Shown here: in pieces, positions 1-64,000 of the stretch | Layout of the letters: every line of letters begins with the position of its first letter | How positions within the stretch are numbered: position 1 is the first letter of the stretch | NCBI RefSeq assembly: GCF_003788585.1 | Contig: NZ_AYKG01000001.1 | Span: forward strand, 1-64,000 | Length of the DNA: 64,000 nucleotides | Origin: Salinisphaera japonica YTM-1 | Lineage (GTDB): Bacteria; Pseudomonadota; Gammaproteobacteria; Nevskiales; Salinisphaeraceae | Direction of reading: 5' to 3' | Made by a program: the position numbers and the translations under genes | Notes under the pieces: generated by a model | What the model was told of the DNA's origin: nothing | The model's database searches: none | The model's input: only the letters and a program-made list of their open reading frames with translations

Positions 1-284
1 ATCAGCCTCAGATCGCTCGGTGAGCCGCTTGGTTTCAGTCGGGCGAGATGGTATCTAGGGCGTTCGCGGATAAAAAGTTGGAGCGAGCGTTTGCGGTCTT
101 TTCGAAGGCGTCCGAAGCGCGGTCAAGAGCGAAACCACAAAAGCCGTGGCGCCACGGTCTGATAAACGAAACCGTGCTCAACCCGCCATCTGGGTCATCT
201 GCGTAACTCTGCGGATAGTCCGGAAAGAACGAAGCCAACACGCCACAAGACGCCTTCATGACCTTGCTCATTATCGGCAGACAC
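1..284. other. left-edge non-coding stretch
   Basis: No gene is convincing here. The open frames on both strands lack a ribosome-binding site and recognisable protein features, and the minus-strand frame runs through the fadE terminator. A 14-bp GC-rich palindrome lies at about 144-157 without a T tract. Confidence 0.5.
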
Positions 285-314
285 AAAAAAGCCGGCACGA
301 TGATCGTGCCGGCT
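285..314 (-). terminator. rho-independent terminator after fadE
   Basis: The sequence AGCCGGCACGAT at 290-301 pairs perfectly with its reverse complement at 303-314. On the minus strand the hairpin is followed by a run of six T (complement of 285-290). It lies about 23 bases past the fadE stop, as expected for an intrinsic terminator of that gene. Confidence 0.9.
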
Positions 315-336
315 CGAACGGTCATGGTGCCTGCGG

Positions 337-2637
337 TCAGTCGTTGGCAGCTCGGGCCAATGCGGGTTCAGCCATCGTCTCATCATCGTTGGCGTCTTCT
401 GAGCCGAAACGGGTCTTGACCGGAATATCGCTTAAGCTGTCCAGGTAGTAATCGTCCTTGTCGAACACATCGACCTGAATCGCGTCCAGCCGGGCTTTTT
501 CGGCGCGCTTGATCTGCTCGGCCTCGTCGTTCGTCACGATGCCGGCCTTCACGGCCTCGGGCACGGCCTCGAGCAGGTTGGCGGCCTTGATCTGCTTCTT
601 GTGCAGGGCCTTCTTGATCTTGAACGTCGGTGCCTGTGCCTCGCAGACCAGGCGCCAGGCGTGGAGCAGACGCCCCATGCCGGGCGACTCTGGCAAGGGC
701 GAGCCCAGGCCGCCCAGAGCGATACGCTGGTACTGCTCGCCGGGTGACTGGATTGCTGCGGCCGCCGCGCGGTCTTCGCTGTCGCTCGGGCCGTTCGACA
801 ACGGGTTGATGCGCAGGAAGAAACGGCCCGGATATTTCAGGATCCAGCCGATCGGGCCACCGAAGTTGCCGTAGATGCCGTCAAAGGCCTGCTGGATCTG
901 TAACAGACTGTATTTCATGGCCCAGTGAACGACCGGCAGGTCCTCCTTGCGCGCGCCCTCGGCCTGAAAACGGCGCAGAGTGGTGATCGAGAACACCATC
1001 CAGGACAGCGCATCGGCAAAGCGGCCCGACAGCTTGCCGCGCTGCTTGAGCTTGCCGCCGACGAAGAACATGGCCAGGTCGGTCAGAAAAGCGAAACGCG
1101 AGGAGGCCCAGCCCAGTTTCTTGAAGTAGCGCGCTGTCTCGTCGTCCACCGGTGCCTTGACCGTTGCCCCACGGGTGATGCCGCGCACGATACCGCGGCC
1201 GAAATTGGTGACGCTGTGACGCATCCATCCGAGAATGGCTTTTCGAAACGCATCGACGTCGTCGTTCTGCACGGCTTCCAGTGTGGGCAGCGCATACGGA
1301 TGGCATCGCACCGCCCCCTGGCCGAAGATCATCAGCGTGCGGGTCAGGATGTTCGCGCCTTCAACGGTGACCGCCACCGGCGCGCTCTTGTAACCATCGC
1401 CCAGGATATTGTTCGGGCCCTGCATGACGCCGGCGCCGGCCATCACGTCCATGCCGTCGATGAGACAGGATTGGCCAAGTTCGGTCGTCTGCTGCTTCAG
1501 AATCGCCGATATCACCGGCGGATGATGGCCGCGATCCACGCCGGCACAGACATAGATGCGCGAGGATTCCATGATGTAGGCTAAGGCTGTCGTGCGTGCG
1601 ATCTTGGCGCTCACGCCTTCCATCAGGCCGACCGGGATATTGAACTGCTCGCGCACGATGCTGTACGGGCCGACCGCCGATGCTGCGGCCTTGGCTGAAG
1701 CCACGCCGCCGGCCGGCAGAGACACCGCGCGCCCGCCGCCGAGCTGCTCCATGAGCATGCGCCAGCCCTGGCCGGCCATGTCGGGGCCGCCGATGATGTG
1801 ATCGACCGGGGCCACCACGTCTTCGCCGAAGATCGGGCCGTTGTCGAACGCGCCGATCGGCAGGTGATGATCGCCCAGATACAGGCCGTCCATGCCTTTT
1901 TCCAGCAGAATGACCGAGATGCCGGGCAGCTCGCCCTTGCCCAGTAGGTTGTCCGGATCATGCAGCTGACAGGCCAGGCTGACCAGATTGGCTATAGGCG
2001 CCAGCGTGATATAGCGTTTGGCGAAGTTCAGTTTGACCTTGATCTCGCCGTCTTCGTCCTTGAAGACACGGCCTTCAGCCTTGATCGAGGCCGCATCGGA
2101 ACCGGCTGTGGGCTCGGTCAGGCCGAAACAGGGCACCAGCTCGCCCGTGGCCAGACGCGGCAGGTAATGGTCCTTCTGCTGCTCCGTGCCATAGGCGATC
2201 AACAGTTCGGCCGCGCCCAGCGTGTTGGGGATGACGATCAGCGTACCGACCGGGCCCAGCTGCGAGGTCTTCATCATCACCGAGCTGCGGCCCAGCGTGG
2301 AGAAGCCCGACCCCCCGTATTCCTTGGGGATGATCAGCCCGAAAAAGCCTTTTTCGCGCAGGAACGACCAAGTGTCGTCGTCGATACGCCGGGTATTGCG
2401 AAGTTTCCAGCTGTCCACGCGATGCAGAAGCTCTTCGACCGGCCCATCCAGAAACGCCTGCTCCTCGCTGGACAGCGCCGGGTAGGCTTCACCCATCATG
2501 GATTGGAAATCAGGGTTACCGGAAAAGAATTCGCCGTCGATCCAGACCGAGCCGGCCTCGAGTGCCTGGCGCTCCGTGTCGGAAATACGCGGCAGAATCT
2601 GTGCGTCCTTGATGTACTTGAGTGTGCGAGCGAACAT
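337..2637 (-). CDS. fadE: acyl-CoA dehydrogenase, FadE type
   Basis: This 766-residue flavoprotein should catalyse the first step of fatty-acid beta-oxidation, acyl-CoA to trans-2-enoyl-CoA. Visible family marks are the FAD-domain motif LTEPTAGSD near residues 173-181 and EGANILTR near 426, whose Glu aligns with the catalytic base (YEGTSQIQR in medium-chain enzymes). A C-terminal extension of about 250 residues, typical of FadE and not of short acyl-CoA dehydrogenases, follows. E. coli FadE is about 814 residues; the hydrophobic N-terminus seen there is not obvious here. The ATG at 2637 is chosen because GGAGG stands 6 bases upstream; a TTG two codons earlier would abut that site. It is divergent from a TetR gene that may control it, and is closed by a terminator. 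Confidence 0.93.
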   Translation of the reverse strand: MFARTLKYIKDAQILPRISDTERQALEAGSVWIDGEFFSGNPDFQSMMGEAYPALSSEEQAFLDGPVEELLHRVDSWKLRNTRRIDDDTWSFLREKGFFGLIIPKEYGGSGFSTLGRSSVMMKTSQLGPVGTLIVIPNTLGAAELLIAYGTEQQKDHYLPRLATGELVPCFGLTEPTAGSDAASIKAEGRVFKDEDGEIKVKLNFAKRYITLAPIANLVSLACQLHDPDNLLGKGELPGISVILLEKGMDGLYLGDHHLPIGAFDNGPIFGEDVVAPVDHIIGGPDMAGQGWRMLMEQLGGGRAVSLPAGGVASAKAAASAVGPYSIVREQFNIPVGLMEGVSAKIARTTALAYIMESSRIYVCAGVDRGHHPPVISAILKQQTTELGQSCLIDGMDVMAGAGVMQGPNNILGDGYKSAPVAVTVEGANILTRTLMIFGQGAVRCHPYALPTLEAVQNDDVDAFRKAILGWMRHSVTNFGRGIVRGITRGATVKAPVDDETARYFKKLGWASSRFAFLTDLAMFFVGGKLKQRGKLSGRFADALSWMVFSITTLRRFQAEGARKEDLPVVHWAMKYSLLQIQQAFDGIYGNFGGPIGWILKYPGRFFLRINPLSNGPSDSEDRAAAAAIQSPGEQYQRIALGGLGSPLPESPGMGRLLHAWRLVCEAQAPTFKIKKALHKKQIKAANLLEAVPEAVKAGIVTNDEAEQIKRAEKARLDAIQVDVFDKDDYYLDSLSDIPVKTRFGSEDANDDETMAEPALARAAND

Positions 2638-2893
2638 TGACAACCTCCAGGCGGACCGGGACGTATGAACGGTGTGCAGCGGTTTTTACAGCACGTAAAA
2701 ACGAAACACGCTTTCATTCAGATTACGCCGCCTCGTCGCCGAGGCCAAGAACAATAGAAATTACCCTTTGTTCATTGCCCGTCGTGCCGGCGAGTTATAT
2801 CGCGTGCAATTATCGTGTTGTTTAAACGTCGTATGAGCGCCGCCCTCGAATTGCTAGATTCTCGCGTCAACGCGTAACGAACATTACTCTGCG
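2638..2893. promoter_or_regulatory. divergent promoter region fadE / tetR
   Basis: This 256-base spacer separates two divergent genes and must hold both promoters, and probably the TetR operator. It is more AT-rich than its neighbours. I see short palindromes such as GTTTAAAC at 2820-2827 but no operator I can assign with confidence. Confidence 0.5.
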
Positions 2894-3553
2894 ATGCATC
2901 GCCCTGCCCTGAACAGCCAAGAACGAGAAGCCGTGCTCACGGCGATTGATCCCGATACGCGCAACCGTATCGAGCAGGCGGCGCGCGAGCTTTTCGCCGG
3001 CCGTGAGTTTCATCGGGTCAAGCTCATTGATATCGCACGCAATGCCCGGATCAGTCTGCAGACGCTCTACAAATACTACGGCAACAAGGAAAACGTACTG
3101 TTCGCCAGCCTGGAGACCTGGCTGGCAACGCTGGCCCAGCGCATGCTGGATCATCTACAGGGCATCGAGAATTATCGTGATCGGCTGCGCAAGGTGTTCT
3201 GGGTGCTGCTGGATTACTTCGAGCGCAACCCGGAAGTCGCACAGATCATTCTGAGTTCGGTCTATCTCAACACCTGGCGTGACGACGACACGTTTCGCCA
3301 ACCCGAACTGATGTCGGTGTTTCTGGACGTGATTCGTGAAGGCCGGGCAGCCGGTGTGCTGACGACCGAGGTTAACGAGGTCGAGATCTCGGATTTCATC
3401 TGGGGCGTGGCCAATCGCAATGTCGCGATGTGGCTGATGCGCGGCCGGCGCGACAGCCTGGCTGATAAATCCGGCGCGCTATTCGATATGTTGTGGCGGG
3501 CGATCGCCAGCGAGGCCGTGCTGGCCCGGCGTTACGGCGGGCCAGCCAACTGA
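2894..3553 (+). CDS. TetR/AcrR family transcriptional regulator
   Basis: This 219-residue protein has the TetR-type helix-turn-helix at about residues 24-70: an ARELFAGREFHRVKLIDIA helix, then ISLQTLYKYYGNKENVL, the classic recognition helix ending in YYGNKE. The C-terminal two thirds form a ligand-binding helical domain with no named match. It is divergent from fadE, so a role as an acyl-CoA-responsive repressor of beta-oxidation is a reasonable inference but is not shown by the sequence. The ATG at 2894 is the first good start; no strong ribosome-binding site is visible. Confidence 0.88.
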   Translation: MHRPALNSQEREAVLTAIDPDTRNRIEQAARELFAGREFHRVKLIDIARNARISLQTLYKYYGNKENVLFASLETWLATLAQRMLDHLQGIENYRDRLRKVFWVLLDYFERNPEVAQIILSSVYLNTWRDDDTFRQPELMSVFLDVIREGRAAGVLTTEVNEVEISDFIWGVANRNVAMWLMRGRRDSLADKSGALFDMLWRAIASEAVLARRYGGPAN

Positions 3554-3575
3554 CACGCTGTCTCCGGATGCCTTG

Positions 3576-4565
3576 CTACGCCGATGAAATACCGGCGACG
3601 CGCTGGCCCAGGTCGATGAACAGCGCTTCCAGCGTCAGCTGCCAGTCGGCGTTGGTATCCACGCGACGCCCGACAGTGGTCACGCTCTGACTCCAGGCTG
3701 ACAGGTGAGCCGCCCCCAATCGACGAGCGACGTCTTCGGCTGCCGGGTCGAGCCCCGTGGCCGGCGCCGCACCGACGGCCAGACTCATCAGATCGTTAGT
3801 CCGGCGATATAGCCAAGCGGTCCAGGCCGCGCGATCAGCATCGGCGGCCCGTTCGGCCACGGTGATCGGGTTGGCCCGGCGTTGCAGCAGTTTGCAGAGG
3901 TCAGCGTCCCAGGCCTGTTGCCGGCCGCGCGCCTCGCCGGCCTCGGCACGGGTCAGCAGCATCGGGGCCCGCAGGCGATCCGAGCTTTCCTGATCGTGTG
4001 CAATGCCCTGTGCCTCGAGCCAGGCCCGTGCCATGTCGGGTTCAGCGGCAGGCAGGCGCCAGAGCTGGCAACGGCTACGAATGGTCGGCAACAGCGCGGA
4101 CAGGCGATCGGTCACGAGCAGGATATGACAGCCGGCCGGCGGCTCTTCCAGTGTCTTGAGCAGGCTGTTGGCCGCACTGGGGGTCAAGGCATCGGCCGGA
4201 TCGATCCAGCCAATACGCCCGGCATCGTACTGCGGCGTCAGATGCAGCGCATGGGCAAAGCGTCTGACCTGCTCGACCTTGATCTTTTTACCCGTATCCT
4301 CGGGCACGAGTCGCGAAATATCCGGATGCGTGGCGGCCAGGCGTTGGCGACAGGCCGCACAACGCCCACAGGCATCGCGATTGTCATCCGGGGCGCGACA
4401 TAACAAGGCGGCCACCACGCGTTCGGCAAACACACGCTTGCCGATGCCCGGCGGGCCACAGACAAGCAGGCCGTGCGCCACGCGCGCATCGCCCAGGGCG
4501 CGACGCATGGGCGCCCACATCGCGTCGTGCCACGGCAGGCGCGGATCCAGGCTCGTATCACTCAT
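3576..4565 (-). CDS. holB: DNA polymerase III delta' subunit
   Basis: This 329-residue clamp-loader subunit has a P-loop GPPGIGKR at 37-44, a four-Cys zinc module (Cys56, 66, 69, 72), LLKTLEEPP near 135-143 and the SRC arginine-finger motif at 164-166. As delta' of the clamp loader it acts with gamma/tau and delta to load the beta clamp. Its ATG overlaps the tmk stop by 4 bases (ATGA), the usual tmk-holB coupling. It is the last gene of the fab-pab-mltG-tmk-holB run and ends 22 bases from the convergent TetR gene. Confidence 0.95.
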   Translation of the reverse strand: MSDTSLDPRLPWHDAMWAPMRRALGDARVAHGLLVCGPPGIGKRVFAERVVAALLCRAPDDNRDACGRCAACRQRLAATHPDISRLVPEDTGKKIKVEQVRRFAHALHLTPQYDAGRIGWIDPADALTPSAANSLLKTLEEPPAGCHILLVTDRLSALLPTIRSRCQLWRLPAAEPDMARAWLEAQGIAHDQESSDRLRAPMLLTRAEAGEARGRQQAWDADLCKLLQRRANPITVAERAADADRAAWTAWLYRRTNDLMSLAVGAAPATGLDPAAEDVARRLGAAHLSAWSQSVTTVGRRVDTNADWQLTLEALFIDLGQRVAGISSA

Positions 4566-5200
4566 CGGTCAAGCCAGGCCATGATTCGTGTCGTGAGCGT
4601 ATCGCTCAAGGCATCACGCGGCTGGGTGGCATCGATGATGGCATAGCGCTCCGGCGCCTGTGCCGCGCGTGATAGATACGCCTGTCGCACGGTGTCATGA
4701 AACTGGCGTGCCTCGGTGTCAAAGCGGTTGCCCTTGCCACGCTCGGCCGCACGCGCCAGGCCCACGTCGACGGGCAGATCCAGCAAGAGCACGCCGTCCG
4801 GACGCCGCTGTTTCTGCACGAGACGCTCGAGTGCCGTCACGGCCTCGTCGCCGAGCCCGCGGGCCGCGCCCTGATAGGCAAAGCTGGCATCGGTGAAACG
4901 ATCACAGAGCACGATCTGGCCGTCTGCCAGCGCCGGCTCGATGACCTCAGCCAGATGGGCGGCGCGGGCCGCGAACATCAACAACAGTTCGCTCATCGCC
5001 GGCATGGGCAGGCCATGATCCCCCATCAGTACGCCGCGGATAGCTTCACCCAGCCTCGTGCCGCCGGGTTCGCGCGTGGTGTGCACTGGGTACCCCGCGG
5101 CCTGTAACCGCTCGGCCACGGCCTGTATCTGTGTGGATTTGCCGGCGCCCTCCCCGCCTTCAAAGCAGAACAGCCCGCCGGGGCCGTGGGTGTCGGGCAT
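4562..5200 (-). CDS. tmk: thymidylate kinase
   Basis: This 212-residue dTMP kinase makes dTDP for DNA synthesis. The P-loop GGEGAGKST lies at 15-23, TREPGGT follows near 42-48, and a DRF motif (usually DRY/DRF) with the LID-region arginines follows later. Length matches the family (about 210). The start is set at the ATG at 5200: GGGAGG lies 6 bases upstream. A GTG one codon earlier (5203) is possible but too close to that site. The ATG overlaps the mltG stop by one base (TGATG). Confidence 0.95.
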   Translation of the reverse strand: MPDTHGPGGLFCFEGGEGAGKSTQIQAVAERLQAAGYPVHTTREPGGTRLGEAIRGVLMGDHGLPMPAMSELLLMFAARAAHLAEVIEPALADGQIVLCDRFTDASFAYQGAARGLGDEAVTALERLVQKQRRPDGVLLLDLPVDVGLARAAERGKGNRFDTEARQFHDTVRQAYLSRAAQAPERYAIIDATQPRDALSDTLTTRIMAWLDR

Positions 5201-6225
5201 CACGAGCCTCCCAGTTGATATTTCTGCACGGCGCGATTATGCGCGGCCAGGGTTGCCGAAAAAACATGCGAGCCGTCTCCGCGCGCCACGAAATACAGCG
5301 CATCGCCGTCGGCCGGGTGCAGCGCGGCCTTGATCGAGGCCCGCGAGGGCATGGCAATCGGCGTCGGCGGCAGCCCTTTGCGGGTATAGGTGTTATAGGG
5401 CGTGTCGCGCCTGAGATCGGACTTGTGAATGTTGCCGTCATAATCGGCAATGCCATAGATCACGCTGGGGTCCGACTGCAGGCGCATGCCTTGAGTCAGG
5501 CGCCGGCTGTAGACTCCGGCGATGCGCTCACGCTCGTCGCCTTTAGCGGTTTCTTTTTCGATGATCGAGGCCAGTGTTAGCGCCTCGTAAGGGGTATCGA
5601 CGACGGTATCTTCGGCCCGTTCTGCCCAGGATTTGGCCAGAAACGTCTGCATGGTGTTGTAGGCTCGCTTCAAGAACGCGATATCGCTCGTGCCGCGCGG
5701 AAACATATAGGTATCGGGCATGAAACGCCCTTCGGGATCCTCGCCGGGGTGGCCCAGTGCTTTCATGATCTCGGCCGGGCTGTCGTCGGCCAGTTGATGA
5801 TCGATCGCAGCGTCGGCGGCAACCGCGGCCACGATATCGGAGAACCGCCAGCCCTCGACCAGCGTCAGTCGGCGCTGGCGGATACGCCCGGACACCAGCT
5901 GGTGCAACAGGGTGGCCGGCTTCTGAGCGGCCGGCACGAGATATTCGCCGCTTTTGATACGGGTGGCCTGACCCGTCAGACGGGCATAGAGCGCCAGATA
6001 TCGCATATCACGCCCATGGCGCACCACGCCCTGGGCCTTGAGCTTGGCGGTCAGTTTCGTGAACGAAGTCCCCGGCGTGATCTCGATCAACTCCGGCTCG
6101 GCGTTGGCTAGAGGCTGTTCGAAAAACCGATAAAGATCGGCACCGACGAGGCCCGCGGCCAGTACCAGACACACCGAAAGAATCGCGATAAGGCGTTTGA
6201 ACAAGCGATGTGCTCCGTCAGACAA
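5200..6225 (-). CDS. mltG: endolytic murein transglycosylase MltG
   Basis: This 341-residue inner-membrane protein cleaves nascent glycan strands and sets their length. It has one membrane segment at about 11-30, a LysM-like stretch near 45-70 and the YceG catalytic motif ASIIEKET at about 219-226, where Glu223 corresponds to the catalytic Glu of E. coli MltG. The frame starts with TTG at 6225 directly after the pabC stop; no ATG exists before the membrane helix and no strong ribosome-binding site is visible, so the start is uncertain. It keeps the usual order pabC-mltG-tmk. Confidence 0.92.
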   Translation of the reverse strand: MSDGAHRLFKRLIAILSVCLVLAAGLVGADLYRFFEQPLANAEPELIEITPGTSFTKLTAKLKAQGVVRHGRDMRYLALYARLTGQATRIKSGEYLVPAAQKPATLLHQLVSGRIRQRRLTLVEGWRFSDIVAAVAADAAIDHQLADDSPAEIMKALGHPGEDPEGRFMPDTYMFPRGTSDIAFLKRAYNTMQTFLAKSWAERAEDTVVDTPYEALTLASIIEKETAKGDERERIAGVYSRRLTQGMRLQSDPSVIYGIADYDGNIHKSDLRRDTPYNTYTRKGLPPTPIAMPSRASIKAALHPADGDALYFVARGDGSHVFSATLAAHNRAVQKYQLGGS

Positions 6226-7041
6226 TCAAGCGGTGGCCGCGAGCCATGCGGCGGCCCGGCGCGCCATGGCCGGGCTGTGTTCGAATCGATTCTCACCGAT
6301 GCGTGACACGGCAATCGCCCCGCCGATCGAGTTGCAGGCAATGGCCGCGCAGAAGTCGGCGATGCTTGCCGCATGGATATCGACTTCGACCACAGGCCGG
6401 CCGGCTTGTTCCGCGGCCTGCATCAAACGCGCCCGAGTCGCGCCAGCGATGCCACAGCGCGCCAAGCCCGGCGTATGCCATAAGCCGGCCGGGTCCATGA
6501 ACAACAGGTTACGCATGGTCGTGGCAACGAGCCGGCCCTGGGTGTCGGTCATCGCCAGATCCGGGGCCGCACTGGCCCCGGCTTCGCGCCGTGCCCAGAC
6601 CTGTTCCAGCCGGTTCAGATGTTTCACGCCGGCAAACAGCGGCTGGCAGGCCAGACGCGTGGCCGCGATATCCAGCGCCAGGGTGTCCGGCGGGGTTGGC
6701 ATTCCCGGGGTAAAGGCGATGATCACCCGCGGACGGGCCGGCACGGGCGGCGTGTAACCGCGCCCGCCGCTGCCGCGCGTGACGGTGATCTTGGCCACAC
6801 CGGTGTCACCGGCCTCGATCAGCTGGCCGAGTTCGGCATCAAGCCAGGCGGCTGATGGCCCCCGGATATCGAGGGCGGCGCAATCGTGTGCCAAACGCTC
6901 GTATTGAAAGACCCGAGCCACGACCTGGCCGTTGTCGATGGCCAGGGTGCGAAAAACACCGTCGCCATAAGCCAGGCCGCGATCATCGGCCGCCACGAAC
7001 GTCTGGGCCTGCCCGTCGATGCGCAGACGCGGCTCAGGCAT
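6226..7041 (-). CDS. pabC: 4-amino-4-deoxychorismate lyase
   Basis: This 271-residue fold-type IV PLP enzyme converts aminodeoxychorismate to p-aminobenzoate and pyruvate for folate synthesis. The YGDGVFRTL motif near 25-33 and VKHLNRLEQV near 139-148, with Lys140 as the likely PLP lysine, are typical. The start is taken at the ATG at 7041, which overlaps the end of pabB by 8 bases; upstream in-frame starts read through pabB coding sequence and add no family sequence. Partner pabB lies directly upstream. Confidence 0.93.
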   Translation of the reverse strand: MPEPRLRIDGQAQTFVAADDRGLAYGDGVFRTLAIDNGQVVARVFQYERLAHDCAALDIRGPSAAWLDAELGQLIEAGDTGVAKITVTRGSGGRGYTPPVPARPRVIIAFTPGMPTPPDTLALDIAATRLACQPLFAGVKHLNRLEQVWARREAGASAAPDLAMTDTQGRLVATTMRNLLFMDPAGLWHTPGLARCGIAGATRARLMQAAEQAGRPVVEVDIHAASIADFCAAIACNSIGGAIAVSRIGENRFEHSPAMARRAAAWLAATA

Positions 7042-8437
7042 AAGACGTGCCGTTGCGATCGACAAATGCCCGCAGCACGCCGGTCGCCTTGTGGCGGGTT
7101 TCCTCGAGCTCGGCCTCGGGGATCGAGTCCGCCACGATGCCGGCACCGGTACGCAGCACCAGCGCCTGGCCCGACTGGGTGAGCGAGCGAATCACGATAT
7201 TGGTATCCAGACGCCCACAGCGCGATAGATAGCCGAACGAGCCGGTATAAGCGCCGCGTCCGGTAGCCTCGAGCTCGCCGATGATCTCCATGCAGCGCAC
7301 CTTGGGGCAGCCCGTGATCGTGCCCCCGGGAAACACGGCCCGCAACGCCGCGCCCGGGCCAATATCCGGCTGCAGGCGCCCAAAAACGTTGGACACGATA
7401 TGGTGTACGTGGGCATAGGATTCCACGGTCATCAGTTCGTCGACGGCGACCGTGCCCGGCTGACAGACGCGGCCGAGATCGTTTCGCACCAGATCGATGA
7501 GCATGACGTGCTCGGCGCGCTCTTTCGGGTGCGCAATCAGCTCATCGCTGCTGCGGCTGTCGTGGGTCGGATCGCTCGTGTCGTATCGTCGCCGCGTGCC
7601 GGCGATCGGCCGTACGCTGGCTCGGCCGTCGCTGATCTGCAACAGCCGCTCCGGCGAGGAGCTGATCAAGGCCGCGCCGCGCCATTGCATGAGCCCGGAA
7701 AACGGCGCCGGGTTGGCCGCACGCAGTGCCCGATAGATTGTCGCCGGCGACGTCTCGGCCAATAGCCGACCGTGCCAGGCGCGGGCCAGGTTGGTCTGGA
7801 ATACATCACCGGCCGCGATGTAATCGCGTGCCCGGTTCACGGCCGCCAGGTATTGCTCGGCCGGGTCCTCCTGCCAATCGATGGCTGGTGGTTTGTTTTC
7901 CGGCCCGGGCCGTGAATCATCGGTGACCTGGCCGGCAAGGGCCTCGCCCCGGGCACGCGCATCGCCTTCGACCACGATATGAATCTGGCCGGCCGCGCGG
8001 TCGTGGATCAATCCGGCCGTACATCGCACGGCCAGGGCATGAGGCAAGGGATCATCGGCATCGACGGGCAAGCGCAGACGTGGCTCGACCCCGGTGGCCA
8101 TTTCATAACCCAGATAGATGAACCAGCCGCCGATGAAGGCCAGTTCCGGCACCGGGGTCTCGGTATAGGCGGCAGCTTGTGCGTCCAGCCAATCGAAGAA
8201 AGCCGGGGCATCCGCCAGATCCTCGATCTCGATCGACGAGGCGGGGTCAGGATCGGCGAGCAGGATGTCGTAGCGCGACTGGGCAGCCGCCCCCGCGCTG
8301 GATTCCATGAGAAACGGAAAGACGGCCGGGTCGTTCTCGGCCAGCCGGTCCAGGCTGATACAGCGGGAAGCATCCAGCGTCAGCCATGTCAGTACATGGT
8401 CCTGACGCCGGATCCGGCAATCCTGAGGGTGGGTCAC
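7034..8437 (-). CDS. pabB: aminodeoxychorismate synthase component I
   Basis: This 467-residue chorismate-utilising enzyme should aminate chorismate at C4 with ammonia from a PabA amidotransferase, which is not encoded here. The C-terminal catalytic domain shows [20 protein letters not shown] and the [12 protein letters not shown] block. Length and position next to pabC favour PabB over anthranilate synthase TrpE (about 500 residues). One oddity: the signature at 277-281 is PIAGT, the TrpE form, instead of PIKGT, whose Lys is the nucleophile in E. coli PabB. It starts with GTG at 8437, overlapping the fabF stop by 4 bases (GTGA). Confidence 0.85.
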
Positions 8438-9675
8438 ACGTAGCGTTTGAAGATCAGGGATCCGTTGGTGCCGCCAAAGCCGAAAGAGTTGGACAGTGCG
8501 GCATCGATGGTCATCTTGCGTGCTTCATGTGGCACGTAATCGAGATTGCAGCCTTCGGCCGGTGTGTCCAGATTGATGGTCGGCGGCGCCACCTGATCAC
8601 GGATGGCCAGCAGCGTGAAGATCGCCTCGGCCGCACCCGCGGCCCCCAGCATGTGGCCGGTCATCGATTTGGTCGAGCTGACGGCCACGTTCTTGGCGCC
8701 CGCACCCAGCACCGCCTCGATCGACTGGCTTTCGGACACGTCGCCGGCCTGGGTGGATGTGCCGTGGGCGTTGACGTATTGAATATCCGCGCCGGTCAGG
8801 CCGGCGTTGGTCAATGCCCGCTCCATGCAATGACGCGCGCCGCGCCCGCTGGGCATGGTGATGTGATGCGCATCGCCGCTCATGCCGAAGCCCACGACTT
8901 CGCCGTAGATCTTGGCCCCGCGCGCTTCGGCAGAGTCCAGATCCTCAAGCATGAGCACGCCTGCGCCGTCGGACAGCACGAAGCCGTCGCGATCGACATC
9001 CCACGGGCGGCTGGCGCGCTGCGGGTCGTCGTTGCGAGTTGATAGCGCCTTCGCCGAGCAGAACCCGGCCAGGCCGATGGGGTTGACCGCCATCTCGCAG
9101 CCGCCGGCCAGCATGGCATCGGCATCGCCGCCGGCGATCATGCGTGCGGCCAGCCCGATGTTATGCACACCGGTGGTACAGGCCGAAACAGCCGCGATGT
9201 TGGGCCCATGCAGATTCAGCTGTATGGATACCGCGCCTGCGGCCATGTTGGCGATACTGCTGGGAATGAAGAAGGGCGAGACCTTCTTCGGGTTGTAATC
9301 GGACTCGTGAAAGGCCGCACAGGTCTTCAGGATCGTGCCGATCCCCCCGATGCCCGAGCCCACGGCCACGCCGACGCGATCGTTATACTCGTCGGAGAGC
9401 TCGAGCCCGCTGTCGGCCAGCGCCTGAGTCGACGCCGCCACACCGTAGTGCACGAACGGATCGAAGCGTTTGGCTTCCTTGGCCGACATGTAATCGGTGA
9501 CGTCGAAGTCACGGATCGGCCCGCCGAAACGCGTCGGATAAGCCGACGTATCGAACGAATCGATCGTTGAAATACCGCTGCGGCCGGCCAGTATGCCTGC
9601 CCAGGTATTCTCGACATCATTGGCCAGCGGCGAGACCATGCCAAGGCCGGTTACTACTACGCGACGCTGATTCAA
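8434..9675 (-). CDS. fabF: beta-ketoacyl-ACP synthase II
   Basis: This 413-residue condensing enzyme elongates acyl-ACP with malonyl-ACP in the cytosol. The catalytic Cys166 lies in AVSACTTG, with the two His motifs [11 protein letters not shown] and [15 protein letters not shown] further on, giving the Cys-His-His triad of KAS I/II enzymes. The start is a TTG at 9675 with AGGGGG about 5 bases upstream; no in-frame ATG precedes the conserved first strand [13 protein letters not shown]. acpP is about 100 bases upstream, pabB overlaps downstream. Confidence 0.95.
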
Positions 9676-9730
9676 CGACGCCCCCTGTCAGAAAAGAAGG
9701 CCGCCCAAGCGGCGGCGGCAGAGATCCAGC

Positions 9731-9752
9731 CGGCCGTCGTTATCGACGGCCG
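9731..9752 (-). promoter_or_regulatory. stem-loop between acpP and fabF
   Basis: CGGCCGTCG at 9731-9739 and CGACGGCCG at 9744-9752 form a perfect 9-bp stem with a TTAT loop. It has no T tract, so it is more likely an mRNA processing or stability element, or a weak attenuator, that lets acpP be expressed above fabF. That role is inferred. Confidence 0.6.
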
Positions 9753-9775
9753 AGCGTCACAGATCGCAGGACGGA

Positions 9776-10015
9776 TCAGCCTTCGGCGTGCGACTTGATG
9801 TAGTCCACGGCGTCTTTGACGTTCACGATCTTCTCGGCTTCCTCGTCGGGAATATCGATCTCGAACTCTTCTTCCAGCGCCATGACCAGCTCGACCGTGT
9901 CCAGCGAATCGGCACCCAGATCGTCGACGAACGAGGCCTCCGAGGTGACCTGATCTTCGCTCACCGACAGCTGCTCGGCGATGATTTTCTGCACTCGTTC
10001 TTCCACGCTACTCAT
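9776..10015 (-). CDS. acpP: acyl carrier protein
   Basis: This 79-residue acidic protein carries growing acyl chains. The 4'-phosphopantetheine attachment serine is Ser37 in [13 protein letters not shown], the universal motif. Length matches E. coli AcpP (78). The start is the ATG at 10015 with AGGAGA about 7 bases upstream; the longer in-frame extension has no family sequence. It lies between fabG and fabF in the fatty-acid operon. Confidence 0.98.
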
Positions 10016-10112
10016 GGGATCTCTCCTGTTGCTTGGTCTTACGTTGCTTGACGCGACTATCCGCCCTCGCAGATCGCGCGCCATTCTAGGGAAAAAGGGG
10101 GCGTTTCGCCAG

Positions 10113-10862
10113 CTAGGCGCCCATGTACAGGCCGCCGTTGATAGAAAGCGTCTCGCCGGTAATATACCCGGCTTGCGGCGAGGCGAGAAACGCAGCCGCG
10201 GCCGCGATGTCATCGACGCTGCCCAGCCGGCCCAGCGGGATCTGCTCGAGCATCGACTTCTTGGTGTCCTCGAGCAGGTCACGGGTCATATCGGTCTCGA
10301 TAAAACCGGGGGCAATAGCGTTGACCGTGATCGCACGTGAGCCGACCTCGCGCGCCATGGATCGGGTGAACCCGAGCAGCCCGGCCTTGGCCGCGCTGTA
10401 GTTCACCTGGCCGGCGTTGCCCATCAGGCCGACAACCGAACTGATATTGATGATGCGCCCGCCACGGGCTTTCATCATGCCCTTGAGCGCGGCTTTGGAG
10501 ACACGAAACACGCCAGACAGGTTAGCATCGATCACGGCCTGCCAGTCATCGTCTTTCATGCGCAGCATCAGCGTATCGCGCGTGATGGCCGCGTTGTTGA
10601 CCACGATCGTGGGCGCGCCGAATTCCTGACCGATTGTCTTGATCAAGGCTTCAACCGATGCCCCGTCGGTCACGTCCAGCGCGCGCCCGGCCCCGCCATG
10701 GACGCCCAGGCGATCATTGATGGCGTTTGCCCCGTCGTCGCTCGTGGCCGTGCCGATGACCGTCGCCCCGTCGGCGGCCAGCCGATCCGCGATAGCGGCG
10801 CCGATGCCCCGACTTGCCCCGGTGACGAGCGCGACCTGGCCGGCGAGTGTGTTCTCGGACAT
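10113..10862 (-). CDS. fabG: 3-oxoacyl-ACP reductase
   Basis: This 249-residue short-chain dehydrogenase uses NADPH to reduce 3-ketoacyl-ACP. The cofactor-binding TGASRGIG is at 14-21, NNAAI follows, and the catalytic Ser142-Tyr155-Lys159 set is seen in SSVV and YSAAK. It ends in [10 protein letters not shown], as FabG proteins often do. The start is the ATG at 10862. Neighbours fabD and acpP confirm the elongation-cycle assignment over other SDR enzymes. Confidence 0.96.
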
Positions 10863-10901
10863 ACGATTAAGACTCGTTCTGGATGAATAGGCCGTGCGGC
10901 G

Positions 10902-11855
10902 CTAGCCGGTCACGCGGGTGATCGTGGCGGCCATGTCCTCGGCCTCGGATAACGCCACGCTGTCGATCGTCTTGTCGATGCGCTTGTTCAGGCCAGTCAG
11001 CACCTTGCCCGGGCCGCATTCAACAAAGGTATCGCAACCGGCGTTTTTGATGTGACGCACCGTGTCGGCCCAGTAGACCGAGCCAGCCAACTGGGCAACA
11101 AGCGCCTTGCGGATGCCTTGTAAATCTTCGCGCGGGCGAGCATCCACGTTGTGATACACCGGCAACCGCGGCTCGCGCAGCGGAATATCTTCCAGATGGG
11201 CGGCCAGACGCTCGGCGGCCGGACGCATCAGGCTGCAGTGCGACGGCACGCTCACCGCCAGCGGTTTGACGAGTTTGGCGCCTTTTTCCTTGGCGATTTC
11301 TCCGGCACGCGTCACCGCATCGGCGTGGCCGGCGATCACGACCTGCATGGGCGCATTGAAATTGGCCGCCGAAACCTTGAGGCCCTTATCGGCCAGCTCG
11401 TCGCTGGCGGCCTGACAGGCGGCCACGACATCGTCATCCGACAGGCCGATGATGGCCGCCATGGCGCCCTGCCCGGCTTCGACCGCGCCCTGCATGGCCT
11501 GCCCGCGCAGACGGGTCAGGCGTAGCGCATCGCCGAAATCCATGGCGCCAGCGACCACCAACGCACTGTATTCGCCCAGGCTGTGCCCGGCCAGATGCGT
11601 GGGCATCGGCCCGCCGGCCTGTTGCCAGAACCGCCAGTACGCGATGCTGGCCGCCACCAGTGCAGGCTGCGTGTATTCGGTCTTGCCGAGCGTTTCTGCC
11701 GGCCCGTTATCGATAACCTCGGCCAGATCGAGGCCCAGGGCCTCGTTGGCTTCGGCCAGAGTCTCGTCGACCACGGCGTGCTGTTGTTTCGCAGCCGTCA
11801 GCATGCCGACCGACTGTGCTCCCTGCCCGGGAAAGATCATCGCAAAACGCGACAT
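10902..11855 (-). CDS. fabD: malonyl-CoA:ACP transacylase
   Basis: This 317-residue enzyme transfers malonyl groups from CoA to ACP. The N-terminal FPGQGAQ (8-14), the nucleophile motif GHSLGEYSA with Ser92, and the later SVPSHCSLM with the catalytic His are all present. The ATG at 11855 is chosen because family members begin a few residues before FPGQG; an ATG at 11891 would add 12 atypical residues. In many gammaproteobacteria fabH and plsX precede it; here a divergent nudJ does. Confidence 0.95.
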   Translation of the reverse strand: MSRFAMIFPGQGAQSVGMLTAAKQQHAVVDETLAEANEALGLDLAEVIDNGPAETLGKTEYTQPALVAASIAYWRFWQQAGGPMPTHLAGHSLGEYSALVVAGAMDFGDALRLTRLRGQAMQGAVEAGQGAMAAIIGLSDDDVVAACQAASDELADKGLKVSAANFNAPMQVVIAGHADAVTRAGEIAKEKGAKLVKPLAVSVPSHCSLMRPAAERLAAHLEDIPLREPRLPVYHNVDARPREDLQGIRKALVAQLAGSVYWADTVRHIKNAGCDTFVECGPGKVLTGLNKRIDKTIDSVALSEAEDMAATITRVTG

Positions 11856-12004
11856 AGGATCGAACGGGTCGATGTATGAAGTCCGGCGCATGATACCCGG
11901 CCGATATGCGCTTGGCCATGTGAATTTGGAAACCCCCGCGTTCGCACGATTGACGGCGTGGGCCTACACTTTTGCCCTGCAATATGAGTAAGCGAGGCCC
12001 AGGC
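11856..12004. promoter_or_regulatory. divergent promoter region fabD / nudJ
   Basis: This 149-base spacer separates the minus-strand fab operon from the plus-strand nudJ operon. It must carry both promoters. I cannot assign -35/-10 boxes or a FabR/FadR-like operator with confidence. Confidence 0.4.
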
Positions 12005-12451
12005 ATGGTGCATGTCGAGCTGACCGTGGCCGCGATCGTGGCCGACGGCCCGCGTTATCTGGTCATCGAGGAAGCCATCAGCGGCCGTTACGTCATCAAC
12101 CAGCCGGCCGGCCACGTCGAGCCGGGCGAGACCATTATCGAGGCCGCGGTACGAGAAACCCGCGAAGAAAGCGCCTGGGGTTTCGTGCCCGACGGGCTCG
12201 TCGGGCTCTATTACTGGCCGCATGCCGACGGGCGTACCACCCTGCGCGTGGCGATCGCCGGCCATGTGACCGATCATGATCCCCGACAGGCGCTGGATGC
12301 CCCGGTCGTGGCTGCGCACTGGTTGATGCGCCGCGAACTGGCCCAAGATTATGCGATGCGTAGCCCGCTCGTGCTGCGCGCCATCGATGACTACGAACGC
12401 CGCTCGCCTATGCCGCTGGATTATCTGCATCACATCGAGAACGCGCCGTGA
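12005..12451 (+). CDS. nudJ: Nudix hydrolase, NudJ type
   Basis: This 148-residue pyrophosphohydrolase carries a Nudix box at about 36-58 (GHVEPGETIIEAAVRETREE), with the catalytic REtrEE residues; the Gly normally in EExG is replaced by Ala. The nudJ-mnmA-hflD order is the same as in E. coli, where NudJ hydrolyses nucleoside di/triphosphates and HMP-PP. The ATG at 12005 has GAGG 7 bases upstream and gives an N-terminus (MVHVELTVAAIV) that matches the family; TTG at 11972 and ATG at 11984 are longer options. Confidence 0.88.
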   Translation: MVHVELTVAAIVADGPRYLVIEEAISGRYVINQPAGHVEPGETIIEAAVRETREESAWGFVPDGLVGLYYWPHADGRTTLRVAIAGHVTDHDPRQALDAPVVAAHWLMRRELAQDYAMRSPLVLRAIDDYERRSPMPLDYLHHIENAP

Positions 12452-13605
12452 GTGCCCCGGCCGGAGCCGCCCCCGCGGATACCCGGGTGATCGTTGGCCT
12501 GTCCGGCGGCGTGGATTCGTCCGTGGCCGCCTTGCAGCTGGTCGAGGCCGGTTATCAGGTCGAAGGCCTGTTCATGTTCAACTGGGGCGAGGATGAGGCC
12601 GGGCGGTGCCAGGCTGCCGATGATTTCGATGATGCGGCCGAGGTCTGTCAGGCGCTGGATATTCCGCTCCATCGCGCTGATTTCTCCGCCGAATACAAGA
12701 CACGGGTGTTTCAGTATTTTCTGGACAGCTACGCCGCGGGGCGCACGCCCAACCCGGACGTGCTGTGCAACCGCGAGATCAAGTTCGATGCCTTTATGCA
12801 TCACGCCGAACGCCTGGGCGCGGATCTGATCGCAACCGGTCATTACGCGCGCATGGATCACACGGGCGACACACCCAGGCTGTTGCGTGGGCGGGATCCG
12901 AACAAGGACCAGTCTTATTTTTTGGCAGCGGTTCCGATCGCCGCACTCGCGCATACGTTGTTCCCGGTCGGCGAGATCGAAAAGACCGATGTACGCGCCA
13001 TGGCCAAGGCCGCCGGGCTGCCGATTCACGACAAGCCCGACAGCACGGGCGTGTGCTTCATCGGCGAGCGGGATTTCGAAGGCTTTCTCCGCCAGTATCT
13101 GTCCGGGCGCGCCGGGCCGGTACGCGTATCCGGTGGGCCGCTGGATGGCCGCGTGATCGCCGAGCACGCCGGGCTGATCTATTACACCATCGGCCAGCGA
13201 CGCGGCCTGGGGCTGGGCGGCGTGGCCGGCGCCGCGGCCGCGCCCTGGTATGTCGTGGACAAGGACCTGGCAAGCGATACGCTCTGGGTCAGCCAGGACA
13301 CCCATCACGCCGCACTCGAACAGACACAGCTCGTGGCCGGGCCGGCACACTGGCTGATCGAGCCGCCAGCGCAGCCCTTTCGCTGCGAGGCCCAGGTGCG
13401 CTATCGCCAGGCCGCGATCGATTGTCAGGCGACGCCGCTCGCCGATGGCCGGATCGAGGTGGTTTTTGATCGCCCGCCGCGTGCCATCACGCCCGGGCAG
13501 TATGTCGTGCTCTATGACGGCGCGCATTGTCTTGGCAGCGCAGAGATCAGTCATGCCGGCGCTGCGGCCCGGGCAGAACCCACAACTTCGGAATCGATTG
13601 CATGA
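12448..13605 (+). CDS. mnmA: tRNA 2-thiouridylase MnmA
   Basis: This 385-residue enzyme makes the s2 group at wobble U34 of Lys, Glu and Gln tRNAs, using sulfur relayed from IscS. The ATP PP-loop SGGVDSS is at 19-25; the catalytic pair is Cys107 (in LCNREIKF) and Cys203 (in GVCFIGERDF). The GTG start overlaps the nudJ stop (GTGA), and its own stop overlaps the hflD start (ATGA), so the three genes are translationally coupled. Confidence 0.95.
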   Translation: MSAPAGAAPADTRVIVGLSGGVDSSVAALQLVEAGYQVEGLFMFNWGEDEAGRCQAADDFDDAAEVCQALDIPLHRADFSAEYKTRVFQYFLDSYAAGRTPNPDVLCNREIKFDAFMHHAERLGADLIATGHYARMDHTGDTPRLLRGRDPNKDQSYFLAAVPIAALAHTLFPVGEIEKTDVRAMAKAAGLPIHDKPDSTGVCFIGERDFEGFLRQYLSGRAGPVRVSGGPLDGRVIAEHAGLIYYTIGQRRGLGLGGVAGAAAAPWYVVDKDLASDTLWVSQDTHHAALEQTQLVAGPAHWLIEPPAQPFRCEAQVRYRQAAIDCQATPLADGRIEVVFDRPPRAITPGQYVVLYDGAHCLGSAEISHAGAAARAEPTTSESIA

Positions 13606-14204
13606 ATCAAGGCCCCAACCTGCAGGATCAGGCCTATGCCCTGGCCGGCGTGGCACAGTTCGCGCGTTATGCGCATGACACGGCCCAGGACGGTCAGGAT
13701 CTGCCGGTACGCTTCGAGCGCGCCCTGCATGCGATCTTCTGTACCGATCCCGATCAGGCGCTTGATGTGTTTGAAAACCGACACGAACTGGCCGATGGCA
13801 TCGCTTATCTCAAACCCCAGCTGGCCGGGCAGCGGCCGGACGACAAAAGTGCGCAGGTCGCGCGTTATATCGGCCAGATATTGAAGCTTGCAGGCCGGCT
13901 GCGACAGGACGAGCAGGCCCTGGGGCGTATTCGCGGTGCGATCGATCGCGCCCGGCTGGCCGAAAGTGCCGACGTGGCCGAGATTCTGGATACGGCCTAT
14001 CGCGAGACCATCAGTCCGATGCGGCCTCAGATCATGCTCCAGGGGCATCCGAGTTATCTGAAGAACGAGTATCTGCAGCGACGGATCCGTACACAGCTGC
14101 TGGCCGCCATTCGTGCCGGCGTGCTTTGGCGCCAGTGCGGCGGCGGTTTCGTGTCGCTGTTTCTGCGGCGCAAGGCGCTGCTGGCCGGGCTCGAGGGCGG
14201 CTGA
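13602..14204 (+). CDS. hflD: high frequency lysogenization protein HflD homolog
   Basis: This 200-residue helical protein sits directly after mnmA, the conserved position of hflD (ycfC). Family-typical segments include QVARYIGQILKLAGRL in the middle and MLQGHPSYL followed by NEYLQRRIRTQLLAAIRAGVLW toward the end. HflD is a peripheral inner-membrane protein; its cellular role outside lambda lysogeny is unclear. In E. coli purB comes next; here acnA follows after about 150 bases. Confidence 0.88.
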   Translation: MNQGPNLQDQAYALAGVAQFARYAHDTAQDGQDLPVRFERALHAIFCTDPDQALDVFENRHELADGIAYLKPQLAGQRPDDKSAQVARYIGQILKLAGRLRQDEQALGRIRGAIDRARLAESADVAEILDTAYRETISPMRPQIMLQGHPSYLKNEYLQRRIRTQLLAAIRAGVLWRQCGGGFVSLFLRRKALLAGLEGG

Positions 14205-14352
14205 ATAAAACAGCAGGCCAAACTGCAAATCATTCTTTTCGTAACAGCGCGTCCGCCCTGCAGCCATCGTGTTCAAACGCTATACTGCAGCCCGCGACTT
14301 ACAGACCGGCGCGCACACAAGCGACTATTTACCGGCTCAGGAGATAAGGTTC

Positions 14353-17091
<2,739 letters not shown>

Positions 17092-17142
17092 CGCTGCCAC
17101 GACAATCGCTCGGCGCTATCGTCGAGCGGTTTCGTCGTCTGA

Positions 17143-17176
17143 ATCCGGCTTCTTTGACGAGAAGCCGGATTTTTTA
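17143..17176 (+). terminator. rho-independent terminator after acnA
   Basis: ATCCGGCTTC at 17143-17152 pairs with GAAGCCGGAT at 17161-17170 (10 bp, 8-base loop), followed by TTTTT at 17171-17175. It lies about 50 bases after the acnA stop. Confidence 0.92.
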
Positions 17177-17188
17177 TGGGAGAAAACC

Positions 17189-17509
17189 GTGCATGGAAAG
17201 CGTGATGCAATGCCGCTTCGTTATCGGCGGCGCAACAAGGAACGTATCAAGGAAGAGATCGGCACGCTTCGGCTGGTGCTGGTAGCGGCGATCGGTATCG
17301 ATGCCACGTTGATCGGGCAGCTTTTTAAAGCGTTCAGATCAAGCGACGCCGACCCGGCGCGCTACGACAGTCTCTGGTCGTTCGTCTCGGTCTGGTTCTT
17401 TTCTTTTGAAACGCTGATCGTGCTGGCTGTTGAAATTGCGCTTCTTGCAACTGTTGTATTATCGTTACGAATAAGATCGTTGTTGCAACAACTGGAGGGT
17501 ATTACATGA
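17189..17509 (+). CDS. small two-helix membrane protein, unknown
   Basis: I do not recognise this 106-residue protein. It begins with a basic stretch (HGKRDAMPLRYRRRNKERIK), then a hydrophobic segment at about 25-47 (LRLVLVAAIGIDATLIGQLF), a hydrophilic loop with SSDADPARYDS, and a longer second hydrophobic segment at about 68-95. The GTG start at 17189 has GGGAG 6 bases upstream; an ATG at 17210 is the alternative. It follows the acnA terminator, so it is probably transcribed from its own promoter or by read-through. Its stop overlaps the start of a 25-codon gene (ATGA), which argues that both are real. Confidence 0.6.
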   Translation: MHGKRDAMPLRYRRRNKERIKEEIGTLRLVLVAAIGIDATLIGQLFKAFRSSDADPARYDSLWSFVSVWFFSFETLIVLAVEIALLATVVLSLRIRSLLQQLEGIT

Positions 17510-17583
17510 TCATCTATCCGATAATCGGTATTGCCAGCATGACCGGCGCCTTCATTTATGTCGCCTACAAGTGGACACACTGA
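17506..17583 (+). CDS. 25-residue membrane micro-protein, unknown
   Basis: This tiny frame encodes MIIYPIIGIASMTGAFIYV plus the tail AYKWTH. It is one hydrophobic helix with a short basic end, similar in style to CydX, KdpF or AcrZ-like accessory subunits, but with no recognised family. Support is the strong GGAGGG ribosome-binding site at 17494-17499, 6 bases before the ATG, and the 4-base overlap with the preceding membrane-protein gene. It would be missed by most gene finders. Confidence 0.55.
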   Translation: MIIYPIIGIASMTGAFIYVAYKWTH

Positions 17584-17614
17584 CCGGGCACAGGCTCTTT
17601 TTCACGCAAGGCGT

Positions 17615-19087
17615 TTAACGAAACGCCGGCTCGTCAAACGAGCGCAGCTTGCGGGAATGCAGATCGGGCAGCCCACCCTCGCGCAGCAAGCGAATCGTCT
17701 CCAGCCCGATCGTCAAGTGCTGGGCCACCCGCGTGCGATAAAACGCATTGGCCATGCTGCGCAGCTTGAGCTCGCCGTGCATGGGTTTGTCAGAGACGCA
17801 TAACAACGTGCCGTAAGGCACGCGCAGGCGAAAGCCGTTGGTCGCAATCGCGGCACTTTCCATATCCACCGCAATCGCCCGTGACTGTGAAAACCGCTCA
17901 TAGAGTTCGTCGAAACGAAACTCCCAGTTGCGGTTGTCGGTGCTGGCGACCGTGCCGGTGCGCAGGCGATCCTTCATCTCTCGGCTCGATAAACCCGTGA
18001 CGTTGGTCACGGCATCTTCCAGTGCCAGTTGTACCTCGGCGATCGGCGGAATCGGCACCCAGGTGGGCAGATCCTGATCGAGCACGTGGTCTTCGCGGAC
18101 ATAGCCGTGGGCCAGCACGTAATCGCCCAACTGCTGTGAGCGACGCAGCCCGCCACAATGGCCGATCATCAACCAGCAATGCGGGCGCAGCACGGCCAGA
18201 TGATCGGTGATGGTCTTGGCGTTCGACGGCCCCATGCCGATATTGATCAAGGTGACACCCAGACCGTCCTCGCGCACCAGGTGATAGGCCGGCATCGGCG
18301 GCAGATGCCGCGGCGTCTGGCCATCCGTGACCAGCCCTGTGCCGTCGGGCCGGCCCGTGATCGTGTCGCCGGGTGCCACGAACCCGGTATAGGCGTTGTC
18401 CCGGCCGAGCTCTTTGTCGGCATGTTCGCTGAAATCATCGACATAGCGCTGATAGTTCGTCAGCAGTACAAATCCCTGAAAATAAGCCGGATCGGTGCCC
18501 GTGTAGTGCCCCAGGCGCTGCAAGGCCAGATCGGTGCGGGGAGCGTCGAAAAGCGCCAGCGGGAACGGATGGCCGCGGCGTGTTCGATGCGTGCTGTTGG
18601 CGATACTGTCGTCGATATCGGCCAGATTGGGCAGAAAGAACGCCTGTTCCATGGCGCGCAGATCATCGGGCTCGAGATCGGCCGTGGCCGATTCGATCAC
18701 GAACGGCAAGGGAATCGGCTGGCCGCTCAGGCCCACGTGGATCGGCCCGCCGTGGTTGTCGAGCAGCAGCGTCAACTGTTCCAGCAGGTAGTCTTGGAAC
18801 AGATCCGGCCGGGTCACGGTCGTGCCGTGCACCCCGCTCTTGCGCAGTGATCCATAGGTGGGCCGTGCATTGGCTGTCAGCCGATCGGCCGTAATTTCAA
18901 TGCCCACATACGGATAGAATGCCTCCGGCATGGGTTCGGGCGTTTTCTCGCCGGCCATGAACCGGCGATGACGCTCGCGAATACTGTCGCAGGCCCGCTG
19001 ATAGAGCGCTTCGATATGCGCCAACGCCTGCTCGGCGTGTTCAAAGGCTTTGAGCTGCGAGGCGTTGCCATGGCCGGTGCCGGGCAT
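17615..19087 (-). CDS. amn: AMP nucleosidase
   Basis: This 490-residue enzyme hydrolyses AMP to adenine and ribose-5-phosphate and helps set adenylate levels. The N-terminal AMP nucleosidase domain (about 20-180) is followed by a phosphorylase-like catalytic domain with NIGMGPSNAKT, GHCGGLR and AVDMESAAIATNG, the last being the phosphorylase-family active-site block. E. coli Amn has 484 residues. The ATG at 19087 has AAGGA 7 bases upstream; a GTG at 19114 has no such site. Confidence 0.93.
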   Translation of the reverse strand: MPGTGHGNASQLKAFEHAEQALAHIEALYQRACDSIRERHRRFMAGEKTPEPMPEAFYPYVGIEITADRLTANARPTYGSLRKSGVHGTTVTRPDLFQDYLLEQLTLLLDNHGGPIHVGLSGQPIPLPFVIESATADLEPDDLRAMEQAFFLPNLADIDDSIANSTHRTRRGHPFPLALFDAPRTDLALQRLGHYTGTDPAYFQGFVLLTNYQRYVDDFSEHADKELGRDNAYTGFVAPGDTITGRPDGTGLVTDGQTPRHLPPMPAYHLVREDGLGVTLINIGMGPSNAKTITDHLAVLRPHCWLMIGHCGGLRRSQQLGDYVLAHGYVREDHVLDQDLPTWVPIPPIAEVQLALEDAVTNVTGLSSREMKDRLRTGTVASTDNRNWEFRFDELYERFSQSRAIAVDMESAAIATNGFRLRVPYGTLLCVSDKPMHGELKLRSMANAFYRTRVAQHLTIGLETIRLLREGGLPDLHSRKLRSFDEPAFR

Positions 19088-19217
19088 ATCGATATCCTTG
19101 TGGCGAAAAAGCACGCCGTCTGATTCTACGTTTGAACACGGTCGCTGTCCGGCTCGGTTCAGCTTGGGCTGGCATGATCACACCATCGTGTTCTGTCATC
19201 TTTTATAGGAGTCGGCG

Positions 19218-19610
19218 ATGCGCGATCCGTTCATGACTCTCGGCCTATCGGCCCTGATTGTCTTATCTGCAGGGACAGCGGCAATCGCTGCACCGGATCA
19301 GGCCGCCGACCAGGGCTCGATCACGGTCCGTACCCTGTTCGATCAGCTCGATCGTAACGGTGATGCGCTGCTCAGCCGCGACGAGCTGGCGGCCAACCCG
19401 GCGATCGCTGATGCTTATGACTCGTTCGATACGACATCGACGATTCAACAGCCGGCAGAAAACACGCGTCCGGGCGGTATCACGTATGCCCAGTTCGCCG
19501 CCGGCATGGAAGCGGCCGGCCAGAGCGGTGCCTTTGGCCCGGCGGTCAGCGGCGGCCAACGCTATCTGGAATACCCTGACGGCAGCCGCCAGCCGTTACC
19601 TGCCAAATAG
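19218..19610 (+). CDS. secreted EF-hand domain protein
   Basis: This 130-residue protein has a signal peptide (about 1-25, ending AAIAA) and one canonical EF-hand loop, DRNGDALLSRDE at 45-56, so it is probably a periplasmic calcium-binding protein. A second, degenerate hand may lie near GGITYAQF. The C-terminus is Gly/Pro-rich. AGGAG lies 7 bases before the ATG at 19218. Its function is unknown; a second EF-hand protein is encoded at about 30 kb. Confidence 0.75.
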   Translation: MRDPFMTLGLSALIVLSAGTAAIAAPDQAADQGSITVRTLFDQLDRNGDALLSRDELAANPAIADAYDSFDTTSTIQQPAENTRPGGITYAQFAAGMEAAGQSGAFGPAVSGGQRYLEYPDGSRQPLPAK

Positions 19611-19613
19611 CGC

Positions 19614-20675
19614 TCATTCGCCCCAGGTGGCTTCGAGCACGCGCAGCCAGTTGTCCTGAGACAGGCGCGCGATAAGTGAATCGTCATACCCGCGTGCCTG
19701 CATGGCTTCTATCAGACGCGGGAGATCGGCGGCATCAGCCACCGGCGTGGCGTGGATACCGTCGAAATCCGAGCCCAGGCCAACATGATCGGCGCCCATG
19801 ACGCCGATCATGTGATCGATATGATCGAGCATCACCGCGATCGGCGTGGCCTCGTTCAATGCCCCGTCGGGCCGCAGGAAATAAGAGCCGAAATTCAAGC
19901 CCACGATGCCGCCCGAATCGGCGACGGCACGTAGCTGCTCGTCAGTGAGATTCCGGGCATGCGGACACAGCGCATGGGCATTGGAATGGCTGGCTACCAG
20001 TGGGGCCGTGGACAGGCGGGCCGTGTCCCAGAAGCCTTTTTCATTCAGATGCGATAGATCGAGCACGATGCCGTAATCGTTGCAGGCGGTGACCAGCGAC
20101 TTGCCGGCCCGCGTCAGGCCCGGGCCGGTATCCGGCGATGACGGAAACTTGAACGGCACGCCGTGGCCAAACACGGTCGGCCGGCTCCAGACCGGGCCGA
20201 TCGAGCGCAAGCCCGCGGCATACAACCCGTCCAGAGCCCGCAGATCGGCATCCACGGGCTCTGCCCCCTCCAGATGCAACACGGCCGCAATAGCGCCCAC
20301 ATGTTGTGCCGCGCGAATATCGGCCACCGTGCGACAGACCCGCAGGTGCTCTGGACAAGCCCGCTCGATACGATGCAATAAACCGATCATATCCAGCGCC
20401 GGCGGCAGCGCCCGGCTTTGATCCATCTGGGCGGGTACGGGCACCTCATAACCGCCCTGGATGCGATGAAAGCCGCGTCGATCGGCTTCGGGCGAGGGAA
20501 TGAACACTGCGAACAGCCCGCCGACAAAGCCGCCGGCCTGCATCCGCGGCCAATCCAGATGCCCGCCATCGCGGCCTTCGATGAACAGCCGGACAGCCTC
20601 GTCGGGGGCGTGTTGTGCCAGCCGCAGCAACAGATCGTTGTGGCCATCGAAGATGGCAGTCGCAGATAACGTCAT
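19614..20675 (-). CDS. membrane dipeptidase family zinc peptidase
   Basis: This 353-residue protein belongs to the renal dipeptidase (M19) family. It shows the first metal pair in DGHNDLL (His12, Asp14), the bridging Glu in LHLEGAE, a His in SHSNAH, and the late GLGSDFDGI block. It should cleave dipeptides with broad specificity; the substrate cannot be read from sequence. The ATG at 20675 is the first start giving family sequence, and no signal peptide is seen. It is convergent with the EF-hand gene (3-base gap) and divergent from imuA. Confidence 0.9.
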   Translation of the reverse strand: MTLSATAIFDGHNDLLLRLAQHAPDEAVRLFIEGRDGGHLDWPRMQAGGFVGGLFAVFIPSPEADRRGFHRIQGGYEVPVPAQMDQSRALPPALDMIGLLHRIERACPEHLRVCRTVADIRAAQHVGAIAAVLHLEGAEPVDADLRALDGLYAAGLRSIGPVWSRPTVFGHGVPFKFPSSPDTGPGLTRAGKSLVTACNDYGIVLDLSHLNEKGFWDTARLSTAPLVASHSNAHALCPHARNLTDEQLRAVADSGGIVGLNFGSYFLRPDGALNEATPIAVMLDHIDHMIGVMGADHVGLGSDFDGIHATPVADAADLPRLIEAMQARGYDDSLIARLSQDNWLRVLEATWGE

Positions 20676-20790
20676 CTGCGCATGATAGCGCGCAGTGCCT
20701 ATGTTTGGCCGCCTGTCTTCAGATCGAGAATATTGTCGTGTCAGCGGCTTGGCCGCGTACAACCAGACAGGGCTGGCCAGTCGGTTTTTT

Positions 20791-20808
20791 ACTGTATATA
20801 AATACAGT
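20791..20808 (+). promoter_or_regulatory. LexA (SOS) box of imuA operon
   Basis: ACTGTATATAAATACAGT is a near-perfect match to the gammaproteobacterial LexA operator (CTG, ten AT-rich bases, CAG). It ends one base before the imuA ATG, so LexA binding would cover the start region. The TATATAA within it could serve as the -10, which would place the transcript start at or next to the start codon. Confidence 0.95.
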
Positions 20809-20809
20809 C

Positions 20810-21688
20810 ATGAAAGACGACGCGACGACCTCCTCTCCACAGACCACCGCCAAAATCGAGGCGGACTGGCAACGACTGGGTGTTCATCGCGCCAGTCAGG
20901 CTGCGCGCCCGATCACCTGGTCCACCGGGCTGGCCGCGCTGGATCGTATCCTGCCGGGCCAGGGCTATCCGCTGGCCAGCGTCACCGAATGGCTGATCGA
21001 GCGTTCTGGCATGGGCGAGCTGAGCCTGTTATTGGCGGGCCTGGGCCCGCGACTGCAAGCCAACCCCAGCCAGCGCCTGGTACTGGTCAACCCGCCCTAT
21101 GCGCTCAACGCGCCGGCACTGGACGCCGCCACCATCGATCGCGGGCGTATGCCGGTGCTGCGATGCACCACGCCGGCCGAGGCGATCTGGAGCATCGAAC
21201 AACTGGCCGCCGCCGGCGGTTTCGTCGGCTTCGTGCTCTGGGAGGATCAGCTGGAGATGACCGATCTGCGCCGGCTGCAGCTGGCCAGTGAAAAAGCCGG
21301 GTGTCCGGTGTTCGTCTATCGTCATATGCCCTGTGCGCGCCAACGCTCGCCGGCGGCACTTCGTCTGGTGCTGACCCAGCGTGCCGGGCAACAACGTATC
21401 GAGGTCTTGAAATGCCGTGGCCCGGGCGGGGCCCGCAGTCGGGGACTCACGCTCGGGCGCGACCGGCCTTGGCAACAGACCCGCCCGAAGCAGGCTTTTC
21501 GTCTCGGACGAATTCAGCAGGCACCCAGTGACAACGAGGCAACGATTGGCACGGCCACGCCGTCGCGGCCGGTATCACTACGGCCATTAAAAGCCTCGAA
21601 ACCACATCATAAAACTGATTTAACCTATTGTTATAAAAATATAAAAAACAAAAACAGAAAACCCAAGACCTTTCTCTATCCGGATTGA
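20810..21688 (+). CDS. imuA: SOS mutagenesis protein ImuA
   Basis: This 292-residue SulA/RecA-like protein is the first gene of the ImuA-ImuB-DnaE2 mutasome cassette. STGLAALDRILPGQGYP near 42-58 is the usual ImuA opening, followed by a RecA-like core without a complete Walker A. The last 30 or so residues, DLTYCYKNIKNKNRKPKTF, are Lys/Asn-rich and come from an AT-rich stretch unlike the rest of the gene. No ribosome-binding site fits between the LexA box and the ATG, so translation may be leaderless. The stop lies 2 bases before imuB. Confidence 0.88.
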   Translation: MKDDATTSSPQTTAKIEADWQRLGVHRASQAARPITWSTGLAALDRILPGQGYPLASVTEWLIERSGMGELSLLLAGLGPRLQANPSQRLVLVNPPYALNAPALDAATIDRGRMPVLRCTTPAEAIWSIEQLAAAGGFVGFVLWEDQLEMTDLRRLQLASEKAGCPVFVYRHMPCARQRSPAALRLVLTQRAGQQRIEVLKCRGPGGARSRGLTLGRDRPWQQTRPKQAFRLGRIQQAPSDNEATIGTATPSRPVSLRPLKASKPHHKTDLTYCYKNIKNKNRKPKTFLYPD

Positions 21689-21690
21689 TC

Positions 21691-23139
21691 ATGTGGTTGG
21701 CCCTGCGTTTCGTTCATTGGCCGTTGGATGCAAGACGTGATGACGAGGCCACGCATGCGCGGGTTGTCGTCGCCGCGCAACGACAGCGTCAACGTATCGT
21801 GGCGGCCTGCCCCGAGGCGTTATCTGCAGGCATACGTCTTGGCATGGATTTGGCTGATGCCCGCCTACGACGGGCCGATATCGAGGTCTTCCAGCGCAGG
21901 ATCGCCCCCGAGCGGGCGGCCCTGGCCCGGCTGGCCGGCTGGGCCTGGGGGTATAGCAACGAGGTGCACTGGGCGATCGCTGATGACCACATCGAGTGCA
22001 GCCGCTTGGTGCTGGAGATCGGCGCCAGTTTGAAGCTCTTTCACGGGCGCCAGCGGCTGTTGTCATCGATCGAACAAGACCTGTCCGGGTTTGCTTATCG
22101 CTACCAGGCAGGCCTGGGCACGAGCCCACAAGCCGCACTGGCGTTTGCACGCGCCGAGCCGGCCATTCGACAAGATGGCGTATTGGGCGACCTGCCGATT
22201 CATTGCCTGTGTCTGGCCAACGAGGCCGAACAGACGCTGGCCGCGAGCGGTATCACGCATACCGATGCCCTACTGGCCTTGCCGCCGGCTGCCTTGGCAC
22301 GGCGTTTCGGTCGGAGCGTGCTCGATGCGTTGGAGCGGCTACAGGGACAGCGCCCGCACGGATTGTCGTTGTATGACCTGCCGCCGCGTTATGACACGCG
22401 CCATGAGCTGTTCGGCGCAATCGACAATACCCAGGGTTTGGTTTTCGTCCTGCGCCGTGTCTTCGAGGAAGTGGCTGTCTTTCTGAGCGGCGCAGACAGC
22501 GCGATTCAGACCCTGCGTTTGACGCTTATTCACGAAGACGAGCAGACAACAAAGCTTGTGCTCAAGCTGTCGGCGCCGTCTCACGATGCCCGGCATCTCG
22601 AACGTGTCGCCCACGAGCGCCTGTCGCAAGTCTCGCTCACGGCCCCGGTATTGGCCATCGGACTAACCAGTGACCGCCTGCGGCGCTCGGCACACGATCA
22701 ACGTCGGCTCTGGGCGATGCAGGCCGAATCCTCTGAGGCAGCCTGGCCGGGTGTGCTCGATCGCATACGCGCACGGCTTGGGCATGAGGCCGTGGGCTGG
22801 ATCCATGCACGGGCCGATCATCGCCCGGACCGCGGTTCTTATCATGCCGACCGGCCGGCTGATGCCGAGGCCGCAGACCGGATCGCGACAGACCAGACAT
22901 CGGCGCCGCGCCCGATCTGGTTGCTCGATGTGCCCGAACGCGTTGGCGCAGACGAGGCCCGGTGTTTTCGTTGGATCAGCGGCCCGGAGCGTATCGAAAG
23001 CGGTTGGTGGGACGGCGGCCAGCGTCGAGATTATTACCGCGTGCTGGATGACACGGGGCGCCTGCTCTGGATCTTTCGTGATTTGGGTGTCGCCAGCGCC
23101 GATGCGCCCGATTACTACGTGCACGGCTTGTTCGGCTAG
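21691..23139 (+). CDS. imuB: ImuB, inactive Y-family polymerase-like protein
   Basis: This 482-residue Y-family relative links ImuA and DnaE2 to the beta clamp during SOS translesion synthesis. The start MWLALRFVHWPLDA is typical. The acidic catalytic residues of active Y-family polymerases are not visible, as in other ImuB proteins. Middle segments such as SLYDLPPRYDTRHEL and the C-terminal PIWLLDVPERV and YYRVLDDTGRLLWIFRD are family marks. It lies 2 bases from imuA and dnaE2 on either side. Confidence 0.9.
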   Translation: MWLALRFVHWPLDARRDDEATHARVVVAAQRQRQRIVAACPEALSAGIRLGMDLADARLRRADIEVFQRRIAPERAALARLAGWAWGYSNEVHWAIADDHIECSRLVLEIGASLKLFHGRQRLLSSIEQDLSGFAYRYQAGLGTSPQAALAFARAEPAIRQDGVLGDLPIHCLCLANEAEQTLAASGITHTDALLALPPAALARRFGRSVLDALERLQGQRPHGLSLYDLPPRYDTRHELFGAIDNTQGLVFVLRRVFEEVAVFLSGADSAIQTLRLTLIHEDEQTTKLVLKLSAPSHDARHLERVAHERLSQVSLTAPVLAIGLTSDRLRRSAHDQRRLWAMQAESSEAAWPGVLDRIRARLGHEAVGWIHARADHRPDRGSYHADRPADAEAADRIATDQTSAPRPIWLLDVPERVGADEARCFRWISGPERIESGWWDGGQRRDYYRVLDDTGRLLWIFRDLGVASADAPDYYVHGLFG

Positions 23140-23141
23140 TC

Positions 23142-26100
23142 ATGGAATATTCTGATCCAATACATGAAGATGATTACGCAGAGCTTTGTTGTGTCAGTAA
23201 TTTTTCTTTTCATCGCGGTGCCTCTCATCCCGAGGAGCTGATCACCCAAGCGGCCGCACTCGGCTATCGGGCACTGGCATTGACCGACGAATGCAGTCTG
23301 GCCGGTGCGGTACGCGCCTGGATGGCCGCCGAAAAACACCACATGAAGCTGATTCTGGGCAGCCGCTTTACGTTGCAAGAAGACGTCACGCTCATCGCGC
23401 TCGCACGAAATCGCGAGGGTTATACCCAGCTGTGTCGCTTGATCACGGCGGCCCGCCGGGCCAGCGATAAAGGCGGTTATCGACTGTCGTTGGCCGATCT
23501 GGCGGGCCACGATCTGTCGTGTTGTTGGCTGCTGGTGCTGCCGGCCTATGCACAGGCCCCGCCGCCGGCGCTGCATGCGCTGCTGGCCGATCTGGTATGT
23601 CGCTACCCGCGATCGGTGCGGCTGGCACTGGCTTTGCATCGCGGCCCGTTGGATGCTCTTCACGTGGAACGCCTGTCAAAGCTGCGTCGTCACTACGGCG
23701 TGCCTATTGTGGCCGTGGGTGATGTGCACATGCATTGTCGCTCGCGCCTGGTGCTGCAGAACGTGTTCACGGCACTTCGACGACACACCACGGTGGCGGC
23801 GGCCGGCACGGCGCTGGCCCCCAACGGCGAGCGTTATCTGCGCCCGCGTGCCGACCTGGCCTTGCTCTACCCGGCCAAGATGCGTGCGGCGAGTTGTCGG
23901 ATCGCCGATGACTGCGTATTCGATCTGCGCGAGATCGAATACGACTATCCGGCCGAGCTGGTGCCGGCCGGGCACACATCGGCCTCGCATCTTCGTAAAC
24001 TGGTTGAAAAAGGCGCTATAAAGCGTTGGTCCAATGGGGTTTTGGCCAAGGTGCGCGAACAGATCGAGAAAGAGCTGGCGCTCATCGATGCCATGGGCTA
24101 CCCGCATTATTTTCTGACCGTGCACGATATCGTTCGTGAAGCCCGGGCCCGGGGCATTCTGTGTCAGGGCCGCGGTTCGTCGGCCAATTCCGTGGTCTGT
24201 TATTGCCTGGGCATCACTGAGGTCGATCCGGGCCGGCACGAGCTGCTGTTCGAGCGCTTCATTTCCGAGTCGCGCAACGAGCCGCCGGATATCGACGTCG
24301 ATTTCGAGCACTCCCGGCGTGAAGAGATCATCCAGTACATCTATGCCAAGTACGGGCGTGGTCGGGCAGCCCTTGCGGCCACGGTGATCCGGTATCGCCC
24401 GCGTAGTGCCATGCGTGATGTGGGCCGGGCGCTGGGCCTGTCGGCCGATCAGATCGATGTCGTCGCCGGTGAGCTTTCACGCCGGGCGGATGACGGCACC
24501 ATCGCTGAGCAGTTGGCCGAGCGCGGCGTGCGTCTGGATGCGCGCCTGCTGCATCGCATGTTGGGGCTCGTGGACACCTTGATGGGGTTTCCGCGGCATT
24601 TATCCCAGCACGTTGGCGGGTTCGTGCTCAGCCAGCGCCCGCTGGAAGAGCTGGTGCCGGTCGAAAACGCGGCCATGCCCGATCGCACGATCATCCAGTG
24701 GGACAAGGACGATCTCGAAGCCGTGGGGCTGATGAAGATCGACGTGCTGGCGCTGGGCATGCTCTCTTGTATTCGGCGCTGTTTCGATCTCATCGCCGGG
24801 CATACCGGACGCCTGCTCAGCATGGCCGGTATACCGGCCAAGGACAGTGCGACTTACGCCATGATTCAGGCTGCCGACACGATCGGCGTGTTCCAGATCG
24901 AATCCCGGGCCCAGATGACCATGCTGCCGCGCCTGAAACCCGCACGGTTTTTCGATCTGGTGGTCGAGGTGGCTATCGTGCGCCCCGGCCCGATTCAGGG
25001 CGGCATGGTGCACCCCTATCTCAAGGCGCGTGAAAATCCGGCCCAGGTGAGCTATCCCAGCGAGGCGCTGCGCGGGGTGTTGGCCCGCACGCTCGGCGTG
25101 CCGATCTTCCAGGAACAGGTGATGAAGATCGCGATGGTGGCCGCCGATTTCACTGGCGACGAGGCCAACGGCTTGCGTAAATCGATGGCCGCCTGGAAGA
25201 AAGACGGCGGCCTGGAGCCCTGGCGCGAGCGGCTAAAATCCGGCATGCGCGCCAACGGCTACGACGAGAGCTTTGCTGATCGCATCTTCGAGCAGATCAA
25301 GGGCTTTGGTAGCTACGGTTTCCCCGAGTCGCATGCCGTAAGTTTTGCACTGCTGGTCTATGTCTCGGCCTATCTGAAATGTCATTACCCGGCCGCTTTT
25401 GCTGCGGCCCTGCTCAACAGCCAGCCCATGGGTTTCTATGCGCCGGCCCAGATCGTGGCGGATGCCCGGGCCCACGGGGTGGCCGTGCGGGCGGCCGACG
25501 TGCGCTATTCTGAGGTTGAGTCACGCCTGGAATCCCGTCCGGGCGAAGCGGCCCATCCTGACAGACGTGCGGCGTTACGGCTGGGGTTAGACCGGGTCAA
25601 GGGCCTATCCGAGGCGGCGGCCACGCGGATTGTGGCTGCGCGCCGCGAGCGTGGGTTTGTCGATATTGCTGATCTGGTTACACGCGGCGCTCTGGATAAG
25701 CGGGCACGCGATGCGCTGGCCCGGGCCGATGCGCTAGCCGGCCTGGCCGGCGATCGTCATCGGGCCCAATGGCAGATCGCAGCGGCCGCGGTACACAACG
25801 ATCTGTTTGCCGATATACAACCCGTCGAGGACGATGTCGCCCTGCCAGCCCCGGCCGAGGGCGCAGATATCACCGCCGACTACAACAGCACGGGGCTTAC
25901 ACTCAGACGCCATCCGGTCGCCCTCATGCGCGCCGAGCTTGCGCGTCTTGGCGTGATGTCGGGCGCGGCGTTCAAACGCTTGAATCACGAGGCCACGGCC
26001 CACGTGGCCGGTATTGTGACCATGCGCCAACGCCCGGGCAGCGCCAAGGGCGTGACGTTCGTCACGCTCGAGGACGAAACGGCCACGGTCAACGTCATCG

Positions 26101-26273
26101 TGCGCCGGGACGTGCTGGCACAATTCCGCGTGGCCGTACTGTCGGCGCGCCTGCTACGCGTCGTAGGCGTAATGCAGCGCGCCGGTGCGGTCACGCATTG
26201 CCTGGCCCATGAAATCGTTGACGAGACCGCGCGCCTGGGCACACTACAGACACGCTCGCGAGATTTTCATTGA
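23142..26273 (+). CDS. dnaE2: error-prone DNA polymerase DnaE2 (ImuC)
   Basis: This 1043-residue C-family polymerase is the catalytic part of the mutasome. The N-terminal PHP domain opens with SNFSFHRGASHPEEL (about 19-33). The palm Asp residues are in PPDIDVDFEH (381-390), with the third in LMKIDVLALGML near 540. The C-terminal OB fold follows (THVAGIVT-like and GVTFVTLEDETATVN). Length fits DnaE2 (about 1030-1080), shorter than replicative DnaE1. The start ATG is 2 bases after the imuB stop. Confidence 0.95.
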   Translation: MEYSDPIHEDDYAELCCVSNFSFHRGASHPEELITQAAALGYRALALTDECSLAGAVRAWMAAEKHHMKLILGSRFTLQEDVTLIALARNREGYTQLCRLITAARRASDKGGYRLSLADLAGHDLSCCWLLVLPAYAQAPPPALHALLADLVCRYPRSVRLALALHRGPLDALHVERLSKLRRHYGVPIVAVGDVHMHCRSRLVLQNVFTALRRHTTVAAAGTALAPNGERYLRPRADLALLYPAKMRAASCRIADDCVFDLREIEYDYPAELVPAGHTSASHLRKLVEKGAIKRWSNGVLAKVREQIEKELALIDAMGYPHYFLTVHDIVREARARGILCQGRGSSANSVVCYCLGITEVDPGRHELLFERFISESRNEPPDIDVDFEHSRREEIIQYIYAKYGRGRAALAATVIRYRPRSAMRDVGRALGLSADQIDVVAGELSRRADDGTIAEQLAERGVRLDARLLHRMLGLVDTLMGFPRHLSQHVGGFVLSQRPLEELVPVENAAMPDRTIIQWDKDDLEAVGLMKIDVLALGMLSCIRRCFDLIAGHTGRLLSMAGIPAKDSATYAMIQAADTIGVFQIESRAQMTMLPRLKPARFFDLVVEVAIVRPGPIQGGMVHPYLKARENPAQVSYPSEALRGVLARTLGVPIFQEQVMKIAMVAADFTGDEANGLRKSMAAWKKDGGLEPWRERLKSGMRANGYDESFADRIFEQIKGFGSYGFPESHAVSFALLVYVSAYLKCHYPAAFAAALLNSQPMGFYAPAQIVADARAHGVAVRAADVRYSEVESRLESRPGEAAHPDRRAALRLGLDRVKGLSEAAATRIVAARRERGFVDIADLVTRGALDKRARDALARADALAGLAGDRHRAQWQIAAAAVHNDLFADIQPVEDDVALPAPAEGADITADYNSTGLTLRRHPVALMRAELARLGVMSGAAFKRLNHEATAHVAGIVTMRQRPGSAKGVTFVTLEDETATVNVIVRRDVLAQFRVAVLSARLLRVVGVMQRAGAVTHCLAHEIVDETARLGTLQTRSRDFH

Positions 26274-26288
26274 TGGCGCTGTGGTCTT

Positions 26289-27119
26289 TTAATAGATCTG
26301 CAACGGCTCCGGCCCGCTGGGCGGGGCGAACAGATCATCGAGTTCAGCCAGGTCCTCGGCGTCCAGCTGCCAATGTGCACTCTCGGCGTTCTCGGCCACC
26401 CGCTCGGGCGTTGCCGATTTCGGAATCGGCAGCACGTGATCATGCGCCAGTAACCAGGCCAGACAGACCTGGGCGCTCGTCATGTCGCGCGCGCGGGCAA
26501 AACGCGCCAAGGCGTCGTTAGCCAACAACGCCCCGCCGTCGAAGGGTGAATAGGCCATCGTCACGCGTTGGTTTTCGGCCATCCAGTCCAATAGATCCCA
26601 CTCGATGCCGCGCTGATCCAGGTTATAGAGCACTTGATTGACTTGCATGGCACGCCCGCCGGCCGCCGTGAAGGCCCGGCAATCAGCGGTATCGAGATTG
26701 CTCACGCCGTATTGACGGATCTTGCCCTGGGCCATGAGGCGCTCGAATGCTGCAATGGTCTGTTCAAACGGCGTGGCGCCCGGCCAATGCAATAGATACA
26801 GATCGATCCAGTCGGTGCCCAGACGTTTCAGGCTGGCCTCGCAGGCTGCGATTGTGGCCTCGAACCCGGCGTTGGACGGCAAGACCTTGCTCACCAGATA
26901 GACTTCATCGCGGCGCCCGGCGATCGCCTCGCCCACAAGCGACTCGGCCCGGCCCTGGCCATACATTTCGGCCGTGTCGATAAGCGTCATACCGCGATCG
27001 ATCCCCTCACGCAGGGCTGCGATCTCCTGATCCTTGTGCGCGGGTGCATCGCCCATATGCCACGTGCCCTGGCCTACACAAGCCACTTCGTCGCCGCCGG
27101 GCATTCGAATATGCTTCAT
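26289..27119 (-). CDS. aldo/keto reductase
   Basis: This 276-residue NADPH-dependent reductase has the AKR tetrad: Asp48, Tyr53 (LIDTAEMYG), Lys78 (VSKVLP) and His111 (LLHWPG). The cofactor motif IPKSATPERV lies near the end. The substrate is unknown; related bacterial enzymes reduce methylglyoxal or similar aldehydes. The ATG at 27119 is used; the longer frame upstream has no family sequence. It is convergent with dnaE2 and divergent from the alkyltransferase-like gene. Confidence 0.9.
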   Translation of the reverse strand: MKHIRMPGGDEVACVGQGTWHMGDAPAHKDQEIAALREGIDRGMTLIDTAEMYGQGRAESLVGEAIAGRRDEVYLVSKVLPSNAGFEATIAACEASLKRLGTDWIDLYLLHWPGATPFEQTIAAFERLMAQGKIRQYGVSNLDTADCRAFTAAGGRAMQVNQVLYNLDQRGIEWDLLDWMAENQRVTMAYSPFDGGALLANDALARFARARDMTSAQVCLAWLLAHDHVLPIPKSATPERVAENAESAHWQLDAEDLAELDDLFAPPSGPEPLQIY

Positions 27120-27217
27120 GAAACTCTCGATACCACAAACTACAAAGACATGAGTCTGATGATCTCCGCCGTTGCTGACAACGCGATGCGCCACCTCTTC
27201 GCACCGGCTGATTGGCT

Positions 27218-27535
27218 ATGAGTGGGGAGCGTTTTGCTGAACGCGTGCATGCGCTGGTTGCTCGTATTCCCTCGGGGAACGTGGCCACCTACGGGGACCT
27301 GGCTGCCTATGCCGGCCGCCCGCGGGCCGCGCGGCAAGCCGGCTATGCCATGCATCGTTGCCCGCCCGGCCTGCCCTGGCATCGAGTGATCAATGCCCAG
27401 GGCCGGCTCTCCGTGGCGGCGGGCAGCACGGCCTGGCTGACCCAGCGCCGCCGGCTGGAAGAAGAAGGTGTGGTGTTCATGGGCGGGCGTATCGAACTGG
27501 CGCGCTATCGATGGGCCGGCCCGAACGAGGATTGA
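27218..27535 (+). CDS. alkyltransferase-like protein (ATL)
   Basis: This 105-residue protein looks like the DNA-binding domain of O6-alkylguanine transferases (IPSGNVATYGDLA, then GYAMHRCPPGLPWHRVI), but the reactive Cys of PCHRV is replaced by Trp54 (PWHRV). This is the hallmark of ATL proteins, which bind O6-alkylguanine and hand it to nucleotide excision repair without repairing it themselves. The E. coli YbaZ protein has the same Trp. The ATG at 27218 is used in preference to a TTG two codons earlier. Confidence 0.88.
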   Translation: MSGERFAERVHALVARIPSGNVATYGDLAAYAGRPRAARQAGYAMHRCPPGLPWHRVINAQGRLSVAAGSTAWLTQRRRLEEEGVVFMGGRIELARYRWAGPNED

Positions 27536-27589
27536 TCGCTGGCGCACGGCTTAGGGCATGATGAGGGCTTCTTTCTCGCGAGCGCTTTG

Positions 27590-28147
27590 ATGATCGATAT
27601 CTCCTGGCTGACGGCCAACCCCAGCAACCTCGTCGACATGCTCGTATCCGCACTGGGTATCTATATCGCGCTGCTGGTGTGTACGAGACTGGCCGGGCTG
27701 CGCAGTTTTTCCAAGATGTCGAGCTTCGATTTCGCGATCACCGTGGCCTTCGGCTCGATCATGGCCTCGACGCTGCTGGCCAAAAGCCCGGCCCTGATTA
27801 CCGGTGTGGCGGGACTGGTAACGCTGTTTCTCGTCCAGAGCGCGACTGCGTTCGCCCGGCGCAAGAGTTATCGCATTGAGCGGCTTGTAGGCAATGAGCC
27901 GATGGTTCTGATGGCCGGCCCTGAACTGCTGGCCGAAAATCTCAACAGCGCGCGGGTCACCGTCGACGATATCCGGGGCAAGCTGCGCCAGGCGGGGGTG
28001 ACGCATCGTGACCAGGTGCGTGCGGTGATCATGGAAAGCACCGGCGATATCTCGGTGCTGACCAAGGACTCGCCGATGGAGGCCTGGCTGCTCGATCACG
28101 TTCGTGACGGCGACAAGGTATTGGCGGCCGAGCGTAAAAACGACTGA
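27590..28147 (+). CDS. DUF421 / YetF-type membrane protein
   Basis: This 185-residue protein has three likely membrane segments in the first 90 residues (about 15-35, 45-60 and 64-85) and a soluble C-terminal domain. TRLAGLRSFSKMSSFDFAIT is the DUF421 signature. Related B. subtilis YetF-like proteins have no settled role. The ATG at 27590 is preceded by a TTG in frame; the ribosome-binding site is weak. Confidence 0.82.
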   Translation: MIDISWLTANPSNLVDMLVSALGIYIALLVCTRLAGLRSFSKMSSFDFAITVAFGSIMASTLLAKSPALITGVAGLVTLFLVQSATAFARRKSYRIERLVGNEPMVLMAGPELLAENLNSARVTVDDIRGKLRQAGVTHRDQVRAVIMESTGDISVLTKDSPMEAWLLDHVRDGDKVLAAERKND

Positions 28148-28199
28148 GCCCGGTTGTCTGCGGTAGGATCAAGTTTCTGTTTTATTCAGGATTACCGAC

Positions 28200-28565
28200 A
28201 TGGACGCACCCACCGATAGCGGCGTCTCGTTCGCGCCTTATTTCGATATTCCATCTGCCAACCGTGCGGCTTTCGAGGCGCTGGTCGAAGAGTTCGTGGC
28301 CACCACGCGCCAGGAAGCGGGTTGTCTGTATTACGGCTTCTGTTTCAAGGGCGATCAGGCGATGTGTCGCGAAGGCTATGCCAACGCGGATGCGTTTCTG
28401 GCCCATCTGGATAACGTCGGCACGCTGTTCGCCAAGGCCCAGGAGATTGCGACGGTCACCCGCATGGAGATGCACGGCCCGGCCGCCGAACTCGACAAAC
28501 TACGTCAGCCGCTGGCCGATCTCGACATCGATTATTTCATTCTGGAAACGGGCTTTCGCGCATAA
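28200..28565 (+). CDS. ABM-domain-like monooxygenase/quinol-monooxygenase family protein
   Basis: This 121-residue protein has a ferredoxin-like dimeric alpha-beta barrel look: FDIPSANRAAFEALVEEFV, then RQEAGCLYYGFCFKG and EGYANADAFLAHLDNV. These resemble antibiotic-biosynthesis-monooxygenase proteins. No catalytic residue can be named. It is followed after 36 bases by an esterase gene, possibly in one transcript. Confidence 0.65.
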   Translation: MDAPTDSGVSFAPYFDIPSANRAAFEALVEEFVATTRQEAGCLYYGFCFKGDQAMCREGYANADAFLAHLDNVGTLFAKAQEIATVTRMEMHGPAAELDKLRQPLADLDIDYFILETGFRA

Positions 28566-28601
28566 CCACGGCCCGCGCGTCATATAAGGGGGAGCAAGAC
28601 G

Positions 28602-29657
28602 ATGAGTGGATTTCAACAACGCCTGGAAAGCCTGGGGGCCCGGGCACTGCTTGGCCTGCCGGAAAGCCTGCTGCGCCCGCTGGCCGGCCCGCCGATCGAA
28701 AAAGACGGTCAGACGCTGGATCTTCAGTGTCAGATGCTGCTCAAGATCATGAAAACCCGCGGCGTGGCCCTGGGCGGTGGCGAAGTGGACACCGCGCGTC
28801 GCGTCATGACCGAACAATCCGGCACGCTGGGCCCGCGAGTGCCGGCCGATATCGAGGTGCGAGAGCTATCGCTGGCCGGCGATGGCCTGCCGGCTATCGG
28901 TGCCCGCTTCTATCGGCCGGATGATGCCAACCGGCACCTGCCGGCCATCGTGTTCCTGCACGGCGGCGGTTTCGTGGTCGGCGATCTGGAATCCCACGAC
29001 GCCGTGTGTCGTGCGCTGGCTCATCATGCCTGTTGTGGCGTGGTGGCCGTTGATTATCGTCTGGCCCCGGAGTCCCCCGCGCCGGCCGCCTCTCAGGATG
29101 CCGTGGCTGCATTCCGCACCGTCGTCGACCAGGCCGAAGCCCTCGGCCTGGATGCCGATCGCCTGGCGGTGGCGGGCGACAGCGCCGGCGGTAATCTGGC
29201 CGCCGTCGTCGCCCAGCAGACCAAGAACGACGTGCATGCGCCCTGCTATCAGGCGCTGTTCTATCCGGTCGTCGATTTCGAGGTCGACCATCCGTCGAAG
29301 GATATGTTCGCCGAAGGTTATTTCCTCGAAAAAGCCTCCATGAACTGGTTCGAGGGCCATTATGTGCCCGCCGGCGTGGACAAGAAGGATCCGGCCATCT
29401 CGCCGCTCTACGGTGATCTGGCCGGCGTGGCGCCGGCGTTGATACAGACCGGCGGCTTCGATCCGCTGCGCGATGAGGGCGAGGCCTATGCCAAAGCGCT
29501 GCAAGACGCCGGCGTTGCGGTCACGATGGAACGTGAGCCGGGCTTGATTCATGGCTATCTGAATCTCGCCGGCGGTGTCCGCCAGGCCGACAAGGCCTTG
29601 CAACAGGCGGCTTCGTATATCCGCACGGCGCTGCACGCCGAAAAACCGACCGAGTGA
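28602..29657 (+). CDS. alpha/beta hydrolase, hormone-sensitive lipase (HSL) family
   Basis: This 351-residue esterase has the oxyanion motif HGGGF at 120-124 and the nucleophile elbow GDSAGG with Ser194. The acid and His of the triad fit GGFDPLRDEG and LIHGYLN toward the end. An unusual N-terminal segment of about 90 residues precedes the fold and could be a cap. No signal peptide is seen, so it is probably cytosolic. AAGGGGGAG lies upstream of the ATG at 28602. The substrate is unknown; short-chain esters are typical. Confidence 0.9.
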   Translation: MSGFQQRLESLGARALLGLPESLLRPLAGPPIEKDGQTLDLQCQMLLKIMKTRGVALGGGEVDTARRVMTEQSGTLGPRVPADIEVRELSLAGDGLPAIGARFYRPDDANRHLPAIVFLHGGGFVVGDLESHDAVCRALAHHACCGVVAVDYRLAPESPAPAASQDAVAAFRTVVDQAEALGLDADRLAVAGDSAGGNLAAVVAQQTKNDVHAPCYQALFYPVVDFEVDHPSKDMFAEGYFLEKASMNWFEGHYVPAGVDKKDPAISPLYGDLAGVAPALIQTGGFDPLRDEGEAYAKALQDAGVAVTMEREPGLIHGYLNLAGGVRQADKALQQAASYIRTALHAEKPTE

Positions 29658-29664
29658 ACCGAGC

Positions 29665-29692
29665 GCGCCGATGCGCTCACACGCATCGGCGC
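29665..29692. terminator. hairpin between convergent genes
   Basis: GCGCCGATGCG at 29665-29675 pairs perfectly with CGCATCGGCGC at 29682-29692 (11 bp, 6-base loop). It lies between the ends of the esterase and EF-hand genes. No T tract follows on either strand, so its role as a bidirectional terminator is inferred from position and stability. Confidence 0.55.
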
Positions 29693-29701
29693 CCTAGCGG
29701 C

Positions 29702-30151
29702 TTAACCGCCGAGCTCTGCCTGTGCTTCGTCGACTTCCTGAAAACTCTTGCGCAGTTCCTGCTGCGAGATCTTACCGTCGTGGTTGGCATCCAGGCGGTC
29801 GAAATACGGCGAGACCGCATCCCGGTATTCCGGGGGCGTGATGCTGGCATCGCCGTCCCGGTCGATCTGGTCGAACCAACGGCTCACCACCTGCTTGCGA
29901 CGGGCGATATCGGCCTGGCTGGCGTCTTCGGGCGCACCGGGTTGGCCGGCATCGAATTCGTCGCGGCTGAGCTTGCCGTTGCCGTTATCGTCCAGGCGCT
30001 CGAACGAGGCGTTCTGGGCATCCATCGCCTCTTGCCGGCTGATCGCACCGTCGCCGTTTTCATCGGCACTGGTCAGCGGAGCAGCCCATACGCTCGCGCT
30101 GTAACAGGCGCCAAGCAGCACGAGCGCGCGTGCTACGTGTTTTGAGGACAT
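29702..30151 (-). CDS. secreted calmodulin-like protein with four EF-hands
   Basis: This 149-residue protein has a signal peptide (about 1-23, ending VWA) and four canonical 12-residue calcium loops: DENGDGAISRQE (30-41), DDNGNGKLSRDE (54-65), DRDGDASITPPE (97-108) and DANHDGKISQQE (121-132). Four paired EF-hands give it a calmodulin-like plan in the periplasm. AGGAG lies 5 bases before the ATG at 30151; the longer upstream frame is not needed. Function unknown; a calcium buffer or sensor is the natural guess. Confidence 0.85.
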   Translation of the reverse strand: MSSKHVARALVLLGACYSASVWAAPLTSADENGDGAISRQEAMDAQNASFERLDDNGNGKLSRDEFDAGQPGAPEDASQADIARRKQVVSRWFDQIDRDGDASITPPEYRDAVSPYFDRLDANHDGKISQQELRKSFQEVDEAQAELGG

Positions 30152-30173
30152 ACCATCTCCTGTCGGTTGGAAA

Positions 30174-32114
30174 TCATGTTTCGACGTCGTCGGTGCGCTC
30201 AAAGCGTACGTCATGTCCGTCGGCGCCGATCTGAACGATCGTTGTCGGCCGGCCACGGGCATCGAAGTTCACATAGCCCATGCCGGATTGGTTGAGTAGA
30301 CGACCGGTGTCGCCGCGACCCATCGGCCGGCGCGGCGAGACCCGCAGGCGTCGCCGCTTGGTGAATACGTTCAGCGGCGAATACGGCGCGTACAGCCAGC
30401 GATTGAGTCGATCGAACCAGGCCAGAAGCGTGGCCGGGAATTCGTTTTTCACCCCGGACGACACGATCTGCCAGATCCGCTGACGCGTGGGCATATGACG
30501 CAGCACCACGTCATAGACAAACGAGTAATGCACGTCACCCGACAGAATAGTGAAGTTTTCCGGCGTGCGCCGATGCGACAGGATCTGCAGCATCGCCACG
30601 GCCGCGCCGCGATGGGCCATCCAGTTTTCAGCGTCCACCATCAAGGGCTTGCCGAAGAACGTGAAGATCTTCTGGATGTTCTCGATCAGTTTGACGCCGA
30701 ACACCGGGGCCGCCGAGACGATGATCGCGCTCTCGCGCCCGGTCAGCACGTTCTGCATATCGATCAGTGTTTCCCAGTCCATCAGCCCCGATGGCCGGTG
30801 GGTCTTTTGCGTACGTCGCCAGCGGTGCATGCGGGTATCCAGAACGACCACGGCGGGTTCAGTGTCCAGCGTAAAGTGCCACTGATCGAATGCCAGCAAC
30901 GCATCGATCGCCTGATCCTGTGTTGTCGCATCGGGGTTATAGCAATACGCCTGCAGGGGCTGGCCGAGCGTTTCGGCGAATCGAGCCGGTGTGTTCATCC
31001 ATCCCTGGCACAGCGTATAGCCGATCAATGCGTTGCCGATGATGCGCCGGGAAAACGGATGCCCGTAGGCGGCATCCTCCCAGTCGCCGGTCAGATTCCA
31101 GTCGTCGGTAATGTCATGATCGTCGAAGATCATCGCGGTGGGCACGTTGGCCAACAGCCGTCGTGCCGGGCCCAGTTCGGCCACGAACGCGTCAATCAGA
31201 GGGGCTTCGGCCGCCCAGCGCTCGGCCTGTTCATCATCCAGCGGCGGGCGGGTATAAGTGATGTGTCGCCAGGGCACGTCCGACCAGGTCAGCAGATACA
31301 TGGCGATCACTTCGGCCAACGTGATCAGGTGATTGCCCGAGGAGGCCGAGGTGAAAACCGGCTTGTCGGTACCGCCGAAGAACCGCTCGCGTAGCGCGTG
31401 GTTGTCTTTTTCATGGGGCAACAGGGCGTCGCGTCGGCCATAGGTGTCGTCGCTGGCATAGAGCGCGGCACTATCGGGCACGGTGGCCCCTTCAAGCGTT
31501 TCCCCATAGAGGCCGTAGTGCGCGATCGCGGCGTGGATAGCACGTAACAGTGGCGTGGCCACGTCGTCGGCATAAATCTGGTCGCCGGTCAGCAAGAGCA
31601 GATCCGGCCAGTCGGCGCTCGTGTCGCGCCGCGCGGCCGCCCAGGCATCGGCGGCTGCCATGCCGTCCCGCGAGGCGTGGTGCGGACGACGACAAGAGCC
31701 GTGCAACACATGGGCCAGGCGCGAGCGAATGATGAAACACGGCCGCGCCTCACCCGGATAGGCCAGCCCCGGCTCGGCCGCCACCAGCGACCGATGCTCG
31801 GCGCCGACCCGCAGGTCATAGCCGATCGGCGTGTCCAGGGGCAGATCGGCGATTCCGGCCGCGGCCAGATCGATATCGATCATCTGGATGATCGCCCGGT
31901 CGCCCACGGGAAAACTCTGGCGAAACGCCATCGTGTCCAGACGGGCCGACACGGGCGCGTTCGAGGCGCCGGCCTTGTCGTCGGTATACAAACACAGCTC
32001 GATCGCGACATCGGCCTCGGTGACCAGCCATAGACCGATCCGCGTCGGCGATACGCGACGCAGGATCGGCCCCGCGATCACGCCGTGCGTCTTTTGATGG
32101 GGTTTATCGTTCAT
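30174..32114 (-). CDS. PhoD-like alkaline phosphatase family protein
   Basis: This 646-residue protein has the metallophosphoesterase core of PhoD-like enzymes: LLLTGDQIYADD, IFDDHDITDDWN and LSGDVHYSF. There is no Tat or Sec signal, so it seems cytosolic, unlike classical secreted PhoD. No PhoB box was seen upstream, so membership in the phosphate regulon encoded further on is not supported. The substrate is unknown (phosphodiester or similar). The ATG at 32114 is divergent from mntH. Confidence 0.82.
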   Translation of the reverse strand: MNDKPHQKTHGVIAGPILRRVSPTRIGLWLVTEADVAIELCLYTDDKAGASNAPVSARLDTMAFRQSFPVGDRAIIQMIDIDLAAAGIADLPLDTPIGYDLRVGAEHRSLVAAEPGLAYPGEARPCFIIRSRLAHVLHGSCRRPHHASRDGMAAADAWAAARRDTSADWPDLLLLTGDQIYADDVATPLLRAIHAAIAHYGLYGETLEGATVPDSAALYASDDTYGRRDALLPHEKDNHALRERFFGGTDKPVFTSASSGNHLITLAEVIAMYLLTWSDVPWRHITYTRPPLDDEQAERWAAEAPLIDAFVAELGPARRLLANVPTAMIFDDHDITDDWNLTGDWEDAAYGHPFSRRIIGNALIGYTLCQGWMNTPARFAETLGQPLQAYCYNPDATTQDQAIDALLAFDQWHFTLDTEPAVVVLDTRMHRWRRTQKTHRPSGLMDWETLIDMQNVLTGRESAIIVSAAPVFGVKLIENIQKIFTFFGKPLMVDAENWMAHRGAAVAMLQILSHRRTPENFTILSGDVHYSFVYDVVLRHMPTRQRIWQIVSSGVKNEFPATLLAWFDRLNRWLYAPYSPLNVFTKRRRLRVSPRRPMGRGDTGRLLNQSGMGYVNFDARGRPTTIVQIGADGHDVRFERTDDVET

Positions 32115-32258
32115 TACGCCCGATTATAACGATCGTTGACCGCGTCATACGTGACGCACACCTTGCAAGATGACACGCGGCGCGCTTAATCTAAGCCTCG
32201 GCTAACATTTGTTGTCGATGGTTATTTTGCGTTTATTTCTTTTCCAAGCGGTTGCCTC

Positions 32259-33554
32259 ATGAGCGATGCCTCTTCCAACTCGGATTTTCTGCCCGGCGAG
32301 AACGCAACACAGCGCGCCGCCGCGGCGGCTCTGGATGGCCGACAGAAAGGATTGAAGCGTTTCTTGCCGTTTCTGGGGCCGGCGTTCATCGCCGCCGTGG
32401 CCTATATCGATCCGGGCAACTTCGCGACCAATATCCAGGCCGGGTCGACCTATGGCTATACATTGCTCTGGGTGGTGCTGGTCTCCAACATCATGGCCGT
32501 GCTCATCCAGTCCATGTCAGCCAAGCTGGGTATCGCCACGGGCAAGAACCTGCCGGAAGTCTCGCGTGAGCGTTTTGCAAAGCCGGTGACCATCGGGCTT
32601 TGGCTACAGGCCGAGTTCATCGCGATCGCCACCGACCTGGCCGAGTTCATCGGCGGTGCGCTGGGCTTGTATCTGTTGTTCGGCATTCCGCTGTTTCCCG
32701 CCGCTGTGATCACGGGCATTGCCTCGTTCGTATTGCTGGAACTGCAGCGCCGCGGCTTTCGTTGGCTGGAAGCCGGTATCGGCGTACTGGTGGGGGTGGT
32801 CGTGGTCTCGTTCGCTTACGAGGTCTATATCGCCGATCCAGATGGCAGCCAGCTGCTCCACGGGCTGTTCGTGCCCACGCTGGACGGCGCCGACAGCCTG
32901 CTGCTGGCCGCCGGTATCCTAGGGGCCACCGTCATGCCCCACGTGATCTATCTGCATTCGGCGCTCATGCAGCGGCGCGTGGTCGGGCGTAATGAGGCCG
33001 AGCGTCGCAAGATCTTTCATTTCGAAATGGCCGATATTCTCATCGCCATGACCATCGCCGGCGTGATCAACGGTGCCATGCTGGTGATGGCCGCTGGCCT
33101 GTTCTTCGATTCCACCGCGGTGATCTCGACGCTCGAGGGCGCCTTCGCCCATTTGAACACCGAGGCGGGCTCGCTGGCCGCGATTCTCTTCGGTGTGGGG
33201 CTTCTGGCCAGCGGTTTTTCAAGCTCGTCGGTGGGCACCATGAGCGGCCAGATCATCATGTCGGGCTATATCGACCGCCAGATTCCGCTTGTCCTGCGGC
33301 GGCTGATCACCATGGCCCCGGCGCTCGGCGTGCTGGCGCTGGGCGTGGATCCCACCACCGCCCTGGTCATGAGCCAGGTCGTGCTGTCCTTCGGTATTCC
33401 GTTCGCGCTGATCCCGCTGCTGATCTTCTGCTCCGACCCGACGTTGATGGGGTCGTTGGTCAACCGGCGGATCACCACCTGGCTGGCCTGGGCGGTTGCG
33501 ACATTGATCATCGCCCTCAACGTGTTCCTGCTCACCCGGATCCTGTTCGGCTAA
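32259..33554 (+). CDS. mntH: NRAMP family Mn2+/Fe2+ transporter
   Basis: This 431-residue proton-coupled divalent metal transporter has the metal-site motif DPGN at 51-54 in helix 1 and MPHVIYLHS in helix 6, the two conserved NRAMP signatures, within about 11 membrane segments. It should import Mn2+ (and possibly Fe2+) across the inner membrane. The ATG at 32259 follows an AT-rich 144-base spacer shared with the divergent phosphatase; I cannot assign an MntR or Fur box. Its stop overlaps the convergent MFS gene by 4 bases. Confidence 0.92.
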   Translation: MSDASSNSDFLPGENATQRAAAAALDGRQKGLKRFLPFLGPAFIAAVAYIDPGNFATNIQAGSTYGYTLLWVVLVSNIMAVLIQSMSAKLGIATGKNLPEVSRERFAKPVTIGLWLQAEFIAIATDLAEFIGGALGLYLLFGIPLFPAAVITGIASFVLLELQRRGFRWLEAGIGVLVGVVVVSFAYEVYIADPDGSQLLHGLFVPTLDGADSLLLAAGILGATVMPHVIYLHSALMQRRVVGRNEAERRKIFHFEMADILIAMTIAGVINGAMLVMAAGLFFDSTAVISTLEGAFAHLNTEAGSLAAILFGVGLLASGFSSSSVGTMSGQIIMSGYIDRQIPLVLRRLITMAPALGVLALGVDPTTALVMSQVVLSFGIPFALIPLLIFCSDPTLMGSLVNRRITTWLAWAVATLIIALNVFLLTRILFG

Positions 33555-34774
33555 CCGGCATCGACACGGCGCTGCCACCCGGCCAGGCGAAGGGTGGCGG
33601 CCAGTGCGGCCACCAACACCACGGCGACCATCGCCGTAACCCCGGCCCAGGCCGAATGCGCCCAGAACAGGCCGCCCAGTGCCCCGATCAGGCTGGAACC
33701 CAGGTAGTAGCCCAGCAGATAGAGCCCGGCGGCATGGCCCTTGCCGTGCTCGGCCAGCAGGCCGACCCAGCCGCTGGCCGTGGAGTGCCCGGCAAAGAAG
33801 CCGATCGTCAAAAGCCCGATGCCAATGACCACGGCCATGATCGAATCCGGCCACATCACGGCGAGCCCCACGCCCATCAACAGCACGCCGGCCAGCAACA
33901 CCGGCGGCCGGCCCGCGCGATCGGCCACCCGCCCGGCCATGGCCGAGGTGAACACGCCGAATATATAGATCGTGAACACGGCCCCGATCGCGCCCTGGCC
34001 GAGTGAAAACGGCGGCTCGGCCAACCGATAGGCAATATAGTTATAGACCGAAACAAACGCGCCCATGAAGGTGAAGCCACAGAAAAACACCCATGGCAGC
34101 GCGCGGTGGCGCACATGCGCGGCCACCGGCCCGGCGTGTTCGCGAATCGACAGCCCTTTTTGAGCGATGAAATTGCGCGAGTTGGGCAACAGCACAATGA
34201 ATACCACCGCGGCGACAAGTCCGATCGCCCCCAGGGTCGCCATGGCAACCCGCCAACCGGCGATATCGGCGACGAAACCGGCGATCACGCGCCCACCCAT
34301 GCCCCCGATGGCCGTGCCCGCGATATACAGCCCCGTGGCGGTGCCCAGATCGGCGGGCTTGATCTCTTCGGAGAGATACGCGATGGCCAGTGCCGGCACG
34401 CCGCCCAGGGCGAAACCCTCCAGCGCACGGGCCACCAGCAGGCTGTTCCAGCCCGGTGCGGCGGCCGCCACCAGCGACAGCAGCGCCGAGGCAATCAACG
34501 AGCCCATCATGATCTTCTTGCGATCGATGGCACCGGACATCAGGCCGGCCGCGAACAGCGTGAAGGCCAGCACCCCGGTCGTCACCGAAAGCGACAGGCT
34601 GGACACCGCCGCCGATACACCGAAGGCATCCGAGAACAGCGGCATGAGCGGCTGTACCGAATACATCGACGAGAACGTCGCGAACCCGGCGGCAAACAGC
34701 GCAAGATTGGCTTTTTTATACTCGCCGGAGCCACGTTCGAGATAACGCGGGCCCCGGGAAGACACATCGCTCAT
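33551..34774 (-). CDS. MFS transporter
   Basis: This 407-residue protein has about 12 membrane segments and the MFS loop 2-3 motif (GAIDRKKIMMGS) and a second copy (GRVADRAGRPPVLL) at the start of the second half. It resembles YnfM-type putative drug or sugar exporters; the substrate cannot be told. The ATG at 34774 is used; the longer frame begins with TTG and adds no family sequence. It is convergent with mntH (4-base overlap). Confidence 0.85.
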   Translation of the reverse strand: MSDVSSRGPRYLERGSGEYKKANLALFAAGFATFSSMYSVQPLMPLFSDAFGVSAAVSSLSLSVTTGVLAFTLFAAGLMSGAIDRKKIMMGSLIASALLSLVAAAAPGWNSLLVARALEGFALGGVPALAIAYLSEEIKPADLGTATGLYIAGTAIGGMGGRVIAGFVADIAGWRVAMATLGAIGLVAAVVFIVLLPNSRNFIAQKGLSIREHAGPVAAHVRHRALPWVFFCGFTFMGAFVSVYNYIAYRLAEPPFSLGQGAIGAVFTIYIFGVFTSAMAGRVADRAGRPPVLLAGVLLMGVGLAVMWPDSIMAVVIGIGLLTIGFFAGHSTASGWVGLLAEHGKGHAAGLYLLGYYLGSSLIGALGGLFWAHSAWAGVTAMVAVVLVAALAATLRLAGWQRRVDAG

Positions 34775-34910
34775 GATGGCGCGGCCTTTGGCAGACAGGG
34801 GTTGCGCGCGCAATCATAAAACGCGTTTGCACGATTTACGACTTTCGGCTAGCCGCGGGCGTCGCAATGCCTGATAATGCCGCGTTTTCGCAAACGCCTC
34901 GGCCCATTAC

Positions 34911-36740
34911 ATGATCGAAAATCTTCGCAATATCGCGATCATCGCCCACGTTGACCACGGCAAGACGACGCTTGTCGACTGTCTGCTACGCCAGTCGGGC
35001 ACTTTTGACGCGCGCGACGACGTGGCCGACCGGATCATGGATTCGAACGATCTGGAAAAAGAGCGTGGCATCACGATCACCTCGAAGAACACCGCCATCG
35101 AATGGCGTGATCCGGACGAGGACAAGGTCTATCACATCAACATCGTGGATACGCCCGGTCACGCCGATTTCGGTGGTGAGGTGGAGCGCGTGCTGTCGAT
35201 GGTGGACTCGGTGCTGCTGCTGGTCGATGCGGTCGACGGGCCGATGCCGCAGACGCGTTTCGTGACCGAAAAAGCCTTCGAGCTGGGTTTGAAGCCCATC
35301 GTGGTCATCAACAAGATCGACCGTGACGGCGCGCGCCCCGACTGGGTATTGAACGAAACCTTCGATCTGTTTGATTCCCTGGGCGCCAGCGACGAGCAGC
35401 TGGATTTCCCGGTGGTCTATGCCTCGGCGCTCGGCGGCTATGCCGGCATGGATGAAAGCGTGCGCGAGGGCGACATGTTGCCCCTGTTCCGCACCATCAC
35501 CGAGCGTGTCGCCCCGCCGCCGGTGAACCTGGAAGGCGCTTTCCAGATGCAGATCACCACGTTGGACTACAACTCCTTCGTTGGCCAGATCGGCATCGGC
35601 CGTATCGCCCGCGGCACGGTCAAGCCCGGCATGCAGATCAGCATCGTCGACCGCGAGGGCGACAAACGAAACGCCAAGATCGCCGGCGTGTTCGGGTTTC
35701 TGGGCTTGAACCGCGTCGAGGTCGAGTCGGCCCAGGCCGGTGATATCGTGGCCCTGACGGGCATGAACGATCTGGACATCTCCGATACGCTTTGCGACCC
35801 GGCCCAGCCGGAAGGCCTGCCCCGCCTGACGGTCGACGAGCCGACCATGAGCATGACGTTCGAGGTCAACAAGTCGCCCATGGCCGGCAAGGAAGGCGAT
35901 TACCTGACCTCGCGCCAGATCCGTGAGCGTCTGAACCGCGAGCTGAAGTCCAACGTGGCGCTGCGCGTGGAAGCCGGCGGCGACGCCGACAAGTTCAAGG
36001 TGTCCGGGCGTGGCCTGCTGCATCTGTCGGTACTGCTGGAAACCATGCGCCGTGAAGGCTACGAGCTGTCGGTTTCGCGCCCGGAAGTCGTGACCCGTGA
36101 GGTCGACGGCGAGCTTCAGGAGCCCTACGAACTGCTGATGTGCGATATCCAGGACGACGACCAGGGCTCGGTGATCGACAACCTGCAACAGCGTCGTGGC
36201 CAGCTGCAGAACATGGTGCCGGACGGCAAGGGCCGTACGCGGCTCGAGTTCGTGATCCCCTCGCGTGGCCTGATCGGCTTCCAGACCGAGTTCATGAGCC
36301 TGACCTCGGGCACGGGCATCGTCACCCACGTGTTCGATCACTACGGCAAGATTGGCGGCACCGATATCGGCCAGCGCCAGAAAGGCGTGCTGATCGCCAA
36401 CGCCAACGGCAAGGCCGTGGGCTTTGCGATCTTCAACCTGCAGGATCGCGGCAAGATGATGATCGCGCCCAACGACGAGATCTACGAAGGCATGGTCGTG
36501 GGTATCCACTCGCGCGAGAACGATCTGACCGTCAACGTACAGAAAGCCAAGCAGCTGACCAACGTGCGCGCGGCCGGCACCGACGAGAACATCCAGCTCG
36601 TCCCGCCGATCCGCATGACGCTGGAACAGGCGCTGGAATTCATCAACGACGACGAACTGGTCGAAGTCACGCCCGGCACCATCCGCGTGCGCAAGCGCTA
36701 TCTGACCGAAACCGATCGCAAGCGCGCGTCCAAGGGCTGA
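34911..36740 (+). CDS. typA: translational GTPase TypA/BipA
   Basis: This 609-residue ribosome-binding GTPase acts in 50S assembly and stress adaptation. The G1 motif AHVDHGKTT is at 12-20, DTPGHADF and [10 protein letters not shown] (G3, G4) follow, and the C-terminal BipA domain includes [19 protein letters not shown]. Length matches E. coli BipA (607). The ATG at 34911 has no strong ribosome-binding site. Confidence 0.96.
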
Positions 36741-36753
36741 TTGAAGCTGACCT

Positions 36754-37060
36754 AGGAACAATCCGCCGATGTACGCCGATGGCCGCTGATGAAAACGAGT
36801 GATCGTGTTCGTCGGCGGCCATTACATCGGCTGGATTTATGGGCTGTATGCCCTCGTTCGTTTGGAAGTGTCCGCGAATAAACGCAAATAAGCGCGAATG
36901 AATACAGACAGTCATCCATCAGGTGACATAGCTCGAAAATCGGGGAAGTGTCTGGTTTTCAGCCCGCGCGTTGTCTGCTTGTATTTTTAATCGGCGCACA
37001 TCGGTGTTCATCGCCGGATTGTTCTTCCTTATTCGCGTGTATTTGCGTTCATTTGCGGAC
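36754..37060. repeat. intergenic spacer with two interleaved inverted-repeat pairs
   Basis: The 370-base gap after typA has no gene. It holds two imperfect inverted pairs. Pair A is about 36754-36790 with 36989-37029, sharing AGGAACAATCC and GATGTACGCCGATG-like cores. Pair B is 36870-36902 with 37029-37060, built from units like CGCGAATAAACGCAAATAA. Within each arm short 7-9 base units repeat in phase. The spacer looks like a decayed dispersed repeat, of the kind found in multiple copies in other bacterial genomes; I saw no other copy in this window. Confidence 0.7.
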
Positions 37061-37110
37061 TGGTAAAAGACCCATCTCCGGTTCCGCTAGCCCCATAGCA
37101 AGGTGTTTTC

Positions 37111-38733
37111 ATGGCGCCACAGAACTCTCGTTCTCGTTTGATCGTTCGTACAGCCAAGCTGTCGGATATTCCGGCCATCAACCGCGTCGTGCAGCGCACG
37201 TATCCGAAGATGGACGATTACTCGTTCGACGAGCTGCGCGGCCAGATCAACAACTTTCCCGACGGCCAGCTGGTGGCGGTCTATGAAGACGAGGTCGTGG
37301 GGTATTGCGCGACGATCTGTCTGCCCGAGGAACAGGTCATGGGCCAGCACAGCTGGGCCCAGATTTCGGGTAACGGCTATGGCTCGACCCACGATATCGA
37401 CGGCGACTATCTCTATGGCTATGAGATCTGCGTGGATCCGGACGCCCGCGGCCTGCGCATCGGGCGCCGGCTGTATCGCGAGCGCGAGGCTCTGGCGGTC
37501 AAGCTCGGGCTGAAAGGCATTGTCTTCGTCGGCCGTATTCCCGGCCTGCGCCGGCGCTACAAGCAGTTCGGCTCGGCCCAGGCCTATGTCGAAGCCGTGG
37601 CCGACAAGTCGATTCGCGATCGTGTTCTGTCGTTCCAGCTCTCCCAGGGTTATGAGCTGCTGGGCGTGATGAAAGGGTATCTACCCGATGATCGCGACTC
37701 GATGGGTTACGGCGCGCATCTGATCTGGCGCAACCCGGAATACAAGTATCGCGAAGATGTGGTCGGCGATTCCCACGTGCATCTGCAACGCCGCAATACC
37801 GTGCGTATCGCCACGGTGCAATACATGCAACGGGCGGTGGACTCTTTCGACGAGTTTGCCCAGATCGTGACTTACTTCGTGCGCGAAACCGCCGACGCCA
37901 AGTCTGATTTCGTGGTCTTTCCCGAGCTGTTCACGGTGCAGCTGCTCTCGATCAAGAACGAAGAGCTGCGACACCGCGCGGCGATCTGGCGCCTGGCGGA
38001 TTTCACCGACGATTTCCGTGAGCTGATGGCGGATCTGGCCGTACGCTTCAATATCAACATCATCGCCGGCTCCACGCCGACGGTGGTGGGCGAAGAGCTG
38101 CAGAACATCGCCTATGTCTATCTGCGCGATGGCTCGGAGCACCTGCAGCCCAAGATTCACCCCACCCCGGGCGAGCGCCACTACTGGAACATCGAGGGCG
38201 GCTCTTCGCTCAACGCCATCGAGACCGACTGCGGCCCGATCGGCGTGCTGGTCTGCTATGACAGCGAGTTTCCCGAGCTTTCGCGGCATCTGGCGGATCA
38301 GGGCATCAATATCCTGTTCGTGCCGTTTTCCACCGAGGACCGGGCCGGCTACCTGCGCGTGCGTTATTCAGCCCATGCGCGCGCGGTGGAAAACCAGATC
38401 TACGTGGCCACCTCGGGCAACACGGGCAACCTGCCGCGCGTGCACGCCATGGATCTGCACTACGCACAGTCGGGGATCTTCACGCCCTGTGATTTCGCCT
38501 TCGCGCGTGACGGCATCGCCGCGGACACCACGGCCAACGCCGAGCAGGTAGCCATTGCCGATGTTCGGCTGGATACCTTGCATGAGGCACGCACCTCGGG
38601 CAGCGTGCAGAACATGCTCGATCGACGTCATGATCTGTATCGCGTGCAATGGAAGCCGCGCCGTCCCAAGAGCACGGGCGCCAGCACGACCGGCGCCAAG
38701 CCGGGTGGCGCCCGCTCCACGACCAAGTCCTAG
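37111..38733 (+). CDS. GNAT acetyltransferase - carbon-nitrogen hydrolase fusion
   Basis: This 540-residue protein joins a GNAT N-acyltransferase (about 10-205; acetyl-CoA loop RGLRIGRRLY at 113-122) to a nitrilase-superfamily domain (about 230-510). The nitrilase Glu-Lys-Cys triad is visible as Glu272 (FPELF), Lys348 (PKIHPTP) and Cys382 (CYDSEFPE), so the amidase part should be active. The tail is basic and Ser/Thr/Gly-rich. The fusion is known in other bacteria, but its substrate is not. AAGG lies upstream of the ATG. The sirtuin gene starts 3 bases after its stop. Confidence 0.88.
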   Translation: MAPQNSRSRLIVRTAKLSDIPAINRVVQRTYPKMDDYSFDELRGQINNFPDGQLVAVYEDEVVGYCATICLPEEQVMGQHSWAQISGNGYGSTHDIDGDYLYGYEICVDPDARGLRIGRRLYREREALAVKLGLKGIVFVGRIPGLRRRYKQFGSAQAYVEAVADKSIRDRVLSFQLSQGYELLGVMKGYLPDDRDSMGYGAHLIWRNPEYKYREDVVGDSHVHLQRRNTVRIATVQYMQRAVDSFDEFAQIVTYFVRETADAKSDFVVFPELFTVQLLSIKNEELRHRAAIWRLADFTDDFRELMADLAVRFNINIIAGSTPTVVGEELQNIAYVYLRDGSEHLQPKIHPTPGERHYWNIEGGSSLNAIETDCGPIGVLVCYDSEFPELSRHLADQGINILFVPFSTEDRAGYLRVRYSAHARAVENQIYVATSGNTGNLPRVHAMDLHYAQSGIFTPCDFAFARDGIAADTTANAEQVAIADVRLDTLHEARTSGSVQNMLDRRHDLYRVQWKPRRPKSTGASTTGAKPGGARSTTKS

Positions 38734-38735
38734 AC

Positions 38736-39491
38736 GTGTCCGACGACGACGACTACAACCTGGCGCTTGACCAGGCCGGCGAGGCCTTGTCGTGCGCGGG
38801 CCGCGTCGTCGTCTTGAGCGGCGCCGGCATATCGGCCGAATCCGGTGTGCCGACGTTTCGCGAGGCACAGACCGGGTTGTGGGCGCGTTTCTCCCCCGCT
38901 GACCTGGCCTCGCCCGAAGCGTTTGCCAAGGATCCCGAGCGCATCTGGGCCTGGTATCACTGGCGGCGCACGCTCATCGCCCGCGGCGGGCCCAACGCCG
39001 GACATCACGCGTTGGCGCAGCTTGCTGAAATAAAATCGCTTCAGACCATCACTCAGAACGTCGACGGTCTGCACCAGGCCGCCGGCAGCCGGCGCGTGGC
39101 CGAGCTGCACGGCAATATCTGGCGCGAGCGCTGCAGTGAATGCGACCACGCCCGGCTCGTGCCGATGGCCGAGGCCCAGGGCGATGCACCGGTGCGGTGT
39201 CGTGACTGCGGGGCGATGATGCGCCCTGCCATCGTCTGGTTCGGCGAAATGCTGCCCCAGACGGCCCTGGTCGCGGCCGATGCAGCCCTGGCCGAGGCCG
39301 ATTGCGTGATCGTTGTGGGCACCTCGAATCAGGTTTACCCGGCGGCCGCTCTGGTGGATACGGCCGTGGCGGGCGCGACCCCGGTCATCGAGATCAATCC
39401 GCAAGAAACACCGGTGTCCCAGCATGTCGATCATCGGCTGGCGGCCTCGGCCAGTCGTGCCCTGCCCGATCTGGTGGCCCGGCTGAGCTAG
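38736..39491 (+). CDS. cobB: NAD-dependent protein deacylase (sirtuin)
   Basis: This 251-residue sirtuin removes acyl groups from lysines using NAD+. GAGISAESG begins at 29, QNVD is at 107-110, the catalytic His is His125 and four Cys (133, 136, 155, 158) bind zinc. Tyr74 and Arg77 (YHWR) match the pair that lets CobB and SIRT5 accept succinyl-lysine. The GTG start at 38736 lies 2 bases after the acetyltransferase stop; a longer frame from 38649 would overlap that gene by 85 bases. The stop codon TAG sits in the terminal CTAG of a MITE-like element. Confidence 0.92.
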
Positions 39492-39770
39492 GGGCTGTTG
39501 CCGTTTCGTACGAGTCCGCGCCAAGCGCTGTTTTACGGCAAGACGAGGCGTAGCACGCGCCGCGCAGTCATTCTGCGCCAGTGGGCTAGAACGCTGTATT
39601 GCCGACGTGTCGTAAATTCTAGGGCGCTTGTCCCGAAGGGTTGGGCCCAAAATCTGGCCATGCCGCTGGCTCACCTTGATCGGGGCACAGCCAGAGCCGC
39701 GGCTCGCGCCTTGCCTGGCCAGATTTTGGGCGCCAACGCGGCGCTCGTACGAAACGGCAACAGCCCCTAG
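39488..39770. mobile_element. MITE-like element with 27-bp perfect terminal inverted repeats
   Basis: Bases 39488-39514 and 39744-39770 are perfect 27-bp inverted repeats, each with CTAG at the outer end and GGGGCTGTTGCCGTTTCG next to it. Inside, a second perfect 16-bp inverted pair lies at 39645-39660 and 39716-39731 (GCCCAAAATCTGGCCA). The 283-bp unit has no plausible open frame. Size, perfect ends and lack of coding fit a non-autonomous transposable element; the CTAG ends would suit an IS5-type target site, but that is inference. A highly structured RNA is the other option. Confidence 0.75.
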
Positions 39771-39898
39771 TCCGGGCGCCCACAAGCGCCTATGCTCGAG
39801 GACATGCAACGGTCATGTCTGTTCTCCACGATTGAGTGCCCGGCGCGGATTTGTGCATGGCTGCATCCGCGGCGGCCTCGGCTGCGTTGTTTCTAGGT

Positions 39899-41320
39899 AT
39901 GCACGCCGTTATCTCATACCGGCTTCGATACGCGCTTGTGCTGTGTATCGCAGCACTTTGCGCCATCGCCACGGCGTCGCTGGCACAAGAGGATGGCGCG
40001 CGCAGCACGGTGCCCGAGATCGCCCTCGATGGTTCGGTCGGCCCGGCCACGGCCGATTTCGTGATCGATGAGATCGAGGCGGCCAACGCGCGCCATGCCC
40101 CGTTCGTGATCTTGCGTATCGATACGCCCGGTGGCCTGTCGTCGTCCATGCGCGAGATCGTGCAGTCGATTCTGGCGTCATCCATCCCGGTCATCGGCTA
40201 TGTTGCCCCGGAAGGCGCGCGTGCCGCGAGTGCGGGCACTTATATCCTGTTGGCCACCCACGTTGCCGCCATGGCGCCGGCAACCACCCTGGGAGCAGCG
40301 ACGCCGATCAATATCGGCGGCGCCAGCGCCGAGCCCGCCGATAACAACAGCGATGACGGCCCTGACACGACCCAGGACGGCGACACGGCCATATCTCAAA
40401 CGAGCGAGCCGGATCTCGGTAACGCCGAAACCAAGCGCCGCAAGCAGGTCAACGATGCGGTGGCTTATATCCGCAGCCTGGCCGAGCGGCGCGGGCGCAA
40501 CGCCGATTGGGCCGCCTCGGCGGTACGCTCGGCGGCCACGCTGGGTGCAGACGAAGCCCGTGAGAAAAACGTCGTCGATCTTGTCGCGGCCAGCCAGCGC
40601 GATCTTCTGGCCGCCCTGGATGGCCGCACGGTTGCCACGGCCAGCGGTGAGGTAACGCTTGCAACGGCCGACACCCGCGTACGCCCGATCACCCCGGACT
40701 GGCGCACGCGCGTGCTCTCGGTCGTCACGGATCCGACGGTGGCTTATCTGTTGTTCATGATCGGGCTGGTGGGGCTGGCCGCCGAGGCCTTGAACCCGGG
40801 GGCGGCGATTCCGGGCGTGGTCGGCGCCATCAGCCTCATCACGGCATTCTATGCCTTCAACATGATGCCGGTGGATCTGACCGGGGCCGCCCTGATCGCG
40901 CTGGGCGTATTGCTGGTCGTGGCCGAGGCGTTTGTACCAAGTTTCGGCGCACTGGGCCTGGGCGGGGTCGCGGCCCTGCTGTTCGGCTCGTTGATGCTCA
41001 CCGACACGCCGGGCTATGACGTGTCACTGACGGTGATCATCACCATCGCGCTGGCCGCTGTGCTCATTCTGGCCACGATCGTCTGGCAGTTCCGGCGCGC
41101 CCGTCATACGCGGATAGAGACCGGGCACGAAGGGCTTGTGGGCCGCCACTGCACGGCACGCCACGATTTCGAACACCAGGGCCGCGTCTGGCTGCACGGT
41201 GAGTCCTGGCGTGCCGAGACCGATACCCCGGTCATTGAAAATCAGAGCCTTGTCGTCACCCGCGTAACCGGGCTGACGGTGCACGTGCGTGCGTTGGACA
41301 CGCTCGAAACTTCTCGCTGA
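39899..41320 (+). CDS. NfeD-type membrane serine protease
   Basis: This 473-residue protein pairs with the next gene, a slipin, as in the archaeal 1510/1511 system where the protease cleaves the stomatin. A signal peptide spans 1-29. The ClpP-like domain has the nucleophile Ser111 in ARAASAGTYILLAT and the general base Lys223 in REKNVVDLVA. About four membrane segments and a C-terminal OB-fold (GLVGRHCTARHDF) follow. An acidic Asp/Ser-rich insert lies at about 141-178. The start at 39899 gives the cleanest signal peptide; ATG 39857 and GTG 39836 are longer choices. Confidence 0.88.
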   Translation: MHAVISYRLRYALVLCIAALCAIATASLAQEDGARSTVPEIALDGSVGPATADFVIDEIEAANARHAPFVILRIDTPGGLSSSMREIVQSILASSIPVIGYVAPEGARAASAGTYILLATHVAAMAPATTLGAATPINIGGASAEPADNNSDDGPDTTQDGDTAISQTSEPDLGNAETKRRKQVNDAVAYIRSLAERRGRNADWAASAVRSAATLGADEAREKNVVDLVAASQRDLLAALDGRTVATASGEVTLATADTRVRPITPDWRTRVLSVVTDPTVAYLLFMIGLVGLAAEALNPGAAIPGVVGAISLITAFYAFNMMPVDLTGAALIALGVLLVVAEAFVPSFGALGLGGVAALLFGSLMLTDTPGYDVSLTVIITIALAAVLILATIVWQFRRARHTRIETGHEGLVGRHCTARHDFEHQGRVWLHGESWRAETDTPVIENQSLVVTRVTGLTVHVRALDTLETSR

Positions 41321-41334
41321 TGCCGGAGCCTTTC

Positions 41335-42105
41335 ATGGTGCTCAATATTGTCATTGCCGTCGTGGTGTTGTTGGTGATCTTCGTCTTCGCCTCGATCAAG
41401 ATCCTGCCGGAGTACGAGCGCGGGGTGATGTTCACGCTGGGCCGTAACACCGGCACGAAAGGGCCGGGGCTGTTCATCGTCATCCCCTTCATTCAGAAGA
41501 TGCTCAAGATCGATATGCGCGTGACGGTCATGGACGTGCCGACACAGGACGTCATCTCGCGCGATAACGTCTCGGTTCAGGTCAATGCCGTGGTCTATTT
41601 CCGGGTCATCGAGGCACAGAAAGCGATCGTCGAGGTCGAAAACTACTATGCCGCGGTCAGCCAGCTGTCGCAGACCACCCTGCGCAGCGTGCTGGGCCAA
41701 CACGAGCTGGACGACATGCTGGCCGCACGCGACAAGCTCAACGCTGATATCGAGGAGATTCTCGATCGCCAGACCGATGCCTGGGGCATCAAGGTGGCCA
41801 ACGTCGAGATCAAGCAGGTCGAGCTGGACGAGTCGATGACCCGGGCGATCGCCCGTCAGGCCGAGGCCGAACGCTCGCGGCGCGCCAAGATCATCAACGC
41901 CGAAGGTGAGTTGCAGGCTGCAGAAAACCTGCGCGAGGCGGCCAAGCAACTCTCGCAGGAACCCCAGGCCATGCAGCTGCGGTATCTACAGACCCTGCTG
42001 GACATGGGCTCCAACGAAAACGCCACCATCGTCTTCCCGCTGCCGATGGATCTGATCGAGCCCTTGTTGAAAGCCACCAAGCGGGCCAACGGCGACGCCG
42101 ATTAG
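41335..42105 (+). CDS. slipin / stomatin-like SPFH membrane protein
   Basis: This 256-residue protein has one N-terminal membrane segment (about 1-22) and an SPFH domain with YERGVMFTLGR, GPGLFIVIPFI and VPTQDVISRDNVSVQVNAVVYF, then a helical, charged region (AEAERSRRAKIINAEGE) and a hydrophobic C-terminal tail. It scaffolds membrane microdomains and is the likely substrate or partner of the NfeD protease upstream. The ATG at 41335 has GGAG 6 bases before it; an ATG at 41320 overlapping the NfeD stop lacks a ribosome-binding site. Confidence 0.9.
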   Translation: MVLNIVIAVVVLLVIFVFASIKILPEYERGVMFTLGRNTGTKGPGLFIVIPFIQKMLKIDMRVTVMDVPTQDVISRDNVSVQVNAVVYFRVIEAQKAIVEVENYYAAVSQLSQTTLRSVLGQHELDDMLAARDKLNADIEEILDRQTDAWGIKVANVEIKQVELDESMTRAIARQAEAERSRRAKIINAEGELQAAENLREAAKQLSQEPQAMQLRYLQTLLDMGSNENATIVFPLPMDLIEPLLKATKRANGDAD

Positions 42106-42734
42106 CCGATTTCCGCTTCTGTGGCGATCGTGAACGAGCGGGCCTCGAGTGCGGCGCTGGCGCGTGCCAGCGTGACCAGCATCGAGGCTGTCGCCCCCCA
42201 GACATGATGCCCGGCGTGATCGATACTATAGATTCGATACGTCTGGCCATTCCGCTCGATACGCTGAAACCGATAGGCCGGACCGTAGAGCGCCCGGGCC
42301 AATGGCAACTCGATGAGCTGGCTGGCCTCGACGCCGTCGGCGGCGATGACGGCCTCAGCGGCCACACGGGCCACGACGGGCCGGATCGAAAACCCGGTTA
42401 CCGTCGTATAGTCCGGCAACTCGCCCAGAATATCGATTGCCTGTCTGGCCAGCCCGATCTCCTCGAACGCCTCACGACAGGCGGCGTCCTGCGGCGAGGC
42501 GTCGAAGGCCTCGATACGCCCACCGGGAAAACTGATCTGACCCGGATGATGACGCAGTGCGGTACTGCGCTGCGTCAGGATGATCGTCGGCTCGGGCGTA
42601 TCGCGTATCCCGATCAAAACCGCGGCGTGCTTGAGCATGGCGGCCGGCGCGCCCCGACGGGCATCGCGCTCGGCAAGATCGCCGACGTGGCTGTGGTCAC
42701 AGGCCGCTGCCAGACGGGCCGGCCAGTCACGCAT
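42102..42734 (-). CDS. Nudix hydrolase, CoA pyrophosphatase (NudL) type
   Basis: This 210-residue protein has the extended motif LTQRSTALRHHPGQISFPGGRIE, typical of CoA-pyrophosphatase Nudix enzymes, followed by the Nudix box residues REAFEEIGL. It should hydrolyse CoA or related dinucleotides. It starts at the ATG at 42734, overlapping the end of the preceding small gene by 8 bases, and its end overlaps the convergent slipin gene by 4 bases. Confidence 0.88.
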   Translation of the reverse strand: MRDWPARLAAACDHSHVGDLAERDARRGAPAAMLKHAAVLIGIRDTPEPTIILTQRSTALRHHPGQISFPGGRIEAFDASPQDAACREAFEEIGLARQAIDILGELPDYTTVTGFSIRPVVARVAAEAVIAADGVEASQLIELPLARALYGPAYRFQRIERNGQTYRIYSIDHAGHHVWGATASMLVTLARASAALEARSFTIATEAEIG

Positions 42735-43065
42735 CCGGCGTATCGTTTTTCATCGCGTCGACGTTCTGTCGTGTCAGCGCCTGAAAGCGTGGCGTCAGGC
42801 CGGCATCGGCATACATCGGATCGCCGTGCTCATCGTAGCCACTGATCTGATCGCTGGGCTGGTAGGCAAACGATTGGTTGAGCTCATCCAGGGCCGAGGC
42901 CAGCAGATCGGTGATCACGCGCTCGGCCGACAGGCCGGGAAACATCTGGGTCAACGCCTCAATCTTGGCCGCGTCGTAGAGCGGCAGGCGGATTTCATAG
43001 GCATTGGGCGCGCGCTGCTCGCCGGCGCTCGATTGCCACTGGGATACCAGTTCCTTGATTTTCAT
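42727..43065 (-). CDS. small conserved protein of unknown function
   Basis: This 112-residue protein has YEIRLPLYDAAKIEALTQMFPG, then RVITDLLASALDELNQS and a late GDPMYADAGLTPRFQALT. It resembles small proteins annotated in pseudomonads as pilin assembly proteins; this is from memory and the name may have no experimental basis. No membrane segment or signal is seen. It overlaps nudL by 8 bases, so the two are probably co-expressed. Confidence 0.7.
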   Translation of the reverse strand: MKIKELVSQWQSSAGEQRAPNAYEIRLPLYDAAKIEALTQMFPGLSAERVITDLLASALDELNQSFAYQPSDQISGYDEHGDPMYADAGLTPRFQALTRQNVDAMKNDTPDA

Positions 43066-43204
43066 GGCTTTGTTGGGCGTTCATGTGATCGGCACGAGCT
43101 TACGATAAACCATCCAGCCGGCCCAGACACGCGCATGGCACAGGCGTTGACCGGTCCGGGGCACGCTGCTAGCTTCTGCCACCCGATACCCCGAAAGGCT
43201 CGTT

Positions 43205-43465
43205 ATGGCAAAGACACAAAAGACCTGGAGTCTCAAGGAAATCGACCAGGCCCGCGGTGACAACAAGGGGACCGCGTTCCTGGCGTTCAAGCAGCTCAAG
43301 GACAGCTTCGACGAGGGGCGTGACTTCCACTACCTGAGTGCGGCCGAAGACGGCGCCGAAATCGAGAAGCTACGCAGCGCCGATCGTATCTATGCCACAA
43401 CGGTCAACGCGATCCTGCTGACGGAAAACGGATATTCGGCCGTCGTGGATTATCTGGACGGCTGA
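43205..43465 (+). CDS. small conserved hypothetical protein
   Basis: This 86-residue soluble protein begins AKTQKTWSLKEIDQARGDNKG and continues TAFLAFKQLKDSFDEGRDFHYL and RIYATTVNAILLTENGY. It looks like a conserved, DNA-binding-sized small protein seen in related bacteria, but I cannot name a function. The ATG is at 43205 and it is divergent from the 112-residue gene. Confidence 0.7.
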   Translation: MAKTQKTWSLKEIDQARGDNKGTAFLAFKQLKDSFDEGRDFHYLSAAEDGAEIEKLRSADRIYATTVNAILLTENGYSAVVDYLDG

Positions 43466-43555
43466 TACCGCAGGCGCTGCTGGAAAAGATGGCCGGCATC
43501 TTGCACTATTACGCGTTCGTTAACGGCCTGCCCCATCCTCGATGAACGACCCGCG

Positions 43556-43876
43556 ATGAACGATGCGCACGATCTGCTGACCCGCCTGCCGCTGTGTTTC
43601 ATGCCCGAGGTGGCCGGTGACCTGTCGATGACGGCCCAGTACATGACCCGTCAGCCGGTCTATATCGTGATCGAGGACGGCCATTGCCAGGCACATGAAG
43701 GCCTGGCCGATGCCCCGGACGTGACGTTACGTATCCGAGACGATCATCTAATCAAGCTGATGACCGGGCGCATGCGCGGCATAACGGCTTTTTTGACCGG
43801 CAAGATCAAGGTCGAGGGCAACTATATATTGGCCCAGCGTCTACAACAGGTCTTCGATCCCAAGCGGATCACCTGA
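43556..43876 (+). CDS. SCP2 sterol-binding domain protein
   Basis: This 106-residue protein is a single SCP2-like lipid-binding domain: VYIVIEDGHCQAHEG, APDVTLRIRDDHLIKLMTGRM and FLTGKIKVEGNYILAQRL. It is shorter than UbiJ or UbiT, which carry the same fold and assist ubiquinone synthesis, so a link with ubiquinone is only possible. It lies 4 bases before rsmJ. Confidence 0.8.
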   Translation: MNDAHDLLTRLPLCFMPEVAGDLSMTAQYMTRQPVYIVIEDGHCQAHEGLADAPDVTLRIRDDHLIKLMTGRMRGITAFLTGKIKVEGNYILAQRLQQVFDPKRIT

Positions 43877-43880
43877 GCCC

Positions 43881-44627
43881 GTGACGGCTGTTACCTGGTG
43901 GATTGCCGAAACGACGGCCGTGGGCGATGACGAAGCATTGGCTCGTGACCACCAGATCGCCGTGCGGCGAACCCCGCCGTCCACCGGGTTGTATCTGGCA
44001 CGCGACCAGGGCCGGCTCGGCCTTCACCGCGCCGACGGGCCTCGCACCTACCCGCTGATCTGTGACCTGGCCGCTGTGGCCGCCGAGCGCGCTCCCGGCG
44101 CTCGCCAGTCGCCGCTGGCCAAGGCCTGTGGCTTGACGCGCCCAACGGCCATGCATGTGTGTGATGCCACCGCCGGCCTCGGCCGCGACAGCGTGATGCT
44201 GGCCTGGCTGGGGGCGAGCGTCACGCCGCTGGAACGCCATCCGGTCATCTATCTACTGCTGCATGACGCCTGGCAGCGCCTACATGCAGGCTCGTCTTAT
44301 CCCGAGTGGGTCGATCGGCTTGGCGCCCCGCAATCGGTGGACGCGGGCCAGTGGCTGGCCGGCCGGCCGGTGGCGCCGATCGATACGATCTATATGGATC
44401 CGATGTTCGCCGCGGCACGGCGCAAGGCACAACCGCAGAAGGCCCTGGCCTGGCTGGGCGAACTGGCCGGCCCGGATATGGATGCCGACGACTTGTTGGC
44501 CGCGGCACGTCAAACCGCGGCCAAGCGCGTGGTCGTCAAACAACATGCGCGCGGTACCCCCCTGGCGCCGCCCAGCCACCAGGTCAAGGCCAAGGCGGTG
44601 CGCTTTGATGTTTATCTAATCGGCTAA
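43881..44627 (+). CDS. rsmJ: 16S rRNA m2G1516 methyltransferase
   Basis: This 248-residue SAM-dependent enzyme methylates the exocyclic amine of G1516 in 16S rRNA. The SAM motif CDATAGLGRDSVMLAWLGASV and the RsmJ-type IYMDPMFAAARRKAQPQK block are present. The start is GTG at 43881, 4 bases after the SCP2 gene. It ends overlapping the convergent carbonic anhydrase gene by 12 bases. Confidence 0.9.
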   Translation: MTAVTWWIAETTAVGDDEALARDHQIAVRRTPPSTGLYLARDQGRLGLHRADGPRTYPLICDLAAVAAERAPGARQSPLAKACGLTRPTAMHVCDATAGLGRDSVMLAWLGASVTPLERHPVIYLLLHDAWQRLHAGSSYPEWVDRLGAPQSVDAGQWLAGRPVAPIDTIYMDPMFAAARRKAQPQKALAWLGELAGPDMDADDLLAAARQTAAKRVVVKQHARGTPLAPPSHQVKAKAVRFDVYLIG

Positions 44628-45146
44628 CGCTTCTAGCCCACGGGCAAAGCGCCGCCCGTTTTCGACGTAGTGACGTGCCGAGCGCGTAAGGCCGGCGATT
44701 TCCTCGTCGGTAAGCTCGCGCTTGACGCGGCCGGGCGCGCCGATGACCAGGCTGTTATCGGGAATGATCTTGCCCTCGGGAATCAACGCGCCGGCGCCGA
44801 TCAGACAGTTCTTGCCGATGGTCGCGCCGTTGAGAACGACGGCCTGAATACCGATCAGGCTGTTGGCATCGATCGTACAGCCGTGCAGCATCGCCTGGTG
44901 GCCAACCGTGACCCCCGGCCCGATATCCAGCGGATAGCCGGGGTCGGTATGCAACACCGCGCTTTCCTGAATATTGCTCTCATCACCGACGCTGATGCGT
45001 TCCTGATCGCCCCGCAGCACGGCGTTGAACCAGATGCTGGCCGCGCGGCCAAGACGAACACGCCCGATGACCTGGGCCGAATCGGCCACGAAATAATCCT
45101 CCGGGGCCACGAGCTCCGGGGCAACCTCATCCAATCGATACAACAC
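44616..45146 (-). CDS. gamma carbonic anhydrase family protein
   Basis: This 176-residue protein is a left-handed beta-helix hexapeptide-repeat trimer of the YrdA/CaiE type. The metal His residues are in VLHTDPGYP and VGHQAMLHGC; Gln and Arg of RGDQERISVGDESNIQE fit the active site. Whether it has carbonic anhydrase activity is not clear from sequence. The GTG start at 45146 has GAGG 7 bases upstream. It closes the mrcB-lpoP-dinG-tsaB run. Confidence 0.87.
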   Translation of the reverse strand: MLYRLDEVAPELVAPEDYFVADSAQVIGRVRLGRAASIWFNAVLRGDQERISVGDESNIQESAVLHTDPGYPLDIGPGVTVGHQAMLHGCTIDANSLIGIQAVVLNGATIGKNCLIGAGALIPEGKIIPDNSLVIGAPGRVKRELTDEEIAGLTRSARHYVENGRRFARGLEALAD

Positions 45147-45158
45147 GGCGATACCTCG

Positions 45159-45821
45159 TTAACGCATGGCGGCGGGCTTGCGCGCGACATCATCCCGAAC
45201 ATACACCGGCACGGCCTGATCGGGCGATACCGCCTCGCCGCGGGCTGCTGCCGCCGCCGCCAGGTGGGCGACATTACGTGCGTGCGGATAGATCAGTTCA
45301 GAATCGATCGTGATATCCAGCAACGCCCAGCCGTTGCCGGCACGTATGACGTCGCCGGCAGGCTCGACGGCCAGATCCTGGGGAGCAATGACGCGCTCGG
45401 GCGTCTCCGGGGCATCCAGCGCGTCGCGTGCAAACGTTGCGGTGTAAATTTCGCCCATGCGTGCGTCCTGCACGATCTGGGCACGTGCGGCGTCCGGCTG
45501 GCCGGCAAAGGCACGCGCGGCCAGCGCGGCCAGCGTGGATACCGGCACGACCGGGCGCGACGCGCCGATCGCCAGACCCTGTACCAGTCCGGCCGCGATA
45601 CGCAGCCCGGTGAACGCGCCCGGGCCACGGGCAAAGGCCAGCGCCTGGAGATCGGTCAACCACAGGCCGTGTCGATCCAGCAACGTCTGGGCAAGCGGCA
45701 ACAGTTTGTTGGCATGTTCGCGCGGGGCGATCTCGAAACAGGCATCGTCGATGGCTCGCTGTCGATCATAGAGCGCGACCGACAAGGCTTCGGTGGAAGC
45801 ATCAAAGGCCAGTATCGTCAT
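45159..45821 (-). CDS. tsaB: tRNA threonylcarbamoyladenosine protein TsaB
   Basis: This 220-residue protein has an ASKHA fold (ILAFDASTEALSVAL at the start, FARGPGAFTGLRIA near 65-79). It is the non-catalytic partner of TsaD in making t6A37 on ANN-decoding tRNAs. Its start overlaps the dinG stop by 4 bases (ATGA). Confidence 0.92.
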   Translation of the reverse strand: MTILAFDASTEALSVALYDRQRAIDDACFEIAPREHANKLLPLAQTLLDRHGLWLTDLQALAFARGPGAFTGLRIAAGLVQGLAIGASRPVVPVSTLAALAARAFAGQPDAARAQIVQDARMGEIYTATFARDALDAPETPERVIAPQDLAVEPAGDVIRAGNGWALLDITIDSELIYPHARNVAHLAAAAAARGEAVSPDQAVPVYVRDDVARKPAAMR

Positions 45822-47746
45822 GACGAGTTCGCCAGTGCGTCGGGTGCCAGTTGGGCCACGAACTCACAGGCGATGGCGCGTTTTCGGGTCAGCGCCATCG
45901 GCGGCAGGCTGGCCCGTACCAGGCCGCCATAGCGGGCCGTGAACAGCCGTGGGTCACAGATCGCCAGCACGCCGCGATCCTCGGCATCGCGTATCAACCG
46001 GCCCACGCCCTGTTTCAGCGTGATCACGGCCTGGGGGAGCTGATAATCCATGAACGGGTTGTCGCCGGCCGCCTTCATCGCCGAGAACCGCGCGGCCAGC
46101 ACCGGATCGGCCGGCGAGGCGAACGGCAGCTTGTCGATGATGACCAGGCGCAACCCCCGCCCGCGTACATCCACGCCTTCCCAGAAACTGCTGGTGGCCA
46201 CCAGTACCGCGTTCTCGTCGGCCCGGAAATCCGCCAGCAGCGATGCCCGGCTGGCCTGGCCCTGCACCAGCGGCGAAAAACCGGCATCGACCAGTGCCTG
46301 GCCATAGCTGCGCACGGCCCGGTAACTGGTACACAACACGAACGCCCCGCCGTCGGCGGCGTTGACGAGCGCCACGATTTCGTTGACCACGGCCGCATCG
46401 AAATCCGGCGAGGCCGGTGCCGGCATGCCCTGAGGCCCGTAGAGCAGCGCGTTGTCTTCGTAGGCGAACGGACTCGGCAGAATACGCTCTTCGGCCTCGT
46501 AGACGCCCAGGCGGTTACAGAAGTACGACAACGAATCCTTGACCGAGAGCGTTGCCGAGGTGAAAACCCAGGCGCCGGGCATGGTGTTCATCGCCCGTGC
46601 AAACGGCGAGGCCACATCCAGCGGGGTGCTGTGCCAGATCCAGCCCGAACCGCGTATTTCCAGCCAGCTGACACGTTCGCCGTCGTTGTCGACGGTCACG
46701 GTGTCCAGCTGGGTGGCGAGCTCGTCGGCCCGCTTGGCCAGGTTCTGCATGCCCTCGCTGCGCGAGGCCACGGCATCGAAGCCCTGTGTGACCGCGGCCA
46801 GCGCCTGGATGAGCGTATCCCGCGCGGCAATGCGCTCAGGCGTGGCCAGTTCCTGCCAGCTCTGGGTCTGGGCGCCGCCGGCCAGACTATCCGTCCAGGC
46901 GCGGTCGGCCTGCGACAGATCATCGATCTGGGCACGCCGGTCGGGCATATCACCCCCCAGCGCATCGAGCTCGGCGCGCGCATCGCGCACCAGATCGCGT
47001 AGCTGGCGAGAAGAGATCGCCTGGCCGAAGAAACGCCCGGCAATGTCAGGCAGCTTGTGTGCCTCGTCGAGAATGATGGCATCAGCCCCGGGCAGCACTT
47101 CGCCAAAACCGGACTCGCGTAGTGTGAGATCTGCGAACAGCAGATAGTGGTTGGCAATGACCAGATCGGCGGCCTGGGCCTCGCGTCGGGCGTGCAGTAC
47201 CCAGCATTTGTCGTACAGCGGGCACTCGGTGCCCAGGCAGTTATCCGTGGTCGAGGTGATACGCGGCCAGATCGGATCACCGTCGCTGGGATCGCCGAAC
47301 TCGCCGATATCCCCGGTCTGGGTGGTCTTGGCCCACTCGCGTACCGCACGAATGCGCGGCGCGGAATACATGTCCATCGCGCCTTCGGCGACTTCGAGAC
47401 GGTGCAGGCACAGATAATTGGCCCGGCCCTTGAGCACGGTCACATGAAACCCGCGCCCGAGAATGGTCTGAGCCAGGGGCACATCCTTGTCGGCCAGCTG
47501 TGATTGCAGATAGCGCGTGGCCGTGGAGACGATCGTCTTGCGGCGTGATGCCAGTGCGGGCAATAGATAGGCCAGTGTCTTGCCGGTGCCGGTGCCCGCC
47601 TCAACGACGAGACGCGCCCCGTCGTCGATGGTGCGCGCCACGGCTGCGGCCATATCGGCCTGGCCCGGACGCGGTCGATAGCCCGGCAGGGCCTCGGCCA
47701 GCGCGGTATCGTCAGTGAACAGTGCAGCCCCGTCGGCTGCCGTCAT
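45818..47746 (-). CDS. ATP-dependent helicase, DinG/YoaA family
   Basis: This 642-residue XPD-like helicase has Walker A AGTGTGKT (about 50-57), four Cys for a 4Fe-4S cluster (one in YLCLHRLE, then CLGTECPLYDKC), the DEAH box and C-terminal motifs GVGRLIRDAEDRG. E. coli YoaA (about 636 residues) is the closest in length and in lying next to tsaB. It acts on stalled or damaged DNA. It is coupled to genes on both sides by 4-base overlaps. Confidence 0.9.
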   Translation of the reverse strand: MTAADGAALFTDDTALAEALPGYRPRPGQADMAAAVARTIDDGARLVVEAGTGTGKTLAYLLPALASRRKTIVSTATRYLQSQLADKDVPLAQTILGRGFHVTVLKGRANYLCLHRLEVAEGAMDMYSAPRIRAVREWAKTTQTGDIGEFGDPSDGDPIWPRITSTTDNCLGTECPLYDKCWVLHARREAQAADLVIANHYLLFADLTLRESGFGEVLPGADAIILDEAHKLPDIAGRFFGQAISSRQLRDLVRDARAELDALGGDMPDRRAQIDDLSQADRAWTDSLAGGAQTQSWQELATPERIAARDTLIQALAAVTQGFDAVASRSEGMQNLAKRADELATQLDTVTVDNDGERVSWLEIRGSGWIWHSTPLDVASPFARAMNTMPGAWVFTSATLSVKDSLSYFCNRLGVYEAEERILPSPFAYEDNALLYGPQGMPAPASPDFDAAVVNEIVALVNAADGGAFVLCTSYRAVRSYGQALVDAGFSPLVQGQASRASLLADFRADENAVLVATSSFWEGVDVRGRGLRLVIIDKLPFASPADPVLAARFSAMKAAGDNPFMDYQLPQAVITLKQGVGRLIRDAEDRGVLAICDPRLFTARYGGLVRASLPPMALTRKRAIACEFVAQLAPDALANSS

Positions 47747-48351
47747 TGCGAATACTGGGCGGTCGAGCGCTCGTAGTTCACGGCCTTGCTGCTGGCCGCA
47801 CTGGCGCCTTTGGCATCGCCGGCGGTCTTGCGGGCCTCGGCGATGAGTTTCCAGTTGTCGGCTTCAACGAACGGGTTGTCACCGGCCACGCTGTTGGATT
47901 TTTGGGCCAGCTGCTCGGCCTGCCCTGCCTGGCCCTGGGCCAGGCGAACCGCGGCAAGACGCTGATAGATGAACGCGTTGCGCGGCTCGAGATCCAGCGC
48001 GCGTTCCAGCGTGGCCGCGGCATCGTCCATATGTCCGCTGCCGGCCAGCGTATCCGCACGGCCCATCAGCGACATGACCGCCGGGCTGGAGACCGCCTCG
48101 GCGTGTTGTGGCGGCGCCTCCTTCGGCGGTGTGTCGGGCTGCCGGCTCTGGTTCTGGCGCGACGGGCTCGGACCGCCCCGATCTGCCGGCACCTGCGGCG
48201 GCGCCTGGCGCTGCGAGGGCGGCAAGGGCTGGGTCTGGCCCTGTTGCGGGGACGGCTGGCCCGGCGGCGTACGCGGCATGGTGTCCGGTGGCGCGCTGGC
48301 ACAGCCAGCCATGACAAGCCCTAAAGCAGCGACGATTGATACGCGTTTCAT
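47743..48351 (-). CDS. lpoP: TPR lipoprotein, likely PBP1b activator LpoP
   Basis: This 202-residue outer-membrane lipoprotein has a lipobox LVMAGC with Cys17, a disordered Pro/Gln-rich linker (about 21-85) and TPR-like helices (about 90-195). This plan, and position 11 bases after mrcB, match LpoP of Pseudomonas aeruginosa, a lipoprotein activator of PBP1b encoded next to it. LpoP replaces the unrelated E. coli LpoB. The linker would let the TPR domain cross the periplasm to reach the synthase. Identity is inferred from domain order and synteny. Confidence 0.8.
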   Translation of the reverse strand: MKRVSIVAALGLVMAGCASAPPDTMPRTPPGQPSPQQGQTQPLPPSQRQAPPQVPADRGGPSPSRQNQSRQPDTPPKEAPPQHAEAVSSPAVMSLMGRADTLAGSGHMDDAAATLERALDLEPRNAFIYQRLAAVRLAQGQAGQAEQLAQKSNSVAGDNPFVEADNWKLIAEARKTAGDAKGASAASSKAVNYERSTAQYSQ

Positions 48352-48362
48352 GACGGTTCCGA

Positions 48363-50807
48363 CTAGAAGATGCGCTCGAACCAGCTGCCCTGATCGTTAT
48401 CCTGATCCCGTGGCGCGCGGCCACGGTTATCGGCCGGTTGGTTCTGCTGCGCGTTCACTCGCATGATATCCGTATCGCAGTTGAGCAGGCCCTGCGGTAC
48501 GAATCCCTTGATGAACGGTACTTTTACCGCATTTGAGCAGCTTTGCCCATTGGCGAACCATTGATTCGGGTTATTTCCGGCCCCCTGATTGGCCGCATTG
48601 GGGTCAAAAATGAGTTGTAGCGGCACCTGCGCGATGCTGTCGGGCGGGGTATCGACGATACCGCGTGTATTGATATCGGCCATGATGTGCGACCAGATCG
48701 GAAGCGCGCCGGTCGCCCCGGTCAGCTTGGCCGGTTTGTTGTCGTCGCGCCCGACCCAGACCACACCAAGCCGGTTGCCGCCGAACCCGGCAAACCAGGC
48801 ATCGCGCAGGTTGTTGGTGGTCCCGGTCTTGCCGGCCATGGTCTTGCTGCGATCAATGGTCGAATACATGCCGGCCCCGGTGCCGTGACGCGCGACCCGT
48901 TCCATCATCCAGGTCGTGATATAAGCCGGCCCGGCATCGACGGTCTGGGTGAGTTTGAGCGGATACCGGTTCAGCGGCTCGCCCTCGCGCGTGGTCACGT
49001 CCTTGATGGCTCGCAGCGGCGTGTAATACCCGCCGGTGGCGATCGTGTTGTAGATCTGGGCAACCTCGAGCGGTGACATCGATACCGAACCCAGCGCCAG
49101 CGAGGGCACGGCCGGGGCATCGCCCTCATAGCCGAGTTTGCCGAGCGTGTCGATGATGTTGGGGATACCCGCGGCAAGCGAAAGTCTGGAACTGGCGATA
49201 TTCAGACTGTGCTCGAGGCCGTAATAAGCCGGCACGTTGTCACCGTGGCTGCGATTGGAGTAGTTGCCCGGCTGCCAAGTCTTGCCGGTGGCCAGTTTTA
49301 CGCTCAGCGGGCTGTCGTCGAGCGGCGTGATCGGGTTGAACTTGGCCGGCTGCATCATCGCGGTCAGATAATCGACCGGTTTCATCAGCGAGCCGATCTG
49401 GCGCTTGGCTTCCAGCGCCCGGTTGAACCCGGCATAGCCCTGCTCGCGCCCGCCAACGAGCGCGAGCACGTTGCCGCCCTCGATGCTCGTCACGACAGCC
49501 GCGGATTCCAGCGTATCGGCCTTGATGCCCCGCTGTTTTTCCACGCGCGACAGGCCGTCGGCGATACGCCCCTCGGCCGCCGCCTGAACAGTGGGATCCA
49601 ATGTGGTGAAGACCCGCAGGCCCTCCTCCGTGAGATCCTCGTCCTTGTACTGTCCCTTGAGCTGGCGTTTGACCAAATCGATGAAGGCCGGGTATTGAGT
49701 GTTACCGCGTGCCGCGGTGCCGGTCACGCCCAGATCGCTGGCCTTGGCGGCCTGCCAGGCGTCGTCTTTCAAAAAGCCGGCCTCGTGAAACATGTTGAGG
49801 ACCAGATCGCGGCGCGTGCGGGCGCGATCGGGGTGACGCCGCGGGTCGTAGTAGCTGGGCCCCTTGACCATCGCCACCAGCAGCGCGATCTCGCTCGGCT
49901 GCAGCTCCTGGACCGGTTTCTGGAAATAGAAATAGCTGGCCAGGCCAAAGCCGTGAATCGCGCGTGAGCCATCCTGGCCGAGGTACACCTCGTTGAGATA
50001 GGCCTCGAGGATCTCCTCCTTGCTGTAATGAGCATCCAGCAGGATCGCCATCAGCGCTTCCTTGCCCTTGCGCGACAGGGTCTGCTGGTTATCCAGATAG
50101 AAGTTCTTGACCAGCTGCTGGGTCAGCGTCGAGCCGCCCTGCACGATCGCCCCGGCCTTGATGTCGGCAATGGCTGCACGCAGGATACCGCGCGGCGAGA
50201 TGCCCCAGTTGCTCATGAAGTGGCGGTCTTCGACCGTGATCAGCCCGGCCGGCAACATGGGCGGCACCTCACCCAGTTTGACCAGGATACGATCGGTGCC
50301 CTTGTTGGGATAGATACTGCCGATCAACTGCGGATCGAGCCGGATCAGGGCCAGATCGCCCTCGCCGTCTGTCGCCTTGAGCGAGGACACACCGTTGGCA
50401 TCAAAGCCCAGGCGCAGCTTGCGATCGGGCTGCGCGCCGTTCCAGAACTGGAAGTCCCGCGTGTGCAGAGCAAGCCCTGCCCCGCTTTCGTTATAGGTGC
50501 CGGCATCGTCGACGCTCGCCGCGCGGCGATAGCCCTGGCGCTGCAGGCGTGTGATCAGCTCTTTTTCGCTGACGTCTTGACCGGCGTAAAGCTCAAGCGG
50601 GCTGGCATACACCTTGGCCGGTAATTTCCAGCGCGTACCCTCGAACTTGGCCCGCACCTCGTGATCCAGATGCGCCATGTACAGCGCCAGCACGGCTGCG
50701 CCGGCGGTCGCGATAAGCAGCAGGTACGGCAGCAGGCGCCGTGTGAGACTACGACGCGGGCGGCCGCCTGAGGCAGCGGCGGTTTTCTTGTTTGATTGAC
50801 GAGCCAA
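48363..50807 (-). CDS. mrcB: bifunctional penicillin-binding protein 1b
   Basis: This 814-residue inner-membrane enzyme polymerises and cross-links peptidoglycan. It has a membrane anchor at about 25-44, a UB2H-like region, the glycosyltransferase motif EDRHF (193-197, Glu193 catalytic), and the transpeptidase motifs SLMK (473-476, Ser473 acylated), SLN (534-536) and KTG (660-662). The C-terminus is Asn/Gln-rich. The start is TTG at 50807; no ATG lies before the membrane segment. The likely activator lpoP is next in the operon. Confidence 0.94.
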   Translation of the reverse strand: MARQSNKKTAAASGGRPRRSLTRRLLPYLLLIATAGAAVLALYMAHLDHEVRAKFEGTRWKLPAKVYASPLELYAGQDVSEKELITRLQRQGYRRAASVDDAGTYNESGAGLALHTRDFQFWNGAQPDRKLRLGFDANGVSSLKATDGEGDLALIRLDPQLIGSIYPNKGTDRILVKLGEVPPMLPAGLITVEDRHFMSNWGISPRGILRAAIADIKAGAIVQGGSTLTQQLVKNFYLDNQQTLSRKGKEALMAILLDAHYSKEEILEAYLNEVYLGQDGSRAIHGFGLASYFYFQKPVQELQPSEIALLVAMVKGPSYYDPRRHPDRARTRRDLVLNMFHEAGFLKDDAWQAAKASDLGVTGTAARGNTQYPAFIDLVKRQLKGQYKDEDLTEEGLRVFTTLDPTVQAAAEGRIADGLSRVEKQRGIKADTLESAAVVTSIEGGNVLALVGGREQGYAGFNRALEAKRQIGSLMKPVDYLTAMMQPAKFNPITPLDDSPLSVKLATGKTWQPGNYSNRSHGDNVPAYYGLEHSLNIASSRLSLAAGIPNIIDTLGKLGYEGDAPAVPSLALGSVSMSPLEVAQIYNTIATGGYYTPLRAIKDVTTREGEPLNRYPLKLTQTVDAGPAYITTWMMERVARHGTGAGMYSTIDRSKTMAGKTGTTNNLRDAWFAGFGGNRLGVVWVGRDDNKPAKLTGATGALPIWSHIMADINTRGIVDTPPDSIAQVPLQLIFDPNAANQGAGNNPNQWFANGQSCSNAVKVPFIKGFVPQGLLNCDTDIMRVNAQQNQPADNRGRAPRDQDNDQGSWFERIF

Positions 50808-50885
50808 GACGACGATCCATGCGGGAGCACCGCGCAGATAGTATCAAAGCCTTCGACCGGGCCCGTCGTTGCGGCTAACGAACCG

Positions 50886-51629
50886 CTACTGGCCGGTTCG
50901 CGGTGAGATCGCCCGTGCGGCCTCTTTCTCGAGTTCTTCAATGCTCAGATGACGCACGTCACGCCCGCCCACGAGATACACCACGTATTCGCTGATGTTG
51001 GTCGCGTGGTCACCGATGCGCTCGAGCGCTTTCACCGACCACATCACATCCAGCATATGTTTAATGGTTCGCGGGTCTTCCATCATGAAGGTGATGCACT
51101 GGCGCATGACGCCCTCATATTCGCGATCGACCTCGGCGTCGTGCTGGGCCACGGCCAGTGCGGCCTCGGTATCCATGCGCGCGAACGCATCAAGGCTGTC
51201 ACGCACCATCTGACGCACATGCCCGCCCAGCTGGCTGATCTGGCGAAACGCACTCGGCGGCCGGTCCTTGCCGGCCAGATGCACGGCCATGCGCCCGATC
51301 TTCTCGGCCTCGTCTCCGATGCGTTCGAGATCGGTGATGGTCTTGGCGATCGCCAGCACCAGGCGTAGATCGCCGGCCTGGGGCTGGCGCCGGGCCAGAA
51401 TCTTGGTACAGGCCTCGTCGATGGCCACTTCCATGGTGTTGATCTTGTAATCACTACGGGCCACGTCCTCGCCCAGCGCGCTGTCGCCGTCGATGAGCGC
51501 CTTCACACCGTTGGCGATCTGCTGCTCGACCAGGCCGCCCATGGTCAGGACCTGCTCGCGCACGTCCTCGAGCTCGACGTCGAACTGTTTGGAGGTATGC
51601 CGCTCGATCTGTGTCTTTTCGTGTTCCAT
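50886..51629 (-). CDS. phoU: phosphate regulon negative regulator PhoU
   Basis: This 247-residue all-helical protein has two PhoU repeats with their metal motifs (ITDLERIGDEAEKIG and VKALERIGDHATNISEYV). It links the PstSCAB transporter to PhoR so that the regulon stays off when phosphate is plentiful. It is the last gene of pstSCAB-phoU, 22 bases after pstB. Confidence 0.95.
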   Translation of the reverse strand: MEHEKTQIERHTSKQFDVELEDVREQVLTMGGLVEQQIANGVKALIDGDSALGEDVARSDYKINTMEVAIDEACTKILARRQPQAGDLRLVLAIAKTITDLERIGDEAEKIGRMAVHLAGKDRPPSAFRQISQLGGHVRQMVRDSLDAFARMDTEAALAVAQHDAEVDREYEGVMRQCITFMMEDPRTIKHMLDVMWSVKALERIGDHATNISEYVVYLVGGRDVRHLSIEELEKEAARAISPRTGQ

Positions 51630-51651
51630 CGTATAAAAGCTCGTCTCGGGT

Positions 51652-52554
51652 TCAGCCGTAGCGACCGGTCAGATAATCCTCGGTGCGTTTTTCCCGCGGG
51701 TTGGTGAACAACGAATCGGTATCGGCGTACTCGATCACCTCACCCAGATGAAAGAACGCGGTATAGCCGGCCACACGCGCGGCCTGTTGCATGTTGTGGG
51801 TCACGATCACGATCGTGTATTCCTCACGCAGCTCGTGCACCAGCTCCTCGATCTTGAGCGTGGCCACCGGATCCAGCGCCGAGGCCGGCTCATCGAGCAG
51901 CAACACGTCCGGCTGTACGGCGATCGCCCGGGCGATACACAGGCGCTGCTGCTGCCCGCCGGACAAGGCGCTGCCGTTGGCCCGCAGCTTGTCCTTGACC
52001 TCATCCCACAGGGCCGCTTTTTTCAGCGACCACTCCACGCGCTCATCCATCTCGTGACGCTTGAGCTTTTCATACAGACGCACGCCGAAGGCGATGTTGT
52101 CGTAGATGCTCATGGGAAACGGCGTGGGCTTTTGGAAGACCATGCCGATCTTGGAACGAAGCACGTTCAGATCGATGCTTTTATCCAGCAGGTTCTGCCC
52201 GTCCATCTCGATCGAGCCAGTGGCGTAGTGGCCGGGATACAGCTCGAAGATACGGTTGAAGCAGCGCAGCAGCGTGGATTTGCCACAGCCGGACGGGCCG
52301 ATGAAGGCCGTGACTTCGTTGTCGACGATATCCAGGTTGATGTCCTTCAGTGCCTGGAACTTGCCGTAGTTGAAGCCGAGATTCTCGACCTTGATCTTGC
52401 AGGGATTATCCTTGGCCACCACGCCCTGGCGGGGCGCCGAGGCCTCGGCCGGGGTTTCGCGCTTGGTCTGTTGTCGCCCGGTCGGCGAATGAGTATCGCG
52501 GGTCATAACGCTTGCGCCTGCTGGGTTGAGCGTGTCGGTGGTCGAAGAAGTCAT
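51652..52554 (-). CDS. pstB: phosphate ABC transporter ATP-binding protein
   Basis: This 300-residue ATPase powers high-affinity phosphate import. Walker [10 protein letters not shown] is at 86-94, the signature [14 protein letters not shown] and Walker [14 protein letters not shown] follow. About 45 residues rich in Ser, Thr and Pro precede the ABC domain and have no PstB counterpart in E. coli (257 residues). AGGAG lies 7 bases before the ATG at 52554, so the extended start seems real. Confidence 0.96.
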
Positions 52555-52563
52555 GTCGCGCTC

Positions 52564-53397
52564 CTATTTGCTCGGCCGCAGTACCAGACGAACCAGCACG
52601 TTCAGCGCCAGGATCGTGAACGTGATCAAAAACGCACCCACCCAGGCCAGATGATGCCAATCCTCGTACGGCGAGAGCGCGAACTGGAAGATCATGATCG
52701 GCAGATTCGCGATCGGGCCCAGAACGTCGGTGCTGAAGAAATTGTTGTTGAGCGCGGTGAACAACAGCGGCGCGGTCTCGCCGGCGATCCGTGCGATGCC
52801 CAGAATCACGCCGGTGATGATGCCCGAGAGTGCGGCGCGATAGATGATCCGCGTGATGACCTTCCACCGCGGAATACCCAGGGCCGCGGCGGCCTCGCGC
52901 ATCTGATCGGACACCAGACGCATCATGTTCTCGGTGATACGCACGTTCAGCGGAATCATGATCAGCGACAGCGCGATACCGCCGGCCAATGCCGAGAAAT
53001 GCCCCATCGTGACCACGATCACCTCGTAGACGAACAGCCCGATGATGATCGAGGGGGCAGACAGCAGCACATCGTTGAAAAACCGCACCAGAGCAGCCAG
53101 CTTGCTGTTCCGGCCGTACTCGGCAAGATACGTGCCGGCAAATATGCCGATCGGCGCACCGATCAGCGTGCCGATCCCGGTCACGATCAGGCTGCCGACG
53201 ATGGCATTGGACAATCCGCCGTCGTTACCCGGGGCCGGCGTGATCTCGGTGAACACCTCCCAGTCGATATAGCCGATGCCGTGCGAGATCAGGGTCCACA
53301 ACAGCCAGACGAGCCAGAACAGCCCGAAGACCGTGGTGGCCACACACATGGCCATGTTGAACGTATTGATGGCCTTACGTTTTTGAAACAGCGTCAT
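52564..53397 (-). CDS. pstA: phosphate ABC transporter permease PstA
   Basis: This 277-residue permease has about six membrane segments and the EAA-type loop (LRMREAAAALGIPRWKVITRII in style, read as MREAAAALGIPRWKV). With PstC it forms the phosphate channel. It starts at ATG 53397, 10 bases after pstC. Confidence 0.95.
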   Translation of the reverse strand: MTLFQKRKAINTFNMAMCVATTVFGLFWLVWLLWTLISHGIGYIDWEVFTEITPAPGNDGGLSNAIVGSLIVTGIGTLIGAPIGIFAGTYLAEYGRNSKLAALVRFFNDVLLSAPSIIIGLFVYEVIVVTMGHFSALAGGIALSLIMIPLNVRITENMMRLVSDQMREAAAALGIPRWKVITRIIYRAALSGIITGVILGIARIAGETAPLLFTALNNNFFSTDVLGPIANLPIMIFQFALSPYEDWHHLAWVGAFLITFTILALNVLVRLVLRPSK

Positions 53398-53407
53398 GGC
53401 GTTAGTC

Positions 53408-54388
53408 CTATTGCCCTTCCTGCGCGGACAGGCGCAGGAGCAGCAGGCGAGCCAGAATCAGCACGATCAACGTGATCACGAACAGCACCAGGCCGAGCGC
53501 AATCAGCGCCGAGGTATAGATTTCGCCGGTGGCCTCGGTGAACTCGTTGGCCAACGTCGCGGCGATACTGTTGCCCGGATAGAACAGACCGCCGGGGATG
53601 CTGTGTGCGTTGCCGATGACGAACGTCACGGCCATGGTTTCACCCAGCGCACGACCCAGGCCCAGCATGATCCCGCCGATCACGCCGGTCTTGGTATACG
53701 GCAGGATCACGCTACGGGCGACCTCCCAGGTCGTGGCGCCCAGCGCATAGGATGATTCCTTGAGCACGCCCGGCACCACCTCAAAAGTATCGCGCATCAC
53801 CGCCGTGATGAACGGGATGATCATGATCGCCAGCACCATGCCGGCCGTGAAGATACCGATACCGATCGGCGGCCCGGAGAACAGATACCCCACCACCGGC
53901 CAGTCGCCCAGGGCGCTCGATAGCCAGGGCTGCACGTAGGTCGAGAGGAACGGCGCGAAGACGAAAAGCCCCCACATGCCGTAAATGATGCTGGGAATGG
54001 CCGCCAGCAGCTCCACGGCCGTGCTGATGGGCTGGCGCATCCATACGGGGGCCAGTTCGGTGACGAACAGTGCGATCCCAAAGCTCACCGGCACGGCGAT
54101 CACCATGGCAAGCGCCGAGCTGGCCAGCGTGCCGAAAATCGCCACGGCCGCGCCGTATTCGTCGGTGACCGGATTCCAGTCCATGCTGGTCACGAACGCC
54201 GGACCGAACTTGGTCAGCGCCGGCCAGGCGCCGACCACGAGTGCTGCCGCAATACCGCCGATCAGGGCCAGCACGATCAGCGCGGATGTCGCGGTCACGC
54301 CGTGAAAGACACGATCGCCGATCGCGCTCACGGTTTTCTTTCGGGGCGCGAGCGTCGCGTCGGCGTCGCCCATGGTCGTCTGGCTCAA
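53408..54388 (-). CDS. pstC: phosphate ABC transporter permease PstC
   Basis: This 326-residue permease has six membrane segments, an EAA loop (ESSYALGATTWEVARSVILP) and GRALGETMAVTFVIG, typical of PstC. The TTG at 54388 has GAGG 6 bases upstream; the ATG five codons later (54373) has no suitable site, so TTG is preferred. A paired-hairpin region separates it from pstS. Confidence 0.94.
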   Translation of the reverse strand: MSQTTMGDADATLAPRKKTVSAIGDRVFHGVTATSALIVLALIGGIAAALVVGAWPALTKFGPAFVTSMDWNPVTDEYGAAVAIFGTLASSALAMVIAVPVSFGIALFVTELAPVWMRQPISTAVELLAAIPSIIYGMWGLFVFAPFLSTYVQPWLSSALGDWPVVGYLFSGPPIGIGIFTAGMVLAIMIIPFITAVMRDTFEVVPGVLKESSYALGATTWEVARSVILPYTKTGVIGGIMLGLGRALGETMAVTFVIGNAHSIPGGLFYPGNSIAATLANEFTEATGEIYTSALIALGLVLFVITLIVLILARLLLLRLSAQEGQ

Positions 54389-54412
54389 ATCACACCTCGA
54401 AGAATGGCAGCC

Positions 54413-54475
54413 GTCTTGTACCAGCCCGCGCGAGAGGCTCGGGCTCGTACAAGACGGCCGGCATATGCCGGCCGT
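54413..54475 (-). promoter_or_regulatory. double hairpin between pstS and pstC
   Basis: Bases 54413-54428 pair with 54440-54455 (16 bp, one mismatch), and ACGGCCGGCATATGCCGGCC with GT forms a 22-bp perfect palindrome at 54454-54475. With no T tract these are more likely to protect the 3' end of a pstS message or partly terminate, giving more PstS than PstCAB. That role is inferred. Confidence 0.7.
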
Positions 54476-54499
54476 CGAACGATCGTTTGAATCGTCAGT

Positions 54500-55558
54500 T
54501 TATTTGTTCACCGGCCAGATCGCCTGACCGTTCTTGCCCTTGATCTGCTCGTGCCACTTGTCCTGCACCAGCTTGACCACGTTTTCCGGCATCGGCACAT
54601 AGTCGAGCTGATCGGCCATGTCGTCGCCGTTGGCATAGGCCCAGTCAAAGAACTTCAGTGCGGCCTGGGCCGCCTGCGGGTTCTTGGCATCCTTGTACAT
54701 CAGGATGAAACTGGCACCGGTGATCGGCCAGCTGTCGGCCCCCGGCTGATCGGTCAACACCTCGTAAAAGCCCGGCGCGTTGTCCCAATCGGCGTTGGCG
54801 GCGGCGGCCTGGAAGTTGGCCGAGGTCGGCTCGACGACATTGCCGTCCTTGTTCTTCAGCGACACATAGGTCATGTCGTTCTGCAGCGCATAGGCATATT
54901 CGACATAGCCGATCGAGTTCTTGATGCGATCCACGTAGGAGGCCACCCCCTGATTGCCCTTGCCGCCCACGCCGGTCGGCCAGGCAACGGCCTTGGCATG
55001 GCCCGGGCCGTTGGCCCAGACGTCGCTGGTCTTGCTCAGGTAGCTGGTGAAGATCCAGGTCGTGCCCGAGCCGTCCGAGCGATGCACGACCGTGATCTGT
55101 TGGTCCGGCAGGTCGAGATCCGGGTTCATCTTCTTGATGGCCGGGTCGTTCCAGTTCGTGATCTTGCCGGCATAAATCGCGCCCATGGTCTTGCCATCGA
55201 GCTTGAGCTGGCCGGCATCCACGCCGGCGATACGGACAACCGGCACCACGCCGCCCATGACCATGGGAAACTGCATCAGGCCGGCCTGATCGAGCTCTTC
55301 TTTCTTGAGCGGCGCATCCGAGGCACCGAAATCGACCGTTTTGGCCTTGATCTGCTTGATGCCACCACCGGAGCCGATGGCCTGGTAGTTCATCTGTACG
55401 CCTGTCTTTTCGTTGTAGGCCTGCGCCCACTTGGAATAGACCGGGTACGGGAAGGTCGCGCCCGCGCCGCTGATCTTGTCAACGGCCGCGCCGGCGCTTG
55501 TCGTGAACGACAATACGGCAGCCGCGGCGATCAATGTGTTCTTGAAATCGATTCTCAC
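54500..55558 (-). CDS. pstS: periplasmic phosphate-binding protein PstS
   Basis: This 352-residue protein has a signal peptide (about 1-24, ending SAGA) and the PstS family start SGAGATFPYPVYSKWAQAY, then GSGGGIKQI and RSDGSGTTWIFT, which line the phosphate site. It delivers phosphate to PstCA. The GTG start at 55558 has AAGGAG 7 bases upstream. A PhoB box lies about 77 bases upstream. Confidence 0.97.
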   Translation of the reverse strand: MRIDFKNTLIAAAAVLSFTTSAGAAVDKISGAGATFPYPVYSKWAQAYNEKTGVQMNYQAIGSGGGIKQIKAKTVDFGASDAPLKKEELDQAGLMQFPMVMGGVVPVVRIAGVDAGQLKLDGKTMGAIYAGKITNWNDPAIKKMNPDLDLPDQQITVVHRSDGSGTTWIFTSYLSKTSDVWANGPGHAKAVAWPTGVGGKGNQGVASYVDRIKNSIGYVEYAYALQNDMTYVSLKNKDGNVVEPTSANFQAAAANADWDNAPGFYEVLTDQPGADSWPITGASFILMYKDAKNPQAAQAALKFFDWAYANGDDMADQLDYVPMPENVVKLVQDKWHEQIKGKNGQAIWPVNK

Positions 55559-55634
55559 GAATATCTCCTTGGTGTCATGCCCGGGCAGCCTCTAAGCCCC
55601 CGATTCGTTCGCCCGATCACGTTAGTGCCAAGCT

Positions 55635-55652
55635 GTGACACACGGGTGACAG
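55635..55652 (-). promoter_or_regulatory. PhoB box upstream of pstS
   Basis: On the minus strand the sequence reads CTGTCAC-CCGT-GTGTCAC, two 7-base half-sites with 4-base spacing, as in the Pho box consensus. It lies about 77 bases before the pstS GTG, a fitting place for PhoB activation of the pst operon. Confidence 0.9.
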
Positions 55653-55798
55653 CCGCCTGGATGCCCGACCGTGCCGACGAACCCGTCGGCCGGCGCATCC
55701 AGTGCGATTGCTTGGTGTGAGCGTATGTCGTTTTTGTGACAACCACGTTACAAGCCTCGTGCGAAGCCGTTGCTCCGGTCGCGCGATCGGTCGTCGCC

Positions 55799-55832
55799 GG
55801 CCCGGCGCGGTGTCGCCACCGCCGACCGGGCC
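55799..55832 (-). terminator. stable hairpin after porin gene
   Basis: On the minus strand GGCCCGG and GCGGTG arms pair with CACCGC and CCGGGCC (between 55799 and 55832), just past the porin stop at 55841. No T tract follows, so it may work with Rho or as an mRNA 3'-end protector. Confidence 0.5.
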
Positions 55833-55840
55833 CATGGCGG

Positions 55841-57238
55841 TCAAAAACGGAAGTTGATATCGGCCTGGACCAGCTGGTCGTCCTGATCGAGCGATTTCCG
55901 CTCGGTGTTGTAGTAATCCAGATTGAACTCGATGGCCGTGTTCAAGGCATAGCCCATCTCGATCTCCGAGCCTTTCATGTCGGTTGCGCCGTGGTCACGG
56001 TCAGAGTCGGGGAAAACATCGGGCACCACGTTGGCATCCAGATCACCGAAGATGTACTTGAAGGCAAACTTGTCATAGGCCAGCTTGCTGCCGATGGCAT
56101 AGCCGGTGTCTTCATTGATGCCCGAATGCACGTTGCGCACGTATTCGGAAAATATCGACGCCTTGCCGTGATCGCCGAAGCTGGCCCCCACCTCGCCGTC
56201 CACGTCCACGACCTGGAACTGGTTCGTGGTGTTGGTGCCGGCCGCGTAATCCGGGTCGAACGTGCCCGGCTGGGCGGTGTTCTGGTAGCCGTAGTAGGAA
56301 CCGGCCAGGCTGGCGAAATATTTCCCGGCATGTACGTGCTGGCCGAGCTGGCCGTAGTAAAGATAGGGGTCACTGCTGTTGGCGGCGAACTCTTGCAGGA
56401 TCCAGACGCCGGAGTTGGCGAAGGTGGCCCCGTTGGGTTCTTCAAAGCTGTAATGCACCGAGGCGCCTTCGGGATTGATATCACCGTCCCAGATGAGGTC
56501 GTCGGTCAGCCACAGATAATCGCCGAACCGGAACTTCCCGCCCACGGCCTCCAACGAGTCGGTGAACTGATACTGGGCATAGGCATAGTTCAGGCGGATC
56601 GGTTTCGAGCTGAAATCATCGCCGAAGGTCTGGTTGGTCGAGCGCGGGTCGTCGCCGCCACTGGCGATGCCGCCGCCGATCTCCAGCTTGTCGATCGGAT
56701 CGGTGATCACCCCCAGGCGATACCGCAGCCGCCCGCGATGGCGCCCCACGTTGTTGCCGGCCAGGTTCTCGCGCGCGTTGTCGTCGTCATACTCGTAGCG
56801 CAGCCGCAGGTCACCGCTGAGATGCACCTTCGAGGCCCAGTCAAAGGTATCCAGCTTGTCGTTGATCTTGTCTTCGAAACTCTTTTCGCGCTCGACCAGA
56901 CGTTTCACGTTTTCTGGCGGCACGAACTGGTTCGTGGCCGTGTTGGGTAGAACAACGGAATTGCCGCCGCGCCTGCGCTGTTCGTTGACCTGAAGATCCG
57001 GCTGCGCGTCGTCGCGTTGATTGGCCGGCGCCGTGTTTTTTGCGGCAGCCAGCTGCTCGTACTGAGACTGGCTGATGCTGCCGTTGTCGCGCATGATCTT
57101 GATCAGCTGCATGAGCCGGTCGTCGGCCGCCAGCACCGACGGGCTATAAGCCGCTGTGACCCCAACGATCAGCCCGGCCACGGCCATGCCCAAGCGCCCA
57201 CGGCGTCGGCCGATATTCCCCTCGTACCACTGTTTCAT
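55841..57238 (-). CDS. OprO/OprP-like phosphate-regulated porin
   Basis: This 465-residue outer-membrane protein has a signal peptide (about 1-37, ending SVLA), a short helical region followed by a Gln/Asn-rich linker (about 40-110), then a beta-barrel (about 135-465) ending in Phe, as outer-membrane barrels do. It sits between phoR and pstS and has four phased PhoB half-sites upstream, which supports a phosphate or polyphosphate channel. Family naming is by pattern; a general putative porin is the other option. AAAGGG lies 7 bases before the ATG. Confidence 0.8.
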   Translation of the reverse strand: MKQWYEGNIGRRRGRLGMAVAGLIVGVTAAYSPSVLAADDRLMQLIKIMRDNGSISQSQYEQLAAAKNTAPANQRDDAQPDLQVNEQRRRGGNSVVLPNTATNQFVPPENVKRLVEREKSFEDKINDKLDTFDWASKVHLSGDLRLRYEYDDDNARENLAGNNVGRHRGRLRYRLGVITDPIDKLEIGGGIASGGDDPRSTNQTFGDDFSSKPIRLNYAYAQYQFTDSLEAVGGKFRFGDYLWLTDDLIWDGDINPEGASVHYSFEEPNGATFANSGVWILQEFAANSSDPYLYYGQLGQHVHAGKYFASLAGSYYGYQNTAQPGTFDPDYAAGTNTTNQFQVVDVDGEVGASFGDHGKASIFSEYVRNVHSGINEDTGYAIGSKLAYDKFAFKYIFGDLDANVVPDVFPDSDRDHGATDMKGSEIEMGYALNTAIEFNLDYYNTERKSLDQDDQLVQADINFRF

Positions 57239-57324
57239 CGATTAACCCTTTCAGTGCGGTATGAATGGTTCGATTCATGTGCCATGCACACGATCGAAAC
57301 CCGCCGCAACGCTATCGATGAAAG

Positions 57325-57364
57325 ATGTCAGTTCGGTGATGCGTTGATGACAGCTGTATGACGC
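57325..57364 (-). promoter_or_regulatory. tandem PhoB boxes upstream of porin
   Basis: On the minus strand four 7-base half-sites follow each other at 11-base intervals: GCGTCAT, CTGTCAT, GCATCAC and CTGACAT, with 4-base spacers. This is two adjacent Pho boxes, about 87 bases before the porin ATG and just past the phoR stop. Confidence 0.85.
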
Positions 57365-57373
57365 CCTTGCGAG

Positions 57374-58711
57374 CTAAGCCGCGTCCTCGATGATCAGGCG
57401 GCTGTGTGGAAAGCGGGCGCTGAACGTCGAGCCGGCGCCCGGCTCGCTGTCGATGATCAGCTCGCTCTCGTGATGCTCCAGGCTGTGTTTGACGATCGCC
57501 AGGCCCAGCCCGGTGCCGCCATCGCTCGCCTTGCGTCCACTATCCACGCGATAGAACCGTTCGGTGAGCCGCGGGATATGCTCCGGGGCAATACCCGGCC
57601 CGTTGTCTGCAACCGACAACAAGGCCCCGCCTGCTTCGGCCTGCCAGGCAATTCGAATCGTCGACGCCGCCGGCGAATAACGCGCCGCGTTGGCCGCCAG
57701 GTTGGCGATCACGCTCTCCAACTCGCTGGCGCGACCATAGAGGTTCAGCCCCGGCTGCAGATCCAGCTCGAAGACATGATCCCGTGCCTCGTGGCGTTTC
57801 AAACCGTCCACCACCTGCCGGATCATCTCACCGATATCGATGGCTTCCTGTCGTTGATGCATGCCTTCGGCTTCCAGGCGGGCCAGGCGCAGCAGGCTGT
57901 CGATGATACGACCCATGCGCTGGGACTGGGCACTCATCTCACGAAGCGGGCGTTGCCAGGCCGCAAGCGCCCCGCTCTCCCCGGCGTCCTCGTTCATGAT
58001 TTCCAGATACCCGCGCAGCACGGTCAGCGGGGTGCGCAGTTCGTGCGAGGCGTTGGCCACGAAATCACGCCGCGTGGATTCCAGGCGTTTCTGGTCACTC
58101 ACGTCGCGGGCGACCAATAAACGCTGGCCGTCGCCGTAGGGCACGATCCGCAAGAGCACCGTGTTGGCCTCGTTGGCCGGTGCCGGGATCTCGAGCTCGG
58201 CCATCGTGCCGTCGAGTGCAGCCGAGACCATGAACTCGCCGAAGCGCGGATGCCGAATGAGATTGACGATGCGTTGGCCGTTATCCTGGCCGGCCCGCAA
58301 CGCCAGGATCACGGCGGCGGCCTGATTAAACCAGACGATACGACCACGCCCGTCGATGACCACCGCGCCGTCGGGCAAGGCCGCCGTAGAGGCCTGAAAT
58401 TCCGAGACGATATCCTTGAGCCGGCGTTTGCGACGACGGTTACGCTGTTTCAGGCGATAGAGCTCGGTATAGATCTCCTGCCATACGCCCAGGCCTTCGC
58501 GCGGCTCGATTCGTGGCTTGGCCAGCCATCGATGAAGCTGATAGGCAAACAGCAGATGCCCGGCGGTATAAATAGACAGGCCTGCCAGCAGCGCCCAAGC
58601 GATCTGACCGATGAAAAAACCGATGATCGCCCAAAGCCCGAGCCATACCGATAAACGCAAGAGCGCCAGGCTCCAGGTGCGGCGGACTTCGCCGGCCGGG
58701 GCATTCATCAT
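57374..58711 (-). CDS. phoR: phosphate regulon sensor histidine kinase PhoR
   Basis: This 445-residue kinase has two N-terminal membrane segments (about 15-30 and 33-57), a basic linker, a PAS domain (about 105-205), the phospho-acceptor His213 in ANASHELRTPLT, and an ATPase domain with NLAANAARYSP and DNGPGIAPEHIPRLTERFYR. It phosphorylates PhoB under phosphate limitation. The ATG at 58711 has AAGGA upstream; a second ATG follows directly. Confidence 0.95.
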   Translation of the reverse strand: MMNAPAGEVRRTWSLALLRLSVWLGLWAIIGFFIGQIAWALLAGLSIYTAGHLLFAYQLHRWLAKPRIEPREGLGVWQEIYTELYRLKQRNRRRKRRLKDIVSEFQASTAALPDGAVVIDGRGRIVWFNQAAAVILALRAGQDNGQRIVNLIRHPRFGEFMVSAALDGTMAELEIPAPANEANTVLLRIVPYGDGQRLLVARDVSDQKRLESTRRDFVANASHELRTPLTVLRGYLEIMNEDAGESGALAAWQRPLREMSAQSQRMGRIIDSLLRLARLEAEGMHQRQEAIDIGEMIRQVVDGLKRHEARDHVFELDLQPGLNLYGRASELESVIANLAANAARYSPAASTIRIAWQAEAGGALLSVADNGPGIAPEHIPRLTERFYRVDSGRKASDGGTGLGLAIVKHSLEHHESELIIDSEPGAGSTFSARFPHSRLIIEDAA

Positions 58712-58771
58712 GCGGGGTCATCCTTGGAGAGGCGCACGCTGGGTGATTTCCGACGGCCCGGCGTTACTGGC

Positions 58772-59467
58772 TTATAGCGACTTGCTGGAGAATCGATAGC
58801 CGCTGCCACGCACGGTCTGAATGAATTTGTCGAAACCGTGCGGCGCCAGGGCCTTGCGCAGGCGCCGGATATGTACATCGACCGTGCGTTCTTCGACGTA
58901 GACATTCTGGCCCCACACGCGATCGAGCATCTGCTCGCGAGAATACACGCGCTCGGGATTGCTCATGAAAAACCGCAGCAGGCGATACTCGGTCGGCCCC
59001 AGGCGCACGGCATCCGCCCCGGCGCTCACCCGCTGGCTGGCGGCGTCCAGCGACAGGCCGTCAAGCTCCAGACATTCATCCTCGCCCCCGGGCAGGCTGC
59101 GCCGTAACACGGCCCGCACGCGGGCAATAAGCTCCGAAGATGAAAACGGCTTGGTGACGTAATCATCGGCGCCGATGTTGAGCCCGCGCACGCGATCGTC
59201 TTCATCCACGCGCGCCGTCACCATGATGATGGCCACGTTCTGGGTCAGCTCGTCACGGCGCCACTCCCGGGCCAGTTCGGCCCCGGACATACCCGGGAGC
59301 ATCCAGTCCAACAGGACCAGATCCGGCAGATGATCGGCTATCGCCAGCCGCGCGGACTGGGCGTCTTCGGCTTCGGCTACGCTGAAATCAGCGCGCTCCA
59401 GGGCGAAGCGGATCATATCCCGGATCGGGGCTTCGTCTTCGACGATCAGCACATGTTTCTGTTGCAT
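58772..59467 (-). CDS. phoB: phosphate regulon response regulator PhoB
   Basis: This 231-residue OmpR-type regulator has acid residues Glu10/Asp11 (VEDEAPIRDM), phospho-acceptor Asp54 (LLDWMLPG), Lys106 (DDYVTKPF) and a C-terminal winged helix (RTVDVHIRRLRKAL). It binds Pho boxes, three of which lie in this window. The ATG at 59467 matches the E. coli start; a TTG eight codons upstream is less likely. phoR follows after 60 bases. Confidence 0.96.
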   Translation of the reverse strand: MQQKHVLIVEDEAPIRDMIRFALERADFSVAEAEDAQSARLAIADHLPDLVLLDWMLPGMSGAELAREWRRDELTQNVAIIMVTARVDEDDRVRGLNIGADDYVTKPFSSSELIARVRAVLRRSLPGGEDECLELDGLSLDAASQRVSAGADAVRLGPTEYRLLRFFMSNPERVYSREQMLDRVWGQNVYVEERTVDVHIRRLRKALAPHGFDKFIQTVRGSGYRFSSKSL

Positions 59468-59522
59468 GACGGTAATGGCTATCTGCGTCAAACCACTCGA
59501 TGTCGAACCTTATGAAATTTGT

Positions 59523-59540
59523 GTGACACATCCGTGACAG
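59523..59540 (-). promoter_or_regulatory. PhoB box upstream of phoB
   Basis: The minus strand reads CTGTCAC-GGAT-GTGTCAC, a 7-4-7 Pho box about 55 bases before the phoB ATG, with CATAAG downstream as a possible -10. It implies autoregulation of phoBR. It lies in the short gap after pepN. Confidence 0.9.
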
Positions 59541-59542
59541 CA

Positions 59543-62152
59543 TCAATTGGGCGCATCGGCCAGTCCGCTGGCCACGATCTCTCGTGTGTTATCGGATAGC
59601 TCGGCGCCGTCCAGACGTGATAGCCCGGCGCGCATGCCCTGGCCATAACGCGCGTCGTAGCGTTGCCACGGGGCGATCAAGCCGGCCAGCGCGGCCGCCA
59701 TCTGTGGGTTGAAGGCATCGATACGCAGGATTTCATCGACCAGCAACGCATACCCGGCCCCGTCAGCACGATGAAAAGCAGGCGCATTGCCCCGCACGAG
59801 TCCGCCGAGCAGCGCGCGCAGTCGGTTCGGGTTGGTGAAATCGAAAGCCGGGTCCTGCAATAAAGCCCGGGCCTGGGCCACGGCATCGATATCCGGCGCG
59901 CTGACCTGCAGCCGCAGCCATTTGTCCATCACCAGCGGCTCGTTGGCGAAACGCCGGGCAAAATCACCCAGCAACCGGTCGCGTGTTGCCCCGGGGCAGT
60001 ACTGCAACGCACCCAGTGCTGCCATGCGATCCGTCATGTTGTCGGCCTCGTCATAGACCGTTCGGCACCAGGCCTCGATACCCTCGACGCCGGTTTCTGC
60101 CAGATAGCCCAGGGCCAGCGCGAAGACCGCGCGGCGCCCGGCCGCGTCCTGGTCGAAGACATAAGTGCTGCGCGGGGCATGGGCAGTGGCCAGGGCCGTC
60201 AGTTCTTCTTCAAAACGGCTGCCGATCTGTTGTCTAACGGCCCGACGCGCGCCGTCGATGGCCGCCACGTCGATCCGCTCGAAGGCTTCACCGATCTGTA
60301 TGGTGCTCGGCAGGGTGAGCATTTCGGCCAGCAGCGCGCGATCGGCAGGCCAGTCAGCCAGTAGTCGGGTAATGGCCTGACTTAGCCCATCGCCCAAGCC
60401 AGGCAATGCATGATCCGCCCGAATGGCGTCGACACAAGCCAGCAGATGCGTCATGTAGAGCGACTGGGCCGCATCCCAGCGCGAGACCGGGTCACTGTCG
60501 TGGGCCATGAGACACACCAGATCGCGCTCTGTCGTGTCCTGGGTCAGTTTGACCGGGGCGCTGAGCCCGCGCAGTGCCGAGACGACGGCCGGCTCGGGCA
60601 CGTCCTTGTACACGATCTTTTTTCGAGCGTGGTTCAGCCGCACGAGCTGCGGGGGCACCTGCTGGCTGCCGGCCGTGTCGAATACGGCCAGGCTGATCGG
60701 GATATCAAAGACCGGCTTGTTGGGCTGGCCGGGCGTGGCCGGCGTGCTCTGTGACAACGTCAGCGTCAGCGTGTTGTTCTCGTGCTGCTGGCTGATAGCC
60801 ACACGCGGCGTGCCGGCATGGCTGTACCAGTGCCGGAACTGGGCCAGATCCAGGCCTGTGGTTTCTTCCATGGCCACGACGAAATCCTCGATCGTCACGG
60901 CCTGGCCGTCGTGCTTGTGCAGATAGTGCTTGACCGCGTCGGTGAACGCCTCGCGCCCGGCCATCTGCGCGATCATGCGGATCAACTCGGCGCCTTTTTC
61001 ATACACCGTGATGGTGTAGAAGTTGTTCATCTCGATATACGAGTCCGGGCGAACCGGGTGGGCACGCGGGCCGCCGTCCTCGGGGAATTGGATATCCCGG
61101 ATCATGCGCACCTGTTCGATACGAGTGACCCCGGGCGAGCCGTGATCAATGGCGAACTGATGTTCACGGTAGACCGTCAGGCCCTCTTTCAAGGACAGCT
61201 GGAACCAGTCGCGACAGGTCACGCGATTACCGGTGTAGTTATGAAAATACTCGTGGGCCACGACATCGCGCACGCGCGCGAAATCGCCGTCGGTGGCGGT
61301 TTCCGGATGGGCGAAAACACAGGCCGTATTGAAGATGTTCAGGCCCTTGTTCTCCATCGCCCCCATGTTGAAGCTGCCCACGGCCACGATGAAGAACTGA
61401 TCGAGATCGTATTCCAGGTCGTAGGTGGCCTCGTCCCAGGCCATGGCTTTCTTGAGCGCATCGAGCGCGTGATGACACTGGGGCTCGTTGCCGTGCTCGG
61501 TGAATACGGCCAGCGCGACCTCGCGTCCGCTGGCGGTCGTATAGGTATCACGAATCACGCCCAGATCACCGGCGACCAGTGCGAACAGATAACAGGGCTT
61601 GGCGAACGGATCCTCGTAGATCGCGTAATGACGCCCCGGCTGGGCCATGCCGGCTTGTGTGCAGTTGCCGTTGGATAACAGCACCGGGTAGCGCGCGGCA
61701 TCGGCCTCTATGCGCGTGGTGAAGCGTGCCATCACATCGGGGCGGTCAGGGAAATACGTGATACGAGAAAACCCGGTGGCCTCGCACTGGGTGCAAAGAA
61801 TCGCGCCCGAGCGATACAGCCCTTCCAGCGACAGATTCGTTTCCGGGTCAAGCTCGGTCACGATCGTCAGCTCGAAGACAGACGGCAGATTATCGAGCCA
61901 GAGAGCGGTATCGGTCAGCTCGTAGGCATCGTGGGCCAGATCGGCGCCGTCGATCGCGACACGCACCAGGCGCATGCCGCGCCCGTCCAGGCGCCAGGGC
62001 CCCGCCGGCCCGGCCACATTACGCGCCACCGCGAGCTGTGCGGTGACCTGCGTGTTGTTCTCCTGAATATCGAAATCCAGGGCTACCGTATCCACGAGAT
62101 AGGCCGGCGGCCGGTAGTCCAGCCGGTACTGTCGCTGCGGCTGATCCGTCAT
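59543..62152 (-). CDS. pepN: aminopeptidase N
   Basis: This 869-residue M1 zinc aminopeptidase removes N-terminal residues from peptides in the cytosol. The substrate-anchor motif GAMEN is at 264-268 and the zinc motif HEYFH at 300-304, with the third ligand Glu323 in LKEGLTVYREHQF. Length matches E. coli PepN (870). Confidence 0.96.
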   Translation of the reverse strand: MTDQPQRQYRLDYRPPAYLVDTVALDFDIQENNTQVTAQLAVARNVAGPAGPWRLDGRGMRLVRVAIDGADLAHDAYELTDTALWLDNLPSVFELTIVTELDPETNLSLEGLYRSGAILCTQCEATGFSRITYFPDRPDVMARFTTRIEADAARYPVLLSNGNCTQAGMAQPGRHYAIYEDPFAKPCYLFALVAGDLGVIRDTYTTASGREVALAVFTEHGNEPQCHHALDALKKAMAWDEATYDLEYDLDQFFIVAVGSFNMGAMENKGLNIFNTACVFAHPETATDGDFARVRDVVAHEYFHNYTGNRVTCRDWFQLSLKEGLTVYREHQFAIDHGSPGVTRIEQVRMIRDIQFPEDGGPRAHPVRPDSYIEMNNFYTITVYEKGAELIRMIAQMAGREAFTDAVKHYLHKHDGQAVTIEDFVVAMEETTGLDLAQFRHWYSHAGTPRVAISQQHENNTLTLTLSQSTPATPGQPNKPVFDIPISLAVFDTAGSQQVPPQLVRLNHARKKIVYKDVPEPAVVSALRGLSAPVKLTQDTTERDLVCLMAHDSDPVSRWDAAQSLYMTHLLACVDAIRADHALPGLGDGLSQAITRLLADWPADRALLAEMLTLPSTIQIGEAFERIDVAAIDGARRAVRQQIGSRFEEELTALATAHAPRSTYVFDQDAAGRRAVFALALGYLAETGVEGIEAWCRTVYDEADNMTDRMAALGALQYCPGATRDRLLGDFARRFANEPLVMDKWLRLQVSAPDIDAVAQARALLQDPAFDFTNPNRLRALLGGLVRGNAPAFHRADGAGYALLVDEILRIDAFNPQMAAALAGLIAPWQRYDARYGQGMRAGLSRLDGAELSDNTREIVASGLADAPN

Positions 62153-62186
62153 AGCATGCTCTGTCGAAGGGTTTGAAAGACTGGCG

Positions 62187-63308
62187 TTACCGACGCTTCA
62201 AGATCACGCTGCCGGCCGAGTAGCCGGCGCCGAAGCCGGCCATCACGCCGATCTCGCCGGCGGCCAGATCGGCGGCGTACTTGTGCAGCACGATGACCGG
62301 AGAGGCCGAACTGGTGTTGCCATACTCGGCAAACACGCCCGGCAGTTCGTGGCTTTCGGCGCTGCGACCCAGTACGCGTTTGGCGATCAGCGTGTTCATG
62401 TTGATATTGGCCTGATGCAGCCACAGCCGCCTGACATCCTCGGCGGCCAGGCCGTGCTCGGCCAGGTGATCGATGATCATCTCGGCGACCATCGGGCCTA
62501 CGTCCTTGAATACGCGCCGCCCGTTCTGGACGAACAGCCGGTCGGCGTCGCTGCGGGTCTCGGTTTCCGAGCGGTTCAAGAAGCCGAAGTTGTTACGGAT
62601 ATTGTTCGAGAACTTCGTCTGCAGATGCGTGCCCAGCACGTCAAAGCCCTGCCCGGGCCGCACGTCATCGGCGTGTTCGAGCAGTGCAGCGGTACATACG
62701 TCACCGAAGATGAAATGACTGTCGCGATCCCGAAAATTCAGGTGCGCGGTACAGATTTCCGGGTTGACCATCAGCACGCGCCGCGCGGTACCGGCGCGGA
62801 TCATGTCGGCGCCGGTCTGGATACCGAAGGCCGCCGAGGCACAGGCCACGTTCAGATCGAAACCGAACGCCCCACCGCCGAGATATTCCTGCACCTCGAC
62901 CGCCAATGCCGGATACGGCCGCGGCAGATTGGAACAGGCCACGAGGATCGCATCGACTTCATCGGCGCGCCGCCCCGCGCTTTTCAGACAATCGTCGATT
63001 GCGGCCAGGGCCATCTCGCACTGGATCGACGGCTCGTCGTTGCCGCGCGTTCTAATCTGCGGGTGCATGACGTCCGGATCCAGGATCCCGGCCTTGTCCA
63101 CCACATAGCGGGATTCGATACCCGACGCCTTGGTGATGAATTCGGCGTTCGAATGCGACAGCGGTGCCTTCTGCCCGGCTGCGATCTCGTCGGCGTGTGC
63201 CGCGTTGTAACGATCGACATAAGCGTTGAACGAGACCACGAGCTCTTCGTTGGATATCGACTCGGGCGGGTTGTACAGCCCTGTGGCCGACAGTACGACT
63301 TGATTCAC
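62187..63308 (-). CDS. FabH-like beta-ketoacyl-ACP synthase III (beta-ketodecanoyl type)
   Basis: This 373-residue KAS III protein has the triad Cys156 (NVACASAAFG), His298 (LWLHQANINMN) and Asn331 (NTSSASPV). An N-terminal FNAYVDRYNAAHADEIAAG insert and the conserved HLNFRDRDSHFIFGD and NNIRNNFGFLNR blocks resemble Pseudomonas PA3286, the beta-ketodecanoyl-ACP synthase that feeds octanoyl-CoA from beta-oxidation into fatty-acid synthesis. I infer the same role from remembered similarity. The GTG start at 63308 has AGGAG 7 bases upstream. Confidence 0.85.
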   Translation of the reverse strand: MNQVVLSATGLYNPPESISNEELVVSFNAYVDRYNAAHADEIAAGQKAPLSHSNAEFITKASGIESRYVVDKAGILDPDVMHPQIRTRGNDEPSIQCEMALAAIDDCLKSAGRRADEVDAILVACSNLPRPYPALAVEVQEYLGGGAFGFDLNVACASAAFGIQTGADMIRAGTARRVLMVNPEICTAHLNFRDRDSHFIFGDVCTAALLEHADDVRPGQGFDVLGTHLQTKFSNNIRNNFGFLNRSETETRSDADRLFVQNGRRVFKDVGPMVAEMIIDHLAEHGLAAEDVRRLWLHQANINMNTLIAKRVLGRSAESHELPGVFAEYGNTSSASPVIVLHKYAADLAAGEIGVMAGFGAGYSAGSVILKRR

Positions 63309-63384
63309 GCTGATGCTCCTCGTTCGGCTAATTCTTGTGCGGGCGTCATTCTGGCCCGGCCCTCTCGGACCGACAATAGCGCGA

Positions 63385-64000
63385 TCAAGCGCTCATGCCG
63401 GTTTCACGCAGCGCGCGGTCGATGAACGGCACGACGTTTTGCTCGTGTCGAACCGACAGATGCGAGCCGTCATACCATTGCATATGACATTCATCCCAGT
63501 GACGCCAGAGCGCCGACGGCTGCTCGGGCGAGATCAGCTGATCGGCCGTGGCGGCAAAAATATAGCGCCGCTCGCGCGGCACCCGGCACGGCATGGCCAG
63601 CGGCGAGACCGCGCCCATGCGCGCGTTGACCGAATCCACCGACAAGCCACATGCCTCCAGATAGTCGGCGTGCGCGGTGGGCAAGTGTTGCCACAGCGTG
63701 GCCGGGATATCGGTCATCGGGATACCGGCGATCACGCAGGCCAGATCCGGCTCGAAGCAGGACAACAGCGCGGCGTGATAGCCGCCCAGCGAATAACCCA
63801 GCACGCCGATCCGAGCGTCTGGATCCTGCTCGCGAATCCAGGCGATACAGCTGCGCAGATCACACAGCGCCTGGGCCTGGGCATGCACCAGATCACCCAG
63901 CGGGCCGTCGAGAAACCGCCCACCGGTCAGAAACGTGGCGCGTCGCGGCCCGTGTAGCGGCAGAATCGGCATCATCAGGTTCATGCCCATGCGGCCATGC
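63385..64000 (-). CDS. alpha/beta hydrolase (5' end outside window)
   Basis: The frame is open to the right edge, so the true start is probably beyond 64000. At least 205 residues are visible, with a PLHGPRR segment, the nucleophile elbow GYSLGGYHA and a late His in DGSHLSVRH, which together fit an alpha/beta hydrolase, perhaps of the ABHD18-like group. The substrate is unknown. The stop is at 63385. Confidence 0.8.
   Translation of the reverse strand, partial: HGRMGMNLMMPILPLHGPRRATFLTGGRFLDGPLGDLVHAQAQALCDLRSCIAWIREQDPDARIGVLGYSLGGYHAALLSCFEPDLACVIAGIPMTDIPATLWQHLPTAHADYLEACGLSVDSVNARMGAVSPLAMPCRVPRERRYIFAATADQLISPEQPSALWRHWDECHMQWYDGSHLSVRHEQNVVPFIDRALRETGMSA

Follow-up and report, generated by a model that had tools for sequence, protein, structure and literature searches.

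Two overlapping small genes at the acnA-amn junction of Salinisphaera japonica belong to a mobile family of membrane-protein pairs with a possible role in defence or addiction

Introduction

Between acnA and an amn-like gene of Salinisphaera japonica YTM-1, an earlier note had described two short overlapping frames as a translationally coupled pair of small membrane proteins, which it assigned to no family and likened to accessory subunits, holin/antiholin pairs or type I toxins. The question raised by this locus is whether frames of this size, the second of only 25 codons, are genuine genes and, if so, what kind of unit they form. It was addressed in the window, that is, the whole stretch of 64,000 nucleotides analysed (contig NZ_AYKG01000001.1, positions 1 to 64,000), and in collections of genomes, contigs, plasmids and phages. 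The easily overlooked 25-codon frame proved to be half of a conserved two-gene family.

Organization of the locus

The coordinates and signals reported earlier for both frames (GGGAG, GTG, ATGA and GGAGGG) were correct on re-reading and translation. The features, in window coordinates, are the following:

17142..17175, plus strand: terminator-like hairpin and T run, 3' of acnA (by eye)
17178..17182, plus strand: GGGAG, SD site of ORF1 (read in the sequence)
17189..17509, plus strand: ORF1, two-helix hairpin membrane protein, 106 codons (translation, conservation, AlphaFold2)
17494..17499, plus strand: GGAGGG, SD site of ORF2, within the final ORF1 codons (L-E-G) (read in the sequence)
17506..17583, plus strand: ORF2, single-helix microprotein, 25 codons (translation, conservation)
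17571..17583, plus strand: end of ORF2, recognisable in the genome G011 without the rest of the pair (sequence comparison)

The acnA stop was read directly in the sequence at 17091. The hairpin that follows it was not among the sites given by the terminator scanner, and it is also kept in Salinisphaera sp. UBA1666 and in G011. ORF1 runs from GTG 17189 to the TGA at 17507-17509, and ORF2 from ATG 17506 to a stop ending at 17583, the ORF1 stop and the ORF2 start overlapping as ATGA. The downstream neighbour, named by eye from its translation, is an amn-like gene on the minus strand that ends at 17615. A scan from 17060 to 17640 gave no sigma-70-like promoter, and Rfam gave nothing above the gathering score between 16900 and 17800. 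In addition, no RYYYAAC core was present within 30 nt after ORF2, nor did inspection by eye reveal an attC where acnA and amn meet. This member of the family is thus a chromosomal one, located at the acnA-amn junction and belonging to the group with an SD-led ORF1. Elsewhere in the window, frames resembling an imuA-imuB-dnaE2 mutagenesis operon (20615-26273, by eye from translations) and a small frame whose start resembles a signal peptide and which bears an EF-hand-like motif (19218-19610, by eye) were observed.

Conservation within the genus

A search of the contig collection yielded one relative, Salinisphaera sp. UBA1666 (DCKU01000183.1; G010, L002, L013), in which the pair occupies the same acnA-amn position and the GTG start, both SD sites and the ATGA overlap all recur. 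The window and UBA1666 share 83% identity over residues 4-106 of ORF1 and 22 of the 25 residues of ORF2. By the Nei-Gojobori method, dN and dS were 0.121 and 1.196 for ORF1, and 0.052 and 0.679 for ORF2. Synonymous changes made up 38 of the 54 changed ORF1 codons (99 compared, beginning at the internal ATG 17213) and 6 of the 9 changed ORF2 codons (25 compared). The earlier note had regarded a lack of conservation, or of a synonymous substitution pattern, as fatal to its reading; the pair is in fact kept, with a dN/dS of about 0.1 for each frame, and judging from place and codon changes both frames look like real genes.

In G011, a genome of the same GTDB genus, acnA and amn are 98 and 96% identical to those of the window, the pair is absent between them, and homology with the window resumes at 17571, inside the end of ORF2. 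Because UBA1666 is more distant (its amn is 90% identical to that of the window) yet keeps the pair, its absence from G011 is most simply explained by loss; the comparison suggests that the pair was probably lost there with no visible harm. Another family member is present elsewhere in the G011 genome. In a further genome (G001), the space separating acnA from amn is short and no pair could be recognised in it.

Purifying selection on both genes and a fixed chromosomal place in two Salinisphaera species would suit a module of host physiology, in which hairpin and micro-subunit tune a host membrane enzyme or transporter, and their size and topology are appropriate for small regulatory subunits. 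Against this stand the loss in G011, the lack of a common neighbour gene and the distribution of the family detailed below, which is patchy, multicopy and decaying and extends to plasmids, a prophage and sites between attC repeats. We consider such a housekeeping role doubtful.

Distribution of the family

A common pattern was first seen among weak matches: a start reading K-E-E-[IL]-x-[WYT]-L-[KR], a pair of hydrophobic helices, a basic end and L-E-x-L. Given that the first look of the profile searches was limited, their genome counts are lower bounds. The family was found in at least 13 of 274 sampled gammaproteobacterial genomes (14 matches minus G175, a weak match inside a 307-codon frame), in at least 10 of the 14 genomes of the window's genus, and in all 3 genomes examined from one order (6, 8 and 2 matches, in part fragments of a single copy). 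The window's own genome (G000) gave at least four matches. A sample of the phylum, in which at most 14 candidates were scored per genome, gave at least 4 of 398 genomes, two being weak matches inside long frames; a further sample gave 16 positives among 368 genomes, many of which were shared with the earlier samples. The hosts found are Salinisphaera, other Gammaproteobacteria, Campylobacter and Helicobacter.

The family is often multicopy and patchy, with many broken copies. Flanking genes differ between loci, and inspection by eye of the nearest neighbours of 24 loci revealed no common gene; most members sit singly amid unrelated genes, not in arrays (by eye). Besides arrays, genomes reportedly also take up integron cassettes at attG sites (Loot et al.). 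Three more members in the window's genome, on contigs 69 (about 10256), 67 (about 37514) and 38 (about 20152), are mutually very unlike, and in the contig 69 copy ORF1 and ORF2 overlap by 32 nt. In another genome (G422; L067, 8650-12302), three members, two of them truncated, lie on the same strand within 3.7 kb, with transposase-like genes nearby (by eye).

ORF2 as the constant partner of ORF1

A one-helix frame of 22-42 codons was found at the end of ORF1 in 41 of the 46 loci assessed, that is, 39 of 44 (45 rows minus G267f, which had no anchor) plus both of two further loci whose sequences lie outside the profile. Such a frame was counted if it contained a hydrophobic stretch, did not exceed 45 codons, and began no more than 32 nt ahead of, or 9 nt past, the end of the ORF1 stop. 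An SD site precedes ORF2 in 35 of 39 loci, frequently inside the L-E-x-L codons of ORF1; as a control, none of the 692 mechanical ORFs (150 aa or longer) from the same fetched regions had an SD-led hydrophobic micro-frame at its end. Among the five loci without the micro-frame, ORF1 is broken in G010c, G267e and G144f, G715 is either broken or poorly anchored, and G001 is a weak match with a well-placed hydrophobic frame that may exceed the 45-codon limit.

In the four closest ORF2 couples, 37 changed codons were synonymous and 12 nonsynonymous. Four more distant couples showed no synonymous excess by raw count (8/11, 9/10, 12/10 and 4/18; total 33 vs 49), and in the three of them with computable dS, dN was well below dS. 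ORF1 and ORF2 distances were correlated over 35 loci (Mantel r 0.75, none of 5000 permutations as high; G267b, G000d, G422c and G232b not included). Since linked genes correlate anyway, this value is read as joint inheritance and not as contact.

Two observations bear on ORF2 itself. On a Campylobacter coli plasmid (L114, NC_022348, about 240-410) it is duplicated in tandem after ORF1, as two diverged 27-codon copies, and in the prophage BK070054 its counterpart is annotated as a gene (DBB20187.1). Frames so short do arise by chance; nevertheless, with 41 of 46 loci set against a control of 0 in 692, a synonymous excess, a listed gene and a tandem duplicate, it is hardly credible that ORF2 is a chance frame. 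ORF1 and ORF2 very probably form an obligate pair, and the proposal of a two-helix protein coupled to a genuine microprotein has held up, the pair being conserved in a second Salinisphaera and in distant relatives.

It must be noted that at least six copies (G144a, G267c, G232b, G000d, G290 and G422c) combine a broken ORF1 with a kept ORF2, some of which may be assembly errors. With an ORF1 2.7 times the length of ORF2, the bias toward broken ORF1 is not significant. In those copies, ORF2 alone is evidently not a potent toxin, since it is kept beside a broken ORF1. Many broken copies and the lack of common neighbours would be expected if the pair were, at most sites, cargo not selected for any function of its own, copied from place to place and soon decaying. 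The synonymous excess in both genes and the maintenance of the pairing over large divergence speak against it and make this account improbable.

Occurrence on plasmids, a prophage and integrons

The plasmid collection contained two matching records, Campylobacter coli plasmid pN29710-2 (3,707 bases) and plasmid pRGF00013 (3,571 bases), and further plasmid searches gave no additional match. On both plasmids, of about 3.6 kb, the other listed genes are only for replication or mobilisation, or are unnamed. The micro-frame is absent from the gene tables of both, and that of C. coli also omits ORF1; such tables are incomplete, and the pair may therefore be missed elsewhere.

The phage collection contained one matching record, the Helicobacter canis prophage BK070054, in which the two frames are listed as hypothetical proteins (78 and 31 aa) and the pair is orientated against the 10 other features shown. 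ORF2 used as query had no match in this collection, and pattern scans of IMG/VR, which reach close relatives only, gave no confirmed relative. The same record also has a toxin-antitoxin pair annotated as vapB/vapC (L115, 6298-6911), at a distance of about 2 kb from the membrane pair. A small two-helix membrane protein and one prophage copy are what a holin/antiholin or other lysis pair would offer. This suggestion of the earlier note found no backing: nearly all copies lie outside phages, in the sole phage record none of the 12 features that surround the pair, most of them hypothetical, is annotated as a lysis gene, and the holin matches were weak (Pfam Phage_holin_3_7, E 0.11; PHROGs holin phrog_198, the best there, E 0.055), neither being convincing. 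We regard a lysis function as very improbable.

In the genome G009, attC-like sites flank the pair on both sides (L079, 6688-6773 and 7154-7256). A 103-nt repeat with the ends GCCCAAC and GTTGGGC lies directly upstream of the pair, and a second repeat, 92% identical to the first over 86 nt, directly after ORF2. The 103-nt repeat folds only moderately better than its shuffles, 10 of 200 of which fold as well (z -1.9). Repeats with 86-97% identity to it lie near the integron integrases of G009, G003 and G000, at distances of 0.4-3.4 kb, and by this likeness the repeats were identified as attC sites of that integron. In the window's genome, a pair with a truncated ORF1 on contig 38 (L071) lies between sites 7030-7069 and 7731-7828, a GTTAGGT core ending two bases before the ORF2 stop. 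Across the family, 4 of 39 loci had an attC-like core no further than 30 nt past ORF2 (expected 0.8; 17 of 2000 shuffles reached 4), and a first attC finder gave 3 sites in 18 regions. An integron integrase over the cut-off was found in 9 of the 13 pair-bearing genomes vs 95 of 261 others (Fisher two-sided p 0.036), one of the nine, G232, being a borderline case from a fragmented assembly. No pair copy was present in the stretches next to integrases (L095-L107), several of whose contigs end within a few kb. Integron residence is therefore claimed for two loci only, in which attC sites flank the pair and match those of an integrase-bearing integron. In the window's genome, contig 7 carries an integron integrase (70258-71199, minus strand) accompanied by several attC-like repeats, and a separate array of such repeats lies on another contig, 38 (L071, about 7030-11930).

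The pair family thus occurs on three kinds of mobile DNA, namely plasmid, prophage and integron.

Expression signals

In 11 of 31 members, the start of ORF1 is preceded, at 5-8 nt, by the end of a TAnnnT box that agrees with TATAAT at 4 or more of its 6 positions, compared with a mean of 2.0 and a maximum of 7 members in 2000 mononucleotide shuffles; the 31 members are 36 rows minus G097, G232b, G008, G006 and G011, in which the start is unclear. In most of the 11 the -35 box is poor. A second cluster of boxes was found 25-28 nt upstream of ORF1 in 6 of 30 members. An SD site precedes ORF1 in only 6 of 31. From the position of the box, ORF1 looks leaderless in 11 of the 31 members. With these boxes and the scarcity of SD sites before ORF1, part of the family thus seems to combine a leaderless or SD-less start of ORF1 with an SD-led ORF2, a concrete and testable expression switch. 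One could speculate, although we think it quite unlikely, that leaderless ORF1 and the strong buried SD site of ORF2 mark an unnamed mobile class of membrane modules for immunity or addiction, built of a helical hairpin and an obligate microprotein, in which changes of the ribosomes under stress or phage infection would shift the product ratio and so arm the device.

Structure and possible function

AlphaFold2 run on 25 aligned members predicted for ORF1 two long helices (10-51 and 73-105) and a short one (62-70), with a mean pLDDT of 80.7 and a pTM of 0.60. Searches of Pfam, NCBIfam (six sequences), PHROGs and PADLOC reached no curated cut-off where one exists. The lowest E-values were those of Anthrone_oxy (0.0023) and MARVEL (0.0028) in Pfam, a cyanate transporter (0.0039) in NCBIfam and phrog_21985, of unknown function (0.0011), in PHROGs, all four being taken as hydrophobic-helix noise. 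PADLOC, queried with 10 proteins of 6 pairs, gave no match (best E 0.031). The best PDB match by profile was a designed repeat protein (E 0.01); by fold, none was obtained at E 0.001, the first being a chain of the FtsE/FtsX/EnvC complex (E 0.85). In the literature, no description of such a pair was found among the top-ranked matches. That neither protein was recognised in the earlier note agrees with these searches, none of which gave a convincing match; the family is unnamed and fits no library family, small mobile two-gene modules being known as a kind.

Starting from the observed pairing, conservation, spacing, SD placement and occurrence on mobile DNA, we tentatively propose that the two frames constitute one autonomous, horizontally moving two-gene membrane module, in which a microprotein would partner a hairpin for defence or addiction. 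ORF1 would be an inner-membrane helical hairpin whose long amphipathic ends are presumably cytoplasmic, a placement suggested by its basic C-terminus. ORF2 would be made from the same mRNA, by restart or by internal initiation at the SD site buried in the conserved L-E-x-L codons, and the microprotein may pack against the hairpin to give the working complex. With less certainty, this complex might act as an accessory device, either for phage or superinfection exclusion or as a membrane toxin held by a membrane antitoxin.

The argument for defence or addiction combines the locations of the pair with what is described for integron cassettes. Toxin-antitoxin cassettes are stocked by integrons and bear their own promoters (PMC11023631), and a second source, citing other work, attributes an anti-phage role to one fifth of the unknown V. 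cholerae cassettes (PMC12444791). On the other side, there is no PADLOC match, most members lie outside arrays, an attC-like core follows ORF2 in only 4 of 39 loci, the stretches beside integrases gave no copy, ORF2 persists beside a broken ORF1 in at least six copies, the window copy has no visible attC or promoter, and G011 probably lost the pair with no visible harm. Such a role is possible, and we advance it with reserve.

A sharper form of this proposal, overlapping with it, is a strict toxin-antitoxin system, in which one product would depolarise the membrane and the other neutralise it by contact. The pair does consist of two co-translated small genes, as in type II-like systems, it resides on tiny plasmids with otherwise only replication, mobilisation or unnamed genes, ORF2 has the size of known membrane toxins, and integrons stock such cassettes (PMC11023631). 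However, at least six copies keep ORF2 without an intact ORF1, an argument that falls if ORF1 is the toxin. We judge the strict form unlikely. The broader proposal of a mobile membrane module is readily approached at the bench: as little more than 300 bases suffices for most members, toxicity, plasmid stability and phage resistance are directly testable.

Comparison with known systems

CydX and KdpF are single-helix micro-subunits, some 25-35 residues in length, whose translation falls at an operon's end, and ORF2 is likewise single-helix, of similar size and at the operon end. Their recall in the earlier note stands as regards the fixed form of the micro-partner. It does not extend to the placement of such subunits beside the large complex they serve, which was not found among the nearest neighbours of 24 loci inspected by eye, these having no large partner gene in common. 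The partner of ORF2 is a hairpin of 75-106 residues and not a large enzyme, and the unit is mobile and patchy.

TisB is a type I membrane toxin of 29 residues. Toxins of this type resemble ORF2 in size and in having a single helix; in contrast, ORF2 is conserved with, and coupled to, a protein-coding partner. Rfam, in which an antisense RNA was sought, had no match above the gathering score at the window locus; RNAs outside that library may exist, and ORF2 may yet be a toxin of this type. T4 Imm, a phage exclusion membrane protein of about 80 residues with two helices, is comparable by description alone to ORF1 in size and helix number, and the prophage copy is a lone reversed operon. Unlike T4 Imm, ORF1 is accompanied by a microprotein, and the pair family has no library match.

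The toxin-antitoxin and anti-phage cassettes of the V. cholerae superintegron are, like the pair, small autonomous units; two copies of the family lie between attC sites, and a promoter of their own, as in integron cassettes, is likely in part of the family from the boxes upstream of ORF1. No sequence relation to those cassettes was found, and most copies of the pair are outside arrays. What is novel here is that both products are membrane proteins and that one of them is a microprotein.
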